This document shows positions 1-64,000 of a stretch of 64,000 nucleotides of DNA, in pieces (position 1 is the first letter of the stretch; each line of letters starts with the position of its first letter). The position numbers were made by a program, and so were the translations under genes. The DNA is from Hypnocyclicus thermotrophus (GTDB taxonomy: Bacteria > Fusobacteriota > Fusobacteriia > Fusobacteriales > Fusobacteriaceae): NCBI RefSeq assembly GCF_004365575.1, contig NZ_SOBG01000002.1, forward strand, positions 1 through 64,000, given 5' to 3'. The notes beneath the pieces are model-generated. The model ran no database searches. It saw nothing but the letters and a program-made list of their open reading frames with translations, and was not told the DNA's origin.

Positions 1-291
1 GAAGGAATAAGTGTAAGAGTAATAAATATGGGTACAATAAAACCATTAGATAAAGAAGCAGTATTAAAAGCATCAAAAGAAACAAAAGTAATATTTACAG
101 CAGAAGAACATAGTATAATAGGAGGATTAGGAGGAGCAGTAGCAGAATATTTAAGTGAAGCAAATCCAAGTAAAGTAGTGAGAATAGGAGTAGAAGATAG
201 ATTTGGTCAAAGTGGAAAGGGAGCCGAACTATTAGAAAAATATGGATTAACAAAAGAAGGAATAATTAAAAAAGTTAAAGAAAATTTATAA
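1..291 (+). CDS. Transketolase C-terminal subunit (partial, 5' end outside window)
   Basis: The frame is open from base 1, so the gene begins upstream of the window; only the last 96 residues are visible. They match the C-terminal domain of transketolase or the transketolase-like beta subunit: an Ala-Glu-Glu-His segment, a glycine-rich stretch (IGGLGGAVAEYL) and a final RFGQSG region followed by the helical tail typical of split transketolases. The enzyme moves two-carbon ketol units between sugar phosphates in the non-oxidative pentose phosphate pathway. In many anaerobes the N- and C-terminal halves are separate adjacent genes, so the N-terminal half probably lies just upstream (inference). 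1-deoxyxylulose-5-phosphate synthase shares this domain but is less likely for such a short tail. Confidence 0.85.
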   Translation, partial: EGISVRVINMGTIKPLDKEAVLKASKETKVIFTAEEHSIIGGLGGAVAEYLSEANPSKVVRIGVEDRFGQSGKGAELLEKYGLTKEGIIKKVKENL

Positions 292-297
292 AAAAAG

Positions 298-328
298 CCA
301 AAGTAAGATGCTCCGTGTCTTACTTTGG
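298..328 (+). terminator. Intrinsic terminator after the transketolase gene
   Basis: A perfect 11-bp stem (CCAAAGTAAGA paired with TCTTACTTTGG) closes a 9-nt loop just after the stop codon. The T-tract that follows is short and broken by A residues, so termination may be incomplete. Confidence 0.7.
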
Positions 329-329
329 A

Positions 330-372
330 TATTTTAATATATTCATAAATTTTCTATGAGTATATTAAAATA
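330..372. repeat. Long A+T-rich hairpin ahead of ftsX
   Basis: An inverted repeat of about 18 bp with one G-T wobble pairs 330-347 with 355-372 around a 7-nt loop. It ends about 18 bases before the ftsX start, just upstream of its ribosome-binding site. It could be a second, bidirectional terminator or a 5' mRNA structure affecting ftsX. Confidence 0.55.
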
Positions 373-390
373 AAAAAAAGGAGTAACAAT

Positions 391-1269
391 ATGAGAAAAG
401 AATTGTTATACATTTATAATCAAACTTTAGAGTTGACTACCAAAAAAGATAAAATATTAAGAAATAATATTTTTATTTTAGCAATAATATTTTTGTTGAT
501 TAACTTTTTTTTAGGATTTTTTCTAAATTTATATAAAATTGAGGGATATATTTCGGATAATATACAAATAAAAATTAATTTTTCTAAAAATTTAGATTTG
601 AAAAATATAAAAGATTTTGAGAAAAAAATTTTAGAAAATAAAAATATAGATTACGTAAAATTTCTCCCTCAAGATATGGCTTTTAAAAATTTAGAAGATG
701 AATTGGGAATGAAATTAGGGACAACAAATCCTTTGAATAATTCTATGATATTATATTTAAAAAATGTTAACAATTTAGAAGAACTAGGAAGAGTCGAATA
801 TGAATTAACTAAATATAGTGAAATTGAAGAAGTAATAATAAAAAGAGAATTTTTAGATAAACTTTTAAAATTAAAAAATAATATATTAAAAATATTAAAA
901 TTAGGAGCTATTATTCTTATAATCCCTTTAATTATACTGTTTTATTTTATATTTAATCTTAATTTTTCATATTTAGAAAAAGAAATATTACTAAAACATG
1001 AAACACATGAAGTGTCACATAATATTTTAATATTGATACCCTATTTTTTTAAAAAACTAATAGGATTAATAATAAGTTGGATAATAGCATATATAGTATT
1101 TATTCCATTTTATGATGAAATTATTTTGACTATTAATGGAATAGATCCTTTTATTGTATTAGCTTCGTTTAACGAAATTCAAGGTTATATCTTTTTATCT
1201 TTTGTTATAGTTGTTATTTTATTAATATTAGCTACTATTATAGGAAGAGTGAAAAAGTATGAAGAATAA
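391..1269 (+). CDS. ftsX: Cell-division protein FtsX
   Basis: FtsX is the permease-like half of the FtsEX complex, which uses cytoplasmic FtsE ATP hydrolysis to activate septal cell-wall hydrolases across the membrane. The 292-residue product has the family architecture: a short cytoplasmic N-terminus, a first membrane segment at about 27-47, an extracytoplasmic domain to about 165, and three further membrane segments at about 170-190, 215-238 and 262-285. Its length is normal. A GGAG ribosome-binding site lies 8-9 bases before the ATG. The end overlaps the envC-like start by 11 bases, which supports coupled translation with the partner it would control. The usual upstream neighbour ftsE is absent here; a transketolase gene takes its place. 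Confidence 0.85.
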   Translation: MRKELLYIYNQTLELTTKKDKILRNNIFILAIIFLLINFFLGFFLNLYKIEGYISDNIQIKINFSKNLDLKNIKDFEKKILENKNIDYVKFLPQDMAFKNLEDELGMKLGTTNPLNNSMILYLKNVNNLEELGRVEYELTKYSEIEEVIIKREFLDKLLKLKNNILKILKLGAIILIIPLIILFYFIFNLNFSYLEKEILLKHETHEVSHNILILIPYFFKKLIGLIISWIIAYIVFIPFYDEIILTINGIDPFIVLASFNEIQGYIFLSFVIVVILLILATIIGRVKKYEE

Positions 1270-2368
1270 AATATTAATAATAATAATATTTTTATTTTCT
1301 ATTTCATATGGTGAAGATTTAGATACTATAAGAGCAAAGGTAAACAATATAGATAAAACTATTGAAAAAAATAAAACAAGTATTGTAGAAGCTAAAAAGA
1401 AAGAAAAAGAAATTTTAAAAAAATTAGATAGAATTGAAAATGAGTTGAGTAAAATAACAAGTGATTATAGTGAAATGTTAAAAAAGTATAACACATTAAA
1501 TAAAAATGTTGAATATGCAGAAAAAAATTTAAAAATAATTGACGAAGAATTGTTAGATATAACTCTACAATATCAGAATGTTATAAAAAAAATTGAAACA
1601 AAGTTTTATCTACAAAAAGAATTATTAAATAATATTGAAAATGAATTTAAAAAAGATGAATATATTTCATTATTAAATAATTTTAAAGAAAAAATATCTA
1701 AAATTAATTATTTTAAAACAAAAGTAGAAGAAGTACAAGAGAAAATTTTATTAGAAAAAAATGAAATAGGAAGTTTAACAAAAAAGCTTTATATAAAACA
1801 AAAAGAAATGAAAAATAAACAAAAAGAACATGCAACTTTAGTTAAGCAATTAAAAAGGCAAGAATATTATTTATCAAATAGAATACAAGTTTTACGTAAA
1901 GAAAAATTAGAAGCTGAAAAACAGATAGAAAAGATAATTCAAGAAAGAGCAAAACAAGCAGGTATTGCAACAGTACAAATAATATTAAAACAATTAGGTG
2001 AAATGTTAGTTCCTGTTAAAGGTAAAATAATAAAATATTTTGGTGAAGAAAAAATAAATGATATAACAATGCAAGGAATAGAAATAAAATCTTATTTGGG
2101 TGCAGATGTAAAAGCTATAAATAAAGGGAAAGTTATATTTGCACAAAAATTTTCTGGATTAGGAAATCTTGTAATGATAGATCATGGATATAATTTTGTT
2201 TCTGTATATGGTAATTTGATAAAATTAAATGTAAAAGAAGGTGAAATTGTCTCAAAAGGAGAAAATATTGGACTTTTAGGGTTTTCAAGTGATAGAGAAC
2301 CAGTATTATATTTTGAAACGAGAGTTTCAGCAGTAAGCACTGATCCAATAATATTTTTGAAAAAATAG
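1259..2368 (+). CDS. EnvC-like murein hydrolase activator with degenerate LytM domain
   Basis: The product has a signal peptide (about 1-18), a long coiled coil rich in Lys and Glu (about 20-240) and a C-terminal LytM/M23-type domain (about 250-369). In active M23 peptidases zinc is held by HxxxD and HxH; here the first site reads MQGIE and the second VLYFE, so the metal ligands are missing. This is the pattern of EnvC, a non-catalytic activator of cell-wall amidases that is recruited through its coiled coil to FtsX. The 11-base overlap with ftsX fits that partnership. The likely role is periplasmic activation of amidases at the septum. An active peptidase is unlikely from the residues seen. 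Confidence 0.8.
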   Translation: MKNKILIIIIFLFSISYGEDLDTIRAKVNNIDKTIEKNKTSIVEAKKKEKEILKKLDRIENELSKITSDYSEMLKKYNTLNKNVEYAEKNLKIIDEELLDITLQYQNVIKKIETKFYLQKELLNNIENEFKKDEYISLLNNFKEKISKINYFKTKVEEVQEKILLEKNEIGSLTKKLYIKQKEMKNKQKEHATLVKQLKRQEYYLSNRIQVLRKEKLEAEKQIEKIIQERAKQAGIATVQIILKQLGEMLVPVKGKIIKYFGEEKINDITMQGIEIKSYLGADVKAINKGKVIFAQKFSGLGNLVMIDHGYNFVSVYGNLIKLNVKEGEIVSKGENIGLLGFSSDREPVLYFETRVSAVSTDPIIFLKK

Positions 2369-2384
2369 ATAGCTAGGAGGGGAA

Positions 2385-2903
2385 ATGCTATATTTTTTAT
2401 CGGTATTTATATTAATAATAGCTTCAGGATTATTAGTATACTTAATAAAAAATCATAAAAAAATTAAAGATTTTAGAAAAGGATTAGAAAAAGATTTAAA
2501 TACAGAAAAAATATATAAGTATATTCAAATGAAAGGGTATAAAATTATTCAAAATAAAGTATATTCGTACTATATGCTATTGAATGGAAAATATGCTGAA
2601 ATACAATTAAAACCCGAATTAACAGTAACTAAAAATGGTAAAAAATACGCAGTTATTATAAATAAAGATAAAGAAATAGAAAAAAATACTGAATTAAGAA
2701 AAAAAATAGCAGAGATTTATTATACTGGATATTTTTTCGGTGTAATAGTGTATAATGTTAATAACACAAAATTAGATAAAATAATATATGTAAACAGAAA
2801 AGAAAGATATAATAAAAAAGTTTTCCAAATATTAATAGTAATAATTATGATTTTATCTACATTATGTAGTTTCTATACACTTAATTTCTTTTTAAATAGA
2901 TAG
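2385..2903 (+). CDS. Hypothetical protein with N- and C-terminal membrane segments
   Basis: This 172-residue protein is not recognised with confidence. It has a membrane helix at about 2-21, a basic soluble middle (22-145) and a second helix at about 147-168. The middle contains a KPELTVTKNGKKYAVIINK segment that loosely resembles the beta-hairpin core of PD-(D/E)xK nuclease-like folds, but the acidic residue of the E-x-K half is replaced by Ile, so a nuclease should not be assumed. An AGGAGGGG ribosome-binding site (2374-2381) sits a few bases before the ATG. It lies between envC and nadK in the same run of genes, which suggests co-transcription and perhaps an envelope role. Confidence 0.7.
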   Translation: MLYFLSVFILIIASGLLVYLIKNHKKIKDFRKGLEKDLNTEKIYKYIQMKGYKIIQNKVYSYYMLLNGKYAEIQLKPELTVTKNGKKYAVIINKDKEIEKNTELRKKIAEIYYTGYFFGVIVYNVNNTKLDKIIYVNRKERYNKKVFQILIVIIMILSTLCSFYTLNFFLNR

Positions 2904-2911
2904 GAGAATTT

Positions 2912-3721
2912 ATGTTTAAAAATGTTTATATTATATATAATACAGATAAAATAGAAGCTATAAATTTTTATAAAGAAAGTTGTAAATATTTAAAAAAAAA
3001 AGGTGTAAAAATTTTAGATGAAAAAAATATTCATAAAGCAGAATTTTTTATTATAATTGGTGGCGATGGAACATTATTACATGCTAGCCATAAAATTTAT
3101 AAATATAAAAAACCAATTTTAGGTATTAATAAAGGAAATCTTGGATTTTTAACGGAGATTAAAAGTGGAGAAGCTTTTCAAATGTATGATGAAGTTTTAA
3201 GAAATAAATTTAAAGTTTCTAAAAGAAAGTTTATAAAAATATTATATAAAAACAAAGAAATTTTAGGACTAAATGAAGCTGTTATTGCAAAAGATGGTAT
3301 AAATAGTAAAATGATAAATATAAAAGCAGAAATAAATAAACAGTATTTAACAACATATAGAGCTGATGGAGTAATAGTATCAACTCCAACAGGTTCAACA
3401 GCTTATTCTTTATCTGTTGGTGGTCCGATTATATCTCCAGAGCTCGATGTAATGATTATAAATCCTATTGCACCACATACATTAACGGCACGCCCATTAA
3501 TAGTAAATAGTAACAAAAAAATTGAATTTAAAATAGAAAATAATACAAAAACTTATTTGCTAGTTGACGGAAGAGAAAGCATTAGGTTAAATTGTGGAGA
3601 TAAAATAGAGATTACTATGTCAAGTGAATATATTGAGCTTATAGAATCTAAAAATAGAGATTATTATTCAGTACTTAGAGAAAAATTAAAATGGGGAGAT
3701 ACGCATGCTAAAAGAACTTAG
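2912..3721 (+). CDS. nadK: NAD kinase
   Basis: This cytoplasmic enzyme phosphorylates NAD to NADP with ATP or polyphosphate. The family signature GGDGT is at residues 50-54 with the catalytic Asp at 52. It is followed by GINKGNLGFLTE, the TPTGSTAYSLSVGGPI block and the NPIAPHTLTARP segment, all in the expected order. The length of 269 residues is typical of bacterial NadK. An AGGAG site precedes the ATG. The last 17 bases overlap recN, whose ribosome-binding site lies inside nadK, so the two are probably translationally coupled. nadK-recN adjacency is common in bacteria. Confidence 0.93.
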   Translation: MFKNVYIIYNTDKIEAINFYKESCKYLKKKGVKILDEKNIHKAEFFIIIGGDGTLLHASHKIYKYKKPILGINKGNLGFLTEIKSGEAFQMYDEVLRNKFKVSKRKFIKILYKNKEILGLNEAVIAKDGINSKMINIKAEINKQYLTTYRADGVIVSTPTGSTAYSLSVGGPIISPELDVMIINPIAPHTLTARPLIVNSNKKIEFKIENNTKTYLLVDGRESIRLNCGDKIEITMSSEYIELIESKNRDYYSVLREKLKWGDTHAKRT

Positions 3722-5366
3722 AATAGAGAATTTAGCAATTATTGAAAAATTATATTTAGAATTTGAATCAAGTTTAGTTGTATTAACTGGAGAAACAGGA
3801 GCAGGAAAATCTATTATATTAGATGGAATAAATCTTTTAATAGGTGAAAGATCAACTCAAGAAATGATAAGAGACGGAGCAGATAAACTCTTAGCAGAGG
3901 GTATTTTTGAGATAAATAATAGACAAATAGAATATTTAAAAGAATTAGATATTGAAGTAGACGATAATGAAATTATTGTCCAAAGAATAATAGAAAGAGC
4001 GGGAAAAGGAAAAGCTTTTGTAAATGGTAGAAGAGTTCCTTTAAATTTATTAAAAAATATTATGGGAACTTTAGTTGATTTAGTAGGACAACATACTCAT
4101 CAAGCACTTTTAGAAAAAGAATATCATTTAAAGCTATTAGATAGATTTTTAACTGAAGAAGAAAAAAAAATAAAAGAAAGATTAGAAGAAACAGTCAATA
4201 AATATAATAGTTTAAATAAAGAATTAAAATTATTAAAAGATGAAGAAAAAGATCTTAGAGAAAAAAAAGATCTATATGAATATCAAATAAATGAAATTGA
4301 TTCTTTAAATTTAAAATTAGGAGAAGATGAAGAATTAGAAGAAGAATATAAAAAATTATTTAATTCAGGGAAAATAAAAGAAAATTTAGAAAAATCTTTA
4401 ATGCTTCTCCGAGAAGACGAGATAAATGCATTGTCAATAATAGGAATGGCGAAAAGAAATTTAGAATACATATCTAAGTATGGAAAAGAATACGAAGATA
4501 TATTAGAAAACTTAAATAAAGTTTACTATGAACTAGAAGATGTGGTATACTATATTGGAGATCAAAATGATAATATTGAAAATAATGACTTTAGATTAAA
4601 TGAAATTGTCGATAGATTAGATAAGATTAATAATTTAAAGAAAAAATATAATATGGAATTAGAAGAAATTTTAAATTATAAAGAGGAAATAGAAGAGAAA
4701 TTAAGTAAAATAGATTATAATAGTTTTGAATTAACAAATTTGGAAAATAGTATTCAAGAGATAAAAAAGAAATATTTAAAATATGCAAAAGATTTATCTG
4801 GAATTAGGAAAAAAATAGCTCAAAATATAGAAGAAATGCTTATAAATGAATTTAAAGATTTAAAAATGGAAATGGCAAAATTTAAGGTTTTTTTCGATGA
4901 AAATAATGATATATCAAAAGACGGAATTGATAGTATAGAATTTATGATAACTACAAATATAGGGCAAGATTATAAACCGTTGAATAAAATAGTTTCTGGA
5001 GGAGAAATTTCTAGAATTATGTTATCATTAAAATCTATATTTTCAAAAGTTGATAGTATACCTATACTTATTTTTGATGAAATAGATACTGGTGTTGGTG
5101 GAGAAACTGTTAGAAAAGTGGCAGAAAAACTTAAAAATATAGGAGAAAATGTACAGGTAATATGTATAACACATTCTCCAAATATAGCGGCGAAAGCAAA
5201 ACAACAATTTTATATAGAAAAAAAAATAATAGATAAGAAAACAATAACAATAGTAAAAGAGTTAAAAGGGAAAGAAAGGCTAAATGAAATAGCAAGAATG
5301 TTAGCGGGTGATAATATTACTGATGCAGTAATTAATCATGCAAGCGAGCTTTTAAAGGAGGGATAG
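3705..5366 (+). CDS. recN: DNA repair protein RecN
   Basis: RecN is an SMC-like ATPase that acts early in double-strand-break repair by holding DNA ends together. The 553 residues show the expected order: Walker A (GETGAGKS, 29-36), a glutamine-loop region, two coiled-coil arms (about 145-395), an ABC signature around VSGGEISRIMLSL (about 428) and Walker B with the catalytic Glu (LIFDEIDTGVGGE, about 453-466). The ATG at 3705 lies within nadK and is preceded by GGGGAG. The cheX-like gene begins 3 bases after its stop, suggesting one transcript. Confidence 0.95.
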   Translation: MLKELRIENLAIIEKLYLEFESSLVVLTGETGAGKSIILDGINLLIGERSTQEMIRDGADKLLAEGIFEINNRQIEYLKELDIEVDDNEIIVQRIIERAGKGKAFVNGRRVPLNLLKNIMGTLVDLVGQHTHQALLEKEYHLKLLDRFLTEEEKKIKERLEETVNKYNSLNKELKLLKDEEKDLREKKDLYEYQINEIDSLNLKLGEDEELEEEYKKLFNSGKIKENLEKSLMLLREDEINALSIIGMAKRNLEYISKYGKEYEDILENLNKVYYELEDVVYYIGDQNDNIENNDFRLNEIVDRLDKINNLKKKYNMELEEILNYKEEIEEKLSKIDYNSFELTNLENSIQEIKKKYLKYAKDLSGIRKKIAQNIEEMLINEFKDLKMEMAKFKVFFDENNDISKDGIDSIEFMITTNIGQDYKPLNKIVSGGEISRIMLSLKSIFSKVDSIPILIFDEIDTGVGGETVRKVAEKLKNIGENVQVICITHSPNIAAKAKQQFYIEKKIIDKKTITIVKELKGKERLNEIARMLAGDNITDAVINHASELLKEG

Positions 5367-5368
5367 TA

Positions 5369-5836
5369 ATGGCATACAGGGAAAAGCTACATGAATCATT
5401 AAAGCAAACAACAAAAAAATTAATTGCACATGAGCCTATAATAAATGAGGTTGGAGTTATTAAGTCACCATTAGATTTAGAAGATTTTACTATTATAGTA
5501 GGAATGGTGGGTAAGATTGAAGGACAATTAATTTTTGGATTTGAAAAAGATATTTTAAAGAAAATTGCACAAAATATGGGGGAATTAGAAGATTTTACAA
5601 ATGATCATCTTTCTATTAGCTTAATATCTGAATTTTCTAATATATTAACTGGTAATGCAGTAACTTATTTATCAGAACACGGATATGAAGGTATAAAAAT
5701 TACACCTCCTTCTATTGTAATGGGACAAGATATTAATTTATCTACTAAATTAGAAGAGATACATAAATATTTATTAACATTTGATGATAATATAGGAGTT
5801 ATTTCTCTTTATGTTGCATTAAAACATAATAATTAA
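5369..5836 (+). CDS. CheX-like chemotaxis phosphatase, first copy
   Basis: The 155-residue protein has the CheC/CheX fold pattern: beta-rich repeats with the helix motif ExxN (Glu88-Phe-Ser-Asn91), followed by Leu-Thr-Gly-Asn. In CheX and CheC this Glu/Asn pair inserts into phosphorylated CheY and speeds its dephosphorylation. Only one ExxN is present, as in CheX. The gene follows recN after 2 bases, with AAGGAGGG inside the recN end. A second, divergent homologue lies 18 bases downstream. There are no flagellar genes, cheY or cheA in the window, so the response regulator served is unknown. Confidence 0.75.
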   Translation: MAYREKLHESLKQTTKKLIAHEPIINEVGVIKSPLDLEDFTIIVGMVGKIEGQLIFGFEKDILKKIAQNMGELEDFTNDHLSISLISEFSNILTGNAVTYLSEHGYEGIKITPPSIVMGQDINLSTKLEEIHKYLLTFDDNIGVISLYVALKHNN

Positions 5837-5854
5837 GCAAGGAGGAACAATTAT

Positions 5855-6313
5855 ATGAATGTTGAATATATTAATCCGTTTACACAAGCAACATTTGATG
5901 TGTTGAATATGTTGGGAGCATTTTCACCTAAAATAGGAAAGTTATCTGTAAAAAATGAGCCGGTACCGAGTTATGGAGTATCTGTTATTGTTGGAGTAAT
6001 AGGGAATATAAAAGGACAAATAGTATATAGTTTTACAGAAGATACAGCAAGAGGAATTGCTTCCGCAATGATGATGGGAATGCCAGTAGAGGCTTTTGAT
6101 GAAATGGCAAAATCAGCAGTATCAGAGCTTGCAAATATGATAAGTGGGAATGCAAGTACTGGAATAGCAGCAAAAGGATTAGAAGTAGATATTTCACCAC
6201 CTACATTAATAACAGGTAATAATGTGAGAATAACTTCAAATGTAAAACAAACAGTAGTAGTACCTATTGAAACTACAGCTGGTGTAATTGAAGTAAATAT
6301 AGCAGTGGAGTAA
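5855..6313 (+). CDS. CheX-like chemotaxis phosphatase, second copy
   Basis: This is a 152-residue homologue of the preceding protein. The ExxN motif is Glu91-Leu-Ala-Asn94 followed by MISGNAS, closer to the classical CheX sequence than the first copy. The protein is rich in small and hydrophobic residues (the VSVIVGVIGNIKGQIVYSF strand region) as expected for the CheX fold. A strong AAGGAGG precedes the ATG. The tandem pair may form a heterodimer, since CheX works as a dimer, or serve two different receivers (inference). Confidence 0.78.
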   Translation: MNVEYINPFTQATFDVLNMLGAFSPKIGKLSVKNEPVPSYGVSVIVGVIGNIKGQIVYSFTEDTARGIASAMMMGMPVEAFDEMAKSAVSELANMISGNASTGIAAKGLEVDISPPTLITGNNVRITSNVKQTVVVPIETTAGVIEVNIAVE

Positions 6314-6320
6314 AAATATA

Positions 6321-7187
6321 ATGAATGAAATTAATATAAAAGAATTAAAAAACTTTTTAAATTATTTACAAACTGAAAAATACTTTGCAAAAAACACTTT
6401 AGAATCCTATAAAATAGATTTAGAAGTTTTTTTTTCAATGTTAAATAAAAATTATGATGATATAACAGAAGAAGATATTTTAGAACACATTGAAATATTA
6501 AGAGAAAAATATACTCAAAATACTGTAAATAGAAAAGTTACAACTTATAAAAAATTTTTTAAATATCTTTATAAAAATAAAAAAATAAAAAAATTAATAA
6601 CAGAAAACATAAAAAATTTAAGACAAATAAATTATATTCCTGAAAGTTTATCAAAATTAGATATTAAAAGAATTATAGAGAATTGTGATAACGATAAAAA
6701 AGGGGCACGGGATAAGTTAGTAATTTATTTATTAATAAATACTGGATTATTAATTTCAGAAATATTATCTATAAAGAAAAGTGATATAGTAGATAAAAAA
6801 TATTTAAAATATTCACATAAAAAATATCCTAAAATGATAGAGTTGCAAAATGATACTTTGGAATTATTAGATGAATTCATTGAAAAAAATAATATAGAAG
6901 ATAATGATTATATTTTTTTAGGATTAACTAGACAAAATTTTGCAGCAAGATTAAAAAAATATGTAAAAAAAGCAGGAATAAATCGAAATATATATCCTAA
7001 TATGTTTAGAAATACATTAGCACTTGATTTATTGGAAAAAGGTGAAGATATAAAAAATATAAAAGAAAAGCTAAATTATATAAACATTTCAAGAGCTGGT
7101 ATATATAGTATTCGAAATAAAAAAAGTATAAAAGATATTTATAATGAAATAGCAATAGGAGATTGGGATGTATCAGAAAATATTTAA
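6321..7187 (+). CDS. XerC/XerD-like tyrosine recombinase homologue, probably catalytically dead
   Basis: The 288 residues have the full Xer architecture: an N-terminal SAM-like core-binding domain (about 5-95) and a C-terminal catalytic-type domain (about 110-280). Aligned on the conserved blocks, the nucleophile Tyr262 and the second Arg (Arg230) remain. The first Arg is Leu144 (TGLLISE where Xer has TGLRVSE), the HxLR His is Asn227 and the LGH His is Tyr253. Tyr253 and Tyr262 keep the normal 9-residue spacing, so the alignment is firm. Strand cleavage is therefore doubtful; it may bind DNA or regulate a partner Xer. It overlaps the TPR gene by 20 bases. Confidence 0.8.
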   Translation: MNEINIKELKNFLNYLQTEKYFAKNTLESYKIDLEVFFSMLNKNYDDITEEDILEHIEILREKYTQNTVNRKVTTYKKFFKYLYKNKKIKKLITENIKNLRQINYIPESLSKLDIKRIIENCDNDKKGARDKLVIYLLINTGLLISEILSIKKSDIVDKKYLKYSHKKYPKMIELQNDTLELLDEFIEKNNIEDNDYIFLGLTRQNFAARLKKYVKKAGINRNIYPNMFRNTLALDLLEKGEDIKNIKEKLNYINISRAGIYSIRNKKSIKDIYNEIAIGDWDVSENI

Positions 7188-7671
7188 TGCCCTAGGAGAA
7201 GAATATTTAGAAATAAAAAAGTTATTTCTAAATAAAGAATTAATATTAGCTTATGAAAAATTAAATGAATATGAAAAAACAAAAAAAAATAAAAATTATA
7301 TTTATTTTTTAAAAGCATTAATATGGATAATTCAAAAAAAAAATAAAAAATCTTTAGAATATTTTGAAAAAATTAAATATGAAGATATAAAATTATTAAT
7401 AGGTAAAGATGAATATTTAGAAATATTAGGAACAATATATTTAGAAGAAAAAAAATATTTAGAAGCGGCAAAATATCTTCAAGAAGCATTAACTATAAAT
7501 AAAACTAATATTAATGCTAAGTTTAATTTAGGAATCATTTATATTCATTTAAAAGATTATAAAAATGCTTATAAGACATTTTTAGAATTAGAAAAATATA
7601 ATATAAAAAATAATGAATTAAAAGAAAGTATTAAAAAAAATATTATAACCTTAGAAAAGGTAATGAATTAA
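7168..7671 (+). CDS. TPR-repeat protein
   Basis: This is a 167-residue helical protein of about four tetratricopeptide-like repeats; the clearest are at about 85-150 (EYLEILGTIYLEEKKYLEAA and NAKFNLGIIYIHLKDYKNAY). There is no signal peptide or membrane segment, so it is probably a cytoplasmic adaptor. The start lies inside the recombinase-like gene (20-base overlap), implying translational coupling and possibly a shared function. The stop codon is in the loop of a terminator hairpin, so this is the last gene of the long run that starts at ftsX. No specific partner can be named. Confidence 0.75.
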   Translation: MYQKIFNALGEEYLEIKKLFLNKELILAYEKLNEYEKTKKNKNYIYFLKALIWIIQKKNKKSLEYFEKIKYEDIKLLIGKDEYLEILGTIYLEEKKYLEAAKYLQEALTINKTNINAKFNLGIIYIHLKDYKNAYKTFLELEKYNIKNNELKESIKKNIITLEKVMN

Positions 7672-7690
7672 AATTCATTACCTTTATTTA
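7656..7690 (+). terminator. Terminator overlapping the TPR gene stop
   Basis: A 13-bp perfect stem pairs 7656-7668 with 7673-7685 around a 4-nt loop that contains part of the stop codon, followed by a T-rich tail. It ends the ftsX-to-TPR transcription unit. Confidence 0.85.
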
Positions 7691-7753
7691 TAAGTAATAA
7701 AATATAAAATGAAATATTTATATTATTATTTTATCTTTGAAAGGAGAATTTTA

Positions 7754-8206
7754 ATGGATAAAACTAATGTTGAAAGTTTTAAATTAGATCATACAAAAGT
7801 AAAAGCACCATATCTTAGAATTGCTAAAGATCTAGAATATAACGGTGTTAAAGTAAGAAAATTTGATTTAAGATTTTGTCAGCCAAATAAAGAAGCAATG
7901 GAAACAGGAGCTATTCATGCAATAGAACATATTATGGCAGAGGAATTTAATAATTCAGAATATGGAATAAAAGAAATTATAGATTTTTCACCTATGGGAT
8001 GTAGAACAGGGTTTTATATTATAATGTTTACTGAATTTGATCAAAAAGAATTATTAGAAAAAATAAAATTTTATTTAAATAATTTATTAAAATATGATGA
8101 AATACCAGCTGCAAATGAAATACAATGTGGAAATTATAAAGATATGGATTTAAAAAGAGCAAAAGAAATAGTAAAAAAAGTAGTTAATAATTTAGAGTTG
8201 TTTTAA
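7754..8206 (+). CDS. luxS: S-ribosylhomocysteine lyase LuxS
   Basis: LuxS splits S-ribosylhomocysteine into homocysteine and the precursor of autoinducer-2, as part of the activated methyl cycle. The metal site HxxEH is at 55-59 (HAIEH), the catalytic Cys is in GCRTGFY (Cys83), and the third metal ligand is in QCGNYKDMDL (about Cys125). The length of 150 residues is standard. A frame-open ATG exists 45 bases upstream, but the AAGGAG at 7741-7746 and the conserved N-terminus support the start used here. It sits between two terminators and so appears monocistronic. Confidence 0.96.
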   Translation: MDKTNVESFKLDHTKVKAPYLRIAKDLEYNGVKVRKFDLRFCQPNKEAMETGAIHAIEHIMAEEFNNSEYGIKEIIDFSPMGCRTGFYIIMFTEFDQKELLEKIKFYLNNLLKYDEIPAANEIQCGNYKDMDLKRAKEIVKKVVNNLELF

Positions 8207-8214
8207 AAATAAAA

Positions 8215-8248
8215 AAAGAACTTCTTATAAATTAGGAGGTTCTTTTTT
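8215..8248 (+). terminator. luxS terminator
   Basis: A 12-bp stem with two G-U wobbles (8215-8226 with 8234-8245) is followed by a run of T residues just after the luxS stop. Confidence 0.88.
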
Positions 8249-8255
8249 ATTTTCA

Positions 8256-8283
8256 TTGATAAATTAAAAATATATGATAAAAT
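8256..8283 (+). promoter_or_regulatory. Sigma-70-type promoter for era
   Basis: TTGATA and TAAAAT are separated by 16 bases and placed between the luxS terminator and the era ribosome-binding site. Transcription would start about 25 bases before the ATG. Confidence 0.6.
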
Positions 8284-8315
8284 ATACACATATATATAAA
8301 ATTAAGGAGAGAGAA

Positions 8316-9212
8316 ATGAAATCAGGATTTATTGCAATGGTAGGAAGACCAAATGTAGGGAAATCGACACTTACAAATAAATTGGTAAAAGAAAAAGTAG
8401 CTATAGTTTCTAATAAGGCTGGAACTACAAGAGATCAAATAAAAGGAATATTTACAAAAGGAGATAGTCAATATATATTTGTAGATACACCTGGAATACA
8501 TAAACCAAAGCATCTTTTAGGAGAACATATGACAGATGTTGCTATACGAACCTTAAAAGAGGTAGAAGTTATATTATTTATATTAGATGGGACACAAGAA
8601 ATTAGCACAGGTGATATGTTTGTAATGGAGAAAATATTAGAAGCAAAGGGAACTCCTCGTATAGCAGTTATAAATAAAATAGACTTATTAAGTGATGATG
8701 AAATTGAGAATAAAAAGAAAGAAATAAAAGAAAAATTGGGAGAGTTTGATAGAATAATTACACTAAGTGCTGAGTATGGTATAGGAACAGAAAAAGTATT
8801 AAAAGTATTAGAAAATTATTTAGTTGAAGGAGTAATGTATTATCCAGAAGATATGTATACAGATATGCCAATATATAAAATTATTTCTGAAATAGTAAGA
8901 GAAAAAATATTAATAAAAACAAAAGATGAAATACCACATAGTGTTGCGATAGAGATAATTAATGTAACAAGAAGAAATAAAGGAAAAGATAAATACGAGA
9001 TAAATATTTATGTAGAGAGAAATTCACAAAAAGGTATTATTATAGGAAAAAATGGTAAACTATTAAAAGAAATAGGAACTGAAGCAAGAAAAGATATTGA
9101 AGAACTATTAGGTAAAGAAATATATCTTAATTTATGGGTTAAAGTCAAAGAGAAATGGAGAAAGAAAAAACCATTTTTAAAAGAACTTGGATATTTTATT
9201 AATGAAGAATAA
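8316..9212 (+). CDS. era: GTPase Era
   Basis: Era is an essential GTPase that binds the 3' end of 16S rRNA and helps small-subunit maturation. The 298-residue product has the G1 loop GRPNVGKST near residue 10, the G3 DTPGIHKPKH segment, G4 NKID, and a C-terminal KH domain with GIIIGKNGKLLKEIG (about 240-255). The frame is open upstream to 8274, but AAGGAGAGAG just before 8316 and the conserved N-terminus MKSGFIAMVGRP fix the start. The phosphoesterase gene downstream begins 13 bases after the stop. Confidence 0.96.
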   Translation: MKSGFIAMVGRPNVGKSTLTNKLVKEKVAIVSNKAGTTRDQIKGIFTKGDSQYIFVDTPGIHKPKHLLGEHMTDVAIRTLKEVEVILFILDGTQEISTGDMFVMEKILEAKGTPRIAVINKIDLLSDDEIENKKKEIKEKLGEFDRIITLSAEYGIGTEKVLKVLENYLVEGVMYYPEDMYTDMPIYKIISEIVREKILIKTKDEIPHSVAIEIINVTRRNKGKDKYEINIYVERNSQKGIIIGKNGKLLKEIGTEARKDIEELLGKEIYLNLWVKVKEKWRKKKPFLKELGYFINEE

Positions 9213-9225
9213 AGAAGGTAATAAA

Positions 9226-9828
9226 GTGAAATATAAGATTTTAGCTATAAGTGATATACATATATTAAAAAAATATTCCATAAATTTAATATTAGAAAAA
9301 TTTAAAGATATAGATTTTATTATTTCAGCTGGAGATGTTAGTAATGATTATTTAGATTATTTAGCTTCTATATTAAATAAAGATATTATTTATGTGAATG
9401 GAAATCATGTATATAATGAGAAGCATAATATTTCATTTTGTAAAAATATAGATGGAAAAATTATTAAATATAAAGATATATATATATTTGGATTAGATGG
9501 TTCTAGAGTATATTCCTTTAAAAAACATCAATATACAGAAAGAGAGATGTTTATAAAAATTTTAAAAAATATACCTCGACTAATTTTACATAAACCTGAC
9601 ATAGTTGTTACACATGCTCCAATAAGATATATTCATGATAAAGAAGAGCATGTACATAAAGGATTTAGAGTGTTTTATAAAGTTATAAATTGGTTTCATC
9701 CAAAATTATGGATACATGGACATATACATTTAAGCAATCATTATGAAATACAAGAAACAGAATATAATGGTACGCGTATAATAAACGCTTATGGATATAA
9801 ATTGATAGAATTTCAAAAAGATACTTGA
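9226..9828 (+). CDS. Calcineurin-like metallophosphoesterase
   Basis: The roughly 200-residue protein carries all five metal-binding motifs of the family in order: SDIH near the N-terminus, GDVSN, GNH, THAP and GHIH near the C-terminus. No signal peptide is seen, so it is probably cytoplasmic. The substrate cannot be told; relatives act on phosphodiesters including cyclic nucleotides and phospholipids. The start chosen is a GTG at 9226, 7 bases after a GAAGG site; in-frame ATG codons at 9187 and 9202 lie inside era and lack a good ribosome-binding site. It is followed after 11 bases by the ParB-like gene, so era and these two genes likely form an operon. Confidence 0.82.
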   Translation: MKYKILAISDIHILKKYSINLILEKFKDIDFIISAGDVSNDYLDYLASILNKDIIYVNGNHVYNEKHNISFCKNIDGKIIKYKDIYIFGLDGSRVYSFKKHQYTEREMFIKILKNIPRLILHKPDIVVTHAPIRYIHDKEEHVHKGFRVFYKVINWFHPKLWIHGHIHLSNHYEIQETEYNGTRIINAYGYKLIEFQKDT

Positions 9829-9839
9829 GGTGAGCAAGG

Positions 9840-11687
9840 ATGAATGGTTATATAAAAACAGAAGCAAAAGAAGCGTACAAAAAATTTTTAAAAGAAGCAA
9901 AAAATCCATTAAAGATTTTTGAAAAAAGAGGAAATTTAAAAAAGTTTGTTGATAGGCAAAAAGAATTAGCTGCATATAATAGTGTATATTTAGGAGTAAA
10001 AAATGTAGAATTATCTAAAATTGTTGGTAGTGTACAAAAATATATGGATTTTGATAAAAATTTTGTACCCAAAAATAAAATAATAGAAACAAGATGGTGC
10101 AATATATATATTGCTTATCAGACAAATAATAGATTGCCATTAGTTCAATTATATAAAATAAAAGATGAATATTATGTATATGATGGAAATCATAGAATAT
10201 CTGTTGCAAATTTTTTAAATTTTAAAAGCATAGAGGCTGAAGTAACAGAATTTTTACCCTCGACACATAAAAAAGAAGATATTATATATAGAGAAAAATT
10301 TTTATTTGAAAAAGAAACAGAATTAGAGGGGATAGAATTTAGTGAGATTCATCAATATAGAAGAATACATAAGGAAATAAAAGATTTTAGTGATTATCAA
10401 AAAGAAAAATATGATAATAAAATTGATTATAAAACAGCAGCAAAAATATGGTATACAGAATTATATAAGCCAGCAATAACTATATTAAATGGAAATAATA
10501 TGCTTGACTATTTTATAGAAAGAACTATATCTGATATATTTATATATTTCCTAGATCATAAATATTATGAAAGTGAAAAATATATGGAAGATGTAGGATA
10601 TACCTATGCCTTGATTAGTTTTATAAATCATATAAAAACAAATGCAGATAAAAGTCTAAAATCAAGGATAAATGTATATAGTTATTTAAAAGAATTTAAG
10701 TATTTAGAAGATTTAGATATGAAAAAAAGCTTAGATAAAGAAACATTAAATAAACTAAGTATATTAAAAGAAATCACAGAAATAGATTTTTTATATAATT
10801 TTATAATTTTATATGAAATAGATGAATATATAGAAAGAAAAGATATTAAAGATTTTAGAGCTGGAGTAGAAAAATGGTATAAAAAGCAATTTATAAATAA
10901 ATTTGATGAATTAAATAAGAGAATAAGCCAATTGCCAAAAAGATATTCAGATTATTTAAAATATATTGAAAATGAAAAAGAAATAATATTTCATCACTTT
11001 AGAAGTTTTAAAGATATAGCAAAGAAAAAATACAAAAAGAAAAAAGTAGATATTGTAGCAAATTATATTTTAGATATATTTATACCTATAGTTGAATCTA
11101 TTCAAATATCAAATGTTGATAAAAATGACTTAAATAAAAATTATATAAATATATATGATGGTATTTATGAAAAATATACTTATTTATTTGATTATAATCA
11201 AAAGATAACTATTTACAAAGCAGCAGAAGCATATTTTAATTCTGAAGGAGCTGTATATTTTAAAATTAATGATTGGTTTGGGACTAAATATATTAATAAT
11301 AAAAAAAGAGCAGAAATTTTATTGAGAAGTATAAATAAATTAGACAAAGAATGGCAAGAATTTCACATAGAGTTAATGAAGAAATATGGTGAATTTGGAA
11401 GATTTGATACGTTATTTAAGCTACAAGAATTAATAAAAATATCTATTGAAGAGTTTGGTACAGAAGAAACTAAAAATAAAGTTAAAAATGATTTAGAAAA
11501 ATTGTTTAATCAGAAAGAAATAAATGTTTTTTATAAAACTAAAAGAGGTTTAATAGAATTAAAACAAAATGAAAATTATAGTTTTGTTGATTTTTATGTA
11601 GATATAATGGAGTCTTCAAAATATTTAGGAGAAGATAAAAATTATGTAGATATAATAGATTTAGCATTTAGTGTTATGTATAATTAA
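9840..11687 (+). CDS. Large protein with N-terminal ParB/sulfiredoxin-type GNHR motif, function unknown
   Basis: The 615-residue protein has an N-terminal region (about 75-140) with the core motif of the ParB/sulfiredoxin superfamily: a strand (PLVQLYKIKDEYYVYD), then Gly116-Asn-His-Arg119 and a helix (ISVANFL). In ParB and Srx the G-x-H/C-R segment binds nucleotide phosphates, so NTP binding or hydrolysis is plausible. The remaining 470 residues are highly charged, almost wholly helical and unlike any family I can name. There is no signal peptide or membrane segment. GAGGTGAG precedes the ATG. It is the last gene of the era transcription unit. A role in nucleotide or DNA handling is only inference. 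Confidence 0.72.
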   Translation: MNGYIKTEAKEAYKKFLKEAKNPLKIFEKRGNLKKFVDRQKELAAYNSVYLGVKNVELSKIVGSVQKYMDFDKNFVPKNKIIETRWCNIYIAYQTNNRLPLVQLYKIKDEYYVYDGNHRISVANFLNFKSIEAEVTEFLPSTHKKEDIIYREKFLFEKETELEGIEFSEIHQYRRIHKEIKDFSDYQKEKYDNKIDYKTAAKIWYTELYKPAITILNGNNMLDYFIERTISDIFIYFLDHKYYESEKYMEDVGYTYALISFINHIKTNADKSLKSRINVYSYLKEFKYLEDLDMKKSLDKETLNKLSILKEITEIDFLYNFIILYEIDEYIERKDIKDFRAGVEKWYKKQFINKFDELNKRISQLPKRYSDYLKYIENEKEIIFHHFRSFKDIAKKKYKKKKVDIVANYILDIFIPIVESIQISNVDKNDLNKNYINIYDGIYEKYTYLFDYNQKITIYKAAEAYFNSEGAVYFKINDWFGTKYINNKKRAEILLRSINKLDKEWQEFHIELMKKYGEFGRFDTLFKLQELIKISIEEFGTEETKNKVKNDLEKLFNQKEINVFYKTKRGLIELKQNENYSFVDFYVDIMESSKYLGEDKNYVDIIDLAFSVMYN

Positions 11688-11730
11688 AAAAAGATTATGA
11701 ACTATTAAGTTCATAATCTTTTTTTAATTA
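11681..11730. terminator. Bidirectional terminator shared by the ParB-like gene and trxA
   Basis: An almost perfect 22-bp inverted repeat (11681-11702 with 11709-11730, 6-nt loop) has A7/T7 tracts inside the arms, giving a T run on either strand. It contains the stop codons of both convergent genes. Confidence 0.92.
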
Positions 11731-12048
11731 TAAGTATTGAGCTAATTTATTTTTTAGAGCTTCTTTTGGTAATAAACCAATTAATTTGTCTACGATTTCA
11801 CCATTTTTAAAAATGTACATTGTAGGAATACTTCTTATACCATATCTAGCTGCTAAAGACTCAACTTCATCTACATTTACTTTAGCGAATTTAACATTAG
11901 GCATTTCTTCTGATAATTGCTCTATAATAGGTCCTAACATTTTACAAGGACCACACCAAGCAGCCCAAAAGTCAACTAATACTACTCCATTAGCTTCCAA
12001 TACTTCTGCTTTAAAATTGTTTTCATTTAAGTGTAATACTTTACTCAT
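11728..12048 (-). CDS. trxA: Thioredoxin
   Basis: This is a 106-residue thioredoxin with the active-site motif Trp31-Cys-Gly-Pro-Cys35, a preceding VDFWAAW strand and the cis-proline segment SIPTMYIFKNG. It reduces protein disulfides in the cytoplasm. A GGAGGG ribosome-binding site lies 5-10 bases before the ATG and a strong promoter stands further upstream. No thioredoxin reductase gene is nearby. Its expression is monocistronic: own promoter, shared terminator. Confidence 0.95.
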   Translation of the reverse strand: MSKVLHLNENNFKAEVLEANGVVLVDFWAAWCGPCKMLGPIIEQLSEEMPNVKFAKVNVDEVESLAARYGIRSIPTMYIFKNGEIVDKLIGLLPKEALKNKLAQYL

Positions 12049-12085
12049 ATTATCCCTCCATTATTATATTAGAAAATTCTAATGT

Positions 12086-12114
12086 ATTTTAACATATAAA
12101 TTTAAAAATGTCAA
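12086..12114 (-). promoter_or_regulatory. Promoter of trxA
   Basis: Read on the minus strand, a perfect TTGACA (12109-12114) and TAAAAT (12086-12091) are separated by exactly 17 bases, followed by a small ATTAGAA/TTCTAAT inverted repeat in the leader. Confidence 0.8.
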
Positions 12115-12528
12115 ATATAAAATAAATTTTTTATTAAAAAAATAAAGAATAAAATATTACAGATAATAGTGTGAAATTTGGATATGTATATGTGTCTGAA
12201 AATTAAATTTAATAAATAGAAAAAAGTAAATTTATGAAAGGAAATTAAGAATAATATTAAAAGTTGCAGAACTTTTTTTATAGATCTGACTATAAAGATG
12301 TAGAAATAAAAAAATATTAGATGAATTAAATATTCTAATATTTTAAAAAGATCATTTTTATTATTTTAATAGTAAAGATACGATAGTACTTAAAATATAA
12401 TATAATTTCTAGAAATTTTTAGTTAGTTTTTTTGAAGGTACTTTAATGGTAGTAAAATTTACAAAAATAGTGAAATTAAAGATAATATATAATTATCTAA
12501 TAATAGAAAAAATAAATTGTATAATTAT
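12115..12528. other. Gene-poor stretch between trxA and rplM
   Basis: About 400 bases with no convincing gene on either strand. It holds a short terminator-like hairpin on the plus strand (AAAAGTT/AACTTTT with a 4-nt loop and T7, 12259-12279) and a weak 35-codon frame (12446-12553) that runs into the next terminator. It may be a decayed gene or carry a small RNA. Confidence 0.4.
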
Positions 12529-12566
12529 AAAAAAAGAGCCTCTTAATAATTAGAAACTCTTTTTTT
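12529..12566. terminator. Orphan terminator-like hairpin upstream of rplM
   Basis: Ten paired bases (A7-GAG with CTC-T7) enclose a small internal loop and a second short stem. It ends 34 bases before the rplM promoter. No gene on the plus strand precedes it. Confidence 0.6.
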
Positions 12567-12600
12567 AATGTAAAGATTATTATTTGTAAATAAAAAAAAC

Positions 12601-12629
12601 TTGACAAATAATATTAATTTCTGTATAAT
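12601..12629 (+). promoter_or_regulatory. Strong promoter of rplM-rpsI
   Basis: Both consensus hexamers are present, TTGACA and TATAAT, with an optimal 17-base spacer. Transcription would begin about 65 bases before the rplM start codon. Confidence 0.9.
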
Positions 12630-12640
12630 AATTGAGAAAA

Positions 12641-12694
12641 ACCTTTCCCACAAAAGGTCTACCGTTATAACTTATAGAGATTATAACAAGGAGG
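12641..12694 (+). promoter_or_regulatory. Structured rplM leader, possible ribosomal-protein autoregulation site
   Basis: The 5' leader folds into two hairpins: ACCTTT/AAAGGT (12641-12646 with 12653-12658) and GTTATAA/TTATAAC (12664-12670 with 12681-12687). The second ends one base before the AGGAGG. L13-S9 mRNAs in several phyla have autoregulatory leaders, so this is a candidate; matching to a known leader family was not possible by eye. Confidence 0.45.
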
Positions 12695-12701
12695 AAAATC
12701 A

Positions 12702-13136
12702 GTGAATAAATATACAAAAATGTTAAAAAAAGAAGAAGTTAGTAGAAAATGGTATCATATTGATGCTGACGGGCAAATACTAGGAAGATTAGCTGCAGAA
12801 GTTGCAACTATGGTTATGGGTAAAAAGAAAGTAAGCTATACTCCACATGTTGATAATGGAGATTATGTAGTAATAACAAATGCTGAAAAAATTGCTGTTA
12901 CTGGAAATAAAATGGCTGATAAAAAATATTATAGACATAGTGGATTTCCTGGTGGAATGAAAGTAAGAACTTTAGAAGAATTATTAGCTAAAAAACCAGA
13001 AGATGCTATCTTATTGGCTGTAAAAAACATGTTACCTAAAAACAAACTTGGAAGAGAAATGTTAAAAAGAGTAAAAGTATACGCTGGTAATGAACATGGA
13101 CATATAGCACAAAAACCTGAAACGGTAGAATTATAA
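12702..13136 (+). CDS. rplM: 50S ribosomal protein L13 (uL13)
   Basis: This is a 144-residue L13, an early-assembling large-subunit protein. Diagnostic segments include [16 protein letters not shown], the [10 protein letters not shown] block, [10 protein letters not shown] and [11 protein letters not shown]. The start is GTG at 12702, 8 bases after a perfect AGGAGG; no closer in-frame start has a comparable site. It is followed by rpsI after 16 bases in the standard L13-S9 operon. Confidence 0.97.
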
Positions 13137-13152
13137 GAGGAGGTAAGAGCAA

Positions 13153-13548
13153 GTGGCTGTAAATCAAATTTGGGGAACTGGAAGAAGAAAAACTTCTACA
13201 GCGAGAGTTAGATTAATTCCTGGAGCAACAGGTATAACTATAAATGGAAAAACAATGAAAGAATATTTTGGTGGAAGAGAAATTTTAGCTAAAATAGTTG
13301 AACAACCTTTAGTATTAACTGAAACTTTAGAAAAATATGAAGTAAAAGTAAATGTAAATGGTGGAGGGCCTTCTGGACAAGCTGGCGCTATTAGACACGG
13401 AATATCAAGAGCTTTAGTAGAAGCTGATGAAAATTTAAGAAAACCTTTAAGAGATGCGGGATTCTTAACAAGAGATTCAAGAATGGTAGAGAGAAAAAAA
13501 TACGGAAAGAAAAAAGCAAGAAGATCTCCACAATTCTCAAAAAGATAA
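13153..13548 (+). CDS. rpsI: 30S ribosomal protein S9 (uS9)
   Basis: This is a 131-residue S9 ending in the invariant Ser-Lys-Arg tail (QFSKR) that reaches towards the P-site tRNA. It also has the YFGGRE segment and [20 protein letters not shown]. The start is GTG at 13153, preceded by AGAGGAGG in the gap after rplM. A terminator follows directly, so rplM-rpsI is a two-gene operon. Confidence 0.97.
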
Positions 13549-13552
13549 TTTT

Positions 13553-13581
13553 AAACAGGCATATTATGCCTGTTTTTTTAA
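13553..13581 (+). terminator. rplM-rpsI terminator
   Basis: A 9-10-bp stem with a G+C core (AAACAGGCA/TGCCTGTTT) and a 5-nt loop is followed by a T tract, 4 bases after the rpsI stop. Confidence 0.9.
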
Positions 13582-13586
13582 TATTC

Positions 13587-13616
13587 TTTACTTTTTATAT
13601 TTTTATGTGATATAAT
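13587..13616 (+). promoter_or_regulatory. Probable promoter of the soluble MCP-like gene
   Basis: TTTACT and TATAAT are separated by 18 bases, directly after the rpsI terminator and about 33 bases before the start codon. Confidence 0.55.
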
Positions 13617-13648
13617 AATAGTAGATTATTATATAAAGGGGGAGTATT

Positions 13649-14563
13649 ATGCTTTTTAAAAGAAAAGAACAAAATGAAGTATTAGATACTATTGCTCAAA
13701 ATGATGTTAGAAATGACCAAGTTGAAGAATTAAAAAAAGAACTTGAAAAAATGGAAAGCTTAAAAAATAGTTTTTTAGAATCAATATCTACATCAAAAAA
13801 TATTGATAAAGAATTAAATGAAGTATTAAATTTTGTTACTGATAATGTTATGAATTTAAATAATGTTTTAGAAAATATTATTAATAATGAAATTTCTAAT
13901 GATAATACTGAATTTGAAGAAAGTCTTTTAGAAGTAAAAGAAAAAATAGAAGAAAATAATAAATTAATAACAGATACATCAAAAAATATAACAGATTTAA
14001 ATAAACAAATAGAAAAAACTACTTCTACTATTTCAGAAGTATCTTCCACTGTTGTTAAATTAGAAAAAAATAATGTAAAAATGAGAAGTTTAATTGAAAA
14101 AATAAATGATATTTCTAGTCAAACAAACTTACTGGCATTAAATGCAGCAATAGAGGCAGCTAGAGCAGGAGAAGCAGGAAAAGGGTTTTCAATTGTAGCC
14201 CAAGAAGTAAAAAAATTGTCTCAAATGACACAAGATGCAGCTACAGATATAGGAAATGAACTTTCAAAATTAACTGGAGCTTTAGAATTTATTGCAAATA
14301 AATCAGTTGAAGGTGAAAAAGACCTTGAAAATGGAAGAGATTTAGCATTAAAATCAGAAAACAGTTTTAAAGATTTAATAAATAATAAGTTAATAGATAG
14401 TTTAAATAAATTCATTGATGTTACTAAAGATATGAATTCGTCATCTACTATAAGTGAGGAATTACAAAATTTAAAATCAGAGATAGAAGAAGTTATTACA
14501 GGGATAGAAAATGTTCAAGAAAAATTAAATGAAAGAGAAACTTTGTTTGAAAAAACAAAATAA
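13649..14563 (+). CDS. Soluble methyl-accepting chemotaxis-type signalling protein
   Basis: The 304-residue protein is all helical coiled coil with the highly conserved hairpin tip of chemoreceptors (about 150-190: [20 protein letters not shown], then [14 protein letters not shown]), which contacts CheA and CheW. It lacks membrane segments and any recognisable sensor domain; the first 95 residues are predicted coiled coil only. It is therefore a cytoplasmic receptor or a minimal signalling scaffold. AAGGGGGAG precedes the ATG. It has its own promoter and terminator and no che genes beside it. The input signal is unknown. Confidence 0.82.
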
Positions 14564-14565
14564 AT

Positions 14566-14598
14566 AAAAAAGGTCCTTTATTATAAAGGACCTTTTTT
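14566..14598. terminator. Bidirectional terminator between the MCP-like gene and psuG
   Basis: A palindrome of 15 bp per arm (AAAAAAGGTCCTTTA and its complement) with a 3-nt loop has T6 on either strand. It serves the MCP-like gene (+) and probably the psuK-psuG operon (-). Confidence 0.9.
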
Positions 14599-14611
14599 AT
14601 ATTTATACAGA

Positions 14612-15526
14612 TTATTTACAAAGTTCATTAGCAAGTTGAGAGGCAATTTTTGCATTATTGTATACAAGCTGAATATTTGAATCTAAACTTTTTCCTTTTG
14701 TTATTTCTTTTACCTTTGATAAAAGAAATGGAGTGCTTTCTTTACCTTTTATTCCTTTTTCATCTAATTCTTTTAAAGCATTATTAATAGCATTATTAAT
14801 AATATCATAATCCATTTGATATTTTTCAGGAATAGGATTGGCTATTACCATTCCACCTTTTAAATTAAGTTCATATTTTACTTTTAATGCATCAGCAAGT
14901 TCTTTTATGTCATCAACTCTATAATCTACAAAAAATCCACTTTTTCTAGTATAAAAAGCAGGAAGTTCATTAGTTTGATAACCAACAACAGGAACTCCAT
15001 GAGTTTCAAGGTATTCTAAAGTAAGCCCAATATCCAATATTGATTTAGCTCCAGCACAGACTACAGCAACATTGGTATTTGCTAATTCTTCTAAATCAGC
15101 TGATATGTCAAAACTTTCTTGAGCACCTCTATGTACCCCTCCTATACCTCCAGTTGCAAATACTTTTATTTTGGCAAGATTCGCTATAATCATAGTAGCA
15201 GCTACAGTAGTAGCGCCATCAATTTTTTTTGCTAAAATAAAAGGTATGTCTCTTCTACTTGTTTTAACTACATCTAGTCCTTTTTTCCCTAAATAATCAA
15301 TTTCTTCTTTTGACAAACCTACTTTTAATTTACCGTTTAAAATAGCAATAGTAGCAGGAATAGCTCCATTTTCTCTTACTATTTTTTCTACATTTAGAGC
15401 AGTTTCAACATTTTGAGGATAAGGCATTCCATGTGATATTATTGTAGATTCTAGAGCAACAACTGGTTTATTATTTTCTAAAGCTTCTTTTACTTCTTTA
15501 CTTATTTCTAAATATTTTTCTATCAT
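14612..15526 (-). CDS. psuG: Pseudouridine-5'-phosphate glycosidase
   Basis: PsuG cleaves the C-C glycosidic bond of pseudouridine 5'-phosphate to give uracil and ribose 5-phosphate. The 304-residue protein has the family blocks VALESTIISHGMPYPQN (Glu26 is the likely catalytic acid), the GLDVVKTSRRDI segment with the Schiff-base-type Lys, and ATGGIGGVHRGA. It starts immediately after the psuK stop codon, with its GGAG site inside psuK, so translation is coupled. Together with psuK it forms a salvage route for RNA-derived pseudouridine. Confidence 0.93.
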   Translation of the reverse strand: MIEKYLEISKEVKEALENNKPVVALESTIISHGMPYPQNVETALNVEKIVRENGAIPATIAILNGKLKVGLSKEEIDYLGKKGLDVVKTSRRDIPFILAKKIDGATTVAATMIIANLAKIKVFATGGIGGVHRGAQESFDISADLEELANTNVAVVCAGAKSILDIGLTLEYLETHGVPVVGYQTNELPAFYTRKSGFFVDYRVDDIKELADALKVKYELNLKGGMVIANPIPEKYQMDYDIINNAINNALKELDEKGIKGKESTPFLLSKVKEITKGKSLDSNIQLVYNNAKIASQLANELCK

Positions 15527-16609
15527 TTATAACTCCTTTTCTATTTTTCTTATATTGTCAAAATTAAAATTTGGATTAATAGTATCACTACTTTGCATTG
15601 TAAGGATAGATGCGGCTAAAGAAAAACTTAATTTTTCTTTAATTGAAAAATTATTTATAGTAGAATAAATAAGAGCAGCCATAAAAGCATCACCAGCACC
15701 AGTAGCATTCACCACTTTTTGTTCTTTTATTTTAAAAATTCCTTTTTCTTTTTTATTGTTATAGTAGACACCATCTTTTCCTAAGGTAATAAAGACCTCT
15801 TTTACACCTTTATTAAAAAAATATTCTGCATTTCTATCTAAATCTGATTCATTATTAATAGATATTTCAGATAGAGTTTCAGCTTCTAATTTATTTGGTT
15901 TTATTGTATGAAAATATCCAATTAAATCTTTTATTTTTTTTGCTTTAGATACTGATACAGTATCTAAATAAAATTTTGAATTTCCTGTTTTTAATATATA
16001 TTCTATAGTTTTTTTAGGAAGATTTGTATCAATAACAGTTATATCAGCGCCGTTAATATATTTCATTTTTTTATGCATAAATTCAATATGTAGTTCATCA
16101 AAAATATCCATTGCAGAAATTGCAACGTACATATCTCCTGTTTCATCAAGTATAGAAAGATAAGTAGAAGTATTTTTATTTTTTAAAATTAATGAATCAT
16201 TTATATCAAGAGAAATATTAAGAGAATGTTCAAGAATTTTTTTCCCATAAATATCGTCACCAAGGACAGTAATAAGCTTTGTATTTTGAGAAAGTTTAAC
16301 TAAATTTTCAGCAATATTTCTACCAACACCTCCAAGAGAAATTTTCAAATTTCCAGGATTTGAATCATTTGGATTTAATTTTTCTTTTGGAAAGCCTTGG
16401 ATATCAATATTAGCTCCTCCAATAACACAAATATAAGGGTTCTCTTTTAAAATATAGCCTTTTCCTTTTATATAACCTTTTTTCATTAAATTGCTTATAT
16501 GGACAGCAATAGAAGAACGAGTTATATTAAGCATGTCAGCTAATTCATTTTGAGAAATCATTGGATTTTCTCTAATTTTTTGAAGTATTTCTTCTTCTCG
16601 ATCTGTCAT
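15527..16609 (-). CDS. psuK: Pseudouridine kinase with N-terminal winged-helix domain
   Basis: The 360-residue protein fuses an N-terminal winged-helix DNA-binding domain (about 3-57, QNELADMLNITRSSIAVHIS) to a PfkB-family carbohydrate kinase (about 59-355). The kinase has the N-terminal GGANIDIQG motif, GGVGRNIAENL and the C-terminal anion-hole and catalytic-Asp motif NATGAGDAFMA. It phosphorylates pseudouridine for PsuG. The HTH suggests direct autoregulation of the operon, a fusion known in other psuK-like kinases. GGAGG precedes the ATG. A weak promoter-like pair lies about 30-60 bases upstream. Confidence 0.88.
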   Translation of the reverse strand: MTDREEEILQKIRENPMISQNELADMLNITRSSIAVHISNLMKKGYIKGKGYILKENPYICVIGGANIDIQGFPKEKLNPNDSNPGNLKISLGGVGRNIAENLVKLSQNTKLITVLGDDIYGKKILEHSLNISLDINDSLILKNKNTSTYLSILDETGDMYVAISAMDIFDELHIEFMHKKMKYINGADITVIDTNLPKKTIEYILKTGNSKFYLDTVSVSKAKKIKDLIGYFHTIKPNKLEAETLSEISINNESDLDRNAEYFFNKGVKEVFITLGKDGVYYNNKKEKGIFKIKEQKVVNATGAGDAFMAALIYSTINNFSIKEKLSFSLAASILTMQSSDTINPNFNFDNIRKIEKEL

Positions 16610-16702
16610 CTCTCCTCCTTTCTAAACTTTAATTTATATAATAAACTCTTGCTTATAATATTACCTTAAAATTATAAAAAATACAAGTTTTTTTTAAAAA
16701 AT

Positions 16703-16731
16703 TTGATTTTTACTTTTTTAAGTAGTATAAT
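16703..16731 (+). promoter_or_regulatory. Promoter of the cold-shock gene and its long leader
   Basis: TTGATT and TATAAT are separated by 17 bases. The predicted mRNA has an untranslated leader of about 115 bases before the start codon at 16853, as is typical of cspA-type thermoregulated mRNAs. Confidence 0.65.
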
Positions 16732-16852
16732 TAATTGATCCCATGATTGAATATATATTCACAAAAAATGAATTGTTATATATTTATAATAATTTTTTTT
16801 AAGTATATAGCGATTTTAGGGTCAGATTTATATTTTTTGGAGGTATTGTTAT

Positions 16853-17059
16853 ATGTTACACGGAACAGTAAAATGGTTTAATGCAGAAAAAGGTTTTGGA
16901 TTTATCACATCAGAAGAAGGGAAAGATATTTTTGTACATTTTTCTCAAATCAACAAAAAAGGATTTAAAACTTTAGAAGAAGGAGAAAAGGTTACTTTTG
17001 AATTAACTGAAGGACAAAAAGGACCTCAAGCTTCAAATGTAACAACTAAAGAAGATTAA
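16853..17059 (+). CDS. Cold-shock protein (CspA family)
   Basis: This is a 68-residue single CSD domain with RNP1 (KGFGFI) and RNP2 (DIFVHF) intact and the starting block [13 protein letters not shown]. It binds single-stranded RNA and DNA and acts as an RNA chaperone. GGAGG is 7-8 bases before the ATG. The long leader and isolated promoter-terminator unit suggest post-transcriptional control by temperature (inference). A terminator begins 7 bases after the stop. Confidence 0.95.
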
Positions 17060-17065
17060 TTTAAC

Positions 17066-17094
17066 AAAAAGAGCAGAAAATTTCTGCTCTTTTT
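17066..17094. terminator. Bidirectional terminator between csp and the GGDEF gene
   Basis: A 12-bp stem (AAAAAGAGCAGA and complement) with a 5-nt loop has T5 on both strands. On the minus strand it includes part of the stop codon of the cyclase gene. Confidence 0.92.
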
Positions 17095-19252
17095 ATTTAT
17101 ATATTATTCTATTTCTTCCTTTTTTCTTAGCTTCATATAATGCCTTATCAGCAAGTATAAATAACTTTCTTTCTTGATTAAATTCTTTTGGAATAATTGA
17201 AGCAGCACCTAATGTAGCAGTAACAATGTTACTTACTGTAGAAAATTCATGTTTTATTTGAAGTAATGATAATTCTCTAAAAAAGAGATTTACTTTTTTT
17301 GTGACAATTTCTTTATTTGTGTTGTATAAAATAATAGTAAATTCATCCCCACCATATCGAGCTAATACATCAGCATCAAAATTAAAAGCTCTTTTAATAG
17401 TTTCAGCGACTTTAACAATACAAAAATCTCCCATTAAATGACCATAATTATCATTGAATTCTTTAAATTTATCAATGTCTATAATAATTAATGTTATACT
17501 TTCTTTATTCATTGCAGCTTTATTCCAAAAAGAATTAAATTTTTTATTGAAAATTCTTTTATTATAAAGTTTAGTTAAATCATCTTTTTGAGATAAATCT
17601 CTCAATTTATTATTTAAATTTTTTAATTCTTCTTCTGCTTTTTTTCTTTTTATTACTTCTTTTTTCAAATCATTTGATTGAATAGAATTTTTTAATGCGA
17701 TAGCTATATAATTAGTTAAAATTCTACAAATTTCAATATGTTCATTGTTGTATACATTAGAATTATAACTTTGTAAAGTAAGAACACCTAGAATTTTTTC
17801 TCTTATTATTAATGGAAAAAACAGTATTGAACTAGGTACAATTTTTGAAATAAAATTTTTATTTAAAGGAATATTATATTTATAATATTCCTTTTTCCAA
17901 TTATTAATTATTATTTCTTTTTTATTTCTAATACAGTATGCTCCAAGACTTGAAGAGTCGTTCAATTTTTTTGGATCATATTTAATTTCTTCGTTATGTT
18001 CTTTAAAAATAGCATAATTTATTGTAGAATCTTTATTATTTATAATGCCAATTCCAAAAATATCAATAGGTATAATTTTAGATAAATTTAAATATATTTT
18101 TTCTAAAAGCAAATCAAAATCCATTATAGAGGTAATTTCTATTCCAATATTATTAATTATTGATAAAGTATTAATATAATTAGAATTATTTAAATAATCG
18201 TTTTCAACTTCTTCATCTTCAAATTTATAGTTAAAATTTATTTTTTTTTCTATATTATTAGAGATGTTTTTATTGTACTTCTTATTTTCTTTTTTTTGAT
18301 TAATTATCTCTTTTCTAGAATAAAGATAAGCTTTTTTATAATTTTTAATTTTAGAATAATACATTGAGGCGAGCTTATAGATATCAGATAATATAAGATT
18401 ATTTCTATAAGAAATATATGTAACTTTTGAAAAATAGCTTACTAAATTTGAGTATTGTTCTGTTAAAATACAATTTTTAATTAAATTAATAGTATCTTCT
18501 CTAAAATGAATAATGCTAATGGATTTTTTATTATTTGTTTTCATTAAGTGAAGCGAATGTTTTTTTATTTTTTTATTTAATTTTAAATAAGTTTTATTTA
18601 GTAAATAAAATAAAGTATTTTCAAATTCTGTTAAATTATAAAATTTAATAAAAACTTCTGCAATTTTTAAATATTTTAAAGCTTTATTATATTCATTTAA
18701 TTTTAATAAAATTTGACTAATATTTAAAAAGGGAATAATTTTATTATCATTTTGGATAGAGTATTCTTTACTATGTTTTAAAATTTCTTCAAGAGATAAA
18801 AGCATATAGTAATATGCTTTTTCATATTCTCCAATATGGTATTCTAAAATTGCTATATTATTATATAAAATATATAAAAAACTTTTATCTTCAATGTCAC
18901 TTCTATAATTATAAGCTTTAAAAAAATATTCACTAGCTTTTACATAATCTCTAATATCATAAAAAATATTGCCTATTTCAAAGTATAATCCAATTAATTC
19001 ATCCTTTAAGTTTACTTTTTTATATAAAGAAACCATTTCAAGGAGAAGATTTAAATACTCATCCACTTTTTCTGTATAAGTTAAAAAAGAACTATTAATT
19101 AATTTTAAATATGTACTTTGCTGAAATAAAAATTCTTGAGTATTATTTTTAATATCAACAATAGATTTGATATTAAAAATATCAGTAGCATTATTATTTG
19201 AAAATTTTAAATATTCTTTTATTTTTTCTTTTAAAATTATTTTTTCTTCCAA
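17093..19252 (-). CDS. TPR-GAF-GGDEF diguanylate cyclase
   Basis: The 719-residue soluble protein has tandem TPR-like helices (about 60-330), a GAF domain (about 365-525), a short coiled coil and a GGDEF domain (about 550-719). The active site is intact: GGDEF at 634-638, with upstream LIIIDIDKFKEFNDNYGH. This predicts synthesis of cyclic di-GMP from GTP. The allosteric I-site RxxD that normally lies just ahead of GGDEF is missing (FDAD), so product inhibition may be absent. No membrane segment is seen; the TPR and GAF parts probably sense a protein partner and a small ligand. It has its own promoter. Confidence 0.9.
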   Translation of the reverse strand: MEEKIILKEKIKEYLKFSNNNATDIFNIKSIVDIKNNTQEFLFQQSTYLKLINSSFLTYTEKVDEYLNLLLEMVSLYKKVNLKDELIGLYFEIGNIFYDIRDYVKASEYFFKAYNYRSDIEDKSFLYILYNNIAILEYHIGEYEKAYYYMLLSLEEILKHSKEYSIQNDNKIIPFLNISQILLKLNEYNKALKYLKIAEVFIKFYNLTEFENTLFYLLNKTYLKLNKKIKKHSLHLMKTNNKKSISIIHFREDTINLIKNCILTEQYSNLVSYFSKVTYISYRNNLILSDIYKLASMYYSKIKNYKKAYLYSRKEIINQKKENKKYNKNISNNIEKKINFNYKFEDEEVENDYLNNSNYINTLSIINNIGIEITSIMDFDLLLEKIYLNLSKIIPIDIFGIGIINNKDSTINYAIFKEHNEEIKYDPKKLNDSSSLGAYCIRNKKEIIINNWKKEYYKYNIPLNKNFISKIVPSSILFFPLIIREKILGVLTLQSYNSNVYNNEHIEICRILTNYIAIALKNSIQSNDLKKEVIKRKKAEEELKNLNNKLRDLSQKDDLTKLYNKRIFNKKFNSFWNKAAMNKESITLIIIDIDKFKEFNDNYGHLMGDFCIVKVAETIKRAFNFDADVLARYGGDEFTIILYNTNKEIVTKKVNLFFRELSLLQIKHEFSTVSNIVTATLGAASIIPKEFNQERKLFILADKALYEAKKKGRNRIIYK

Positions 19253-19287
19253 TGCCCTATCCCCTTTGTATTTATATTAACAATAAA

Positions 19288-19316
19288 ATTATACCCCTAA
19301 TTTTTAAAAATGTCTA
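19288..19316 (-). promoter_or_regulatory. Promoter of the TPR-GAF-GGDEF gene
   Basis: On the minus strand TAGACA and TATAAT are separated by exactly 17 bases, about 36 bases before the start codon at 19252. It lies in the 71-base gap behind polC. Confidence 0.72.
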
Positions 19317-19323
19317 TATAGAA

Positions 19324-22300
19324 TTAAAATAAAGATATTTGATTAGTATCGTTTAAACCTTCAATAGCATTAACTTCTTTTAATTTATCTACAACAGTTT
19401 GCGAAGCTTTAGTACGTCTTTTTAAGTCTTCATAAGATATAAATTTTCCTATCTTTCTTTCATTAATGATATTTTCTACAACAGAAGTCCCTAGACCATT
19501 TAAGCCTATTAAGGGTACTCTTATTTTTCCATTTTCTATTGTAAATTTAAAACCATCAGATTCATAAATATCAATATCTAAAAAACTAAATCCTCGAGCA
19601 TTCATTTCAATAATTATTTCGCAAAGAGAAAGTTCTGCTTTTCCCTTTACATCAAGTTTTCCATTTGACGCTAATTCTAATCTATACTTTTTTATAAAAT
19701 CTATATCCTTTAACATAATATCAGAGTTAAAATCTTCTGCTTTTCTACTTAAATAAGCAGCATAGAAAGCAAGCGGATAATGTACTTTAAAATAAGCTAT
19801 TCGCATAGCCATCATAACATAAGCTACAGCATGGCCTTTAGGAAACATATATTTTATTCTCCTACAAGATTCTATATACCAATCTTTAACTCCATGTTCT
19901 TTCATTAATTTAGAATATTCTTCCCATTGTTCATGTTCTTTTGAAGGCCTACCTTTTCTAACAAATTCCATTATTTTAAAAGCGGTACCTTTTTCAATAC
20001 CATTATCAATAAGATAATTCATTATATCATCACGAACAGAAATAACTTCACTTAATGTACATTTTCCAGCCCGAACAAATTCTTGAGCATTATTAAGCCA
20101 TACATCTGTTCCATGAGAAAGTCCAGAAATTCTAACAAGTTCAGCAAATGTAGTAGGCATAGTATCTAAAAGCATTTGTCTAACAAATTGAGTTCCAAAT
20201 TCAGGAATACCAAAAGTTCCTACTTTTGAGCCGATATCTTCTTGTGTAACTCCAAGTGATTCAGTTGAAGAAAAAAGTTTCAATGTTTCTTTATCAGCTA
20301 AAGGAACTTCATATATATCAACATTAGTATAATCTTGTAATAATTTTATAGTAGTAGGATCATCATGACCTAAAATATCTAATTTTACAAGCTGTTCATC
20401 CATTACATGGTAATCATAATGAGTAGTAATAGAATCAGATTTTTGATCGTTAGCTGGTTTTTGTACAGGACAAAATTCGTAAATGCTATGTCCTTTAGGA
20501 ACAACGATCATTCCGCCAGGATGTTGACCTGTTGTTTTTTTAACATTTTCACATCCTTTTGCTAGTCTAGTCATTTCTGCAGAACGAAGATTTATATTGT
20601 TTTCTTCACAATATTTTTTTACATAACCATAAGCATTTCTTTCAGCTAAAGTTGATATAGTTCCAGCTTTAAAAACGTTTTCTTTACCAAATAATCTTTC
20701 GGTAAATCTATGTATTTCTGATTGATATTCTCCAGAAAAGTTTAAATCTATATCTGGGACTTTATCACCATTAAATCCCATAAATACTTCAAATGGAATT
20801 GAATGTCCATCTTTTTTATATTGAGTACCACATTTTGGACAGATCTTATCTGGGAGGTCAACTCCACTACCTTCTTGATTCATAAATTCCGAATTTTTAC
20901 AACTTGGACAAATATAATGTGGATAAAGAGCATTAACCTCTGTTATTCCCATCATAAAAGCTACAAGTGATGAACCTACAGAACCACGAGAACCAACCAA
21001 ATACCCATTATCAAGGGACTCTTTTACTAATTTTTGAGCCGATAAATATAAAACAGAAAATCCATTTCCAATAATTGCATTTAATTCTCTTTCAAGTCTT
21101 TTTTCTATTCTTTCAGGTAATGGATTTCCATAAATCTCATATGCTTTTTCATATGTCATTTTTCTAACAGTTTCTTCAGCATTATCAAGTTTTGGAGGAT
21201 AAAAACCATCAGGTACAGGTTTTACTTCTTCTATTTCATCAGCAATAAGGTTAGGATTAGTAATAACTACTTCTTGTGCAACCTCATTACCTAAATAACT
21301 AAATTCTTTTATCATATCATCTGTAGTTCTAAAATAAAGTTTATTGTCAGTATCAAAATCTTTAAATCCTTTTCCGTATAATAAAATTTTTCTATATATA
21401 TTATCTTCTTCATTCATATAATGCACATCACCTGTTGCAACAACAAGTTTATTTTGTTTTTTCCCGAGCTTATATATATATTTATTCATTTCTAAAAGTT
21501 CATCGACATTTTTCATACTTCCATTTTCTATCATAAACATATTATTTGAACGGGGCTGTATTTCTAAATAATCATAAAATTCAGCTAATTTTTCTATCTC
21601 TTCTTTTGCTTTACCTCTAACATAAGCTTGGATAACTTCTCCAGACTCACAAGCAGAACCGACAATTAAGCCTTCTCTTAATTTTCTAAGAAGAGATTTT
21701 GGAACTCTAGGTTTTCTATGAAAATAATTTATATGAGCTTCAGAGACAAGTTCATATAAATTTTTAAGGCCAACTTTATTTTTAACAAGAATAATAGCAT
21801 GATATGTAGAAGCATTTTTTATATCATTTTTAAATATGCTATCAACTTCATTTAATTTATAAGCACCTTCTTTAAGAACAATATTTATAAATTTTTTAAA
21901 TACTTCAGCAGTTGCTTCAGCATCATCAATAGCCCTATGATGATTGTCTAAATTGATTCCATAATCTTTACATATTGATTTTAGACCATGACGCGATTTA
22001 TCTTTTCTTATATTTCTACTCCATTGTAATGTGTCTATAACAGAGGGAGAAAGCTCTATATTAATTAATTTAGATTTTTGAGTTATAAAACCTACATCAA
22101 ATGATGCATTATGAGCAACTAATGTAGTATCTTCTATAAATTTTAAAAAATTAGGAAGTTCTTTTTCGATAGTAGGTGCATCTTTAACCATTTCATCTGT
22201 AATATTTGTTAATTTTATTATTTCATCAGGTATTTTTCTTTCTGGACTAATAAAAGTACTGTATTTATCAATAATTTTATTACCTTTTAGTTTAACAGCA

Positions 22301-23592
22301 CCAATTTCGATAATTTTATCATTATAAGGATCAAATCCAGTAGTTTCAATATCAAAAACTACATATGTTTCTTCTTCAATAGCTACATCTCTTGGATTTT
22401 TTACCATATGGAGTTCATCATCAACTAGATATACTTCACAACCAAAAATTACTTTAAAATCATTATATTTTTTAGCAGTTTTATATGCAGCTGGGAAAGC
22501 ATGAACTACACCATGATCGGTAATAGCAATTGCTTTATGCCCCCATTTAGCAGCTTGAGAAACTAAATCACTTACTTCAACAACAGCATCCATTTCACTC
22601 ATTTTTGTATGAGCGTGAAGTTCAATTCTTTTTTCCGGATAACTATCAATTCTTCCTTTTATTTTTGGAGCAATTTCCATAATACTATTTACCATAATAT
22701 ATTCTTCATTGTTGTTATAAGAATCTATACTTTTTTTACCTTTTATTTTTACCCACATACCTTTTTTTAAATTTATTTTTTCATTTTTCTTTAAAAAAGT
22801 TTTTACAATTATAGAATCAGTATAGTCAGTAATAGCAAAGGTTACTAAAGTTTTTTCAGTACGTAGAGCTTTTTCAGTATAAGAAAAAACTTCCCCTTCT
22901 AAAGTACAAGTATCATTTTGATGAATATATTCTAATTCTTGAAAAGATATAGTTTTATCTTTTATTTCTCTACCATAAATAAGATCTTTATTTTTACTTG
23001 TAGTAGTTTTAGGAACTTTAATATTTTCTTTTTGAGTTTTTTCAAAATTATTATGATATGTTTCTTCTTTTTTTATAATTTCTTCTTCTATTTGTTTTTT
23101 TTCTTTTTCAAAATTTCCTATTGAAAATTTCACTTCAGAATTTATTCCGAATTCTGTTAATCCTTCTTGAATTTTTAAGTCTATTTTATTTTGCATAAGA
23201 TAAGTTAAAGAAATGTCATTCTTTAATTCAATAATTATATTATCGTTATTAATAATAACATTATAAAAAGCTAAAAAAGATTTTGCTACGACTTTTATTC
23301 TTTTTATATCTTTTATAACTCTATCAACTATTAATTTTTTCTCTTCGTTACTCAAATTCTCTTTAGAATATTCTATTTGAAATTTAAATCGTATTTCTTC
23401 ACCAAATTTTTCAATAAATTTTTGCTCTATGATGTCAAGTTCTTTTAAATTTTGAATATCATCTATGAAACAAATAAATTTTATGGCTTTTTGTTTTTTA
23501 GCTACAATAAGTTCTTTGATATCGACATTAACTACTCCAAAATCTTTAAAAGGATTTTTATTTGGAACAATTGTTATAAAATTTTTATCCAT
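19324..23592 (-). CDS. polC: DNA polymerase III alpha subunit, PolC (Gram-positive) type
   Basis: The 1422-residue replicative polymerase has the PolC layout: N-terminal domain, OB fold (about 205-310), PHP domain starting RIELHAHTKMSEMDA (about 322), a DEDD proofreading exonuclease inserted into PHP (about 408-575, starting VVFDIETTGFD), a Cys4 zinc motif (CPSC...CPKC), the palm with PDIDLNFSG and the tandem fingers region. The gene precedes the cyclase gene on the minus strand. PolC is typical of Firmicutes and is also found in Fusobacteria and Thermotogae. A GGAG site is 11 bases before the ATG. The exonuclease residues look complete. Confidence 0.97.
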   Translation of the reverse strand: MDKNFITIVPNKNPFKDFGVVNVDIKELIVAKKQKAIKFICFIDDIQNLKELDIIEQKFIEKFGEEIRFKFQIEYSKENLSNEEKKLIVDRVIKDIKRIKVVAKSFLAFYNVIINNDNIIIELKNDISLTYLMQNKIDLKIQEGLTEFGINSEVKFSIGNFEKEKKQIEEEIIKKEETYHNNFEKTQKENIKVPKTTTSKNKDLIYGREIKDKTISFQELEYIHQNDTCTLEGEVFSYTEKALRTEKTLVTFAITDYTDSIIVKTFLKKNEKINLKKGMWVKIKGKKSIDSYNNNEEYIMVNSIMEIAPKIKGRIDSYPEKRIELHAHTKMSEMDAVVEVSDLVSQAAKWGHKAIAITDHGVVHAFPAAYKTAKKYNDFKVIFGCEVYLVDDELHMVKNPRDVAIEEETYVVFDIETTGFDPYNDKIIEIGAVKLKGNKIIDKYSTFISPERKIPDEIIKLTNITDEMVKDAPTIEKELPNFLKFIEDTTLVAHNASFDVGFITQKSKLINIELSPSVIDTLQWSRNIRKDKSRHGLKSICKDYGINLDNHHRAIDDAEATAEVFKKFINIVLKEGAYKLNEVDSIFKNDIKNASTYHAIILVKNKVGLKNLYELVSEAHINYFHRKPRVPKSLLRKLREGLIVGSACESGEVIQAYVRGKAKEEIEKLAEFYDYLEIQPRSNNMFMIENGSMKNVDELLEMNKYIYKLGKKQNKLVVATGDVHYMNEEDNIYRKILLYGKGFKDFDTDNKLYFRTTDDMIKEFSYLGNEVAQEVVITNPNLIADEIEEVKPVPDGFYPPKLDNAEETVRKMTYEKAYEIYGNPLPERIEKRLERELNAIIGNGFSVLYLSAQKLVKESLDNGYLVGSRGSVGSSLVAFMMGITEVNALYPHYICPSCKNSEFMNQEGSGVDLPDKICPKCGTQYKKDGHSIPFEVFMGFNGDKVPDIDLNFSGEYQSEIHRFTERLFGKENVFKAGTISTLAERNAYGYVKKYCEENNINLRSAEMTRLAKGCENVKKTTGQHPGGMIVVPKGHSIYEFCPVQKPANDQKSDSITTHYDYHVMDEQLVKLDILGHDDPTTIKLLQDYTNVDIYEVPLADKETLKLFSSTESLGVTQEDIGSKVGTFGIPEFGTQFVRQMLLDTMPTTFAELVRISGLSHGTDVWLNNAQEFVRAGKCTLSEVISVRDDIMNYLIDNGIEKGTAFKIMEFVRKGRPSKEHEQWEEYSKLMKEHGVKDWYIESCRRIKYMFPKGHAVAYVMMAMRIAYFKVHYPLAFYAAYLSRKAEDFNSDIMLKDIDFIKKYRLELASNGKLDVKGKAELSLCEIIIEMNARGFSFLDIDIYESDGFKFTIENGKIRVPLIGLNGLGTSVVENIINERKIGKFISYEDLKRRTKASQTVVDKLKEVNAIEGLNDTNQISLF

Positions 23593-23673
23593 AAATTAAA
23601 CTACTCCTTTAATATTTTTTTTACCTTTTATTATATCATTTTTGAGTAAAAATTTTAAATTATAAATAATAAA

Positions 23674-23703
23674 AAAAGATAAAGAATTTTTTCTTTATCT
23701 TTT
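23674..23703 (-). terminator. Terminator of the SDR gene
   Basis: A 13-bp stem (23674-23686 with 23691-23703, 4-nt loop) is followed on the minus strand by a T tract. It includes the stop codon of the SDR gene. Confidence 0.85.
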
Positions 23704-24402
23704 AGGTCTATTAATAGTTATATCTGATATAAAAATTTTTTGATTAAAAGATACATTAATAATTTCATTAGCAACATCCAAAGGGTCCATAAAAGTGTCA
23801 AAATTATAGTTAGCATTTGAGTCTTTCCAAAAAGGTGTTTTCATTCCTCCAGGATAAATATTTATTAATTCAATATTTTCTTCTTTTATTTCATCTCGAA
23901 GAGCTTCTAAAAAGCCTTTAGCACCAAATTTTGCACTATTATAAAGAGATTCATTTTTCTTTCCTTTTAATGCAGCAGTTGAAAGAATAGAAATAATTCT
24001 TTGATTTTTTATCTTATGTCTAAGCATATAGTCGCAAATTGATTTAGTAATCAAAATTAATCCAAATAAATTAGAATTAAATATATCAATCATTTTTTCT
24101 TTTGTTATATTATTAAAATTGTTGTAAAAACCTTTTCCAGCAACATTAAAAAGACGTTGTACGTTATATTGATTTTTATCAAGAAAATCAATAAAATAAT
24201 ATACTCCTTTTTCATCAGAAATATCCAATGGATAAGTAATTATTTTAGATTCTTTTTGGTATTCTTTTAACTCTGATTTACATTTTTCTAATTTTTTGAT
24301 ATTTCTTCCTATTAATATTATATTCTCATCTTTTTCAACAATAAGTTTTGCTATTTCAAAACCTAAACCAGAACTTCCGCCAGTAATAATATTGTACTTC
24401 AT
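23695..24402 (-). CDS. Short-chain dehydrogenase/reductase
   Basis: The 235-residue classical SDR has the nucleotide-binding motif TGGSSGLG near the N-terminus, the NVAGKG strand (NNAG equivalent), a Ser in ILSTAALKG, and the catalytic Tyr-x3-Lys (YNSAK). It would reduce or oxidise a carbonyl or hydroxyl with NAD(P)(H), but the substrate cannot be deduced. It lies alone between polC and the barrel gene, with its own terminator. A CCTCC (minus GGAGG) stands just before the start. Confidence 0.85.
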   Translation of the reverse strand: MKYNIITGGSSGLGFEIAKLIVEKDENIILIGRNIKKLEKCKSELKEYQKESKIITYPLDISDEKGVYYFIDFLDKNQYNVQRLFNVAGKGFYNNFNNITKEKMIDIFNSNLFGLILITKSICDYMLRHKIKNQRIISILSTAALKGKKNESLYNSAKFGAKGFLEALRDEIKEENIELINIYPGGMKTPFWKDSNANYNFDTFMDPLDVANEIINVSFNQKIFISDITINRPKR

Positions 24403-24486
24403 TTAAATCCTCCATAAAATATATTATAATACTTAATTATAATATATTTTAGAGAAAAAATAAATAAAAATTATTATAAAAAGGAG

Positions 24487-24520
24487 AAATCTCTTCCTAA
24501 ATTTTAGGAAGAGATTTTTT
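24487..24520. terminator. Terminator of the RND/LolA-like/barrel operon
   Basis: A 15-bp palindromic stem (AAATCTCTTCCTAAA and its complement) lies 29 bases past the barrel stop codon. The minus-strand tail is T-rich but interrupted by CTCC; the plus strand has T6. Confidence 0.8.
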
Positions 24521-24548
24521 GAGATGATGTATTTAATTAAATAATTAA

Positions 24549-25931
24549 TTAAAATTTATATATAAAATTTGCTGCTAAGTAATCATTAGTGTCAAAATCA
24601 CCAAATGTAGTTCCTGAATCACCTTCAAAGATTTTATACATTACTTTAAAGCTAGTATCATCTTTTACTTTAAATTCTATTTGGTTATTTAACATATAAT
24701 CTTTATCTTCTATATTATATACAACTTGTATTTCAGGTAAAACTCTTTCGTTTTTAAATTTATCAGATATTTTTGCAATAAGAGTATTAGCAAAATTATC
24801 ATTATCTAAATTTTGAGTATACTCAGTTTTAACTTGCACATTAACATTGATGTTATGCAATGCTAAATCTTTGTCTCCACCAATAATAGATTTTACTTGG
24901 TTATTACTATCTTCTATATTATAGTAAGCTAATTCAGCTCTTGAATTTATTCCAAATAATACAGTAGAAAGTTCTGTTCCAATAACATCATATTTTTTGT
25001 ACTTAATATCTATATTTTTTATAGTAGATAATATTGCAGAATCAGGAAGATTACTCAATGATGAAAGAGTTGAAGTTTCTAATTCACTACCATTCATATA
25101 AAATGAAGCAGTTTTCTCGACTCCATGGTAATAAGAAATGCCATAATCATATCCATTTTTACTATTTGTATATCTTATACCAACTTGACCATTTTCAGCG
25201 ATATTATCACCATAGATTTTATTTTTTAAATTAGATATAGCAGAATATAATTCTAAATTTTTAGTAGCAATTGTTTCTAAACTTGTTTCTAAGTTTAATT
25301 GAGTTGAAGTTTTCCACAAATCATTATCAGCTAATTTAGTTGTAGTAGTCTTTGGTGCATATACGAATTCAAGATTTCCGTTTCCAATATAATAATTTAC
25401 TTGTACTAAATTTTCTGGTATTTTTCTATCTAAATAATCAGGGTTTATTATATCGCTCATATCTTCAGCATTAAAATTGTCTATTACATGTACTTTATCG
25501 CCTTTTCCCCAAACTAATTTAGTTTTTCCGACTAAAACATCATAATTATCATAGTAAAGTCTAAATGTTGCTTCATCAATTTTTACCATTTCGTCTCTAC
25601 TATCATATAAGAAATTAGCTTTCAATTCAGAATTAGCTTTACTTACTTTCAATTCTGTTTTAAATTTTTGATAATCATCTATATTTAATTCATTATCTTT
25701 AATATTTTTAATTCCTTGAGTAATTATTCTATTTATTAAGTTTAATTCTCCATTAAATTCAAAATCTAATTTATTTGCATCTTCAGTTACAAAGGCATTG
25801 TCTGAAAAATCAGCTGAATCAGAAAAAGCACTATCAAATCCAGAGTCAGTAGTATCAAAACCATCATCAAATGCAAAAGAATTTATTGATAAAAGAGATA
25901 TTAAACTAAGTAATAAGAATTTTTTTTTCAT
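24549..25931 (-). CDS. Outer-membrane beta-barrel protein of an RND/LolA-like operon
   Basis: The 460-residue protein has a signal peptide (about 1-20, ending NSFA) and an Asp/Ser/Phe-rich low-complexity segment at 21-50. The rest is a beta-rich region with alternating strands and a terminal Phe-Ile-Tyr-Lys-Phe, typical of outer-membrane barrels. The block GKTKLVWGKGDKVHVIDNFN resembles DUF1302-type porins that occur beside MMPL/RND transporters and LolA-like proteins. It is probably the outer-membrane channel or acceptor of the system encoded upstream. It is the last gene of the operon. Family assignment rests on motif resemblance and context. Confidence 0.78.
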   Translation of the reverse strand: MKKKFLLLSLISLLSINSFAFDDGFDTTDSGFDSAFSDSADFSDNAFVTEDANKLDFEFNGELNLINRIITQGIKNIKDNELNIDDYQKFKTELKVSKANSELKANFLYDSRDEMVKIDEATFRLYYDNYDVLVGKTKLVWGKGDKVHVIDNFNAEDMSDIINPDYLDRKIPENLVQVNYYIGNGNLEFVYAPKTTTTKLADNDLWKTSTQLNLETSLETIATKNLELYSAISNLKNKIYGDNIAENGQVGIRYTNSKNGYDYGISYYHGVEKTASFYMNGSELETSTLSSLSNLPDSAILSTIKNIDIKYKKYDVIGTELSTVLFGINSRAELAYYNIEDSNNQVKSIIGGDKDLALHNINVNVQVKTEYTQNLDNDNFANTLIAKISDKFKNERVLPEIQVVYNIEDKDYMLNNQIEFKVKDDTSFKVMYKIFEGDSGTTFGDFDTNDYLAANFIYKF

Positions 25932-25977
25932 TAAATTTCCTCCTATTAATTTTTTAATATTTATTTACAGTAATTTT

Positions 25978-26775
25978 TTATCTTCCAGTTTTTAAATATT
26001 TTTGTGTAAATCTAGCAGGATTAATTGCTTTATTGTATTCAATATAAGGAGAACCAGATTTACTTCTTTTTATATATAATTTAGTTTTATGTCCAGTTTC
26101 TACATTTTCCATAATAGTTTCAAAAATTGTCCATATTCCATTAACTTGTGCTAAATCTTGTTTTACAGTTAATATTTTTTCTATTTTTTTTGTTTTTTTA
26201 CTATAAAGTTCAGCTTTTACAACTATAAAATGTTCTTTACTAACCCAAGAAATTACTTTATCATATTGAGAATCTTCAGAATTTTTTGCTTTTGATTCGA
26301 TTACATAACAATCATAATTTCCTAATTTTTCTTCTCTTAGTAATTTATGATTATCTTCTTCAACATCTCTAGTTTCCATGTCATCATAAGTAAAATCAGA
26401 ACCCATAAAAGAACTACTTCCTTCAGAAGATGATATTCTTCTTACTCTTTTTAATGCAGGTAAATAGATCCATTTGTCATCATCTCTATCTTTGTTTTCT
26501 ACTTGTAAAAATCTAGTGTTTTTAACAGATGCAGGAGCTTTAAAAACCATTATACTTCTCGATAAGTCATTAGCTTCATCATAAGTTTCACCCCATACTT
26601 CAATTGTTCTAGGATTTACAGTACCGTCTTTGTCTATTAAATCCATTCCCATTAAGGCATGTAAAGTTTTACCAGTATCTCTATCTTTTACAGCTTGCAT
26701 AATTTCTTTCCCTGTCATAGAGAATGCTGATAAAGACATAACTACAATTAATAAACCAACTAAAATTTTTTTCAT
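25978..26775 (-). CDS. LolA-like periplasmic outer-membrane lipoprotein-sorting protein
   Basis: The 265-residue protein has a signal peptide (about 1-20) and the sequence pattern of the LolA-like family found beside RND transporters: a domain with KAPASVKNTRFLQVE, the aromatic IYLPALKRVRRIS strand, a GSDFTYDDMETRD loop and a YVIES...WVSKEHFIV repeat. LolA folds carry lipids or acyl chains in a hydrophobic half-barrel across the periplasm. It sits between the transporter and barrel genes, so a shuttle role is the natural inference. Its mRNA begins after an intercistronic hairpin. GGAGG lies just before the ATG. Confidence 0.83.
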   Translation of the reverse strand: MKKILVGLLIVVMSLSAFSMTGKEIMQAVKDRDTGKTLHALMGMDLIDKDGTVNPRTIEVWGETYDEANDLSRSIMVFKAPASVKNTRFLQVENKDRDDDKWIYLPALKRVRRISSSEGSSSFMGSDFTYDDMETRDVEEDNHKLLREEKLGNYDCYVIESKAKNSEDSQYDKVISWVSKEHFIVVKAELYSKKTKKIEKILTVKQDLAQVNGIWTIFETIMENVETGHKTKLYIKRSKSGSPYIEYNKAINPARFTQKYLKTGR

Positions 26776-26822
26776 AAAAATTTCCTCCTTTATAATATTT
26801 TATTTTTATTTATTATATTTAG

Positions 26823-26854
26823 TTTCATAGAGAGAATATTTTCTCTCTATGAAA
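26823..26854. repeat. Intercistronic hairpin between the RND and LolA-like genes
   Basis: A perfect 14-bp stem (TTTCATAGAGAGAA and complement) with a 4-nt loop lies 7 bases past the transporter stop. No T tract follows on the minus strand, so it looks like an mRNA stability or processing element rather than a full terminator. Confidence 0.7.
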
Positions 26855-26860
26855 TTTTAA

Positions 26861-29482
26861 TTATTTACTTATAAACTTAGGCTTAAATAAATTAAGTAAT
26901 GCAGGTAACACAGTCATTGATGCTGCAGATGAAGTAATCATAGTAAGACTTATTAATAACCCTAAATTAACAAGAGGTACAAAGTTTGAGAATAATAATA
27001 CTGCAAATCCACCCGCAACTGAAATAGCATTAAAGATAATTGCTTTACCAGAAGTAATCAAGGTATTTTTTGTTACGATTTCTAGATCATCACTTCTTTT
27101 TCTTTCATAATTATATGTAGATAAGAAGTGAATAGTATAATCAACACCTATACCAATTGCTATAGACGCTACCATAGCAGTACCTAAGTCAAGTTTTATA
27201 CCAAAATATCCCATTAATCCAAAATTAATAAGAAGTGATAGAGTAAGAGGGATTATTCCATAAATACCAGCAATTATTGATTTATATGAGAACGCAACAA
27301 TTATAAATACTATTATTAAAGAAGAAATTATACTCATAATTTGGCTCGATACAATTAAATCATTTACAGCAGATGACATATCAGCATGTCCAGCAACATT
27401 TATTGTATAACCTTTAGGGAAATTAGCTGCAGCATAATCTTTTATTGCTTTTTCTACTTTTTTAGTATAAATATTACTTCCTGTTTTTAACTGTATAATC
27501 ATTCTTGCTTTTGAAGGTTCTAGTTGATCATTAATGTAGTCATCTAAACTCCCTGAATAAAGAAGTAAATATTGAGAAATAAGGTTTTTAAGTTCATCTC
27601 TATTTGCTGCCATATATTTTTTAGGATTATAAGGGATTTCATTATATGAAGCACCTTTATAATTTAATTCTTTATTAATTACTTCCACTAGTTCCTCGGC
27701 AGTTAGATTAAGTTTATCAGAGTGTAAAATAGCGTTATTTATAACTTTAATAACATCATTTGCAGTTTTTATCTTTGGTGTTTTATTTTCTATAGTAGTA
27801 GTAGTTTTTTCTGATTGAGAATTATCAGTAAATGAATCATCACCAAAACTATTATCCTCAGTAAATGAGTCATTACTAAAACCATCATCTACAAATCCAA
27901 CATCTAAATCTGAATCAGAAGTTGAATCAGAAATTATTTCTTCATCTTCTTGAGGATAATTCATAACTTGGTTCATTCTTTTTAAGAAGTCAGCGAATGA
28001 AGTAACTTCCCCTACTTTAGAATAATTATATTTTAAAAATTTTTTTAAATTATCCATTTCTTTTAAAATTTCAGGATTTGTTAAATCACCTTTATTTTTA
28101 CCTTCGATTAAGATGTCCAATACTGTAGTTCCATTAAAAGTAGAACTTAGATATTTATCAGAAACTCTTATTTCAGAACTAGGTTTAAACATTTCAATTA
28201 ATGGACCGTCAACTATTATTTTTGACATTCCAATTATAGAAATAACAATTATTATTAATGAAAGAGATAAAACTCTTATTATTTTTCTACCAAAATAATG
28301 ATAAAAACCAATTAAAATTTTTGTAATTAATCCATCATCAACATCATCATCATCAGAAATTTTTAAACTATTATGTCTTACTAATAAAAGAGCAGGAATA
28401 AGTAATACCGCAACAATAAGAGCGACTAATACTCCAACAGCTGTAAATATACCAAAATGTTTTATGGGAACAATACTACTTGTAGCTAATGAAGCAAATC
28501 CAGCAATAGTAGTAACCCCTGCTAAGAATACAGGTTTACCAACTTTATGTACAGTTTCAACTACAAGCTCTCTATGTTTAGCTTCTGATAATTGAGATTT
28601 TTCTTTTTTTAAATCATCATAATAGTGACTTATAATATGTATTCCATAAGCACTACCTACAGCCACTAAAAGTACTGGAATAACAGTTGACACCATAGTT
28701 AAATTAATATTTAACATTGCCATAAGTCCAATAGTCCATATAGTACTTACAAGTACAGTAATAAGTGGTAATAAAACGCCACTAAGATTTTTAAATGATA
28801 AATATAATGATAATACTACAACAAGGACAACAAATGGAATAAGTCTACTCATGTCTTGTCTCATATATTCACCAAGTAATACAGTAATAACAGGAGTACC
28901 CGCTACATAATAATCCATAGTTGGATTATTGTATTTATTTAATACATCTTTAATATCATAATAAATTTTTTCTTTTTCTTCTATTGATAATCCCTTTTTT
29001 AATTTTATTAAAATTTGAGTAGATTTTAAATCATCAGAATATAAATTTCCTTTATAAATTTTCCAACTTAATAATTTTTCTTTTACCATATTTAACTCAG
29101 TTTCTGTTTTAGGAATTTCTTTAGCAATTTCTCCTACTTTCATTCCTTCAGCAGTACCTTCAATAAAATCAGTATTAGTAAGCCCTGTTACATCTTCAAC
29201 ATTATTAATTTTTTCAAGATCTTTGATTAATTTGTTAATTAATTCAAGATTTTTAATTGTAATAATAGAACTTGTTTTACTTTTAATACCGATTGCCATA
29301 GCATCAGTACTACCAAATATATCTTCCAATCTATTTTTGGTTATTCTTGAGATATGATTTTCTGGCAAGAAAATTTCAACTTCATTATTAATTTTTATTT
29401 TAGGTAATTGCCAAGAAAAAAATCCTGTCATAGCAACTATAAATATTATAATTAGCCATGGTTTTTTAAAAAATGTGTTCAT
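26861..29482 (-). CDS. MMPL/RND-family transporter
   Basis: The 873-residue inner-membrane protein has the two-fold RND plan: one membrane helix at about 8-25, a periplasmic loop (30-212), five helices (about 213-370), a sixth helix at 402-420, a second periplasmic loop (425-715) and five closing helices (715-868). Conserved blocks include GVDYTIHFLS and VGSAYGIHIISHYYDD, typical of MMPL/HpnN-like lipid exporters. The second loop contains an Asp/Ser/Phe-rich segment at 513-556 resembling that at the start of the barrel protein. No adaptor (MFP) gene is present; the LolA-like and barrel genes follow instead. Lipid or hydrophobic-compound export to the outer membrane is inferred. Confidence 0.88.
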   Translation of the reverse strand: MNTFFKKPWLIIIFIVAMTGFFSWQLPKIKINNEVEIFLPENHISRITKNRLEDIFGSTDAMAIGIKSKTSSIITIKNLELINKLIKDLEKINNVEDVTGLTNTDFIEGTAEGMKVGEIAKEIPKTETELNMVKEKLLSWKIYKGNLYSDDLKSTQILIKLKKGLSIEEKEKIYYDIKDVLNKYNNPTMDYYVAGTPVITVLLGEYMRQDMSRLIPFVVLVVVLSLYLSFKNLSGVLLPLITVLVSTIWTIGLMAMLNINLTMVSTVIPVLLVAVGSAYGIHIISHYYDDLKKEKSQLSEAKHRELVVETVHKVGKPVFLAGVTTIAGFASLATSSIVPIKHFGIFTAVGVLVALIVAVLLIPALLLVRHNSLKISDDDDVDDGLITKILIGFYHYFGRKIIRVLSLSLIIIVISIIGMSKIIVDGPLIEMFKPSSEIRVSDKYLSSTFNGTTVLDILIEGKNKGDLTNPEILKEMDNLKKFLKYNYSKVGEVTSFADFLKRMNQVMNYPQEDEEIISDSTSDSDLDVGFVDDGFSNDSFTEDNSFGDDSFTDNSQSEKTTTTIENKTPKIKTANDVIKVINNAILHSDKLNLTAEELVEVINKELNYKGASYNEIPYNPKKYMAANRDELKNLISQYLLLYSGSLDDYINDQLEPSKARMIIQLKTGSNIYTKKVEKAIKDYAAANFPKGYTINVAGHADMSSAVNDLIVSSQIMSIISSLIIVFIIVAFSYKSIIAGIYGIIPLTLSLLINFGLMGYFGIKLDLGTAMVASIAIGIGVDYTIHFLSTYNYERKRSDDLEIVTKNTLITSGKAIIFNAISVAGGFAVLLFSNFVPLVNLGLLISLTMITSSAASMTVLPALLNLFKPKFISK

Positions 29483-29518
29483 TTGTACCTCCTTAAAAAT
29501 TTATATTTTAATTTAAAT

Positions 29519-29538
29519 TATACATACAAGAATGTATT
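29519..29538. promoter_or_regulatory. Probable TetR operator and promoter for the RND operon
   Basis: ATACAT and ATGTAT form an inverted repeat (29520-29525 and 29532-29537), and the half-sites match the perfect palindrome in front of the adjacent tetR gene. On the minus strand it overlaps a TATAAT -10 box about 37 bases upstream of the transporter start, so binding would block transcription. Confidence 0.6.
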
Positions 29539-29551
29539 TACATAATGTTTT

Positions 29552-29576
29552 TTAAAACTCCTTTACGGAGTTTTAA
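29552..29576 (-). terminator. Hairpin at the end of the first tetR gene
   Basis: A 10-bp stem (TTAAAACTCC with GGAGTTTTAA, 5-nt loop) includes the tetR stop codon in its loop. The following T tract is short, so it may be a partial terminator separating tetR from the transporter operon. Confidence 0.6.
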
Positions 29577-30174
29577 GTAATTTTATTAAATTTTTTACAA
29601 TATAATCACTAGGGAAATCATCATATATATTTTCATTAAACATTAATGCTCTATCAAAACCTAAAATCATATTTATTACAGCAAAAGCTAAAAATTTTGC
29701 ATCTAAATCAGTACGGATGTTTCCTTTAGTTTGTCCTTGAAGAATTAAGTTGTTAGTTTTGTTAATAATTTTTATTTTTATTTCACTTAATAAGTTATGG
29801 ATTAAAGAAGTATCTTTTGTAAAACCTATTTTAAATTCAATTATTTGTTTGTATTTCTTTATGTTTTTATCAGATGTAAAATAATCAAAATATTTTTTAA
29901 CTAATGCTTCAATTTGACATATAGAACTTGTATCTGTTTTAGATATTTCTTCATCTATTTTAGTTAAAAAACTTCCTAGATACATTTCAGTTAGCTCTTT
30001 TAATATATCAAATTTATTTTCAAAATGCCAATAAATAGCACCTCTAGTTAAATTTGCTTTTTTTGCGATATTATTTAAAGTAGCGGTTTCATAACTTTTT
30101 TCTAAAAAAACATCTAATGCAGCTTCTAAAATAGCTTGTTTGGTTTTATCAGCGTCTTCTTTTGTTTTTCTCAT
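29563..30174 (-). CDS. TetR/AcrR-family repressor of the RND operon
   Basis: The 203-residue regulator has an N-terminal TetR helix-turn-helix (about 28-50, LNNIAKKANLTRGAIYWHF) with the classic AcrR/TtgR-type recognition helix, and a helical ligand-binding domain. The gene lies directly upstream of the transporter gene on the same strand. A perfect 14-bp palindrome sits between its own -35 and -10 boxes and a related site precedes the transporter, so it very probably represses both itself and the operon until a ligand binds. The ligand is unknown and may be the transported compound. Confidence 0.88.
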   Translation of the reverse strand: MRKTKEDADKTKQAILEAALDVFLEKSYETATLNNIAKKANLTRGAIYWHFENKFDILKELTEMYLGSFLTKIDEEISKTDTSSICQIEALVKKYFDYFTSDKNIKKYKQIIEFKIGFTKDTSLIHNLLSEIKIKIINKTNNLILQGQTKGNIRTDLDAKFLAFAVINMILGFDRALMFNENIYDDFPSDYIVKNLIKLLKTP

Positions 30175-30210
30175 TTAATTTACACACTCCTTGTGAATAT
30201 CCCTGAAATT

Positions 30211-30240
30211 ATATTAACATACATGTATGTATAATGTCAA
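30211..30240 (-). promoter_or_regulatory. Promoter with embedded TetR operator for the first tetR gene
   Basis: On the minus strand TTGACA (30235-30240) and TAATAT (30211-30216) are separated by 18 bases. The perfect palindrome ACATACATGTATGT (30217-30230) fills the spacer, the standard position of a TetR-family operator and close to the AcrR-type operator pattern. Confidence 0.8.
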
Positions 30241-30256
30241 TATTTTTTTTAATTTT

Positions 30257-30820
30257 TTATTCAACATCTTTTAATACTGAATTTATAAATATCATCCCAG
30301 TATCATAAATATTTTTTTTTATATATTCTGTGTCTACATTTGAAATAAAATCGGTACACACAAGAGTGGCTAAACCATGAGCATAAATCCAGCATTTATG
30401 TAATAACCATCTTCTTTTTTCTTCGCCTAATTTTTGAAATCTTTTATCTTGGTCAAATTCTTCGAAAATCATTTTATTAAAATCATGAATCAAATCTTTA
30501 TAAAATTCTTGTTTTAAAAAAATAGAATCAAATAATTGACGCTCATTTTTAGCAAATAAAACAATTCCCATACCTATATTTAAGAAAATCTTGTCAGTAT
30601 ATGGTTTTTGTACATATTCTAAAAATGTAGTTTTCGCCATAGAAAGTATTTCATATTTTAATTCTTCAATTGATTTAAAACTATTATATATTGGTGCAGG
30701 AGAAGAATTTAGTTTTTTTGCAATATTTCTTGCAGTAATATATTCTATTCCTTTTTCTCTTAATAGTTCATATGTTTTTTTTAGTATTTCTTCTTTTGTA
30801 AATACAATCTTTTTTGCCAT
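30257..30820 (-). CDS. Second TetR-family transcriptional regulator
   Basis: This 187-residue regulator has an N-terminal HTH (about 25-48, ITARNIAKKLNSSPAPIYNSF) and a C-terminal region resembling the WHG-type domain (KCWIYAHGLATLV). It is less typical of AcrR than its neighbour: the recognition helix has SSPAPIY where classical members have TRGAIY. It ends 82 bases upstream of the first tetR gene, on the same strand. It may co-regulate the transporter operon or act on folA, whose gene ends 39 bases upstream of its start. No own operator could be seen. Confidence 0.82.
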   Translation of the reverse strand: MAKKIVFTKEEILKKTYELLREKGIEYITARNIAKKLNSSPAPIYNSFKSIEELKYEILSMAKTTFLEYVQKPYTDKIFLNIGMGIVLFAKNERQLFDSIFLKQEFYKDLIHDFNKMIFEEFDQDKRFQKLGEEKRRWLLHKCWIYAHGLATLVCTDFISNVDTEYIKKNIYDTGMIFINSVLKDVE

Positions 30821-30859
30821 TTTTTATACTCCTTAAATTCTCTTAAAAAATAAAGTTGA

Positions 30860-31315
30860 TTATTTTTCATAAATTTTAAATGTGAATTTTTTATATTCTT
30901 TTTCTTTAATAATTTTAAAATTTTGCAGATTTACATCGGGGAAATATATATCGCCTGTATAACTTCCTTTTATATGAGAAATATAATATCTATCAACTTT
31001 ATTAATAAAATAAGTATAGATTTCTCTACCGCCAATAATAAAAACTTCTTCGTTTTTAGATAAATCAAAAACTTCTTCAATATTATTAATAGTTATAATT
31101 CCATCAAAAGAAAATTTTTTATCTCTGGTTAATACAATGTTTTTTCTATTAGGTAAAGCCTTGCCAATACTATCAAAAGTTTTTCGTCCCATAACAATAG
31201 TATGTCCTGTTGTTATATTTTTAAAATTTTGTAGATCCTCTTTTATTTTCCATGGGAGATTGATTCCGTCTCCAATTAATCTATTTTCATCAAAAGCTAC
31301 AATAATACTAAGCAT
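30860..31315 (-). CDS. folA: Dihydrofolate reductase
   Basis: This 151-residue DHFR reduces dihydrofolate with NADPH. It shows the N-terminal SIIVAFDENRLIGDGINLPW block with the substrate-contacting Trp, the acidic residue in WKIKEDLQNFK, VMGRKTFDSIGKALPNR and the FIIGGREIYTYF motif. Its length is slightly short of the usual 159 but all motifs are present. It points away from the exported-protein gene at 31460, giving a divergent intergenic region of about 140 bases. No thyA is adjacent. Confidence 0.95.
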   Translation of the reverse strand: MLSIIVAFDENRLIGDGINLPWKIKEDLQNFKNITTGHTIVMGRKTFDSIGKALPNRKNIVLTRDKKFSFDGIITINNIEEVFDLSKNEEVFIIGGREIYTYFINKVDRYYISHIKGSYTGDIYFPDVNLQNFKIIKEKEYKKFTFKIYEK

Positions 31316-31459
31316 ACAACCTCCTAAAATAAAATTACTTATGTAATATTATAATAAAAATATTATTTTTACACAATATAAAATTAAAATTTTATTAAAT
31401 TATGCCGATAAAAATTATGTATAAACAAATTAATATCTTAGAAAGGCTGGTTGAGTAAA

Positions 31460-32137
31460 ATGAAAAAAACACTTATTTTTGCTCTTACATTTATTTTATT
31501 AACTGTTAATATATACTCAAAACAGGGTGTATCAGTTATGTATATTACTGGAATGTCAAATTCGAATTTAAGTGGATTAAATTCAAAATTTGCTAGTAAT
31601 GGTATTCCAAAAGTTGAAGAAGCTTTTTCAGTACAAGGGGCAAGTGGATATTTTACATTTGATAGAATAGTGTTGGGGCTTGAAGCAGCAGCATTATTAG
31701 GAAATGATAAAATAAACACTAATTATATTGTAGGATTAGATGGAATGTATGGAAAGATAATAATGGGATATGCATTAATTGATAATGGAAGACTTAGTAT
31801 AATACCAAGATTCGGTGTTGGAAAATTATCTATGGATGTAAAAGTAGAAAAAAGAAATAATAACGACATACAGACTGTAGATGATGCTCTCACATTGTAT
31901 ACAGAAAAAAGTAAATTTAATATGGCAGGGACAATGTTAGATGCAGGAGTTTCTATGGAATATAATCTTGGAGTAGATGGAATGACAGGATTTATGTTTG
32001 GAATAGAAATGGGGTATAAATTTTTACCTTTAAATGCAGACTTTACAATGGATGATTTATCATTAAAAAGTACTCCAGCTGTAAATATGAATGGTTATTA
32101 TTTTGTAATCAAACTTGGAGCAGGACAATTTAATTAA
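31460..32137 (+). CDS. Small exported beta-rich protein, probably outer membrane
   Basis: The 225-residue protein begins with a signal peptide (MKKTLIFALTF to about residue 20) and continues with alternating glycine and aromatic strands (LGLEAAALLG, IMGYALIDNG, GFMFGIEMGYKF, GYYFVIKLGAG), the look of an 8- to 10-strand outer-membrane barrel. It is not recognised as a named family. A TTG codon 9 bases earlier (31451) is an alternative start; GAAAGG at 31441-31446 would be close for TTG and long for ATG. A strong terminator follows, so it is probably a single-gene unit. Confidence 0.65.
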   Translation: MKKTLIFALTFILLTVNIYSKQGVSVMYITGMSNSNLSGLNSKFASNGIPKVEEAFSVQGASGYFTFDRIVLGLEAAALLGNDKINTNYIVGLDGMYGKIIMGYALIDNGRLSIIPRFGVGKLSMDVKVEKRNNNDIQTVDDALTLYTEKSKFNMAGTMLDAGVSMEYNLGVDGMTGFMFGIEMGYKFLPLNADFTMDDLSLKSTPAVNMNGYYFVIKLGAGQFN

Positions 32138-32151
32138 AAAATTATATAACC

Positions 32152-32190
32152 AAAAGCTTATTTACTAAGTTTAGTAAATAAGCTTTTTTA
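32152..32190 (+). terminator. Terminator after the exported-protein gene
   Basis: A 16-bp perfect stem (32152-32167 with 32172-32187, 4-nt loop) is followed by T residues, 14 bases after the stop codon. Confidence 0.9.
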
Positions 32191-32216
32191 GTTTATAAAA
32201 AATAAAATTTGATTAA

Positions 32217-32245
32217 TTGACTTGTATATTTAGTTTTTATATAAT
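32217..32245 (+). promoter_or_regulatory. Promoter of the di-iron hydroxylase gene
   Basis: TTGACT and TATAAT have an exact 17-base spacer, 38 bases before the start codon. Confidence 0.75.
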
Positions 32246-32282
32246 GAATTAGTAATAAAATTTTAGAAAGAAGGTAATAATA

Positions 32283-33056
32283 TTGTTTATTATAGAATTA
32301 AAACTTGAAATTCTTATATTTTTCTTTTTTTCATTTTTAATATTTGAAAAGATTAACTACTATTATAATCAGGGGAATTCATTTTTAAAACATGATAAAT
32401 CTAATTTAGCAATTATGCTTTTTAATACTATTATTTTTAATTCATTTTTTAATTATGTATTCTTTTTAACTACCTCATCAAGACTATTTAGGAAATACGG
32501 GGTATTTCAAATATTAAAAATTAATTATATTATTAAAGGAATTTTGATTATTTTGTTATTAGATTTTTGGACATATTTTTGGCATAGATTAAATCATGAG
32601 ATGAAATTTTTGAGAAAGTTTCATAAAGTGCATCATACAGACACTATGATGAATGTGACTACTGCAGTTAGATTTCACTTTATAGAGTTTTTATTATCTT
32701 TTTTAATGAAAACCTTGATAATTTTAATTTTAGGAATTTCCTTGAAATACTTAATAGTTTATGAAATAATTATGAATATTTGTGTTTATTTTCATCATAG
32801 CAATATAAAAATAAATAAAAAAGTAGATAATATATTAAATAAAATAATTGTTACTCCTTATATGCATAGAGTGCATCATTCTATTATAAAAAAAGAAAGA
32901 AATAGTAATTATTCAGCATTATTAAGTATATGGGATAAAATATTTAATACATATACTTATAAAGAAGATATTCAAGACATTATTTTTGGATTAGAAAAAT
33001 ATCAAGATAAAAAATATGATACTTTTATTTATATGTTGATTACACCATTTAAATAA
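32283..33056 (+). CDS. Fatty acid hydroxylase/sterol desaturase superfamily protein
   Basis: The 257-residue membrane protein has hydrophobic segments at about 5-22, 42-63, 82-100 and 138-172 and the complete eight-histidine set of the superfamily: H101xxxH105, H114xxHH118, H171-H172 and H195xxHH199. These bind two irons and use O2 to hydroxylate or desaturate a lipid. The start is a TTG at 32283, spaced 8 bases from GAAGG; no ATG in frame gives a complete N-terminus. The substrate is unknown. An O2-using enzyme is unexpected beside a mostly anaerobic-type gene set. It has its own promoter and terminator. Confidence 0.85.
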   Translation: MFIIELKLEILIFFFFSFLIFEKINYYYNQGNSFLKHDKSNLAIMLFNTIIFNSFFNYVFFLTTSSRLFRKYGVFQILKINYIIKGILIILLLDFWTYFWHRLNHEMKFLRKFHKVHHTDTMMNVTTAVRFHFIEFLLSFLMKTLIILILGISLKYLIVYEIIMNICVYFHHSNIKINKKVDNILNKIIVTPYMHRVHHSIIKKERNSNYSALLSIWDKIFNTYTYKEDIQDIIFGLEKYQDKKYDTFIYMLITPFK

Positions 33057-33057
33057 T

Positions 33058-33095
33058 TTGTTCGAAATATTAACTATAAAACCGAACAATTTTTT
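33058..33095 (+). terminator. Terminator of the hydroxylase gene
   Basis: TTGTTCG (33058-33064) pairs with CGAACAA (33083-33089) around an 18-nt A+T-rich loop, followed by T6. The stem is short but G+C-containing. The same CGAACAA element recurs at 33370-33376. Confidence 0.55.
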
Positions 33096-33099
33096 AGTC

Positions 33100-33128
33100 T
33101 TGACATATTGTGTAGATTTTTATATACT
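33100..33128 (+). promoter_or_regulatory. Promoter of the aromatic amino-acid operon
   Basis: A perfect TTGACA and TATACT are separated by 17 bases. If used, the mRNA has a leader of about 330 bases. A second, weaker pair (TTGTAT, 16 bases, TATAAT at 33333-33360) lies closer to the gene. Confidence 0.7.
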
Positions 33129-33467
33129 CATAAAAACTAAAAAAGAATTTTAAAATATAAAACTCTTTTTTCTTTTCATTTGTGGAGAGTATAAATTGTA
33201 GAATGGTAGTATGGTAGGGATAGAACTCTTTTTTATTCCTTTCATTAAAATTTTTTCAAAATATAATCTAAATCAAAAAAAACATTAAATTTTTTCAAAA
33301 ATAAAGATATTATTAAGAAGACACTGTATACTTTGTATTAGTTTTATGATACAATATAATTATAAAAAACGAACAAATATATAAAAACTTTTGTTAGTTG
33401 TAAAATTCTAAAAAAAATATTAAGATTAATTAAGATAAATTTTAAATAATTAAGGAGGAATGATGTT
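33129..33467 (+). promoter_or_regulatory. Long leader of the aromatic operon with terminator-like elements
   Basis: There is no gene in this stretch. It holds two T-rich terminator-like structures, AAAAAAGA...TCTTTTTT (about 33138-33171) and AGAGT...AACTCTTTTTT (about 33186-33234), and a G-rich patch at 33182-33220 unlike the surrounding sequence. There is also a second promoter-like pair at 33333-33360 and a CGAACAA copy at 33370. Attenuation is a reasonable guess. I could not find the T-box antiterminator consensus or a convincing leader peptide. Confidence 0.45.
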
Positions 33468-34481
33468 ATGATAATACAAATGGGAATAGAAGCTACGGAA
33501 AGAGATGTTTTAAATGTAATAGAAAAGGCAGAATCTAAAGGATTGAAAACAAGTAAAATAATAGGACAAAATATAATAGTAATAGCACTTATTGGAGATA
33601 CAAGTAAAGTAAGTGATGAGGACTTTGCAGAAATGAAATATGTAGATAGAGTTACAAGAATACAAGAACCATATAAAAAAGCGAATAGAAAATCACATCC
33701 TGAAAATACAATAATAGATATTAATGGAATAAAAATAGGAGGTGAAGACTTCGTTATTATGGCAGGTCCTTGTTCAGTAGAAACTCCAGAGCAAATAACC
33801 GAAGTAGCAAGAGCTATAAAAAAATCAGGAGCACAAATATTAAGAGGAGGAGCATTTAAACCTAGAACATCACCATATAGTTTTCAAGGATTAGAAGCAC
33901 AAGGATTAGATTTACTTAATATTGCGAAAAAAGAAACAGGACTTCCAATAGTATCAGAACTTATGGCGATAGATCAAATACCTCTATTTTTAGATAAAGT
34001 AGATATAATTCAAGTTGGAGCAAGAAATATGCAAAACTTTGCCTTATTAAAAGAGCTTGGGAAAATAGACAAACCTATCTTACTTAAAAGAGGAATGTCA
34101 GCGACAATAGAAGAATTTATTATGTCAGCAGAATATATAATGGCTGGTGGAAATAACAAAGTGATTTTATGTGAAAGAGGGATAAGAACATTTGAAACAT
34201 ATACTAGAAATACTCTTGATTTAAGTGTAGTACCTGCAATAAAAGAATTAACACATTTACCTATAATTATTGATCCGAGTCATGCTACTGGTAAATGGTG
34301 GATGGTAGAATCACTTTCAAAAGCAGCAGTAGCAGTAGGTGCAGATGGACTTATGGTCGAAGTTCATAATTGTCCAGAAAAAGCTTTATCAGATGGCCCA
34401 CAATCGTTAAAACCAGAAAAATTTGATAAATTAGTAAAAGAACTTCGAAAATTTACTAATATAGTTGGTAAAAAATTATAA
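33468..34481 (+). CDS. aroF: 3-deoxy-7-phosphoheptulonate synthase (type I-beta, with N-terminal regulatory domain)
   Basis: This enzyme condenses phosphoenolpyruvate and erythrose 4-phosphate, the entry step of the shikimate pathway. The 337-residue protein has a ferredoxin-like regulatory domain (about 1-68) fused to a KDO8P-type DAHP synthase barrel. The barrel shows AGPCSVE, RGGAFKPRTSPYSFQG, QVGARNMQN, KRGM and DPSHATG. This is the feedback-inhibited form seen in Thermotoga, with tyrosine or phenylalanine bound by the N-terminal domain. A strong GGAGG precedes the ATG. It is the first gene of the aromatic operon. Confidence 0.94.
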   Translation: MIIQMGIEATERDVLNVIEKAESKGLKTSKIIGQNIIVIALIGDTSKVSDEDFAEMKYVDRVTRIQEPYKKANRKSHPENTIIDINGIKIGGEDFVIMAGPCSVETPEQITEVARAIKKSGAQILRGGAFKPRTSPYSFQGLEAQGLDLLNIAKKETGLPIVSELMAIDQIPLFLDKVDIIQVGARNMQNFALLKELGKIDKPILLKRGMSATIEEFIMSAEYIMAGGNNKVILCERGIRTFETYTRNTLDLSVVPAIKELTHLPIIIDPSHATGKWWMVESLSKAAVAVGADGLMVEVHNCPEKALSDGPQSLKPEKFDKLVKELRKFTNIVGKKL

Positions 34482-34497
34482 GAGCAGGTGAAAATCA

Positions 34498-35346
34498 ATG
34501 ATAGAAAATGGATTTAATATTACTATTGTAGGCTTTGGACTTATGGGTGCTTCATATGCTATGGCATTAAAAAAATTTCATAAAGGTAAAATTTATGCAG
34601 TAGATATAGATAAAGAGAGTTTATTAAAAGCAAAAGACAGAGGCTTAATTGATGAAGGATTTGTTGAACCAAAAGAACCATTAGAAGATTCTAAATTAGT
34701 TATAATATGTTTGTACCCAAAGCTTTTGGTAAAATTTATAGAAGAAAATAAAGAAAATTTTCAAAACAATGCTATAATTACAGATATATCAGGAGTAAAA
34801 TGCGATTATATAGAAAAAATAGATAACATTTTACAAAAAAAAGCTGATTTTGTTTCAACACATCCTATGGCAGGAAGAGAAAAACAAGGAATGGATTATG
34901 CAGATGCTAATATTTTTCAAAATGCTAATTTTATTATAATAAAAAAAGAAAATAATAAAAAAGAAAATGTAAAACTTATTGAAAATCTTGCTAAAAATAT
35001 GGGATTTTTAAGAGTGACTAAAGTAACAGCTAAAGAACATGACAATATTATAGCATTTACAAGCCAACTAACTCATGCAATAGCTGTATCTCTTGTAAAT
35101 AGTGACGATGAAAAATTTAACACAAAATTATTTATAGGAGATAGTTATAGAGATCTTACGAGAATAGCTAAAATAAATAGTGAATTGTGGAGTGAATTGT
35201 TTTTAGAAAATAAAGAAAACTTAATATATAGAATAGATAATTTTATAGATAAATTAGAAACTATAAAAAATGCTTTATTAAATGAAGATAAAGATAGATT
35301 AATAAAAGAGTTTAAAGAGTCATCAGATAGAAGAGATAGATTTTAG
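34498..35346 (+). CDS. tyrA: Prephenate dehydrogenase
   Basis: TyrA oxidatively decarboxylates prephenate to hydroxyphenylpyruvate for tyrosine. The 282-residue protein has a Rossmann start (IVGFGLMGASYAMAL, Asp of YAVDID favours NAD), the STHPMAGREKQG motif with the prephenate-site His, and the C-terminal helical dimerisation domain with TSQLTHAIAVSL. It lacks a C-terminal ACT domain, so feedback control must come from elsewhere, perhaps DAHP synthase. It lies 16 bases after aroF. Confidence 0.93.
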   Translation: MIENGFNITIVGFGLMGASYAMALKKFHKGKIYAVDIDKESLLKAKDRGLIDEGFVEPKEPLEDSKLVIICLYPKLLVKFIEENKENFQNNAIITDISGVKCDYIEKIDNILQKKADFVSTHPMAGREKQGMDYADANIFQNANFIIIKKENNKKENVKLIENLAKNMGFLRVTKVTAKEHDNIIAFTSQLTHAIAVSLVNSDDEKFNTKLFIGDSYRDLTRIAKINSELWSELFLENKENLIYRIDNFIDKLETIKNALLNEDKDRLIKEFKESSDRRDRF

Positions 35347-35359
35347 GAGGATATTAACT

Positions 35360-36646
35360 ATGAAGAAAGTAATAATAAATCCAGAAAAAAATAATATAAA
35401 AGGAGAAATAGTAATTCCACCTTCAAAAAGTTATGCACATAGAGCTATTATATGTGCTTCGCTTGCAAAAGGAAGAAGTATAATTGAAAATATAGATTAT
35501 TCTGTTGATATAAATTCTACAATAGAAATAATGACAAAAATGGGTGCGAAAATTGAAAAAAATGGAAGTGTTTTAACTATAGATGGAACAGATAATATAA
35601 AAATAACAGATATAGATTTAAATTGTAATGAATCAGGATCAACAATCAGATTTCTTATCCCTTTAGCATTAGCAAGATATAATAGGGCTAAATTTTTAGG
35701 GAAAGGTAAATTAATTACTAGACCACTTGATGTTTATTATAATATATTTGAAAAACAAGGAATTAAATATGAAACAGATAATGGGAAATTGCCACTTTTT
35801 GTAGAAGGAGAATTAAAACCAGATACTTTTATAATACCGGGGAATATTAGTTCACAATTTATAAGTGGGCTTATGTTTACATTACCTTTATTGAATGGCG
35901 ATTCTATCATAAAAATAAAAGGAAATTTAGAGTCTAAAGCTTATGTGGATTTAACACTTGACATGTTAAATAGATTTGGAATAGAGATAGAAAATAGAGA
36001 TTATCAAAATTTTTATATAAAAGGAAATCAAAAATATAAAGCACAAAATTATAGAGTAGAAGGAGATTTTTCTCAAGCAGCTTTTTGGATAGTAGCTGGA
36101 TTAATTGGAGAAAATCCAATTACGTTAAAAGGAATGAACATTAATTCGCTTCAAGGAGACAAAGAGATATTAAATATAGCTAAAAGAATGGGCGGGCAAC
36201 TAGATATAAAAGAAGAAGAAATTATAGTTTATCCTTCTAAAACAAAAGGAATAAAAATAGATGTATCTCAGTGTCCAGATATAGGGCCTATTTTATCAGT
36301 ACTTGGAAGTGTATCAGAAGGAGAAACTAATATAGTCAATGCTGAAAGACTTAGAATAAAAGAATGCGATAGAATAACGGCATCAGTATCAGAACTTGCA
36401 AAGCTTGGGGCAAATATACAAGAAATAGAAGATTCTATAAAAATAATAGGAGTTGAAAGATTATCAGGAAATAAAACAGATAGTTGGAATGACCATAGAA
36501 TAGCAATGTCTTTAGCGATAGCATCAATTAAAATAGATGGAGAAATAGAGATAAATAATAGCGAATGTGTAAAAAAATCATATCCTAGTTTTTGGAAGGA
36601 ATTTACAAAAATAGGAGGTCATTTAAATGAGTGCAACGTGGGGTGA
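35360..36646 (+). CDS. aroA: 3-phosphoshikimate 1-carboxyvinyltransferase (EPSP synthase)
   Basis: This enzyme joins phosphoenolpyruvate and shikimate 3-phosphate. The 428-residue protein has PPSKSYAHRAIICASLA near the N-terminus, NCNESGSTIRFLIPL (the glyphosate-site loop, here with NESGSTIRF), the SSQFISGLM segment, ERLRIKECDRI and NDHRIAMSLAIA. It is preceded by AGGAGG. Its last 20 bases overlap aroC, so translation of the two is coupled. Confidence 0.96.
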   Translation: MKKVIINPEKNNIKGEIVIPPSKSYAHRAIICASLAKGRSIIENIDYSVDINSTIEIMTKMGAKIEKNGSVLTIDGTDNIKITDIDLNCNESGSTIRFLIPLALARYNRAKFLGKGKLITRPLDVYYNIFEKQGIKYETDNGKLPLFVEGELKPDTFIIPGNISSQFISGLMFTLPLLNGDSIIKIKGNLESKAYVDLTLDMLNRFGIEIENRDYQNFYIKGNQKYKAQNYRVEGDFSQAAFWIVAGLIGENPITLKGMNINSLQGDKEILNIAKRMGGQLDIKEEEIIVYPSKTKGIKIDVSQCPDIGPILSVLGSVSEGETNIVNAERLRIKECDRITASVSELAKLGANIQEIEDSIKIIGVERLSGNKTDSWNDHRIAMSLAIASIKIDGEIEINNSECVKKSYPSFWKEFTKIGGHLNECNVG

Positions 36647-37730
36647 AAATATTAAATTGACAATATTTGGAGAATCACATGGACCGGGAGTGGGAATAGT
36701 TATAGATGGACTTCCACCAGGACTTCAGATAGATATGGAGTTTGTTAGAAATGAATTAGAAAGAAGAGCAACAGGTAAAAACATGCTAATGACAGCTAGG
36801 AAAGAACCGGATGCGATAGAAATAATTAGTGGATATTTTGATTATCATACGACAGGGGGGCCGCTTTCTTTTGTAATAAAAAATAAAGATCAAAAATCAA
36901 AAGATTATTCACAATTAAAAAATTGGATGAGACCAGGACATGCAGATTATACAGGAAATGTAAAATATAGAGGATTTAATGATTATAGAGGTGGGGGCCA
37001 TTTTTCAGCTAGAATTACAACTCCTTTTGTTGTAGCTGGTGCTATTGCAAAACAAATTCTTGCAAAAGAAAATATTTATATTGGTTCACATATAAAAAGT
37101 ATAGCAAATATAGAAGATAGAGATTTTGAAGAAAAAGATTTAAATAAAAATATATTTGGTGAATTAGCCAAAGAACAGCTATGTGTATTAAATAAAGAAG
37201 TAGCTAATAAAATGAGAGATGAAATATTACAAGCAAGAGAAGAACTTGATTCAGTAGGTGGAATAGTAGAAACTGCGATTATAAACCTTCCTGCTGGAGT
37301 TGGAGAACCATTTTTTGAATCAATAGAGAGTAAACTTGCTAGTATGATATTTTCAGTACCGGCAGTAAAAGGTATAGAATTCGGAAAAGGATTTGGAATT
37401 ACTAGACTTAGAGGCTCTGAAGCAAATGATGAGTATTATTATGATAAAAATGGTAATGTAAAAACAAAAACAAATAATAATGCAGGTATACTCGGTGGGA
37501 TATCTAATGGTATGCCTATAGTATTTAAAACAGCATTAAAACCAACAGCTTCTATTTCTAAACCTCAAAAAAGTATAAATATAGAAACAAAAAAAGAGGA
37601 AGAGTTTGCTATAACAGGAAGACATGACCCATGTATAGTTCCTAGAGCAGTAGTAATATTAGAGTCAGCAGCAGCTCTTACAATTCTAGATATGTTAATA
37701 GAAAGTAGGAGATATAATGGATTTAAATAA
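36627..37730 (+). CDS. aroC: Chorismate synthase
   Basis: AroC turns EPSP into chorismate using reduced flavin. The 367-residue protein has the three signatures of the family: GESHGPGVGIVIDGLPPG near the N-terminus, RGGGHFSARIT with the catalytic His, and GRHDPCIVPRAVVI near the C-terminus. It overlaps aroA by 20 bases and pheA by 14 bases, which suggests tight stoichiometric expression. Confidence 0.97.
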   Translation: MSATWGENIKLTIFGESHGPGVGIVIDGLPPGLQIDMEFVRNELERRATGKNMLMTARKEPDAIEIISGYFDYHTTGGPLSFVIKNKDQKSKDYSQLKNWMRPGHADYTGNVKYRGFNDYRGGGHFSARITTPFVVAGAIAKQILAKENIYIGSHIKSIANIEDRDFEEKDLNKNIFGELAKEQLCVLNKEVANKMRDEILQAREELDSVGGIVETAIINLPAGVGEPFFESIESKLASMIFSVPAVKGIEFGKGFGITRLRGSEANDEYYYDKNGNVKTKTNNNAGILGGISNGMPIVFKTALKPTASISKPQKSINIETKKEEEFAITGRHDPCIVPRAVVILESAAALTILDMLIESRRYNGFK

Positions 37731-38835
37731 ACTTCGTAATGAAATAGATGAAATTGATAAAAAAATAGTAGAACTTATCGAAAGAAGATATGAAATAGCA
37801 ATAGATATAGCTAAATATAAAGAAAAAAATAATATTCCTATATATAATGAGATTAGAGAAAAAGAAGTTATTAATAAAAATTTGAAATATATAGAAAACA
37901 AAGAGTTTATGAATGAAGTAAAAAAAACATTTATAAATATAATGGAACTTAGTAAAGATATTCAAAAAAGAGTGATTAAAATAAAAAAAAATTTAAATGT
38001 AAAAGAAGCTAAAAAAATAGGATTTCAAGGAAGTGAAGGTTCTTTTAGTCATGAAGCTTTATTAAAATACTTTAAAAATTATGAGGAAATAAAAAAATAT
38101 CCTAGTTTTGAAGAAGTTTTTAAAGCAATTAATAAAAGAGATATAGAGTATGGAATAGTTCCAATAGATAATTCTTCTACAGGAGAGATAACAGATACAT
38201 ATGATCTTATTAGAAAATATGGTTTATATATAGTAGGGGAGATAGCTATAAAAATAGAACAAAATTTACTTGGGATATCTGGAGCAAAACTCGAAAATAT
38301 TAAAGAAATTTATTCTCATCCTCAAGGATTTCAACAAAGTAGAGAATTTTTAGATGAACATAAAGATATAAAATTAGTGTCATTTCCAAATACAGCACTT
38401 AGCGCACAATATATAAAAGAGCAAAATGATAAATCAAAAGGTGCTATTGCTAGTATTAGAGCAAAAGAAGAGTATGGATTAGAGATAATAGTGCCAAGTA
38501 TAAATTCTAATAAAAATAACTATACAAGATTTGTTATAGTAGGAGAAAATTTTGAAAAAAGTATTGAAAATAATAAAATAAGCATAATTGTATCAACTCC
38601 ACATAAAACAGGAGGATTATATAAATTTATTAAAAAATTTGCTGACAATAATCTAAATATGTTAAGTATTAAATCAAGACCTATTCAAGATAGACCATGG
38701 GAATATTTCTTTTATATTGATTTTGAAGGAAATTTAGAAGATGAAAATGTAAAAGATACATTAGAATATTTTAAAAAAGAGAGTGGATATTTTAAATTTT
38801 TAGGTAATTATAAAAAAGATGATAATATTTTATAG
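37717..38835 (+). CDS. pheA: Bifunctional chorismate mutase/prephenate dehydratase (P-protein)
   Basis: The 372-residue protein has three domains: an AroQ-type chorismate mutase (about 1-88, LRNEIDEIDKKIVELIERRYEIA), prephenate dehydratase (about 100-280, starting GFQGSEGSFSHEAL, with PIDNSSTGEITDTYDLI and the catalytic TRFVIVG), and a C-terminal ACT domain (about 290-368, containing LNMLSIKSRPI, the ESRP-like Phe-binding site). It makes phenylpyruvate for phenylalanine and is expected to be feedback inhibited by Phe. The start overlaps aroC. Confidence 0.95.
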   Translation: MDLNKLRNEIDEIDKKIVELIERRYEIAIDIAKYKEKNNIPIYNEIREKEVINKNLKYIENKEFMNEVKKTFINIMELSKDIQKRVIKIKKNLNVKEAKKIGFQGSEGSFSHEALLKYFKNYEEIKKYPSFEEVFKAINKRDIEYGIVPIDNSSTGEITDTYDLIRKYGLYIVGEIAIKIEQNLLGISGAKLENIKEIYSHPQGFQQSREFLDEHKDIKLVSFPNTALSAQYIKEQNDKSKGAIASIRAKEEYGLEIIVPSINSNKNNYTRFVIVGENFEKSIENNKISIIVSTPHKTGGLYKFIKKFADNNLNMLSIKSRPIQDRPWEYFFYIDFEGNLEDENVKDTLEYFKKESGYFKFLGNYKKDDNIL

Positions 38836-38844
38836 GGGGAAATT

Positions 38845-40161
38845 ATGTCATATGGATTATTAGGAGAAAAGCTTGGACATAGTTATTCAAAAATTATACA
38901 TGAAGATTTTTATAAGATACAAAATCTCAATTATTTATATGAATTGATTGAGATAAAAAAAGAAAATTTAAAAGAGATAGAAAAAAAAATAAGAAGCAAA
39001 CAATTATCAGGTGTAAATATAACTATTCCATATAAAACAGAATTTATAAAATATTTAGATATTATAAGTGAAAATGCAAAAGCTATTGGTGCAGTTAATA
39101 CAATATATTTAAAAAATGGAAAACTTATTGGAGATAATACAGATTATTATGGATTTAAAATGACGTTAGAATATAATAATATTAATTGTAAAGATAAAAA
39201 TGTATATATTTTAGGAAGTGGAGGTTCTGCTAGAGCAATACTTAAATGTATATTAGACCTTGGAGGAAAAGTATTTATAGTTAGTAGAAATAAAAATAAA
39301 GCAGAAGAAAAATTTAAAGATAGTTTTAAAAAGATTAATTATTTAGATTACTCTCAATTAAAAGATATAGATAAAGATGATAATATTCTAATAAATTGTA
39401 CACCAATAGGAATGTATCCTAAAGTAGAAGACTCACCTATAGAAAAAGAGATAATAAAAAATTTTAAAGCAGTAATAGATATTATTTATAATCCTGAAAC
39501 TACAAAATTATTAAAATACGCAAAAGAAAAAAATATAAAATATGTAAATGGCCTTTTTATGCTTGTAGCACAGGCAATAAAAGCAGAAGAATTTTGGGGA
39601 AATATAGAAGAAAATTTATTTGAAATAATAGAAAAAATATATTTTAAGTTGAAACTACAATTATATAAAAATAATATAGTGCTTATAGGTATGCCAGGTT
39701 CAGGAAAAACAAGTTTTGGTAAGCGTATATCAGAAAAACTAAATAGAAAATTTGTTGATTTAGATGAAGAAATAGAAAAAGTTAAAAATATGAGTATTTC
39801 TCAAATTTTTGAAAAGTATGGGGAAAAAAAATTTAGAGAAATTGAAAGTGAAATAACACAAAAATTTTCAAAACAAAAAGATTTAATAATATCTACTGGT
39901 GGTGGAATTATTAAAAATAATAAAAATATTGAAGCTCTAAAAGAAAATGGAATAATTATTTTTATTGATAGATCTTTAGAAAACTTAATAAATGATATAG
40001 ATGTAAAGCATAGACCGTTATTAAAAAATAATGTAGAACATATAAAAATACTTTATAATGAAAGATACTCGATTTATAATAAAGCAGCCGATATAATAGT
40101 TAAAAATAATACTAATTTTAATAATGTATTAGAAAAAATTTTAAATAATATTGTAATCTAG
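38845..40161 (+). CDS. Fused shikimate dehydrogenase-shikimate kinase (AroE-AroK)
   Basis: One 438-residue chain carries two pathway enzymes. Residues 1-265 are shikimate dehydrogenase: shikimate-binding S13/S15 (GHSYSKIIHE), catalytic Lys64 (IPYK), Asn85, Asp100 (DNTDYYG) and the Rossmann GSGGSAR at 124-130. Residues 272-438 are shikimate kinase: Walker A GMPGSGKT at 282-289, Asp305/Asp307 (VDLDEEIE), Arg331, GGG at 352-354 and Arg390 (HRPLL). It supplies shikimate 3-phosphate to aroA upstream. All key residues of both halves are present. It ends the operon. The reading frame is continuous across the junction, so a sequencing fusion is not needed. Confidence 0.93.
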   Translation: MSYGLLGEKLGHSYSKIIHEDFYKIQNLNYLYELIEIKKENLKEIEKKIRSKQLSGVNITIPYKTEFIKYLDIISENAKAIGAVNTIYLKNGKLIGDNTDYYGFKMTLEYNNINCKDKNVYILGSGGSARAILKCILDLGGKVFIVSRNKNKAEEKFKDSFKKINYLDYSQLKDIDKDDNILINCTPIGMYPKVEDSPIEKEIIKNFKAVIDIIYNPETTKLLKYAKEKNIKYVNGLFMLVAQAIKAEEFWGNIEENLFEIIEKIYFKLKLQLYKNNIVLIGMPGSGKTSFGKRISEKLNRKFVDLDEEIEKVKNMSISQIFEKYGEKKFREIESEITQKFSKQKDLIISTGGGIIKNNKNIEALKENGIIIFIDRSLENLINDIDVKHRPLLKNNVEHIKILYNERYSIYNKAADIIVKNNTNFNNVLEKILNNIVI

Positions 40162-40183
40162 ATAATTCTAGATTACTTTTTTT
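40153..40183 (+). terminator. Terminator of the aromatic operon
   Basis: A 10-bp stem (GTAATCTAGA/TCTAGATTAC, 4-nt loop) is followed by T7. The stop codon of the fused gene lies in the left arm. Confidence 0.93.
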
Positions 40184-40222
40184 ATATATGATATAATATG
40201 AGAAAAAGAAAGGTAATATAGA

Positions 40223-41110
40223 ATGAATAAATTAAGTAACAGATTGTTAGCAATATTTGCATGTTTTTTATGGTCAACAGCATTTGTAGGAATTAAAATA
40301 GGATATACTTATTATAGTTCACCTTTTAATTTTGCAGGTTTAAGATTTACTTTAGCAGGAGTTTTACTATTACCATTAATATATAAAGAAAAATTATTTA
40401 AAATATTAAAAGATAATTTAAAATTTATATTTTTTATTAGTTTAGCTCAAACTGGTATAGGATATGCTATATTTTATAGTGCTATGAAATATGTAGATGG
40501 AGCAGTAGCAGCTATAGTTATAGGGGCTTCTCCACTTATTACAGCTATTTTATCACATTATTTATTAGATAATGATAAGATGAGTAAAGCTAAATTTTTA
40601 GCACTCATTAGTGGAATGTTAGGAATAATATTAATAAGTTTATCAACAAAACCATTTAGTGTAAATGGATTAAAATCAATGTTAGGAATTGGATTACTTT
40701 TATTTAATTCAATACTTGGTGGAATAGTAAATATAAAAATATCTAAAAATAAAATAGTAATAAATCCTATAGTATTATCTTCATTACAAATGATAATAGG
40801 AGGTATATTTTTATTAATAATAGGTAGGGTATTTGAAGGAAAAATTTATTTTGATTTTCCGATTGTATTTTATATTAGTTTATTATGGCTTGCTTTTTTA
40901 TCAGCAGCAGCAATATCTATATGGTTTAAATTATTAAAATCAAAAGATATAAAAGTATCAGAGCTTAATATGTGGAAATTTTTAATACCACTTTTAGGAG
41001 CTTTTTTAAGCTGGATAATATTACCTAATGAAAATCCAAATTTTTTATCAATAATAGGGATGATAATAATATTAATATCACTTGTATCTTATAATAGAAT
41101 AAAAAAATAG
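40223..41110 (+). CDS. EamA-family DMT transporter
   Basis: The 295-residue protein has ten predicted membrane helices arranged as two EamA repeats (about 8-135 and 150-290), with the family start LLAIFACFLWSTAFVGIKIGY and the GASPLITAIL helix. It would export or import small metabolites such as amino acids. The position just after the aromatic operon hints at an aromatic amino-acid role, but a terminator separates them. A TATAAT box lies about 25 bases upstream without a clear -35. AAAGG precedes the ATG. The Nudix gene follows after 9 bases. Confidence 0.88.
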   Translation: MNKLSNRLLAIFACFLWSTAFVGIKIGYTYYSSPFNFAGLRFTLAGVLLLPLIYKEKLFKILKDNLKFIFFISLAQTGIGYAIFYSAMKYVDGAVAAIVIGASPLITAILSHYLLDNDKMSKAKFLALISGMLGIILISLSTKPFSVNGLKSMLGIGLLLFNSILGGIVNIKISKNKIVINPIVLSSLQMIIGGIFLLIIGRVFEGKIYFDFPIVFYISLLWLAFLSAAAISIWFKLLKSKDIKVSELNMWKFLIPLLGAFLSWIILPNENPNFLSIIGMIIILISLVSYNRIKK

Positions 41111-41119
41111 AGGTGAATT

Positions 41120-41737
41120 ATGAAAAGATTATTAGAAATAGCAAAGCAACTGCAAGCAATATCTCAGTCAGGATTATATTATTCAGAAAACGACTATGAT
41201 TTAGATAGATATAAACAAATAGAAGATTTAAGTGTAGAAATGATAGAGCTTCTTACAAATAATAGTATAGAAAAAATAAAATTAGTACTTTGTAATGATG
41301 ATGGATATAAAACTCCAAAGGTAGATGTAAGAGGAGTTATTTTTGATGAAAAAGATAGAATATTAATGGTAAAAGAAAAAATAGATGAGAAGTGGAGTAT
41401 TCCTGGTGGATGGAGTGATATAGGATATAGTCCTAAAAAAGTAGCTGAAAAAGAAGTGTTTGAAGAAGCAGGACTTGTAGTAGAAGCTCAAAAATTACTT
41501 GCTGTATTAGATAAAAGTTATCATAAGCATCCAAGTGATATAAATCATGTGTATAAAATGTTTATTTCGTGTAAGGTAGTAGGTGGAGAATTAAAGAAAG
41601 GTATGGAAACTCTTGATGTAGGATATTTTGATATTAATGATTTACCCGAACTATCTATAACAAGAATAACAAAAGAACAAATAGATATGTTATATAAATT
41701 TCATAAAGGTATTTATACGGAAACAATATGTGATTAA
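41120..41737 (+). CDS. Nudix hydrolase with N-terminal helical domain
   Basis: The 205-residue protein has an N-terminal helical domain (about 1-60, as in the Nudix_N2-type ADP-ribose pyrophosphatase subfamily) and a Nudix domain. The box reads GGWSDIGYSPKKVAEKEVFEEAGL: the first Glu of GxxxxxE is Tyr and the Arg of REUxEE is Lys, while the metal-binding EVFEE core is intact. It probably hydrolyses a nucleoside diphosphate linked to a sugar or other group; the exact substrate is unclear. It is likely co-transcribed with the EamA transporter. RBS GAGGTG. Confidence 0.82.
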   Translation: MKRLLEIAKQLQAISQSGLYYSENDYDLDRYKQIEDLSVEMIELLTNNSIEKIKLVLCNDDGYKTPKVDVRGVIFDEKDRILMVKEKIDEKWSIPGGWSDIGYSPKKVAEKEVFEEAGLVVEAQKLLAVLDKSYHKHPSDINHVYKMFISCKVVGGELKKGMETLDVGYFDINDLPELSITRITKEQIDMLYKFHKGIYTETICD

Positions 41738-41740
41738 AAT

Positions 41741-41776
41741 AAAAAGCTCAAAATAGATTTCTATTTGAGCTTTTTA
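41741..41776. terminator. Bidirectional terminator between the Nudix and hybrid-kinase genes
   Basis: An imperfect stem of about 16 bp (AAAAAGCTCAAA... with ...TTTGAGCTTTTT, one bulge) has T5 tails on both strands, placed between two convergent stop codons. Confidence 0.85.
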
Positions 41777-41786
41777 TTATTTATAT

Positions 41787-44700
41787 TTAATTCTCTAAAG
41801 GAAAAGTAATAATGAATTCAGTACCTTTAAAAGGAGCACTTATACATTTGATATTACCTTTTAATCTTTGAGTAACAATGTTGTATACAATATGCATACC
41901 TAAACCACTCCCTCCTTTATCTCGCTTTGTAGTAAAGAATGGATCAAATATTTTTTTTCTATGTTCTTCAGACATTCCTTTACCATTATCTTTATATTTA
42001 AAAATAATTTGATTATCTTTTTTTTCTATTATTATATCTATAATTCCTTCATTAGAATTTTCAAATCCATGATTAAGAGAGTTAATTACAAAATTTGTTA
42101 TAATTTGTGAAAAATCACCTGGATAACTCGTAATTTCAAGCTCTTTATCACATTTAAGATTAATCTCGTAATTAGTTCTTTTTATTTTGGGATATAAACT
42201 AAGAAAAACTTCATTAATATATTCATAAACTTTAAATTTACGCTTATCTTGTATAGTTTGGTCTACAGAGATTTGTTTAAAACTTTTTATTAAATCAGAA
42301 GCTCGATTTAAATTTGATAAAATTAATTTAGAAGATGTATCTGCATCATCTAAATACATTTCTAGATCATTTCTTGTCATAATACTTTTTTCATATTTTT
42401 TCTTTATATTAGAAGTTGATTCTTCTAATGTAGAGGCAGCAGTTACTCCAATTCCTATAGGCGTATTTATTTCATGAGAAATTCCGGCTACAAGACCACC
42501 AAGTACTGCCATTTTTTCAGAAAGAATAAGCTGTTCTTGTGTTTTAGTAAGTTCATCCATTGCTTTTTCTACTTTTTTAACTTCTTCAGCAATTTTTAAC
42601 AATAAATTTGAATTTTGTAATGATAAAGTTGCTTGGGATAAAATCATAAATAAATAATTAATATCTTTTTTATTTATAATTTTTTCAATTTCTAAGACTA
42701 CAGCTCCAACTATTGATTCACCATAGATAGCAGGAATAATAAGTATATGAGTGTTTTTTTTAGTTTTTTTCATATGTATATTTTTATTTGTATCTTTAAA
42801 TAATTTAGGTGTTTTATTTTTTTCAATAAACTCTAAATAAGGATTGTTTTTTAAAGGAACTAAATTTTCTTTTATTACAGTTTGATTAATCAAAGCGTCT
42901 AAAGTATAACTATAGTAACTTTTTTCTATTTTAACTAGATATTCAAAATTAGTATATTTAGAGATATCTTTAAATATCTTTTTCAGTTTAAAAAGTATTT
43001 TTTCACTGTTCAAATCAGAATTAAAGTCATTAGTGATTTTTTGTAATGATTCTAGAGTATCACTTTTTTCTTTTTGTGTAAAGTATTCATATGTACTCTG
43101 TAGAGATACTTCTATTGCATATTTTAAACGAAGTAGAGTATTAACTCTGGCATAAAGCTCTTTTTTTTCAAACGGTTTTGTTATATAATCATTGGCTCCT
43201 GATTCAAACCCAAGTATAATGTCTTCTGTTCGATCTTTTGCAGTAAGCATTAATATAGGTAAATTAAATAATGAATAAGTTTTTCTAACTTCTTTACATA
43301 CTTCATAACCAGACATTCTAGGCATCATTACGTCAAGTATAAGTAAATCATAGTTAAAATTTTTAATTTTTTCAAGTGCTTCTTCTCCAGACATAGCAAC
43401 ATCAATATTATAATTTTTTAATAATAATTGGTCTACAAGAACTTGTAAATTTATGTATTCATCATCTACAATAAGGATATTTTTATTTGAATTATTAGGA
43501 TTAAATTTTGGTAAATAAGCTTTATTAAGATTTTGTTTTTCAGCATTTTTAATTCTGTCTTTTAATTTTTTTTCTCTTTTTATTTGTTCTCTTATTACTT
43601 CTTCTTCAAACATTCTGTCTTGATCAACTTCATCGCTAATAGGAAGAGTAAATACAAAAGTAGTTCCTTTTCCTAAAGTAGATTCTACATAAATACTACC
43701 ACCTTGTAATTCGATAAGTTGTTTTGTAATAGAGAGCCCAAGGCCAGTTCCACCAAATTTTCTTGAAATAGAACTATCTCCTTGCTCAAAACTTTCAAAA
43801 ATTTTATCTAGTTTTTCAGGTGCTATACCAATACCACTATCTTTTATATAAAATATAGCAGTATCTTTTTTTTCATTTATTTTTGCATCTATAATAATTT
43901 CTCCTTTATGAGTAAACTTTATAGCATTACCAATAAGATTGTATAAAATTTGCTCAATCCTAGCATCATCACCATAGATTATTGGAAAATTTTTAGAAAT
44001 TTTATTAATTAGTTTTATATCTTTGTTTCCTATCAAAACTCTACAAAGAGTAGTAACGACTGCTGTTATTTGATAAATATCTATATCTTTTAAAGAAATT
44101 TCTAATTCTTTATTTCTAATTTTAGCAAAATCTAATATATCACTAACTAAATTAAATAATCTTTTAGCACTTGACATTATCATATTTAAATTAAATTCAG
44201 TTTTTTTAGAAAGTTTTCCACCAGCGCCTTCTAACAATGATTCTGTTAAACCAATAATTCCATTTAAAGGCGTTCGAAGTTCATGGGAAGTATTTGCCAA
44301 AAAGTCATCTTTTATTTTATCTAATTCCTTTAAACGTTCATTTTTTTTCTCTATTTCTATTATGTTATTTTCTAATTTATCAAGCATATCATTAAAATAA
44401 TGGGCTAAAATTCCAATTTCATCATTATTTTTTATATTTATTCTTTTAGAATAATGACCATTCCCTATATCTTTTGCAGTTTCTATAAATGTGTGTAGAG
44501 GATTTAGTAATATATTTGCAAGTATTAAAAGGAATATAGTAGCAAAAATACATCCGAAAATAGACATAATAATCATATTAAAAATTATAGAAGTAATCGA
44601 ATTATCTAATTGTTTAATATTGCTAGCGATACCGTAAAAGCCAATAATATTGTTATGAAAATCTACTAATGGAGTATAGAGTACATAATAATTATTATTA

Positions 44701-45413
44701 TCTATTTTTATTTTTTGTTTTGCATAAATATTATTTTTTATATTTTTTAAATTAATATCATATTTTATTTGAGTGCTATCCTTTATATGACCATTTGAAT
44801 CTGAAATGAATACCAATTTTGAGTTATCAAAAAGTATAAAAGTAGTGTTAATTTTTTTAGAAAGTTGAGAAATATTATATTTTTGTTTTTGAATATTTTG
44901 AATTAAAACAAGACTGCCTAATTGAGTTTTAGATTTAGTAAGAATTGGAGCGTTAACAATAATTTTTAAATTTCCATTATCATTCCAAAAGCTGTATTTA
45001 CTTTTTTTAGATTTTATAAAATTTTTAATAAAAGAATTATTACTTAAATTGGGATGACTAATAGAATTATTGTTTTTATTAAAAATAATAATTTCATCAA
45101 TATCTGGATTTTTATTTAATATATTTTTACTGAAATCATCAATTTTCTTATATAATTGCATTTGTAATAAATTAGTTAGAGTAGAATCTTGAGTAATATT
45201 TTTTGCTTTTAAAGCAAATTTTTCGATATTATTATTTAATATTATATTAGCTGAAATTGATTGAGTGGAAAGTAAATTTAGAAGTTCTTTATTAGTATTT
45301 TTTATAAATAAATTAATATTATAAAAAGTAGCTAAAGCAATAGTTACAACTATAATAGTTAAAACAGAAACAATCAATTTTAATTTTATTGAATTTCGTA
45401 TCCGATATTTCAT
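41787..45413 (-). CDS. Hybrid sensor protein with two histidine-kinase modules
   Basis: The 1208-residue membrane protein has a helix at 11-32, a periplasmic sensor of Cache type (about 35-270), a second helix (275-300) and a HAMP domain (300-350). Kinase 1 follows (H-box His377 in SHELRTP; ATPase to about 592, with DSGIGIAPEKL and GGTGLGL), then a receiver domain (645-765, phospho-Asp694 in LDVMMP) and a GAF-like region (about 790-935). Kinase 2 closes the protein (His980 in SHEINTP; ATPase about 1080-1208, with DNGKGM and GGSGLGM). No HPt or DNA-binding domain is present, so phosphate must pass to a separate protein. Two complete kinases in one chain are unusual. Confidence 0.92.
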   Translation of the reverse strand: MKYRIRNSIKLKLIVSVLTIIVVTIALATFYNINLFIKNTNKELLNLLSTQSISANIILNNNIEKFALKAKNITQDSTLTNLLQMQLYKKIDDFSKNILNKNPDIDEIIIFNKNNNSISHPNLSNNSFIKNFIKSKKSKYSFWNDNGNLKIIVNAPILTKSKTQLGSLVLIQNIQKQKYNISQLSKKINTTFILFDNSKLVFISDSNGHIKDSTQIKYDINLKNIKNNIYAKQKIKIDNNNYYVLYTPLVDFHNNIIGFYGIASNIKQLDNSITSIIFNMIIMSIFGCIFATIFLLILANILLNPLHTFIETAKDIGNGHYSKRINIKNNDEIGILAHYFNDMLDKLENNIIEIEKKNERLKELDKIKDDFLANTSHELRTPLNGIIGLTESLLEGAGGKLSKKTEFNLNMIMSSAKRLFNLVSDILDFAKIRNKELEISLKDIDIYQITAVVTTLCRVLIGNKDIKLINKISKNFPIIYGDDARIEQILYNLIGNAIKFTHKGEIIIDAKINEKKDTAIFYIKDSGIGIAPEKLDKIFESFEQGDSSISRKFGGTGLGLSITKQLIELQGGSIYVESTLGKGTTFVFTLPISDEVDQDRMFEEEVIREQIKREKKLKDRIKNAEKQNLNKAYLPKFNPNNSNKNILIVDDEYINLQVLVDQLLLKNYNIDVAMSGEEALEKIKNFNYDLLILDVMMPRMSGYEVCKEVRKTYSLFNLPILMLTAKDRTEDIILGFESGANDYITKPFEKKELYARVNTLLRLKYAIEVSLQSTYEYFTQKEKSDTLESLQKITNDFNSDLNSEKILFKLKKIFKDISKYTNFEYLVKIEKSYYSYTLDALINQTVIKENLVPLKNNPYLEFIEKNKTPKLFKDTNKNIHMKKTKKNTHILIIPAIYGESIVGAVVLEIEKIINKKDINYLFMILSQATLSLQNSNLLLKIAEEVKKVEKAMDELTKTQEQLILSEKMAVLGGLVAGISHEINTPIGIGVTAASTLEESTSNIKKKYEKSIMTRNDLEMYLDDADTSSKLILSNLNRASDLIKSFKQISVDQTIQDKRKFKVYEYINEVFLSLYPKIKRTNYEINLKCDKELEITSYPGDFSQIITNFVINSLNHGFENSNEGIIDIIIEKKDNQIIFKYKDNGKGMSEEHRKKIFDPFFTTKRDKGGSGLGMHIVYNIVTQRLKGNIKCISAPFKGTEFIITFPLEN

Positions 45414-45592
45414 TTTTCACTCCTTGTGTAAACTATATTTAATTATAATTGATTAAATAATATCAAAAAAAATAAATAGTGTAAAGTCAATATTTGTTAA
45501 ATAAATTATTTTTTTTGAAATATTTTAAAATAAAATGTAATATTTTAGGACTGAAAAAAGCAAATGAAATATTCTAATAATAATTAGTAAAA
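45414..45592. other. Intergenic region upstream of the hybrid-kinase gene
   Basis: About 180 bases of A+T-rich DNA between the kinase start and the radical SAM terminator. GGAG stands before the kinase ATG and a TTGACT occurs on the minus strand at about 45485-45490, but a matching -10 box is unclear. No gene is seen. Confidence 0.4.
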
Positions 45593-45593
45593 T

Positions 45594-45628
45594 AAAAAAT
45601 CCTCTTAATTATCTTAAGAGGAAAAAAT
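45594..45628 (-). terminator. Terminator of the radical SAM gene
   Basis: A 9-bp stem (TCCTCTTAA with TTAAGAGGA, 5-nt loop) is followed on the minus strand by T6, 5-10 bases past the stop codon. Confidence 0.88.
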
Positions 45629-45632
45629 TGAT

Positions 45633-46544
45633 TTATAAATTGCCTTGAATAATATTTTCTAATTTTAGCTTTTTTTGAATCTCGTTTAATACTCGTCTTT
45701 TATTTAAGCTCCATTTTGGTTTAAAAAGAGTGTCTTTATCTCCATCTCCTGTGATTCTATGAATAATAATATTTTTATCTAAAATTTTTATAGAATTAAC
45801 TATAAGATTTATATATTCTTTTTCTGAAAAAACATGAAATTTTTCTTTTAAATATAGATAATATAAAGAGGAATTTTTTATTATGTAAAGTAGATGTATT
45901 TTTATTCCCCATGGTTTTATTTTATTTATATATTCAATAGAATCAAAATATTCTTCTTTTGTTTCATATGGAAGACCTGCAATTATATGAATTACAGTTT
46001 TAATATTATTGTTTTTTAATTTGTAAAATGAGTTTTCAAAACTATGAAGAGAATAACCTCTATTTATAAGTTTTGCTGTTTTTTCATGTATAGTTTGAAG
46101 GCCTATTTCTATCCATAAAAAAGTTTTTTTATTTAATTCATTTAATAAATCTAAAATTTCTTTATTAATACAGTCGGGTCTTGTAGCAATAGCTAATCCA
46201 ATTACATTTTTATGATTTATCGCCTCATAAAATATTTTTCTTAAATAATTTATATTTCCATAAGTATTTGTAAAGCTTTGGAAATAAGCAATTACACTAT
46301 CTGAATTATGTTTATTTTTTATGAGCTTTATTTGTTTATTTATTTGCTCTGTAATAGTATCTAATTTGTTCCCCGCGTGTTCACCACTACCTTCTTCACT
46401 ACAAAATATACAACCTCCATAAGAAATTTTTCCGTCTCTATTAGGACAACTAAGGCCAGCATTTAATGATACTTTATATATTTTTTTTCCAAATGTTTTT
46501 TTAAGTTCATAATTTAAGTTATTGTATCTTTTATCTCCCCACAT
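45633..46544 (-). CDS. TIGR01212-type radical SAM protein (YtqA-like)
   Basis: The 303-residue protein has the variant radical SAM iron-sulfur site of this family, Cys33-x11-Cys45-x2-Cys48 (in CPNRDGKISYGGCIFC). After it come GSGEHAG, the IGLQTIHEKTAKLINRGYSL segment (SAM-binding region shared with Elp3-like proteins) and a C-terminal HRITGDG motif. The reaction is not firmly known; relatives are thought to act on RNA or as Elp3-like enzymes. It starts 8 bases after the Crp-like gene and shares its transcript. GGAG stands 7-10 bases before the ATG. Confidence 0.85.
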   Translation of the reverse strand: MWGDKRYNNLNYELKKTFGKKIYKVSLNAGLSCPNRDGKISYGGCIFCSEEGSGEHAGNKLDTITEQINKQIKLIKNKHNSDSVIAYFQSFTNTYGNINYLRKIFYEAINHKNVIGLAIATRPDCINKEILDLLNELNKKTFLWIEIGLQTIHEKTAKLINRGYSLHSFENSFYKLKNNNIKTVIHIIAGLPYETKEEYFDSIEYINKIKPWGIKIHLLYIIKNSSLYYLYLKEKFHVFSEKEYINLIVNSIKILDKNIIIHRITGDGDKDTLFKPKWSLNKRRVLNEIQKKLKLENIIQGNL

Positions 46545-46552
46545 AAATTCTC

Positions 46553-47215
46553 CTATAATTTTTCTATAACTAATTTTTTTAATTTATTAATATCTATAAT
46601 TTTTACATACATAAAATCTTTTTCAATAATATTTTCTTCTATAAATTTTTTAAAAATTCTTCTTATTTGTCTACTTGATTTACCTAGTGACGAAGACAGT
46701 TCAGTAATATTTAATTTTTGAATTTCGTTATTTTCATCTAAACTATTATAAAGATAGGTAGCAATTCTATTTTCTAGAGGATAAAGCATAGATTCATATA
46801 TTATACTAGTATCATTATATAATTTTATAGCTAAAGTTTGTAAAATTTTATTATTAAAAACATTGTCTGTTTTAAGTAAAGTTTTGATAAATTCAATATC
46901 AAATTTTATTACATAGCTATCTATAATAGCTTCTACATTATGAATATAAGGTTTATTTAAAACAAGCTCTACATCTCCAATAACTTCTCCAGGTTCTAAA
47001 AAAGCTACAGATAAAGCCTTTCCATTTTCATTAGTTGTAGATACTTTAAATTTTCCATTTACAATAAAATAAAAATATTTTGGTTGTTGTTTTGATAAAA
47101 TTAAAAAACTATTTTTTTTAATAAATTCTAAATATGCTTTATTTATATAATTATTACTAAAAAAAGAATCTAGAGCATATTTTTTATAATATTTTTCTAA
47201 TAATTTATTATTCAT
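46553..47215 (-). CDS. Crp/Fnr-family transcriptional regulator
   Basis: The 220-residue regulator has a cyclic-nucleotide-binding beta-roll (about 20-130, including EPGEVIGDVELV) and a C-terminal HTH (about 145-205, LNITELSSSLGKSSRQIRRIF). Cys clusters that bind FeS in FNR are absent, and the cAMP-contacting Arg-Thr pair of Crp is not evident, so the effector is unknown; it resembles YeiL-type regulators. It is the first gene of a two-gene unit with the radical SAM protein. No operator could be assigned, although a 14-bp palindrome at 50955 has a Crp/Fnr-like shape. Confidence 0.85.
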   Translation of the reverse strand: MNNKLLEKYYKKYALDSFFSNNYINKAYLEFIKKNSFLILSKQQPKYFYFIVNGKFKVSTTNENGKALSVAFLEPGEVIGDVELVLNKPYIHNVEAIIDSYVIKFDIEFIKTLLKTDNVFNNKILQTLAIKLYNDTSIIYESMLYPLENRIATYLYNSLDENNEIQKLNITELSSSLGKSSRQIRRIFKKFIEENIIEKDFMYVKIIDINKLKKLVIEKL

Positions 47216-47313
47216 TAAATCACCTTTTTATTTTAATTTTATCACAAATATATAAAGTAGTATAGAAATTTTATTTTTATTAAAAAAGAAAATAGAAATT
47301 TATTTTAATAAAT

Positions 47314-47345
47314 AATAAAAAAGCTAGATATTATTCTAGCTTTTT
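47314..47345 (-). terminator. Terminator of the membrane MCP gene
   Basis: An 11-bp stem (AAAAAGCTAGA with TCTAGCTTTTT, 6-nt loop) has a T tract on the minus strand and overlaps the first bases of the stop codon. Confidence 0.88.
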
Positions 47346-49071
47346 AGACTTTAAATTTATCAACTAATTGTCTTACTGATTCTGATATATAACCTAAATC
47401 TTGTGCAACAGCGGCTACTTCTTGATTAGATGCTGTTAATTCTTCACTAGCTGCTGATACTTCCTCCGAAGCAGCGATATTTCTTTCAACAACATTATTT
47501 ATTTTATCAACTTTTTCTACTACTAAATCTTTTGATTTAACAATTTCACCAGTTGCACTATAAGTATTTTTAATAAGTGGAGTAATATTTTCAACAGAAT
47601 CTATTATTTCAATAAATGAATTAAGTGTATTTTCTACAGCTTTAGTTTGTTCAATAATTAGATTTTCAACATTTTCAGATGTTTCTATTACCTCATTTGT
47701 ATCATTTGTTATAGATTTTATTAACTCTATAATTTTATTAGTTGAAGTTCTTGATTCCTCAGCTAATTTTCTTACTTCTTCAGCTACGACTGCAAATCCT
47801 TTACCATGTTCACCAGCTCTAGCAGCTTCTATTGCAGCATTTAGTGCTAGTAAATTAGTTTGTTCTGAAATACCAGAGATTATATCAGTTATACCACTAA
47901 TTTTATTAACAGATGTTATTAGTCTATTAACCTTTGATATTACTAGATCAAATACATTTTTTATATCATTTATTGAATTTACTAATACATCCATTTCATT
48001 TTTTCCATTATTAGCTTTATTAGCACTATTTTCTGTTTCATTTTTTACTTTAATAAGTTCATTATATACATTATCAATACTAGTAGTTAAAACTTTTATT
48101 GAATCAGTTATATCTTTTATATCATTTGATTGTTCTAAAGCGCCCGCTGTAATATTTTGCATTGTCGCAGCTAACTCTTCAGAAGCGGCAGCAGTTTCTT
48201 CAGATGTAGCAACTAAACTTTTTGAATTATCGTCTAGTTTTATAAAATTATTTTTAACATTTGATAATAAATCATCTATATTTTCGATAATAATAATTAA
48301 AGATTTTGTCATTTCTGCAAATTCATTTTTTCCATTTACTTTTAAATCAAAAGAAAAATCATAATTTGATAATTTATTTAGAATTGTAGTGATATTTTGT
48401 ATAGAATTTTTTATTAAATATGTTAAAATAAAATTAAACATAGCTAAAATAATAATAGCTATAATAGAAACAATTAAAAAACCTTTTTTTGAAATATTAT
48501 ATGAATTATTTATTTTAATTAATGAGTTTTTAGCATATTTTTCATGTAATGAAACTAAATTATCAATATTTTCTTGAGCTTTTGCTGCATAATCTCGCAA
48601 TAAATTTATTTTTTCTTTACTAATTTTTTTTCCTGTTTTCATTATTTCAAAATAGTTTTTCATATTTTTAATATACAATAAATAATATTTTTTAATATTA
48701 TTAAATATTTCTTTCTCTTCTGTAGTAAGATTTTGACTTTCATATGTATTAATAATATTGTCAAGTTCAATTATTTTTTTATTAATATCAGATACTAAAT
48801 TTTCGTTATAATTAGAATATAATAAATCTATATTTTTTATTCTAATTAAATAAAAATCTGTTTCAAATTTTTTTAAATTTAAAGAAGTAAGCATATGTTC
48901 ATTATAAATAGAATTTACATTTTTATTAAGTATTTTCATTTTGTTTAATGAAAAAAAAGTTAAGTAACTCATAATTAAAATAATTGTAACTATAGCTGAA
49001 ATAAATAAATTTTTAATTTTTATATTATTTATCATTCTTTTTGCACTTTCCAAATTCATTATATTATTCAT
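47344..49071 (-). CDS. Membrane methyl-accepting chemotaxis protein
   Basis: The 575-residue chemoreceptor has two membrane helices (about 21-41 and 197-218), a periplasmic four-helix-bundle sensor between them (about 45-195), a HAMP domain (about 220-272) and a full cytoplasmic signalling coiled coil. The hairpin tip near 395-435 contains [20 protein letters not shown] and [16 protein letters not shown]. It would signal to CheA/CheW clusters; none are encoded here. GAGGGG lies before the ATG, and a second in-frame ATG occurs at codon 4. It is followed upstream by the EAL gene in the same direction. Confidence 0.93.
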
Positions 49072-49164
49072 TTGATAACCCCTCCTAAAATTTAGTAAAA
49101 TATTTAAATATTAATTAATAGAGTCCCTCTTATTTTCCCTCCTTTCTTTTTTTATTAATTTTTT

Positions 49165-50769
49165 TTATGAAATTGCTTTTTTATTATAATTTAAAATAAA
49201 TTTTGTTAATTCATCAATAGTTATGGGTTTAGATATATAGTATCCTTGAGCTTCAAAACAATATAATTTTGATAAAATTTCTAGTGTATCTTTATTTTCT
49301 ACACCTTCAGCAACAATTTTTTTATTCATCAATTTAGAGATTTTTATAGTAGACTTTACCATTTCATAATCTATAATATTATTATCTAAATTTTTAATAA
49401 ATTCTTTATCTATTTTTATAATATCAATAGGAAGATATTTTAAATTTGCTAGCGATGAGTAACCAGTACCAAAATCATCCATAGCAATTGTTAAATTCAT
49501 TTTTTGTAACTTTAATAATATTTTTTTAATAGAGGATAGTTCAGTTATAATATCTCGTTCAGTTAATTCAAATTCTAAATTTTTAATTATATTTTTATTG
49601 CTATTTAAAATATCCATTAATTTTATTAAGAATAACTTAGACATTAGATTTCTAGGACTTATATTAATTGAAATTTTTATATTAATATTTTTCTTTTTTA
49701 GATTATTTAAATCATTTATTACCTTTTTTATAATCCAAAGAGTTAGATTATTTATATATGTAGTTTTTTCAACTTGTGGAATAAATTTATTTGGAGGAAT
49801 AAAACCTTTAGTAGAATGTTTCCAACGAATTAGAGCCTCAACACTTTTGACTTTATTATCGGCTAAATTTAACTTTGGTTGGTAAACAATAAACAATTCA
49901 TTTTTTTTAATAGCATTATGAATATCAACTAATAATTCAGATGTGAAGTAAATTGGAAAATTTACAGTATCATTATATATAAAATAATCTAAATTATTCT
50001 CTTTTGCATAGTATAAACACGTGACTATTTTTTTAAAACCATCATCAAAATTATTAATATAATTTTGATGTATACCAACTAAAAAAGTTTTTAAAAATAA
50101 AGACATATTATTTATAATAAAAGGATTGTTATTAATGTAATCTAAGAAATTTATTATCCAGTTTTCGGTTTCATTTAACGAATAATTTTTTAATAAAAGT
50201 AATAATGAAAAATCGTTATTTATAAAAATTTCAATTTTTTTTTTATATTTATGTTTTAAATATTTTGAAAAATTTAAAGAAAAATCACTAATACTATTGT
50301 TTAAAAGAGATGTTATTTCTACAATATTATTAACATCAATTAAAATTAAAGAAAAATTTTTATTGCTTTTTAATAGTTTATTTACTTTTTCTTTTAATAA
50401 TTCTTTTTCATTATAAATATTAGTTTCAAATCCAACACTTTTTGTAATATTTTGTTTCTTTTTTAATAAATATCCAATAAAACCACCTAATAAAGTTAAA
50501 AGAAAAATTCGTAAGATATAATTAAGAGGACTTTGTTTAATTTGTAAAGTTGTGTCAAGCGGTAAAAAAGCTAAAAATATACCAGCAAAAAAGCCATTAA
50601 TAGCTCCGCCAAAAGTATAATAAAAAATAGCAGATATAATAATAGGTATTAACATAAGATATGGAAAAACATATTTTGTACCTCCACTATAATATACAAT
50701 AATATCAATAATTACAAATAATAATAGAATTACCAAAATCAAAAAAAATTGTTTAGTTTTAATATTCAT
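49165..50769 (-). CDS. Membrane-bound EAL-domain cyclic-di-GMP phosphodiesterase with degenerate GGDEF
   Basis: The 534-residue protein has an N-terminal membrane region of about four helices (5-27, 33-52, 55-70, 83-103), a degenerate GGDEF-like domain (about 138-270; the GGDEF loop reads INNDFSLL) and an EAL domain (about 278-530). The EAL catalytic set is present: Glu311 in VEALIRW, NISPRN, ELTERD, DDFGTGYSS, KIDKEFI, AEGVEN and QGYYISKP. It should hydrolyse c-di-GMP, with the dead GGDEF possibly binding GTP as a regulator. It pairs logically with the cyclase at 17093-19252. Confidence 0.92.
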   Translation of the reverse strand: MNIKTKQFFLILVILLLFVIIDIIVYYSGGTKYVFPYLMLIPIIISAIFYYTFGGAINGFFAGIFLAFLPLDTTLQIKQSPLNYILRIFLLTLLGGFIGYLLKKKQNITKSVGFETNIYNEKELLKEKVNKLLKSNKNFSLILIDVNNIVEITSLLNNSISDFSLNFSKYLKHKYKKKIEIFINNDFSLLLLLKNYSLNETENWIINFLDYINNNPFIINNMSLFLKTFLVGIHQNYINNFDDGFKKIVTCLYYAKENNLDYFIYNDTVNFPIYFTSELLVDIHNAIKKNELFIVYQPKLNLADNKVKSVEALIRWKHSTKGFIPPNKFIPQVEKTTYINNLTLWIIKKVINDLNNLKKKNINIKISINISPRNLMSKLFLIKLMDILNSNKNIIKNLEFELTERDIITELSSIKKILLKLQKMNLTIAMDDFGTGYSSLANLKYLPIDIIKIDKEFIKNLDNNIIDYEMVKSTIKISKLMNKKIVAEGVENKDTLEILSKLYCFEAQGYYISKPITIDELTKFILNYNKKAIS

Positions 50770-51016
50770 TTATATTTTGTCCTCTCTTGAATCATTTTTT
50801 TAATTATTAAATCGTTTTCATATTATTTATATTATATATTAGGAATACAAAAAAAACAAATATTATGTAAAATACTATATAAGATTTTATATAAATTGTC
50901 AATATATCATTTATTTATAATATTTATAATAAACGTTTACATTATTTTTTGAAAATGACAAATGTCATATTTTTAAATTTTATATTAGTGTAAAATAACC
51001 TTAGGAAGGTGATAAT
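50770..51016. promoter_or_regulatory. Intergenic region with 14-bp palindrome (50955-50968)
   Basis: This 247-base gap separates the divergent EAL and DUF606 genes. ATGACA-AA-TGTCAT forms a perfect inverted repeat of the size bound by Crp/Fnr-family regulators, about 50 bases before the DUF606 start. No clear -35/-10 pair was found beside it. Confidence 0.5.
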
Positions 51017-51433
51017 ATGAATATAATACCATTAATAATAGGAAGTTTAGTTACAATAATGCTTACATTAAATAGTATGCTATCTCAAAAATATGGTAAC
51101 TTGTTAGCATTACTTATTATTCATATAATAGGTTTTATAGTAGCTGTGATTATAAAAATTATAAAAAAAGAAAAATTTATAAAATTACATAGATATTTTT
51201 TCTTAGGTGGTGTTGTAGGAGTAACATTAATTGGATTAAATAATTTAGTTCTTTTAAAATTGGGACCGAGTTTAACAGTAGCTATTACACTAATATCTCA
51301 AATGATTTTTTCGACGATTATAGATTATTTTGGCTTTTTTGGATTTGAAAAGAAAAAAATTAATAGAGAAAAAATTCAAAGTATATTTATTATATTTATA
51401 GGTATACTATTTTTAGTGATAGAAAGGGGATAA
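51017..51433 (+). CDS. DUF606/YdcZ-family membrane protein, first half of pair
   Basis: The 138-residue protein has about five membrane helices and the DUF606 (YdcZ) pattern, a half-size member of the drug/metabolite transporter superfamily (conserved NSMLSQKYG near residue 20 and GVTLIGLNNLVLLKLGPS). Such proteins act as dimers. AAGG stands 8 bases before the ATG. It is followed after a single base by a second DUF606 gene, as is common for this family. The substrate is unknown. Confidence 0.8.
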   Translation: MNIIPLIIGSLVTIMLTLNSMLSQKYGNLLALLIIHIIGFIVAVIIKIIKKEKFIKLHRYFFLGGVVGVTLIGLNNLVLLKLGPSLTVAITLISQMIFSTIIDYFGFFGFEKKKINREKIQSIFIIFIGILFLVIERG

Positions 51434-51434
51434 A

Positions 51435-51845
51435 ATGTATTTTTTATTGGCATTTTTAGTAGGGGTTTTAGTGCTTCTTAGTATAATAATTAATTCAAAA
51501 TTAGCTAATTGTATGGGAATGTATAGTTCTATGATTATTACTTATTTTATATCAATAATAATTCTGTTAGTATCAATGATATTTTTTAATAAAAATATAG
51601 TAGTTGATTTTAGTATAGATAATTTTTATATTTATTTAGGTGGAGCATTGGGAATAATAGTATTATTTTTATCAAATAATATTGTAGGGAAAATACCTGC
51701 CGTTAATATGACAATATTTATAATTGTTGGTCAATTAATTACAGCATTTATTATAGAGTTAATTATGTATAATAATTTTGAAATAAAAAAAGTTCTAGGG
51801 AATTTAATTATTCTTTATGGAATAAAAAAATTACCTAGAAAATAG
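51435..51845 (+). CDS. DUF606/YdcZ-family membrane protein, second half of pair
   Basis: This 136-residue DUF606 protein of about five helices (NSKLANCMGMYSSMIITYFIS near the start, GGALGIIVLFLSNNIVGKIPA in the middle) parallels the preceding one at low identity. The two genes are 1 base apart, so they are co-translated and probably form an antiparallel heterodimer transporter. A terminator follows the stop codon. AAAGGGG precedes the ATG. Confidence 0.8.
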   Translation: MYFLLAFLVGVLVLLSIIINSKLANCMGMYSSMIITYFISIIILLVSMIFFNKNIVVDFSIDNFYIYLGGALGIIVLFLSNNIVGKIPAVNMTIFIIVGQLITAFIIELIMYNNFEIKKVLGNLIILYGIKKLPRK

Positions 51846-51862
51846 AATTAAAAATAATAAAT

Positions 51863-51893
51863 AAAAAAAGATGAAAATTTTTTCATCTTTTTT
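51863..51893. terminator. Bidirectional terminator between DUF606 and lipoprotein genes
   Basis: A 13-bp stem (AAAAAAGATGAAA and complement, 4-nt loop) has T6 on both strands and includes part of the lipoprotein stop codon. Confidence 0.9.
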
Positions 51894-52410
51894 ATAAATT
51901 AGAAAATTTTTTTATTAAGAAAAATTCTTTTTTTATATAGTTGTTTTTTATACAATAAAGAATAGTATTATAAATATTTTTTTGAGTTCCATCAATAAAT
52001 ACTCCATTTTGATTTATTGATATTAATACATGAAATTTTTTTTCTAATTTATTTACTTTATTCTCGGGTATATCATATTGAAAAATATTAATAAATTTTC
52101 CATCAATATTTATTAAATATAAGTTTCTATATTTTTTTTCATCTTCTAATCCTTCTAAAAGATAATAATTTTTATAAATATTTTTAGTAATCACAGATTC
52201 AAAAGCTCCGGTATTGGAGATGAAATATTTTTTTTCTTTTTCAGAATATATAACATTTAAAACTCTTCCTACATTATCAATATAATTACCTTCTTTGATA
52301 CTAATGATTTTTCCATCGTTATTTTTTATGATGTTTTTTTTAACTTTTATACTAGGATAACAAGCTGTAAACAATAATAAAAAAATTAATAAATAAATTT
52401 TGTTTTTCAT
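51892..52410 (-). CDS. Hypothetical lipoprotein
   Basis: The 172-residue protein has a lipoprotein signal peptide ending in a lipobox (LLFTAC, Cys17), followed by a mature domain with no recognisable family. It contains charged beta-like strands (GKIISIKEGNYIDNVGRVLNVIYSEKEK) repeated in style around residues 35-110. It is probably anchored to the outer or inner membrane through Cys17. It lies 13 bases after the aminotransferase gene on the same strand, so it is likely co-transcribed. RBS is weak (GGGGTTTA). Confidence 0.65.
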   Translation of the reverse strand: MKNKIYLLIFLLLFTACYPSIKVKKNIIKNNDGKIISIKEGNYIDNVGRVLNVIYSEKEKKYFISNTGAFESVITKNIYKNYYLLEGLEDEKKYRNLYLINIDGKFINIFQYDIPENKVNKLEKKFHVLISINQNGVFIDGTQKNIYNTILYCIKNNYIKKEFFLIKKFSNL

Positions 52411-52423
52411 AGGATAAACCCCT

Positions 52424-53611
52424 TTATTTTATAAGATTTAAATCTTTCGCCATTTTTTCAAAAGCAGAAATACTTCTTTTTATCATATTAAAATCTACAC
52501 AATATGACATTCTAAAATATCCAGGACATCCAAACCCACTACCAGGAACTAATAAAATATTATATTTTGTAGCAAATTTTACAAATTCTATATCGTTTTT
52601 AATAGGTGATTTTGGAAATAAATAAAACGTTCCTTCTGGATTTACCATAGTAAATCCAAGTCTAGTTAAATTATCATACAAAAAATCTCTCTTTTCTTGA
52701 TAATCGGCAATATTTACAGAAGAGTTTATACCATCTGCTACAGCTTTTTGTGCAAGTGCTGGAGCATTACCAAACCCAAGAGTTCTATTACAGAAAATAA
52801 GTGCATTCATTAAAATAGAAACATTTTCTATTTTAGGATTAACTGCAATATAACCTATTCTTTCTCCTGCAAGTCCAAGAGATTTACTAAATGAATTTAC
52901 AATAATACCATTTTCAAAAATATTTAAAATATTAGGAATTTTTATATTATTATAAACAATTTTAGAGTATGGTTCATCAGAAATTATAAAAATTTTAGAA
53001 TTGAATTCTTCTTCTTTTTCTTTTATAACTAGCGACATTTCTTTTAAAATATTTTCTTTATATACTACTCCAGTTGGATTATTAGGCGAATTTATAATAA
53101 TAGCTTTAGTTTTTTTAGTTATTTTCTTTTTTAATTCATCTAAATTTGGTTGAAAATTAGTTTTTTCATTATTGATAGTTACCATAATTCCATTATGATT
53201 TTGAATATAAAAGCCATATTCTACAAAGTATGGAGTAAAGACAATAACTTCTTCTCCAGGATTTAAAATAGCTCTAAGAACAGTATTTAAAGCTCCAGCA
53301 GCCCCACAAGTCATTACAACATGTTCATAACTAAGTTTTTTATCAATGATATTTTTATTAATTTCATTAGCCATAGTTTTTCTAACATCTAAAAAACCAG
53401 CATTACTCATATATCTGTGTACACCTTTTTCAGAAGAATGTTTAATAAGAGAGTTTATTACTTCAATAGGAGGTTCTGCAAATGGATTTCCTATGCTATA
53501 GTCATATATATTTTCTTTTCCATGTATTTTTGCCAGTCGTTCTCCTTCTTCAAACATTTTTCTTATCCAAGATGAATTTTGCATATTTTTATTAATCTCA
53601 TTTGAAATCAT
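52424..53611 (-). CDS. Pyridoxal-phosphate-dependent aminotransferase (class I/II)
   Basis: The 395-residue fold-type I aminotransferase has the phosphate and ring contacts of the family: NSPNNPTG (about 174-181), Asp212 in SDEPY, the Schiff-base Lys243 in SFSKSLGLAGERIGY and the substrate Arg in GYFRMSYC near the C-terminus. It resembles aspartate/aromatic aminotransferase-type enzymes of anaerobes; the amino donor is not evident. As hydroxyphenylpyruvate and phenylpyruvate are made by the aromatic operon, it could supply the last step for Tyr/Phe (inference). It follows rnmV by 34 bases. Confidence 0.88.
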   Translation of the reverse strand: MISNEINKNMQNSSWIRKMFEEGERLAKIHGKENIYDYSIGNPFAEPPIEVINSLIKHSSEKGVHRYMSNAGFLDVRKTMANEINKNIIDKKLSYEHVVMTCGAAGALNTVLRAILNPGEEVIVFTPYFVEYGFYIQNHNGIMVTINNEKTNFQPNLDELKKKITKKTKAIIINSPNNPTGVVYKENILKEMSLVIKEKEEEFNSKIFIISDEPYSKIVYNNIKIPNILNIFENGIIVNSFSKSLGLAGERIGYIAVNPKIENVSILMNALIFCNRTLGFGNAPALAQKAVADGINSSVNIADYQEKRDFLYDNLTRLGFTMVNPEGTFYLFPKSPIKNDIEFVKFATKYNILLVPGSGFGCPGYFRMSYCVDFNMIKRSISAFEKMAKDLNLIK

Positions 53612-53645
53612 ACTGTCCCCCTTTTATTTTATAACATTTATTAAA

Positions 53646-54197
53646 TCAACTTTTAAGTTTATCAATAGCTTTTTCAAATTCTAATCTTGTTATTCCAAAA
53701 CTATTTAACCTATTTAAAAATTGTTTTGCATTACAATATCCTATACGAAGTATTTTTCCTAATTTATCTCTTCTTTCTTTTGAATCAATTTTACCAGATA
53801 AACCATTATCAATAATATCATTAATTGTAAAAACATTTTCATTAGTATTTATTTTAAATTTTGCATTTTTTAAAGCTGTAATAATAGCTTCTGGAGAAGC
53901 GTTTTCTACTCCAATATTATTATTTTTTCTTCCTTCTTTTCTAGTGATATATGCATGTTTTACATTAGGAATTTGAGATTCGATTATTTTTCGTATTTTT
54001 TCTCCTGCAAAATCAGGATCAGTAAGAATTATTATTTCTTTTTTTTCACTAGCTTTTTTTATTTTATCTAGACTATTATTTTTATGCACTGAATAACCAT
54101 GCACGGCGATAACTTCTGCATTAACTGCTCTTTTTACAGCAGATATATCATCTTTTCCTTCAACCACAATTATATCTTCTATATTTAATTTCGACAT
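53646..54197 (-). CDS. rnmV: Ribonuclease M5
   Basis: RNase M5 trims both ends of 5S rRNA precursors. The 183-residue protein has a TOPRIM domain with Glu13 (VVEGKDD), the turn HGYS and Asp60-x-Asp62 (LTDPDFAGEKIR), and a C-terminal DUF4093-type region (NASPEAIITALK onward) typical of RnmV. Length is normal. GGAG precedes the ATG. It is the first gene of the rnmV-aminotransferase-lipoprotein run. Confidence 0.93.
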   Translation of the reverse strand: MSKLNIEDIIVVEGKDDISAVKRAVNAEVIAVHGYSVHKNNSLDKIKKASEKKEIIILTDPDFAGEKIRKIIESQIPNVKHAYITRKEGRKNNNIGVENASPEAIITALKNAKFKINTNENVFTINDIIDNGLSGKIDSKERRDKLGKILRIGYCNAKQFLNRLNSFGITRLEFEKAIDKLKS

Positions 54198-54256
54198 TAA
54201 TTACTCCTTAATTTTTATTTAAATTCAAAAAATTATATCATAACTTTTATAAATTA

Positions 54257-54892
54257 TCAAACATAAAAGTATATTGTTAAATAATGAAATATACTACCAA
54301 ATAATACAAAAATATGCCAAACGGTATGATGATATTTAAATAATCTAAATGCAAAAAATATAGTGCCTAATGTATAAAAAATACCGCCAATTGTTAAAAA
54401 AATAAAACCATTTATAGATAAAACAGGAAGTAAAGGTTTTATAGAAAAAACTATCATCCACCCCATAATTATATATATTATAGTAGCAAATCCTACATAT
54501 TTATGTACCCAAATACTTTTAAATATTGTTCCAATTAAAACAAAAATCCACTGAATAATAAAAATTGTCCAACCAATTTTATTGTTTAATAAAATTAAAC
54601 AAAACGGAGTATAGCTTCCGGCGATAAGAAAATATATAGAAATATGGTCAAATTTTTCAAATATTTTTTTTGATTTTCCTTTTGGAAATGCATGATATAT
54701 AGAAGACATAGTATACAGATTTATCAAACTAAGGCCAAAAATAATATAACTAACTGTGTGAAGAGTGTCTTTGATTATATAAGCTTTTATCATTAGAAAA
54801 ATAAAACCAACAACAGAAATTATTGCTCCAATTGCATGTGTTATTGAATGAGAAATTTCTTCTTCTTTTGAAAAATTATTTATTATTTTCAT
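54257..54892 (-). CDS. Hemolysin III family (PAQR) membrane protein
   Basis: The 211-residue protein has seven membrane helices and the metal-ligand pattern of bacterial PAQR/YqfA proteins: an N-terminal SHSITHAIGA, YHAFPKGKSK after helix 2, and C-terminal HHTVWHIFVLFGSIFHY, whose histidines would bind zinc in the membrane. The role is uncertain; homologues have been tied to membrane fluidity sensing. Its first 17 bases overlap holA, so it is translationally coupled to it. Confidence 0.88.
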   Translation of the reverse strand: MKIINNFSKEEEISHSITHAIGAIISVVGFIFLMIKAYIIKDTLHTVSYIIFGLSLINLYTMSSIYHAFPKGKSKKIFEKFDHISIYFLIAGSYTPFCLILLNNKIGWTIFIIQWIFVLIGTIFKSIWVHKYVGFATIIYIIMGWMIVFSIKPLLPVLSINGFIFLTIGGIFYTLGTIFFAFRLFKYHHTVWHIFVLFGSIFHYLTIYFYV

Positions 54893-55820
54893 ATTTTATA
54901 ACCACCTTTTTAATTAAGAGTTCTATTGCAATATCGTCTTTTATTAAACCATTTTTTATATTTGCCTCAGTTATCAAAATTTCTTTTAAAATTTCTTTAA
55001 TGCTGCTTATAGTATATTTATTAATATATTTTAATTTTTTAAATACAGAATATGGATGTGTATTATTAAAAAGATATTTATTATTTTCATAACTATTTTT
55101 AAATTTATTATAATTATTAGTATTAATTATTTTGCCTTCATTGATTAATAGAGTTAATTTTAAAATGTTTTGAAATTCTTTTGTTAGAGTATAGAGAATA
55201 AGCATATGTGATTTGTCTTTATTAATCATTTTATATACTTCATTAGGATTTCCAAGTAAAAGATTTTCAATAGCTTCAAAACTATTATATTCTTCATTTA
55301 TTGAGATTATATTTTTAGCTTTTTCAATATAAAATTCTTCTTCATAAAAATAATTTTTTATTTTTTCAATTTCATTTTTTATTTTATAAATGTCATGACC
55401 TATCATTTCTGTAAGTTTAAAAGCGTCATTTGTACTTATCTTTAATTCATTTTTTATATAATTAATATAAAAATCTTTTTCATTTTTAGTTTCTCCAATT
55501 ATCACTTTTGCAAATGATTCACATTCTTTTATTTGCTTTGCAGTAAGTTTTTTATTTATTAAAATTATTACTATTTTATTTAAAATATTAAAATTTGAAA
55601 TGGTTTTTATAAAATTAGACAATTTTGAAAGTTTTTCAGCTCTTTTTAATATAATAGTTTCATTATTTCCAAACATGTTGTTTGTAGATATTTTTTGCAA
55701 AAAATTTTCAAAATCTTCTTTTTGGGTAGCATCAAAAGTGATAATAGGATAATTGTTTTTTTTAATTAATTTATTGTATTCTAATTCAATAGAATAATCA
55801 CCAGTTAAAATGTAAAACAT
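54876..55820 (-). CDS. holA: DNA polymerase III delta subunit
   Basis: The delta subunit opens the sliding clamp as part of the clamp loader. The 314-residue protein has an AAA+-like domain without the ATPase motifs, as expected for delta. It has the TGDYSIELEYNKLIKK start, a central domain with NDAFKLTEMIGHDIYKIKNEIEKI and a C-terminal domain with LYTLTKEFQNILKLTLL. The overall pattern is diagnostic though weakly conserved. It shares a transcript with the hemolysin III gene (17-base overlap). GGAG stands before the ATG. Confidence 0.9.
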   Translation of the reverse strand: MFYILTGDYSIELEYNKLIKKNNYPIITFDATQKEDFENFLQKISTNNMFGNNETIILKRAEKLSKLSNFIKTISNFNILNKIVIILINKKLTAKQIKECESFAKVIIGETKNEKDFYINYIKNELKISTNDAFKLTEMIGHDIYKIKNEIEKIKNYFYEEEFYIEKAKNIISINEEYNSFEAIENLLLGNPNEVYKMINKDKSHMLILYTLTKEFQNILKLTLLINEGKIINTNNYNKFKNSYENNKYLFNNTHPYSVFKKLKYINKYTISSIKEILKEILITEANIKNGLIKDDIAIELLIKKVVIKYENNK

Positions 55821-55858
55821 TTTACTCCTTCCAAAATTATATTTAAAATCTTAAGTTT

Positions 55859-56860
55859 TTAAAATACTTCATCCCATATATATTTTGGTTCCATACCAAG
55901 ATATATATCAAAATTACCATATTTTTTTATTTGAGAGATGATCTCTTTATAACTATCAATTCTTATTTTTTTAAAATATCGTTCTTTACCATCTATTCCG
56001 ATAATAAATTCATTATAAAATAAATCTGTGTTTTTCTCAGCAAGGACTTTTTGACGAAGACCTTTTTTATATCTTAAAGTTCCAATCCCTATATCTTTAA
56101 TCCTAGTAGTATTAAGATTATTAAAAATATAATCAATCATTTTAGTATATTCATTAGTTCTATTTTTAATATTAATTATTGGATCAAATCGAAGTCCTAT
56201 ATTATATCCATGAGATTGCAGTTTTTTTGCTGCCTCTACTCTTTCTTTTAAATTATTTGTTTTTAATTCATATTTATCAATTATAGTATCTGGACTAAAC
56301 GTAAATGAAATTAAAATATTTTCTTTAGCAGGATATTTTAATAAATTATTTATATTATTGCTTTTAGTTCGTATTTCAAGTATTAAATCTTTACGTTTTG
56401 AAAAATATTTTATTAAATCACTTGTAATATTTGTAAGATTATCCATAACAAGAGAATCATTCATTATACCACAGCTTATCATTATATTTTTCTTTTTAAA
56501 ATTATCAAGTTCATAAAACATATCTGTTATATTTACATAAAATACAAATGCACCATGATTAAAATAATCTCTTAAATAGCAATACAAGCAATTAAAAGGG
56601 CAATTATTTTCATATGACAAATAATATTCTTCTTTTATTCCTTCTAATTGTTTATCAAGATAATATTTTTTTAAAAATTTTCCTTTTTTTACTGTAAATA
56701 AAGAGTATTTTTTTTCTTCTTCATAGGTTAAATTTTTCTTTTTAATTATATTAATAAATTCTTCTTCTGATGATACAATATTATAATTTTTTATTTTTTC
56801 TAGTATTTTAAGTCCTTTTTCATAATTTTTAATATCTTTAGTAATATATATTTTCTTCAT
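55859..56860 (-). CDS. Spore photoproduct lyase-like radical SAM protein
   Basis: The 333-residue protein has the radical SAM motif Cys87-x3-Cys91-x2-Cys94 (in NCPFNCLYCYL) and the SPL-family blocks RTKSNNI, FTFSPDTI, GLRFDPIINI and the C-terminal YLGMEPKYIWDEVF. In spore formers SPL reverses spore photoproduct in UV-damaged DNA. This phylum does not form spores, so the substrate here may differ. It lies 38 bases upstream of holA in the same direction. GAAAGG precedes the ATG. Confidence 0.87.
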   Translation of the reverse strand: MKKIYITKDIKNYEKGLKILEKIKNYNIVSSEEEFINIIKKKNLTYEEEKKYSLFTVKKGKFLKKYYLDKQLEGIKEEYYLSYENNCPFNCLYCYLRDYFNHGAFVFYVNITDMFYELDNFKKKNIMISCGIMNDSLVMDNLTNITSDLIKYFSKRKDLILEIRTKSNNINNLLKYPAKENILISFTFSPDTIIDKYELKTNNLKERVEAAKKLQSHGYNIGLRFDPIINIKNRTNEYTKMIDYIFNNLNTTRIKDIGIGTLRYKKGLRQKVLAEKNTDLFYNEFIIGIDGKERYFKKIRIDSYKEIISQIKKYGNFDIYLGMEPKYIWDEVF

Positions 56861-57035
56861 TTTGTTCCTTTCTTAAATTTTTAAATCTTTATTTTTTTAT
56901 TTATAGAACTTTAATTTTTAAATTTACAATTTTATTTGAAATAAAAGAATAATTGTATAAATATTAGTTTACATAAGTATAATTTTTATATAAAAAAATA
57001 GATATACATATGAAATTATTTTTTGTTTTATAAAA
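56861..57035. other. A+T-rich gap between the SPL-like and DHH-fusion genes
   Basis: About 175 bases with no gene on either strand and no strong hairpin. It should hold the SPL-like promoter and the end of the alaX-nudix-DHH transcript, but neither can be assigned with confidence. Confidence 0.4.
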
Positions 57036-59612
57036 TTATATATGCTTTTCATGTAATTCTTTAAGTATTTCTTTTATTGTATAATTTTCATTATCAAGTT
57101 GTAGTTCAAGAGCATGCTTAATAATATTTTTTATTTTTTTACTTTCAGTATAACCATTTTTTAATAATATTTTTCCATTTATAATAGGGACTATATTTTG
57201 CAATTGATTTAAATAGAGATTAATTTTATTTTCTATTTCAGGATAAGAATATTTTATTAAATAAATTATCTCAAGTGGAATATTATTTAATAAAAAATAT
57301 ATTTTAGAGTTTTTATTTGCAGTTTTCAATTTTTCAACAATAATTTTTCTTTCATTAATTCCAATCGATATTTTACGTATAAATTTATTTTTGAATCCAA
57401 ATCTATGAAAAATAGTTTTTAAATCTTCACTATTAAGTCTTCTAAATAAAGTTATTAATAAAATTTGCCATGGTTTAACATTATTTTTAATAATTTCATC
57501 CTTATTTTCGAGTACTTTTTTAAAAATATTATATGTTGAAGGAGTAATAATTATATTTAAATTAAACTTTTCAAAAATATTAAATTTTTCAAATAAATTA
57601 AGCGCCTTATGAGGATTTTTATCTTTTAATATTTTAATAATCTCATTTTTTAACCTATCAAAACTGATTTTATTTAAAAATCCATCATTTACAGCTTGAA
57701 TTAAAAATTTTTCAGTATCACTTTCTATATCAAAATTATATCTTGAAGCAAATCTAATAGCTCTTATTATTCTAGTAGGGTCTTCAATAAAGCTTAAATT
57801 ATGTAAAATTTTTATTTTTTTATTAATTAAATCATAGTATCCATTATAATAATCAATAAGTTTTCCAAAATTATTATAATCTATTTCAAGAGCCATAGCA
57901 TTTATAGTAAAATCTCTTCGATAAAGATCTTTATCAATACTGCTATAAGATACAGTAGGGAGCGATGTAGGATATTCGTAATATTCTAGCCTACTACTAG
58001 CTAGGTCTATATTTAAACCAGTTTCTAAAAAAATAATAGCAGTTTTAAATTTTTCATGAGTAATTATTTTTTTTATATTCAAAAAGACATTTAATTCTTT
58101 TGCAAATGCTATTGCATCTCCTTCAATAACAATATCTATATCAAGATTTTTAATATTTAATATTAGATCGCGTACAATTCCGCCAACTAAATATGCTTTT
58201 TCATTTCTATGCTTTGAAACTTTTTCAATAATATTAAAAATATCTATTATTTCTTTTGGAAATTTATTTAAAAGATTAATATTAATTATTTTAGGATTTT
58301 TCTCAACAGGCTTTTTTAAAATGAATTTTTGTTCATATAAATTTCTTAAAATGTCAGTTCGTGTAACTATTCCAATAAGTTTATTGTTTTCAACAATAGG
58401 AACTCTTCCAATTTCGTTTTCAATAATAATTTTTTTTAAATCTTCAATAGAAGTATTAGGAGTAGATATAATAATATTTGAAGTCATATAAGCTTTAACA
58501 GGGGCATTTGAAAAGCCGTGATGTATAGCTTTATCAATATCTCTACGGGAAATTATTCCAATTGGCGTATCATCTTTAATAACAGGAATGCCACTATAAC
58601 CAAAATATATCATGATTTTATGTACATCTTTTATTTTTGCATCAGGTTTTACGTATTTAACAGGAGTACTCATTATATATTTAGCAGTTTTATTTTGAGG
58701 AATAAAATTAGAAATTTCATTTTTTAAATCAAGAAAAATTTCATTAATATTAACATTTCTTAAAAATCCAGAAGCAGCCTCGGAGTGACCACCACCATTA
58801 AATTTTTTTAAAATTTCATCTAATTTGATTGATTTTGATGTACTTCTAGCTATTATTGAAATATTGTTGTCATATGAATATAGTAAAAAACAAGCATCAC
58901 AATCTTTTATATCCATTATTTTATTAGCGATAACATCGAGATTTTTATGAAATTTATTTCCAATAATTTTTGTAATAAAAATTTTATGTGAGTAATGATC
59001 TATAGTTTCTCCAGAATTTAAAAAATTTAAAAATAATTCAAATTCGTTTGTTTGAAGGTTTTTATTAACAAACTCTAAGACCATATCCAGATTTGCACCA
59101 AATTTTAATAATTTCGAAGCAAAATACATATCTTCGTAAGTGGTATTTTTAAAAGTAAAATTTCCAGTGTCTTCATATATTCCCATAAGTGCAATGGTTG
59201 CTTCATAATTGTTTAGTTTTATATTTTTTTTAAAAATATATTTTAAAATATTTGATGAATTAGAGCCTATAATATTTTTGAAAATTTTACCTTTTTTAAT
59301 ATCATTATTATTGGCGGAATGATGATCATAGATTATTATCTCTACATTTTTTTTATATATAATATTTTTAAAATTACCTATTCTATTTATATTTGAAGTA
59401 TCTACTATTATTAATTTTGTAATTTCATTTAAATCAATATCTTTTATTTTTTCAATATTTAATATATCTTGATATAAATTAGCGATTTCTTTTACGTTTT
59501 TTGAAACATTTCCAGAAAATATAAGTTTTGCATTTGGATAAAGTTTTTTAGCTAAAATCATTGAGGCAAAACCGTCTAAATCAAGATGAATATGACTTGT
59601 AATTATTTCCAT
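57036..59612 (-). CDS. DHH phosphoesterase-CBS-tRNA nucleotidyltransferase fusion
   Basis: The 858-residue protein joins four parts. A DHH phosphoesterase (1-160, HLDLDG at 9-14, DHH at 96-98) with its DHHA1 domain (about 200-300, GGGH at 273-276) comes first. Two CBS domains follow (about 310-370 and 372-430). A class II nucleotidyltransferase (about 470-858) closes it, with GG at 477-478, RD at 481-482 and Asp491/Asp493, plus its RNA-binding helices. The last module is of poly(A)-polymerase/CCA-adding type. Such fusions occur in Aquifex and deltaproteobacteria, often as A-adding or CCA-adding enzymes. CBS domains would sense adenylates. A DHH nuclease joined to a nucleotide-adding enzyme suggests RNA 3'-end trimming and repair. 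Confidence 0.92.
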   Translation of the reverse strand: MEIITSHIHLDLDGFASMILAKKLYPNAKLIFSGNVSKNVKEIANLYQDILNIEKIKDIDLNEITKLIIVDTSNINRIGNFKNIIYKKNVEIIIYDHHSANNNDIKKGKIFKNIIGSNSSNILKYIFKKNIKLNNYEATIALMGIYEDTGNFTFKNTTYEDMYFASKLLKFGANLDMVLEFVNKNLQTNEFELFLNFLNSGETIDHYSHKIFITKIIGNKFHKNLDVIANKIMDIKDCDACFLLYSYDNNISIIARSTSKSIKLDEILKKFNGGGHSEAASGFLRNVNINEIFLDLKNEISNFIPQNKTAKYIMSTPVKYVKPDAKIKDVHKIMIYFGYSGIPVIKDDTPIGIISRRDIDKAIHHGFSNAPVKAYMTSNIIISTPNTSIEDLKKIIIENEIGRVPIVENNKLIGIVTRTDILRNLYEQKFILKKPVEKNPKIININLLNKFPKEIIDIFNIIEKVSKHRNEKAYLVGGIVRDLILNIKNLDIDIVIEGDAIAFAKELNVFLNIKKIITHEKFKTAIIFLETGLNIDLASSRLEYYEYPTSLPTVSYSSIDKDLYRRDFTINAMALEIDYNNFGKLIDYYNGYYDLINKKIKILHNLSFIEDPTRIIRAIRFASRYNFDIESDTEKFLIQAVNDGFLNKISFDRLKNEIIKILKDKNPHKALNLFEKFNIFEKFNLNIIITPSTYNIFKKVLENKDEIIKNNVKPWQILLITLFRRLNSEDLKTIFHRFGFKNKFIRKISIGINERKIIVEKLKTANKNSKIYFLLNNIPLEIIYLIKYSYPEIENKINLYLNQLQNIVPIINGKILLKNGYTESKKIKNIIKHALELQLDNENYTIKEILKELHEKHI

Positions 59613-59615
59613 GAG

Positions 59616-60224
59616 TTACTCCTTGTATTTTTCAATAAAAACTTTGATTATATGCGCAGTTATTCCCCATATAGCACCGTGACTACTTTCATAAAGATAT
59701 ATATTTTTATGCACTTTTTTCCAAGGTTTATGATAAAATTTTGGTAATTTTAATTTAATACTCGGTAAAAGCCACACTTTTTTTCCATATTTTTTTATAT
59801 AAGGTGAATGCCATGTTTGGATAGAATATTCTTTCATATTATTTTTTTTAAAAAAATTTGTTTCAACTAAAAATAGATATTCAACTTCTTCTTTTTGATG
59901 ATTCAATTCATTAATAGATTTTATGTCTAAGTTAGCAGTAAAACATTCTATATAGAGTTTTGAATCGATAAAAGTACCAAAATATTCTATATTTTTTATT
60001 TTTTCTTTTTTAATGCCAGTTTCTTCAATAGTTTCTCTTATTGCAGTATCTTTAAAATTTTTATCTAAAATTTTATCATATTGACCACCAGGAAATGATA
60101 TTTCACTTCCTTGTCGAATATTCTTAGCTCTTTTTTGGAATAAAAAATATTTTTTATTATTAATTGTAACAATAGGAATAAGGATTGCAGCTTTAAAATA
60201 TTCTTCAAATCCAATTATATTCAT
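59616..60224 (-). CDS. Nudix hydrolase of CoA pyrophosphatase type
   Basis: The 202-residue protein resembles NudL/CoAse: the pre-box SFPGGQYDKILDKNF (GxxSFPGGxxD pattern) followed by an intact Nudix box ending RETIEETGI. It also has a C-terminal SSHGAIWGITAHIIKVF helix typical of the family. It would hydrolyse coenzyme A or its derivatives to 3'-phospho-ADP and 4'-phosphopantetheine. It overlaps alaX by 4 bases (ATGA) and is 3 bases from the DHH fusion, so the three genes form a tight operon. Confidence 0.85.
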   Translation of the reverse strand: MNIIGFEEYFKAAILIPIVTINNKKYFLFQKRAKNIRQGSEISFPGGQYDKILDKNFKDTAIRETIEETGIKKEKIKNIEYFGTFIDSKLYIECFTANLDIKSINELNHQKEEVEYLFLVETNFFKKNNMKEYSIQTWHSPYIKKYGKKVWLLPSIKLKLPKFYHKPWKKVHKNIYLYESSHGAIWGITAHIIKVFIEKYKE

Positions 60225-61324
60225 ATAATCTCCTTTAATATATTTAAAACAAGTTCAATGTTTAATTCAGAAGATGAGAAATTAATTCTGTTATTATTTC
60301 CACCGCCTTTAATGTTATATTTAGATTTTATTACATCAAATAAAGATTTACAATTAAAGTTATCAGAAAATATAGTGAAGTTATTATTTTCAGATGAAAT
60401 TAAAATATAATTATTTAAAATATATTTTTTTAAAAATGGATTAATATTATTTATAGCCTTATTAATAATAATTAATTGATAGTCATTAAAAAATATTTTT
60501 TTACTTAATTCGTGAGATAATTTTAACTCTATAATTTCATTTTTTAAATTATTATTTTCATTTTTTAAAGATTTAATATTATTTTTTAGATCGATAATTT
60601 TTTCATTTATTTCAAATGATTGACTACTTAACTGATTGTTAGCAAATTTTATAATATTTATTAAGTTATTAAAATATTTAAAAGCCCTATCGCCAGCTAA
60701 AAAATACACTCTTGTTTTTCCACCTTTTACTTTTTCAAAATTTATTATTTTGAAAATTTTTATTTCGCTTGTATTATTTACATGATATCCACCACAAGGA
60801 ACAATATCATAATCTCCAATTTTTATTAATCTAATATTATCAGTTATAGCAACTTTTAATTTGGTTCGAGTATTATAATTTTTTAAATCATTAATATTGG
60901 TAAAAATTTCAGTTATTTCTAAATTTTTTGATATAATCTTATTTACTTTATTTTCTAAAATATCTAATTCATCTTGTTTTAGAGTTTTAGGTATATCAAG
61001 GTATGAATAATCTTCGTTCATAGTTACACTATCTATATATAGATTTAATTCTTTTAAAACAGTAGCGGCAAAAAGATGTTCTGCACTGTGTTGAATAGAG
61101 ATATCTTTTTTCCAATTGATATCTTCAATAAATTCATATTCTCCAGGATTTAAAAATTTATCGATTAAAATATAATTTTTTGTTACTGATACAATGTTAG
61201 CATCAGCAATTTTTCCTCTATCTCCTAATTGTCCACCTTTACCATCTGGATATAAATGATTATTTTTAACTTTTATTTTATAAAAATTATTATCTTGATT
61301 TATATTTATAATATTTATTTTCAT
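60221..61324 (-). CDS. AlaX-type alanyl-tRNA editing protein
   Basis: This protein hydrolyses mischarged Ser- or Gly-tRNA(Ala). The roughly 367-residue product has the editing-site zinc ligands HSAEH (79-83) and CGGYH (177-181), and a coiled coil (about 240-275). A C-terminal DHHA1-type domain with KGGGNNNR places it with long AlaX or the C-terminal two-thirds of alanyl-tRNA synthetase. There is no aminoacylation domain. The ATG at 61324 is chosen because GGAGGT lies just before it; an ATG 15 bases upstream includes that site in the coding region. It heads the alaX-nudix-DHH operon. Confidence 0.88.
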   Translation of the reverse strand: MKINIININQDNNFYKIKVKNNHLYPDGKGGQLGDRGKIADANIVSVTKNYILIDKFLNPGEYEFIEDINWKKDISIQHSAEHLFAATVLKELNLYIDSVTMNEDYSYLDIPKTLKQDELDILENKVNKIISKNLEITEIFTNINDLKNYNTRTKLKVAITDNIRLIKIGDYDIVPCGGYHVNNTSEIKIFKIINFEKVKGGKTRVYFLAGDRAFKYFNNLINIIKFANNQLSSQSFEINEKIIDLKNNIKSLKNENNNLKNEIIELKLSHELSKKIFFNDYQLIIINKAINNINPFLKKYILNNYILISSENNNFTIFSDNFNCKSLFDVIKSKYNIKGGGNNNRINFSSSELNIELVLNILKEII

Positions 61325-61410
61325 ATAAATTACCTCCATTTTTTAATTTTCTTTGTAATATAATAACATTTTCATATATATTTTGTATAGAATATTTTCA
61401 ATAAGCTTTC

Positions 61411-61439
61411 TTGCAAGGTGATAAAAAATAATGTATAAT
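61411..61439 (+). promoter_or_regulatory. Promoter of ktrB-ktrA
   Basis: TTGCAA and TATAAT are separated by 17 bases. The -10 box ends about 28 bases before the ktrB start codon. Confidence 0.68.
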
Positions 61440-61467
61440 ATGAGAGATTTTAAAGGAGTGATGAAAG

Positions 61468-62814
61468 ATGTATAAAAAAAAAATTAATAAAATAAAATCT
61501 TCTATGACCCCATCTGAAATACTCATATTATCTTTTATAATAATAATAACAATTGGGACGATACTTCTTAGTTTACCAGTTGCAAAATTAGATAAATCAG
61601 CTGGAGTATTTACCGCTCTTTTTACTGCTACTTCAGCAGTATCGGTTACAGGATTGTCTGTAGTAGATATAAGTAAAACATATTCATATTTTGGGAAAAC
61701 AGTTATACTTATACTTATTCAATTAGGTGGATTAGGAATAATGACTTTTTCATCAATATTAGCTTTATTAATAGGTAGAAAAATAAGTTATGAAGAGAAA
61801 AAAATATTGAAAGAAGATTTAAATCAAGAAGCACTTGGCGGAATAATTAGATTTGTAAGAAAAATCATTTATATTGTTCTTTCAATAGAAACTATAGGAG
61901 CAATTTTTTTATTTTTATCTTTTATAAAAATTATGCCTTTAAAAAAAGCTATATATTTTTCAATATTTCATTCAGTATCTGCATTTTGTAATGCAGGCTT
62001 TTCATTATTTAGCACAGGTTTAGAGGGGTTTTATGGAGATATAAATATAAATTTGGTTATATCGTTTTTAATAATTTTAGGTGGAATAGGGTTTGCTGTA
62101 ATTGATTCATTGATACAGTATATAAGAACAAAAAAAGCAAAATTTAATTTAACTTCAAAATTAGCGTTAATAATTACAGGGATTTTAATTATAGTTGGAT
62201 CTATTACTTTTTTTATTTTTGAAAGAAAAAATAATCTTACAATTGGAAATATGAGTTTATTTAATAAAATAATAGCATCATTTTTTCAAAGTGTAACAAC
62301 GAGAACAGCAGGATTTAATACAGTATCTATGTCAAATTTAAAACCAGCAACAATTTTTATGATGCTTATATTTATGATGATAGGAGCTTCACCTGGTTCT
62401 ACAGGTGGAGGAATAAAAACTACAACTTTTGGAGTTTTAGTTTTTTATATAATAGGCATAGTGAAAGGGCAAAAAGATATAAATATTTCTAATAGAAGAA
62501 TATCATGGGAAATATTAAATAGAGCACTTGTAATATTTGCAATATCAATTATATATGTATTATTTATAATTTTTTTAATATTAATGATAGAAGAAAAAGA
62601 TTTTATGAAAATCATTTTTGAAGTTGTTTCAGCGTTTGGTACAGTAGGATTATCTATGGGGATAACAGCTGATCTATCATTAGCTTCTAAGATACTTATA
62701 ATAATAACTATGCTTATTGGTAGAGTAGGACCTCTTACATTTGCATTAGCATTGGGAGAAAGAGCAAAAAGAATAAGTTATAGATATCCTAAAGAAAATA
62801 TTTTAGTAGGATAA
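61468..62814 (+). CDS. ktrB: Potassium uptake channel subunit KtrB (TrkH family)
   Basis: The 448-residue protein has eight main membrane helices with four selectivity-filter loops typical of TrkH/KtrB: SAVSVTGLSVVD, SVSAFCNAGFSLFS, VTTRTAGFNTV and EVVSAFGTVGLSMG. It conducts K+ (often Na+-dependent) inward. The start has GGAG 6-9 bases upstream. The regulatory subunit ktrA follows with a gap of 15 bases, so they are one operon. Confidence 0.95.
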   Translation: MYKKKINKIKSSMTPSEILILSFIIIITIGTILLSLPVAKLDKSAGVFTALFTATSAVSVTGLSVVDISKTYSYFGKTVILILIQLGGLGIMTFSSILALLIGRKISYEEKKILKEDLNQEALGGIIRFVRKIIYIVLSIETIGAIFLFLSFIKIMPLKKAIYFSIFHSVSAFCNAGFSLFSTGLEGFYGDININLVISFLIILGGIGFAVIDSLIQYIRTKKAKFNLTSKLALIITGILIIVGSITFFIFERKNNLTIGNMSLFNKIIASFFQSVTTRTAGFNTVSMSNLKPATIFMMLIFMMIGASPGSTGGGIKTTTFGVLVFYIIGIVKGQKDINISNRRISWEILNRALVIFAISIIYVLFIIFLILMIEEKDFMKIIFEVVSAFGTVGLSMGITADLSLASKILIIITMLIGRVGPLTFALALGERAKRISYRYPKENILVG

Positions 62815-62829
62815 TATATGGGAGGAATA

Positions 62830-63489
62830 ATGAAACAATATTTAGTAGTAGGATTAGGAAGATTTGGAAGTAGTATAGCTGAAACTTTATATAAAGCAGA
62901 TGAAAGTGTTTTAGCACTTGATATAGACGAAGAAATAATTCAAGAGGCAATAAATAATGATATTGTAGATAATGCAGTTGAAATAGATGCAACTGATGAA
63001 AAAAGTCTTCAAGATTTGGGTATAAATAATTTTGATGTAGCTTTTGTTTGTGTAGGAACAAATATACAAGCTAGTATACTTATAACCCTTACATTAAAAG
63101 AAATGGGAATAAAAAGAGTTATATGTAAAGCGGTAACAAAAGCTCACGGAAAAGTTTTAAAAAAAATAGGAGCAGATGAAGTTGTTTTTCCTGAAATTTA
63201 TATGGGGAAAAGAGTTGCTTTAGCAGAGATGGAAACTAATATAATAGAACATATGAAATTTTCCGAAGAATTTTTAATTATAGAAATAAAAGCACCAGCT
63301 AGTTTTGTAAATAGAAGTTTAATAGAACTTGATTTAAGAAAAGATTATAATGCAAATATTATAGCAATTAGAAGAGAGAGAGGAGATGCGGTTCTTAGTC
63401 CAAATGCAACAACTAAAATATTTGAAGGTGATACATTAATTGTTGCAACAGATGGTAGAACAGCTAAAAAATTGGAAGAATTAAAATAA
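62830..63489 (+). CDS. ktrA: Potassium uptake regulatory subunit KtrA (RCK/TrkA family)
   Basis: The 219-residue cytoplasmic protein has a Rossmann RCK-N domain ([15 protein letters not shown], Asp of ALDIDEE for NAD(H)/ATP binding) and a C-terminal RCK-C/TrkA-C domain (about 135-219). It forms a ring under KtrB and gates it by nucleotide and c-di-AMP binding in many bacteria. An ATG at 62818 is in frame, but GGGAGG lies between it and 62830, so the second ATG is used. mnmG starts 29 bases later on the same strand. Confidence 0.94.
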
Positions 63490-63518
63490 TAGAGTTAAAA
63501 CAAATAATAGGAGGAAAA

Positions 63519-64000
63519 ATGTTTAATGAAAATTTTGATGTAATTGTAGTTGGCGCTGGACATGCAGGTTGTGAAGCAGCTTTAGCAGCAGCAAGAATGG
63601 GAATGAAAACAGCTATGTTTACAATTACACTTGATAATATAGGAATAATGTCATGTAATCCATCAATTGGAGGACCTGCTAAAAGTCATTTAGTTAAAGA
63701 AATAGATGCACTTGGTGGAGAAATGGGGAGAAATTCTGATAAAACTTTTGTTCAAATAAGAGTTTTAAATACAAGAAAAGGACCAGCGGTTAGATCACTA
63801 AGAGTGCAAAGTGATAAAAAAGCTTATCATAAAGAAATGAAAAAAACTATTGAAAATACAGAAAATTTATCAGCAATACAAGGGATTGTAACAGAACTTA
63901 TTGTAGAAAATAATGAAGTAAAAGGTGTAAAAACTAAAGAGGGACTTACATATTATGCAAAAGCGGTAGTACTTGCAACGGGGACATTTTTAAGAGGTCT
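63519..64000 (+). CDS. mnmG: tRNA uridine-5-carboxymethylaminomethyl modification enzyme MnmG (partial, 3' end outside window)
   Basis: The frame from an ATG with AGGAGG 5-10 bases upstream runs open to the end of the window (160 codons). It starts with the FAD-binding motif [19 protein letters not shown], then [26 protein letters not shown] and the [19 protein letters not shown] block, all diagnostic of MnmG (GidA). With MnmE it installs cmnm5 on wobble U34. Its mate mnmE is not in view. It follows ktrA by 29 bases and may share its transcript. Confidence 0.96.

Follow-up and report, generated by a model that had tools for sequence, protein, structure and literature searches.

A shared acidic-aromatic motif in the RND pump and the predicted outer-membrane barrel of LolA-like operons changes in parallel in both proteins

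In an operon of Hypnocyclicus thermotrophus, an RND-type inner-membrane pump and a predicted outer-membrane barrel protein carry the same short motif of acidic and aromatic residues, referred to here as the tag. Within the portion of the genome that was sampled, the tag is limited to these two proteins; across homologous operons, it changes in parallel in both, and the likeness is kept up at the peptide level. This parallel change suggests that the two copies may act as one address label, read at both ends by a shuttle between the membranes. Judged from comparative sequence data, the reading that is somewhat favored is that pump and barrel each dock to the same periplasmic partner, one specific to the system and most probably the LolA-like carrier of the operon.

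Results

The window analyzed here is the stretch of 64,000 nucleotides at positions 1 to 64,000 of contig NZ_SOBG01000002.1, and the features of interest are listed in Table 1. The pump scores 178 bits against PF03176 (MMPL; cutoff, 20.5) in two stretches, placing it in the MMPL/RND superfamily, and 268 bits against the HAE3 model TIGR00921, below the cutoff of 351.9; by profile scoring, it is thus a relative of the HAE3 subfamily and a nonmember by this model. The LolA-like protein passes PF17131 (LolA_like) with 209.9 bits (cutoff, 30), weakly matches DUF1329 as well, and has solved relatives with the LolA fold (PDB 9tp6, 4z48, and 3bk5), a fold known to hold hydrophobic cargo. Profile searches with the barrel protein returned no Pfam or NCBIfam match, and its fold is a prediction from the features given in Table 1; outside the tag, it is unrelated to the MMPL-family pump, in agreement with the initial annotation. 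No adaptor (membrane fusion) or TolC-like match was found among the neighbor genes of the pump, which places the locus outside the HAE1-type tripartite pumps, and a TetR-like gene adjoins some of the homologous operons too. Together, the operon products probably move a lipid or another hydrophobic molecule between both membranes, with the protein families pointing to a lipid as the putative cargo.

Table 1. Features of the operon and its tags (positions in the window)
Feature	Position	Strand	Basis
Predicted outer-membrane barrel protein, 460 aa	24549..25931	(-)	Signal peptide, C-terminal YKF, conserved operon position
Barrel signal peptide, about residues 1-20	25872..25931	(-)	Sequence
Barrel tag, residues 21-50, FDDGFDTTDSGFDSAFSDSADFSDNAFVTE	25782..25871	(-)	Sequence, motif criterion, homologues
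LolA-like periplasmic protein (proposed carrier/receptor)	25978..26775	(-)	PF17131; role proposed only
RND (MMPL-type) inner-membrane pump, 873 aa	26861..29482	(-)	Pfam MMPL and TIGR00921 scores
RND residues 574-612, rest of clade-specific insertion, predicted helical	27647..27763	(-)	Insertion comparison and AlphaFold2 model
RND residues 507-573, tag and flanks without predicted secondary structure	27764..27964	(-)	Lowest pLDDT of model
RND tag core, residues 526-557, LDVGFVDDGFSNDSFTEDNSFGDDSFTDNSQS	27812..27907	(-)	Sequence, motif criterion; insertion absent from short RNDs
TetR-family regulator, upstream of operon	29563..30174	(-)	PF00440, 52.9 bits

The barrel tag directly follows a signal peptide some 20 residues long and so forms the mature N-terminus, while the tag core of the pump, DVGFVDDGFSNDSFTEDNSFGDDSFTDN, starts at residue 527, within residues 513 to 556 (27815-27946), in periplasmic loop 2 between TM-like segments ending near residue 432 and starting near residue 706. 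Both segments lie where the initial annotation had placed them and have the sequences it gave. They are built of Asp, Ser, Gly, and Phe and have DDGF in common, as it had also noted; the repeated Phe-Xaa-Asp spacing that it ascribed to both proteins is found in the barrel (FDD, FDT, FDS, and FSD), whereas in the pump the acidic residue comes two or three residues past Phe. The AlphaFold2 model of the barrel (pLDDT 35 from 3 sequences) was unusable. Since the model of the pump is of low confidence throughout (pLDDT 48 from 4 sequences), the minimum at residues 507 to 573 is at most weakly suggestive of disorder. In the nearest relative, a metagenome-assembled genome (L001, 7822-8245), the barrel gene ends within the tag, where the reading frame shifts after DDGFDTTDSG and then meets a stop; this break may be genuine or may stem from misassembly of the repeat.

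To delimit the tag, a segment of 20 residues was required to contain at least three Phe or Trp, at least four acidic residues, and at most two residues other than F, W, D, E, G, S, N, and T. In a 464-kb sample comprising 399 ORFs, including 95 whose start resembles a signal peptide or a TM segment, the pump and the barrel alone contain a stretch of this composition, an exclusivity that applies to the sampled part because this amounts to 21% of the genome. Among shuffled sequences, 3 of 2000 (pump) and 22 of 2000 (barrel) yielded one, which speaks against a chance occurrence; a similarity search with the tag, insensitive to low complexity, returned the tag itself alone. The possibility raised in the initial annotation that the segment is a generic linker of many exported proteins was rejected for this 21%, given that 2 of the 399 ORFs are tagged.

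Fusobacteriota, Spirochaetota, and Halanaerobiaeota all include genomes with related operons (loci are designated by L numbers and genomes by G numbers). Tagged pumps carry an insertion that short relatives of about 770 aa lack, and the barrels accompanying short pumps are mostly untagged. The expectation that related operons would have the segment in both proteins, and that it would covary, was borne out: operon by operon, pump and barrel show the same motif, falling into DDWG, DSFFDD, SSFY, SFFEE, and PPLGF classes. Thus, the two proteins share SFFEE in L124, DSFFDD in L128-130, DDWGS in L145-147, PPLGF in L150, and repeats of the DFGSDFG type in L154, and SFGEE repeats are paired with FGDDFG in L002. 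Switches seen in both proteins include F to W (L145-147 and L263-266), FF (L124, L128-130, and L277), FY (G377 and L301), PPLGF (L150), and ELDRELLG (L168). If the tags bound cargo or ions, as acidic-aromatic patches gathering lipid head groups, Ca2+, or substrate, their composition and their presence at both ends of the transport path would be accounted for; such rapid parallel switches among F, W, FF, FY, PPLGF, and ELDRELL fit this idea poorly, however, and it is considered very improbable.

For the 24 operons of this first sample, own pairs were compared with permuted pairings (z = 6.1, p = 5e-5) and with composition-keeping shuffles (Stouffer p = 4e-6). Because these operons had been picked by eye for tags, the first sample alone is open to selection, and a second sample was therefore drawn by an RND profile search of 393 Spirochaetota genomes (93 positive) and 249 Halanaerobiaeota genomes (4 positive), with some positives already known. 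Its 60 new regions yielded 51 RND-barrel pairs, which were subjected to the same kind of test. Nearly every barrel is tagged, and the pairs again correspond: DDWGDSGDDWG with DDWGSD (L263-266), GDFFTEDTS with DDFFDDFATDE (L277), SSFYSDSE with GGFYTTE (L301), and, in both proteins, DSFESDSF (L245, identical), DFGDFGGFD (L246), and GFGFGD (L297). In 36 nonredundant operons, the match of own pairs far exceeds that of swapped ones (z = 8.0), as it also does in 25 operons under a stricter cut (z = 5.6), with p = 1e-5, the permutation floor, in both cases. W, FF, and FGF co-occur across the two proteins with Fisher p values of 0.0015, 0.0014, and 4e-5, respectively, descent being ignored. One locus of this sample (L275, 2322-11095; G588) contains the operon in tandem duplicate, with two somewhat different RND tags and two nearly identical barrel tags.

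These statistics partly reflect descent, because related operons have a motif class in common. When partners were exchanged, no significant effect was seen between close relatives (disjoint nearest pairs, p = 0.13 and 0.08), the effect was modest at tree distances of at least 0.4 (p = 0.01), and it was clear at distances of at least 0.8 (25 positive and 8 negative, p = 4e-4), with pairs picked greedily so that some may share branches. It is thus the motif class, rather than the exact peptide of each species, that changes in step. At this level, the loci show what is expected of a shared docking motif, namely, the same motif in several clients changing together. A phylogenetic pair test of single features, based on few events, was consistent in direction for W, FF, and FGF. 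Presence or absence of the tag is associated between the two proteins under the strict F/W criterion (Fisher p = 2.6e-5); under a looser criterion, it is noisy and, on the tree, not significant. Exceptions include L126, L167, and L170, in which the own partner matched no better than others, and L140-142, in which the barrel is tagged although the pump has no insertion. The barrels of L140, L141, L142, L227, L228, and L233, all from one subclade, have in common an N-terminal motif of the DDYxxLFxD type, which could be a tag for some other reader or the ancestral state.

For pumps without an adjoining barrel gene, the barrel was looked for elsewhere in the same genome. The pump of G377 has SSFYNSTDEEE, and a barrel on a separate contig has SSFYGDE; the unlinked barrels of G220 and G290 start with DEWDDFGSDSDF and QEDFGGFEGGDFGTF, tags of the right kind, yet the own partners do not outscore swapped ones. 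In a second RND subclade, an insertion in periplasmic loop 1 bears a different motif that is echoed in the barrel: ELDRELLG and ELDRELLS (L168), EDLDKMIL and EDMDAMFL (L183), and LGDFD and LGDFG (L148), with three copies in L175. For this group alone, own-pair matching was not significant (6 operons, p = 0.07). The motif also occurs at a further site of loop 2 in L003 and L156, so that it appears portable and free of an exact location in the pump, which fits the docking prediction. Pump insertions are richer in aromatics than barrel tags (median of 7 in 95 residues versus 4 in 26). In L148 (4142-6967), loop 1 has two LGDFD motifs, after which comes an insertion resembling a small beta-rich domain.

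Within shared runs of at least five residues, 106 of 185 codons are identical, versus 95.0 expected (standard deviation, 6.4). Codon identity is thus near chance (1.7 standard deviations above expectation), which indicates that the likeness is kept at the peptide level and not through recent DNA copying; segment duplication or gene conversion was rejected on this basis. The codon data also count against the least probable of the explanations weighed here, that the tags have no joint function and are low-complexity linkers made alike by genome composition, repeat slippage, or DNA exchange between neighboring genes. Tandem repetition has indeed enlarged some RND tags (L002 and L285), and part of the statistics is due to shared descent, both of which would agree with it; on the other side stand the untagged state of other exported proteins in the sample, the lower scores of composition-keeping shuffles, and the tags of unlinked barrels.

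Discussion

In the docking mechanism proposed here, one short acidic-aromatic linear motif would be presented twice, by the loop 2 insertion of the pump and by the mature N-terminus of the barrel, which faces the periplasm. Both copies would be read by a single site on a periplasmic partner, for which the LolA-like carrier is the likeliest candidate. The carrier would dock by turns at the pump as presumed donor and at the barrel as presumed acceptor, which is also the putative direction of transport. A single reading site would force the two motifs to change in concert, and a motif that is shared rather than complementary suggests a third site that binds both copies. The LolA-like gene is the partner usually found nearby. 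In L186 (4789-7881), one ORF of 1031 aa encodes a natural fusion of an RND pump (residues 9-750) with a LolA-like protein (778-1029), separated by a signal-peptide-like segment, and this single fusion is untagged, consistent with the idea that the tag recruits the carrier. As a point against the proposal, the LolA-like proteins of tagged systems have no distinct charge compared with others, making charge no marker, and have few specific residues, which are scattered. Mimicry by the tags of the conserved carrier loop SFMGSDFTYDD was also considered and rejected, because the loop is identical in untagged systems and independent of tag class.

The initial annotation had offered two roles for the tags, docking to a common site or a flexible bridge across the periplasm; the former is the best reading of the present data. 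A direct bridge, in which the pump tag binds the barrel tag or both enter a condensate-like tether, could draw on the identical motif on both sides, its repetition in the pump, and a possible association of aromatic residues. Mutual contact is disfavored by the acidity of both tags: in every operon examined, the net charge of the barrel tag over 30 residues lies between -2 and -10, and the pump tags are acidic to a similar degree. A further argument against a bridge is the shortness of the barrel tag, at about 30 residues. Such a bridge is accordingly regarded as improbable.

With docking to a common site retained, the receptor could be another periplasmic factor with its gene at a different locus, for example a scaffold or a chaperone reading aromatic peptides. 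Any common receptor fits all shared-motif data, several tags contain aromatic-X-aromatic, and peptides of this kind are preferred by SurA-type chaperones. A general factor would, however, keep the motif constant in each genome. The motif differs among lineages and among paralogous systems of one genome (DSFFDD versus DDFGDFGNF in G225), which disfavors such a factor, as does the absence of the tag from other exported proteins in the genome sample; this alternative is unlikely, if less so than the others. Sums for own versus swapped partners of paralogous systems within genomes (85/73, 65/57, and 53/52, with G598 left out) are weakly supportive of matching.

This type of cassette is already known from AmeABCD of Castellaniella defragrans (PMC6394551), which comprises the HAE3-lineage RND protein AmeD, the LolA-superfamily DUF1329 protein AmeB, the periplasmic AmeC, and the DUF1302 outer-membrane protein AmeA. 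Compared by description, both combine an HAE3-type RND, a LolA-fold periplasmic protein, and an outer-membrane protein, and the weak DUF1329 match of the LolA-like protein is to the family of AmeB. In contrast, the operon in the window has no AmeC equivalent or second periplasmic gene, and so falls short of the complete cassette, its barrel does not match DUF1302, and the passages of PMC6394551 drawn upon here make no mention of a shared tag.

BstABC sterol transport likewise relies on a lipid RND from the MMPL superfamily, and its periplasmic and outer-membrane steps are separate (PMC10942540); the hopanoid transporter HpnN is another lipid-moving RND of this superfamily. The pump in the window scores 49.7 of 1400 against BstA (NF045600) and 128.7 of 751.85 against HpnN (TIGR03480), placing it in neither equivalog. 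We know of no shared tag in BstABC or HpnN. In the Lol system (LolCDE-LolA-LolB), too, a LolA-fold carrier takes over cargo from a donor in the inner membrane and delivers it to an acceptor in the outer membrane. Docking in that system occurs via folded surfaces and is not known to use a shared linear motif; here, the donor would be an RND pump instead of an ABC transporter, and the acceptor a barrel instead of LolB. LolA-like genes also lie beside MacB-like ABC permease genes, rather than RND genes, in L053, L055, and L056 and in the genome of the window (C1:173704-174273), an arrangement resembling Borrelia BBJ23-29 (PMC13078400).

The 1.1-Mb genome G155 contains a pump (L136), probably Treponema pallidum TP0790, with a tag reduced to the remnant TDDFGVFKTF; a barrel relative was sought in this genome and not found, and the acceptor may have been lost or be too divergent for detection. 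In the published model, TP0790 is an AcrB-like efflux pump assembled together with a MacA-like adaptor and a TolC-like channel (PMC8407342). The LolA-like gene of L136 and the remnant TDDFGVF in the pump loop are features in common with the present operon, and this context points to a LolA-like carrier instead of that assembly; the shared tag offers an alternative reading of a treponemal RND modeled as an AcrB-type pump.

Conclusions

In the literature searched (mainly open access, bioRxiv preprints excluded), neither a shared tag of this kind nor the way in which the LolA-fold carriers of RND-based systems locate donor and acceptor was found described. Through the tag, members of a system can be recognized also where their genes are unlinked (G377, G220, and G290), a comparison of motif classes provides a route to mapping the docking site of the carrier, and the coevolving motif can aid partner prediction from sequence. 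More broadly, the chances appear evenly balanced that these operons represent an envelope transport family in which the donor pump and the acceptor barrel carry a fast-evolving peptide address for a dedicated shuttle, the code of which would diverge between lineages and paralogous systems and so separate parallel routes.
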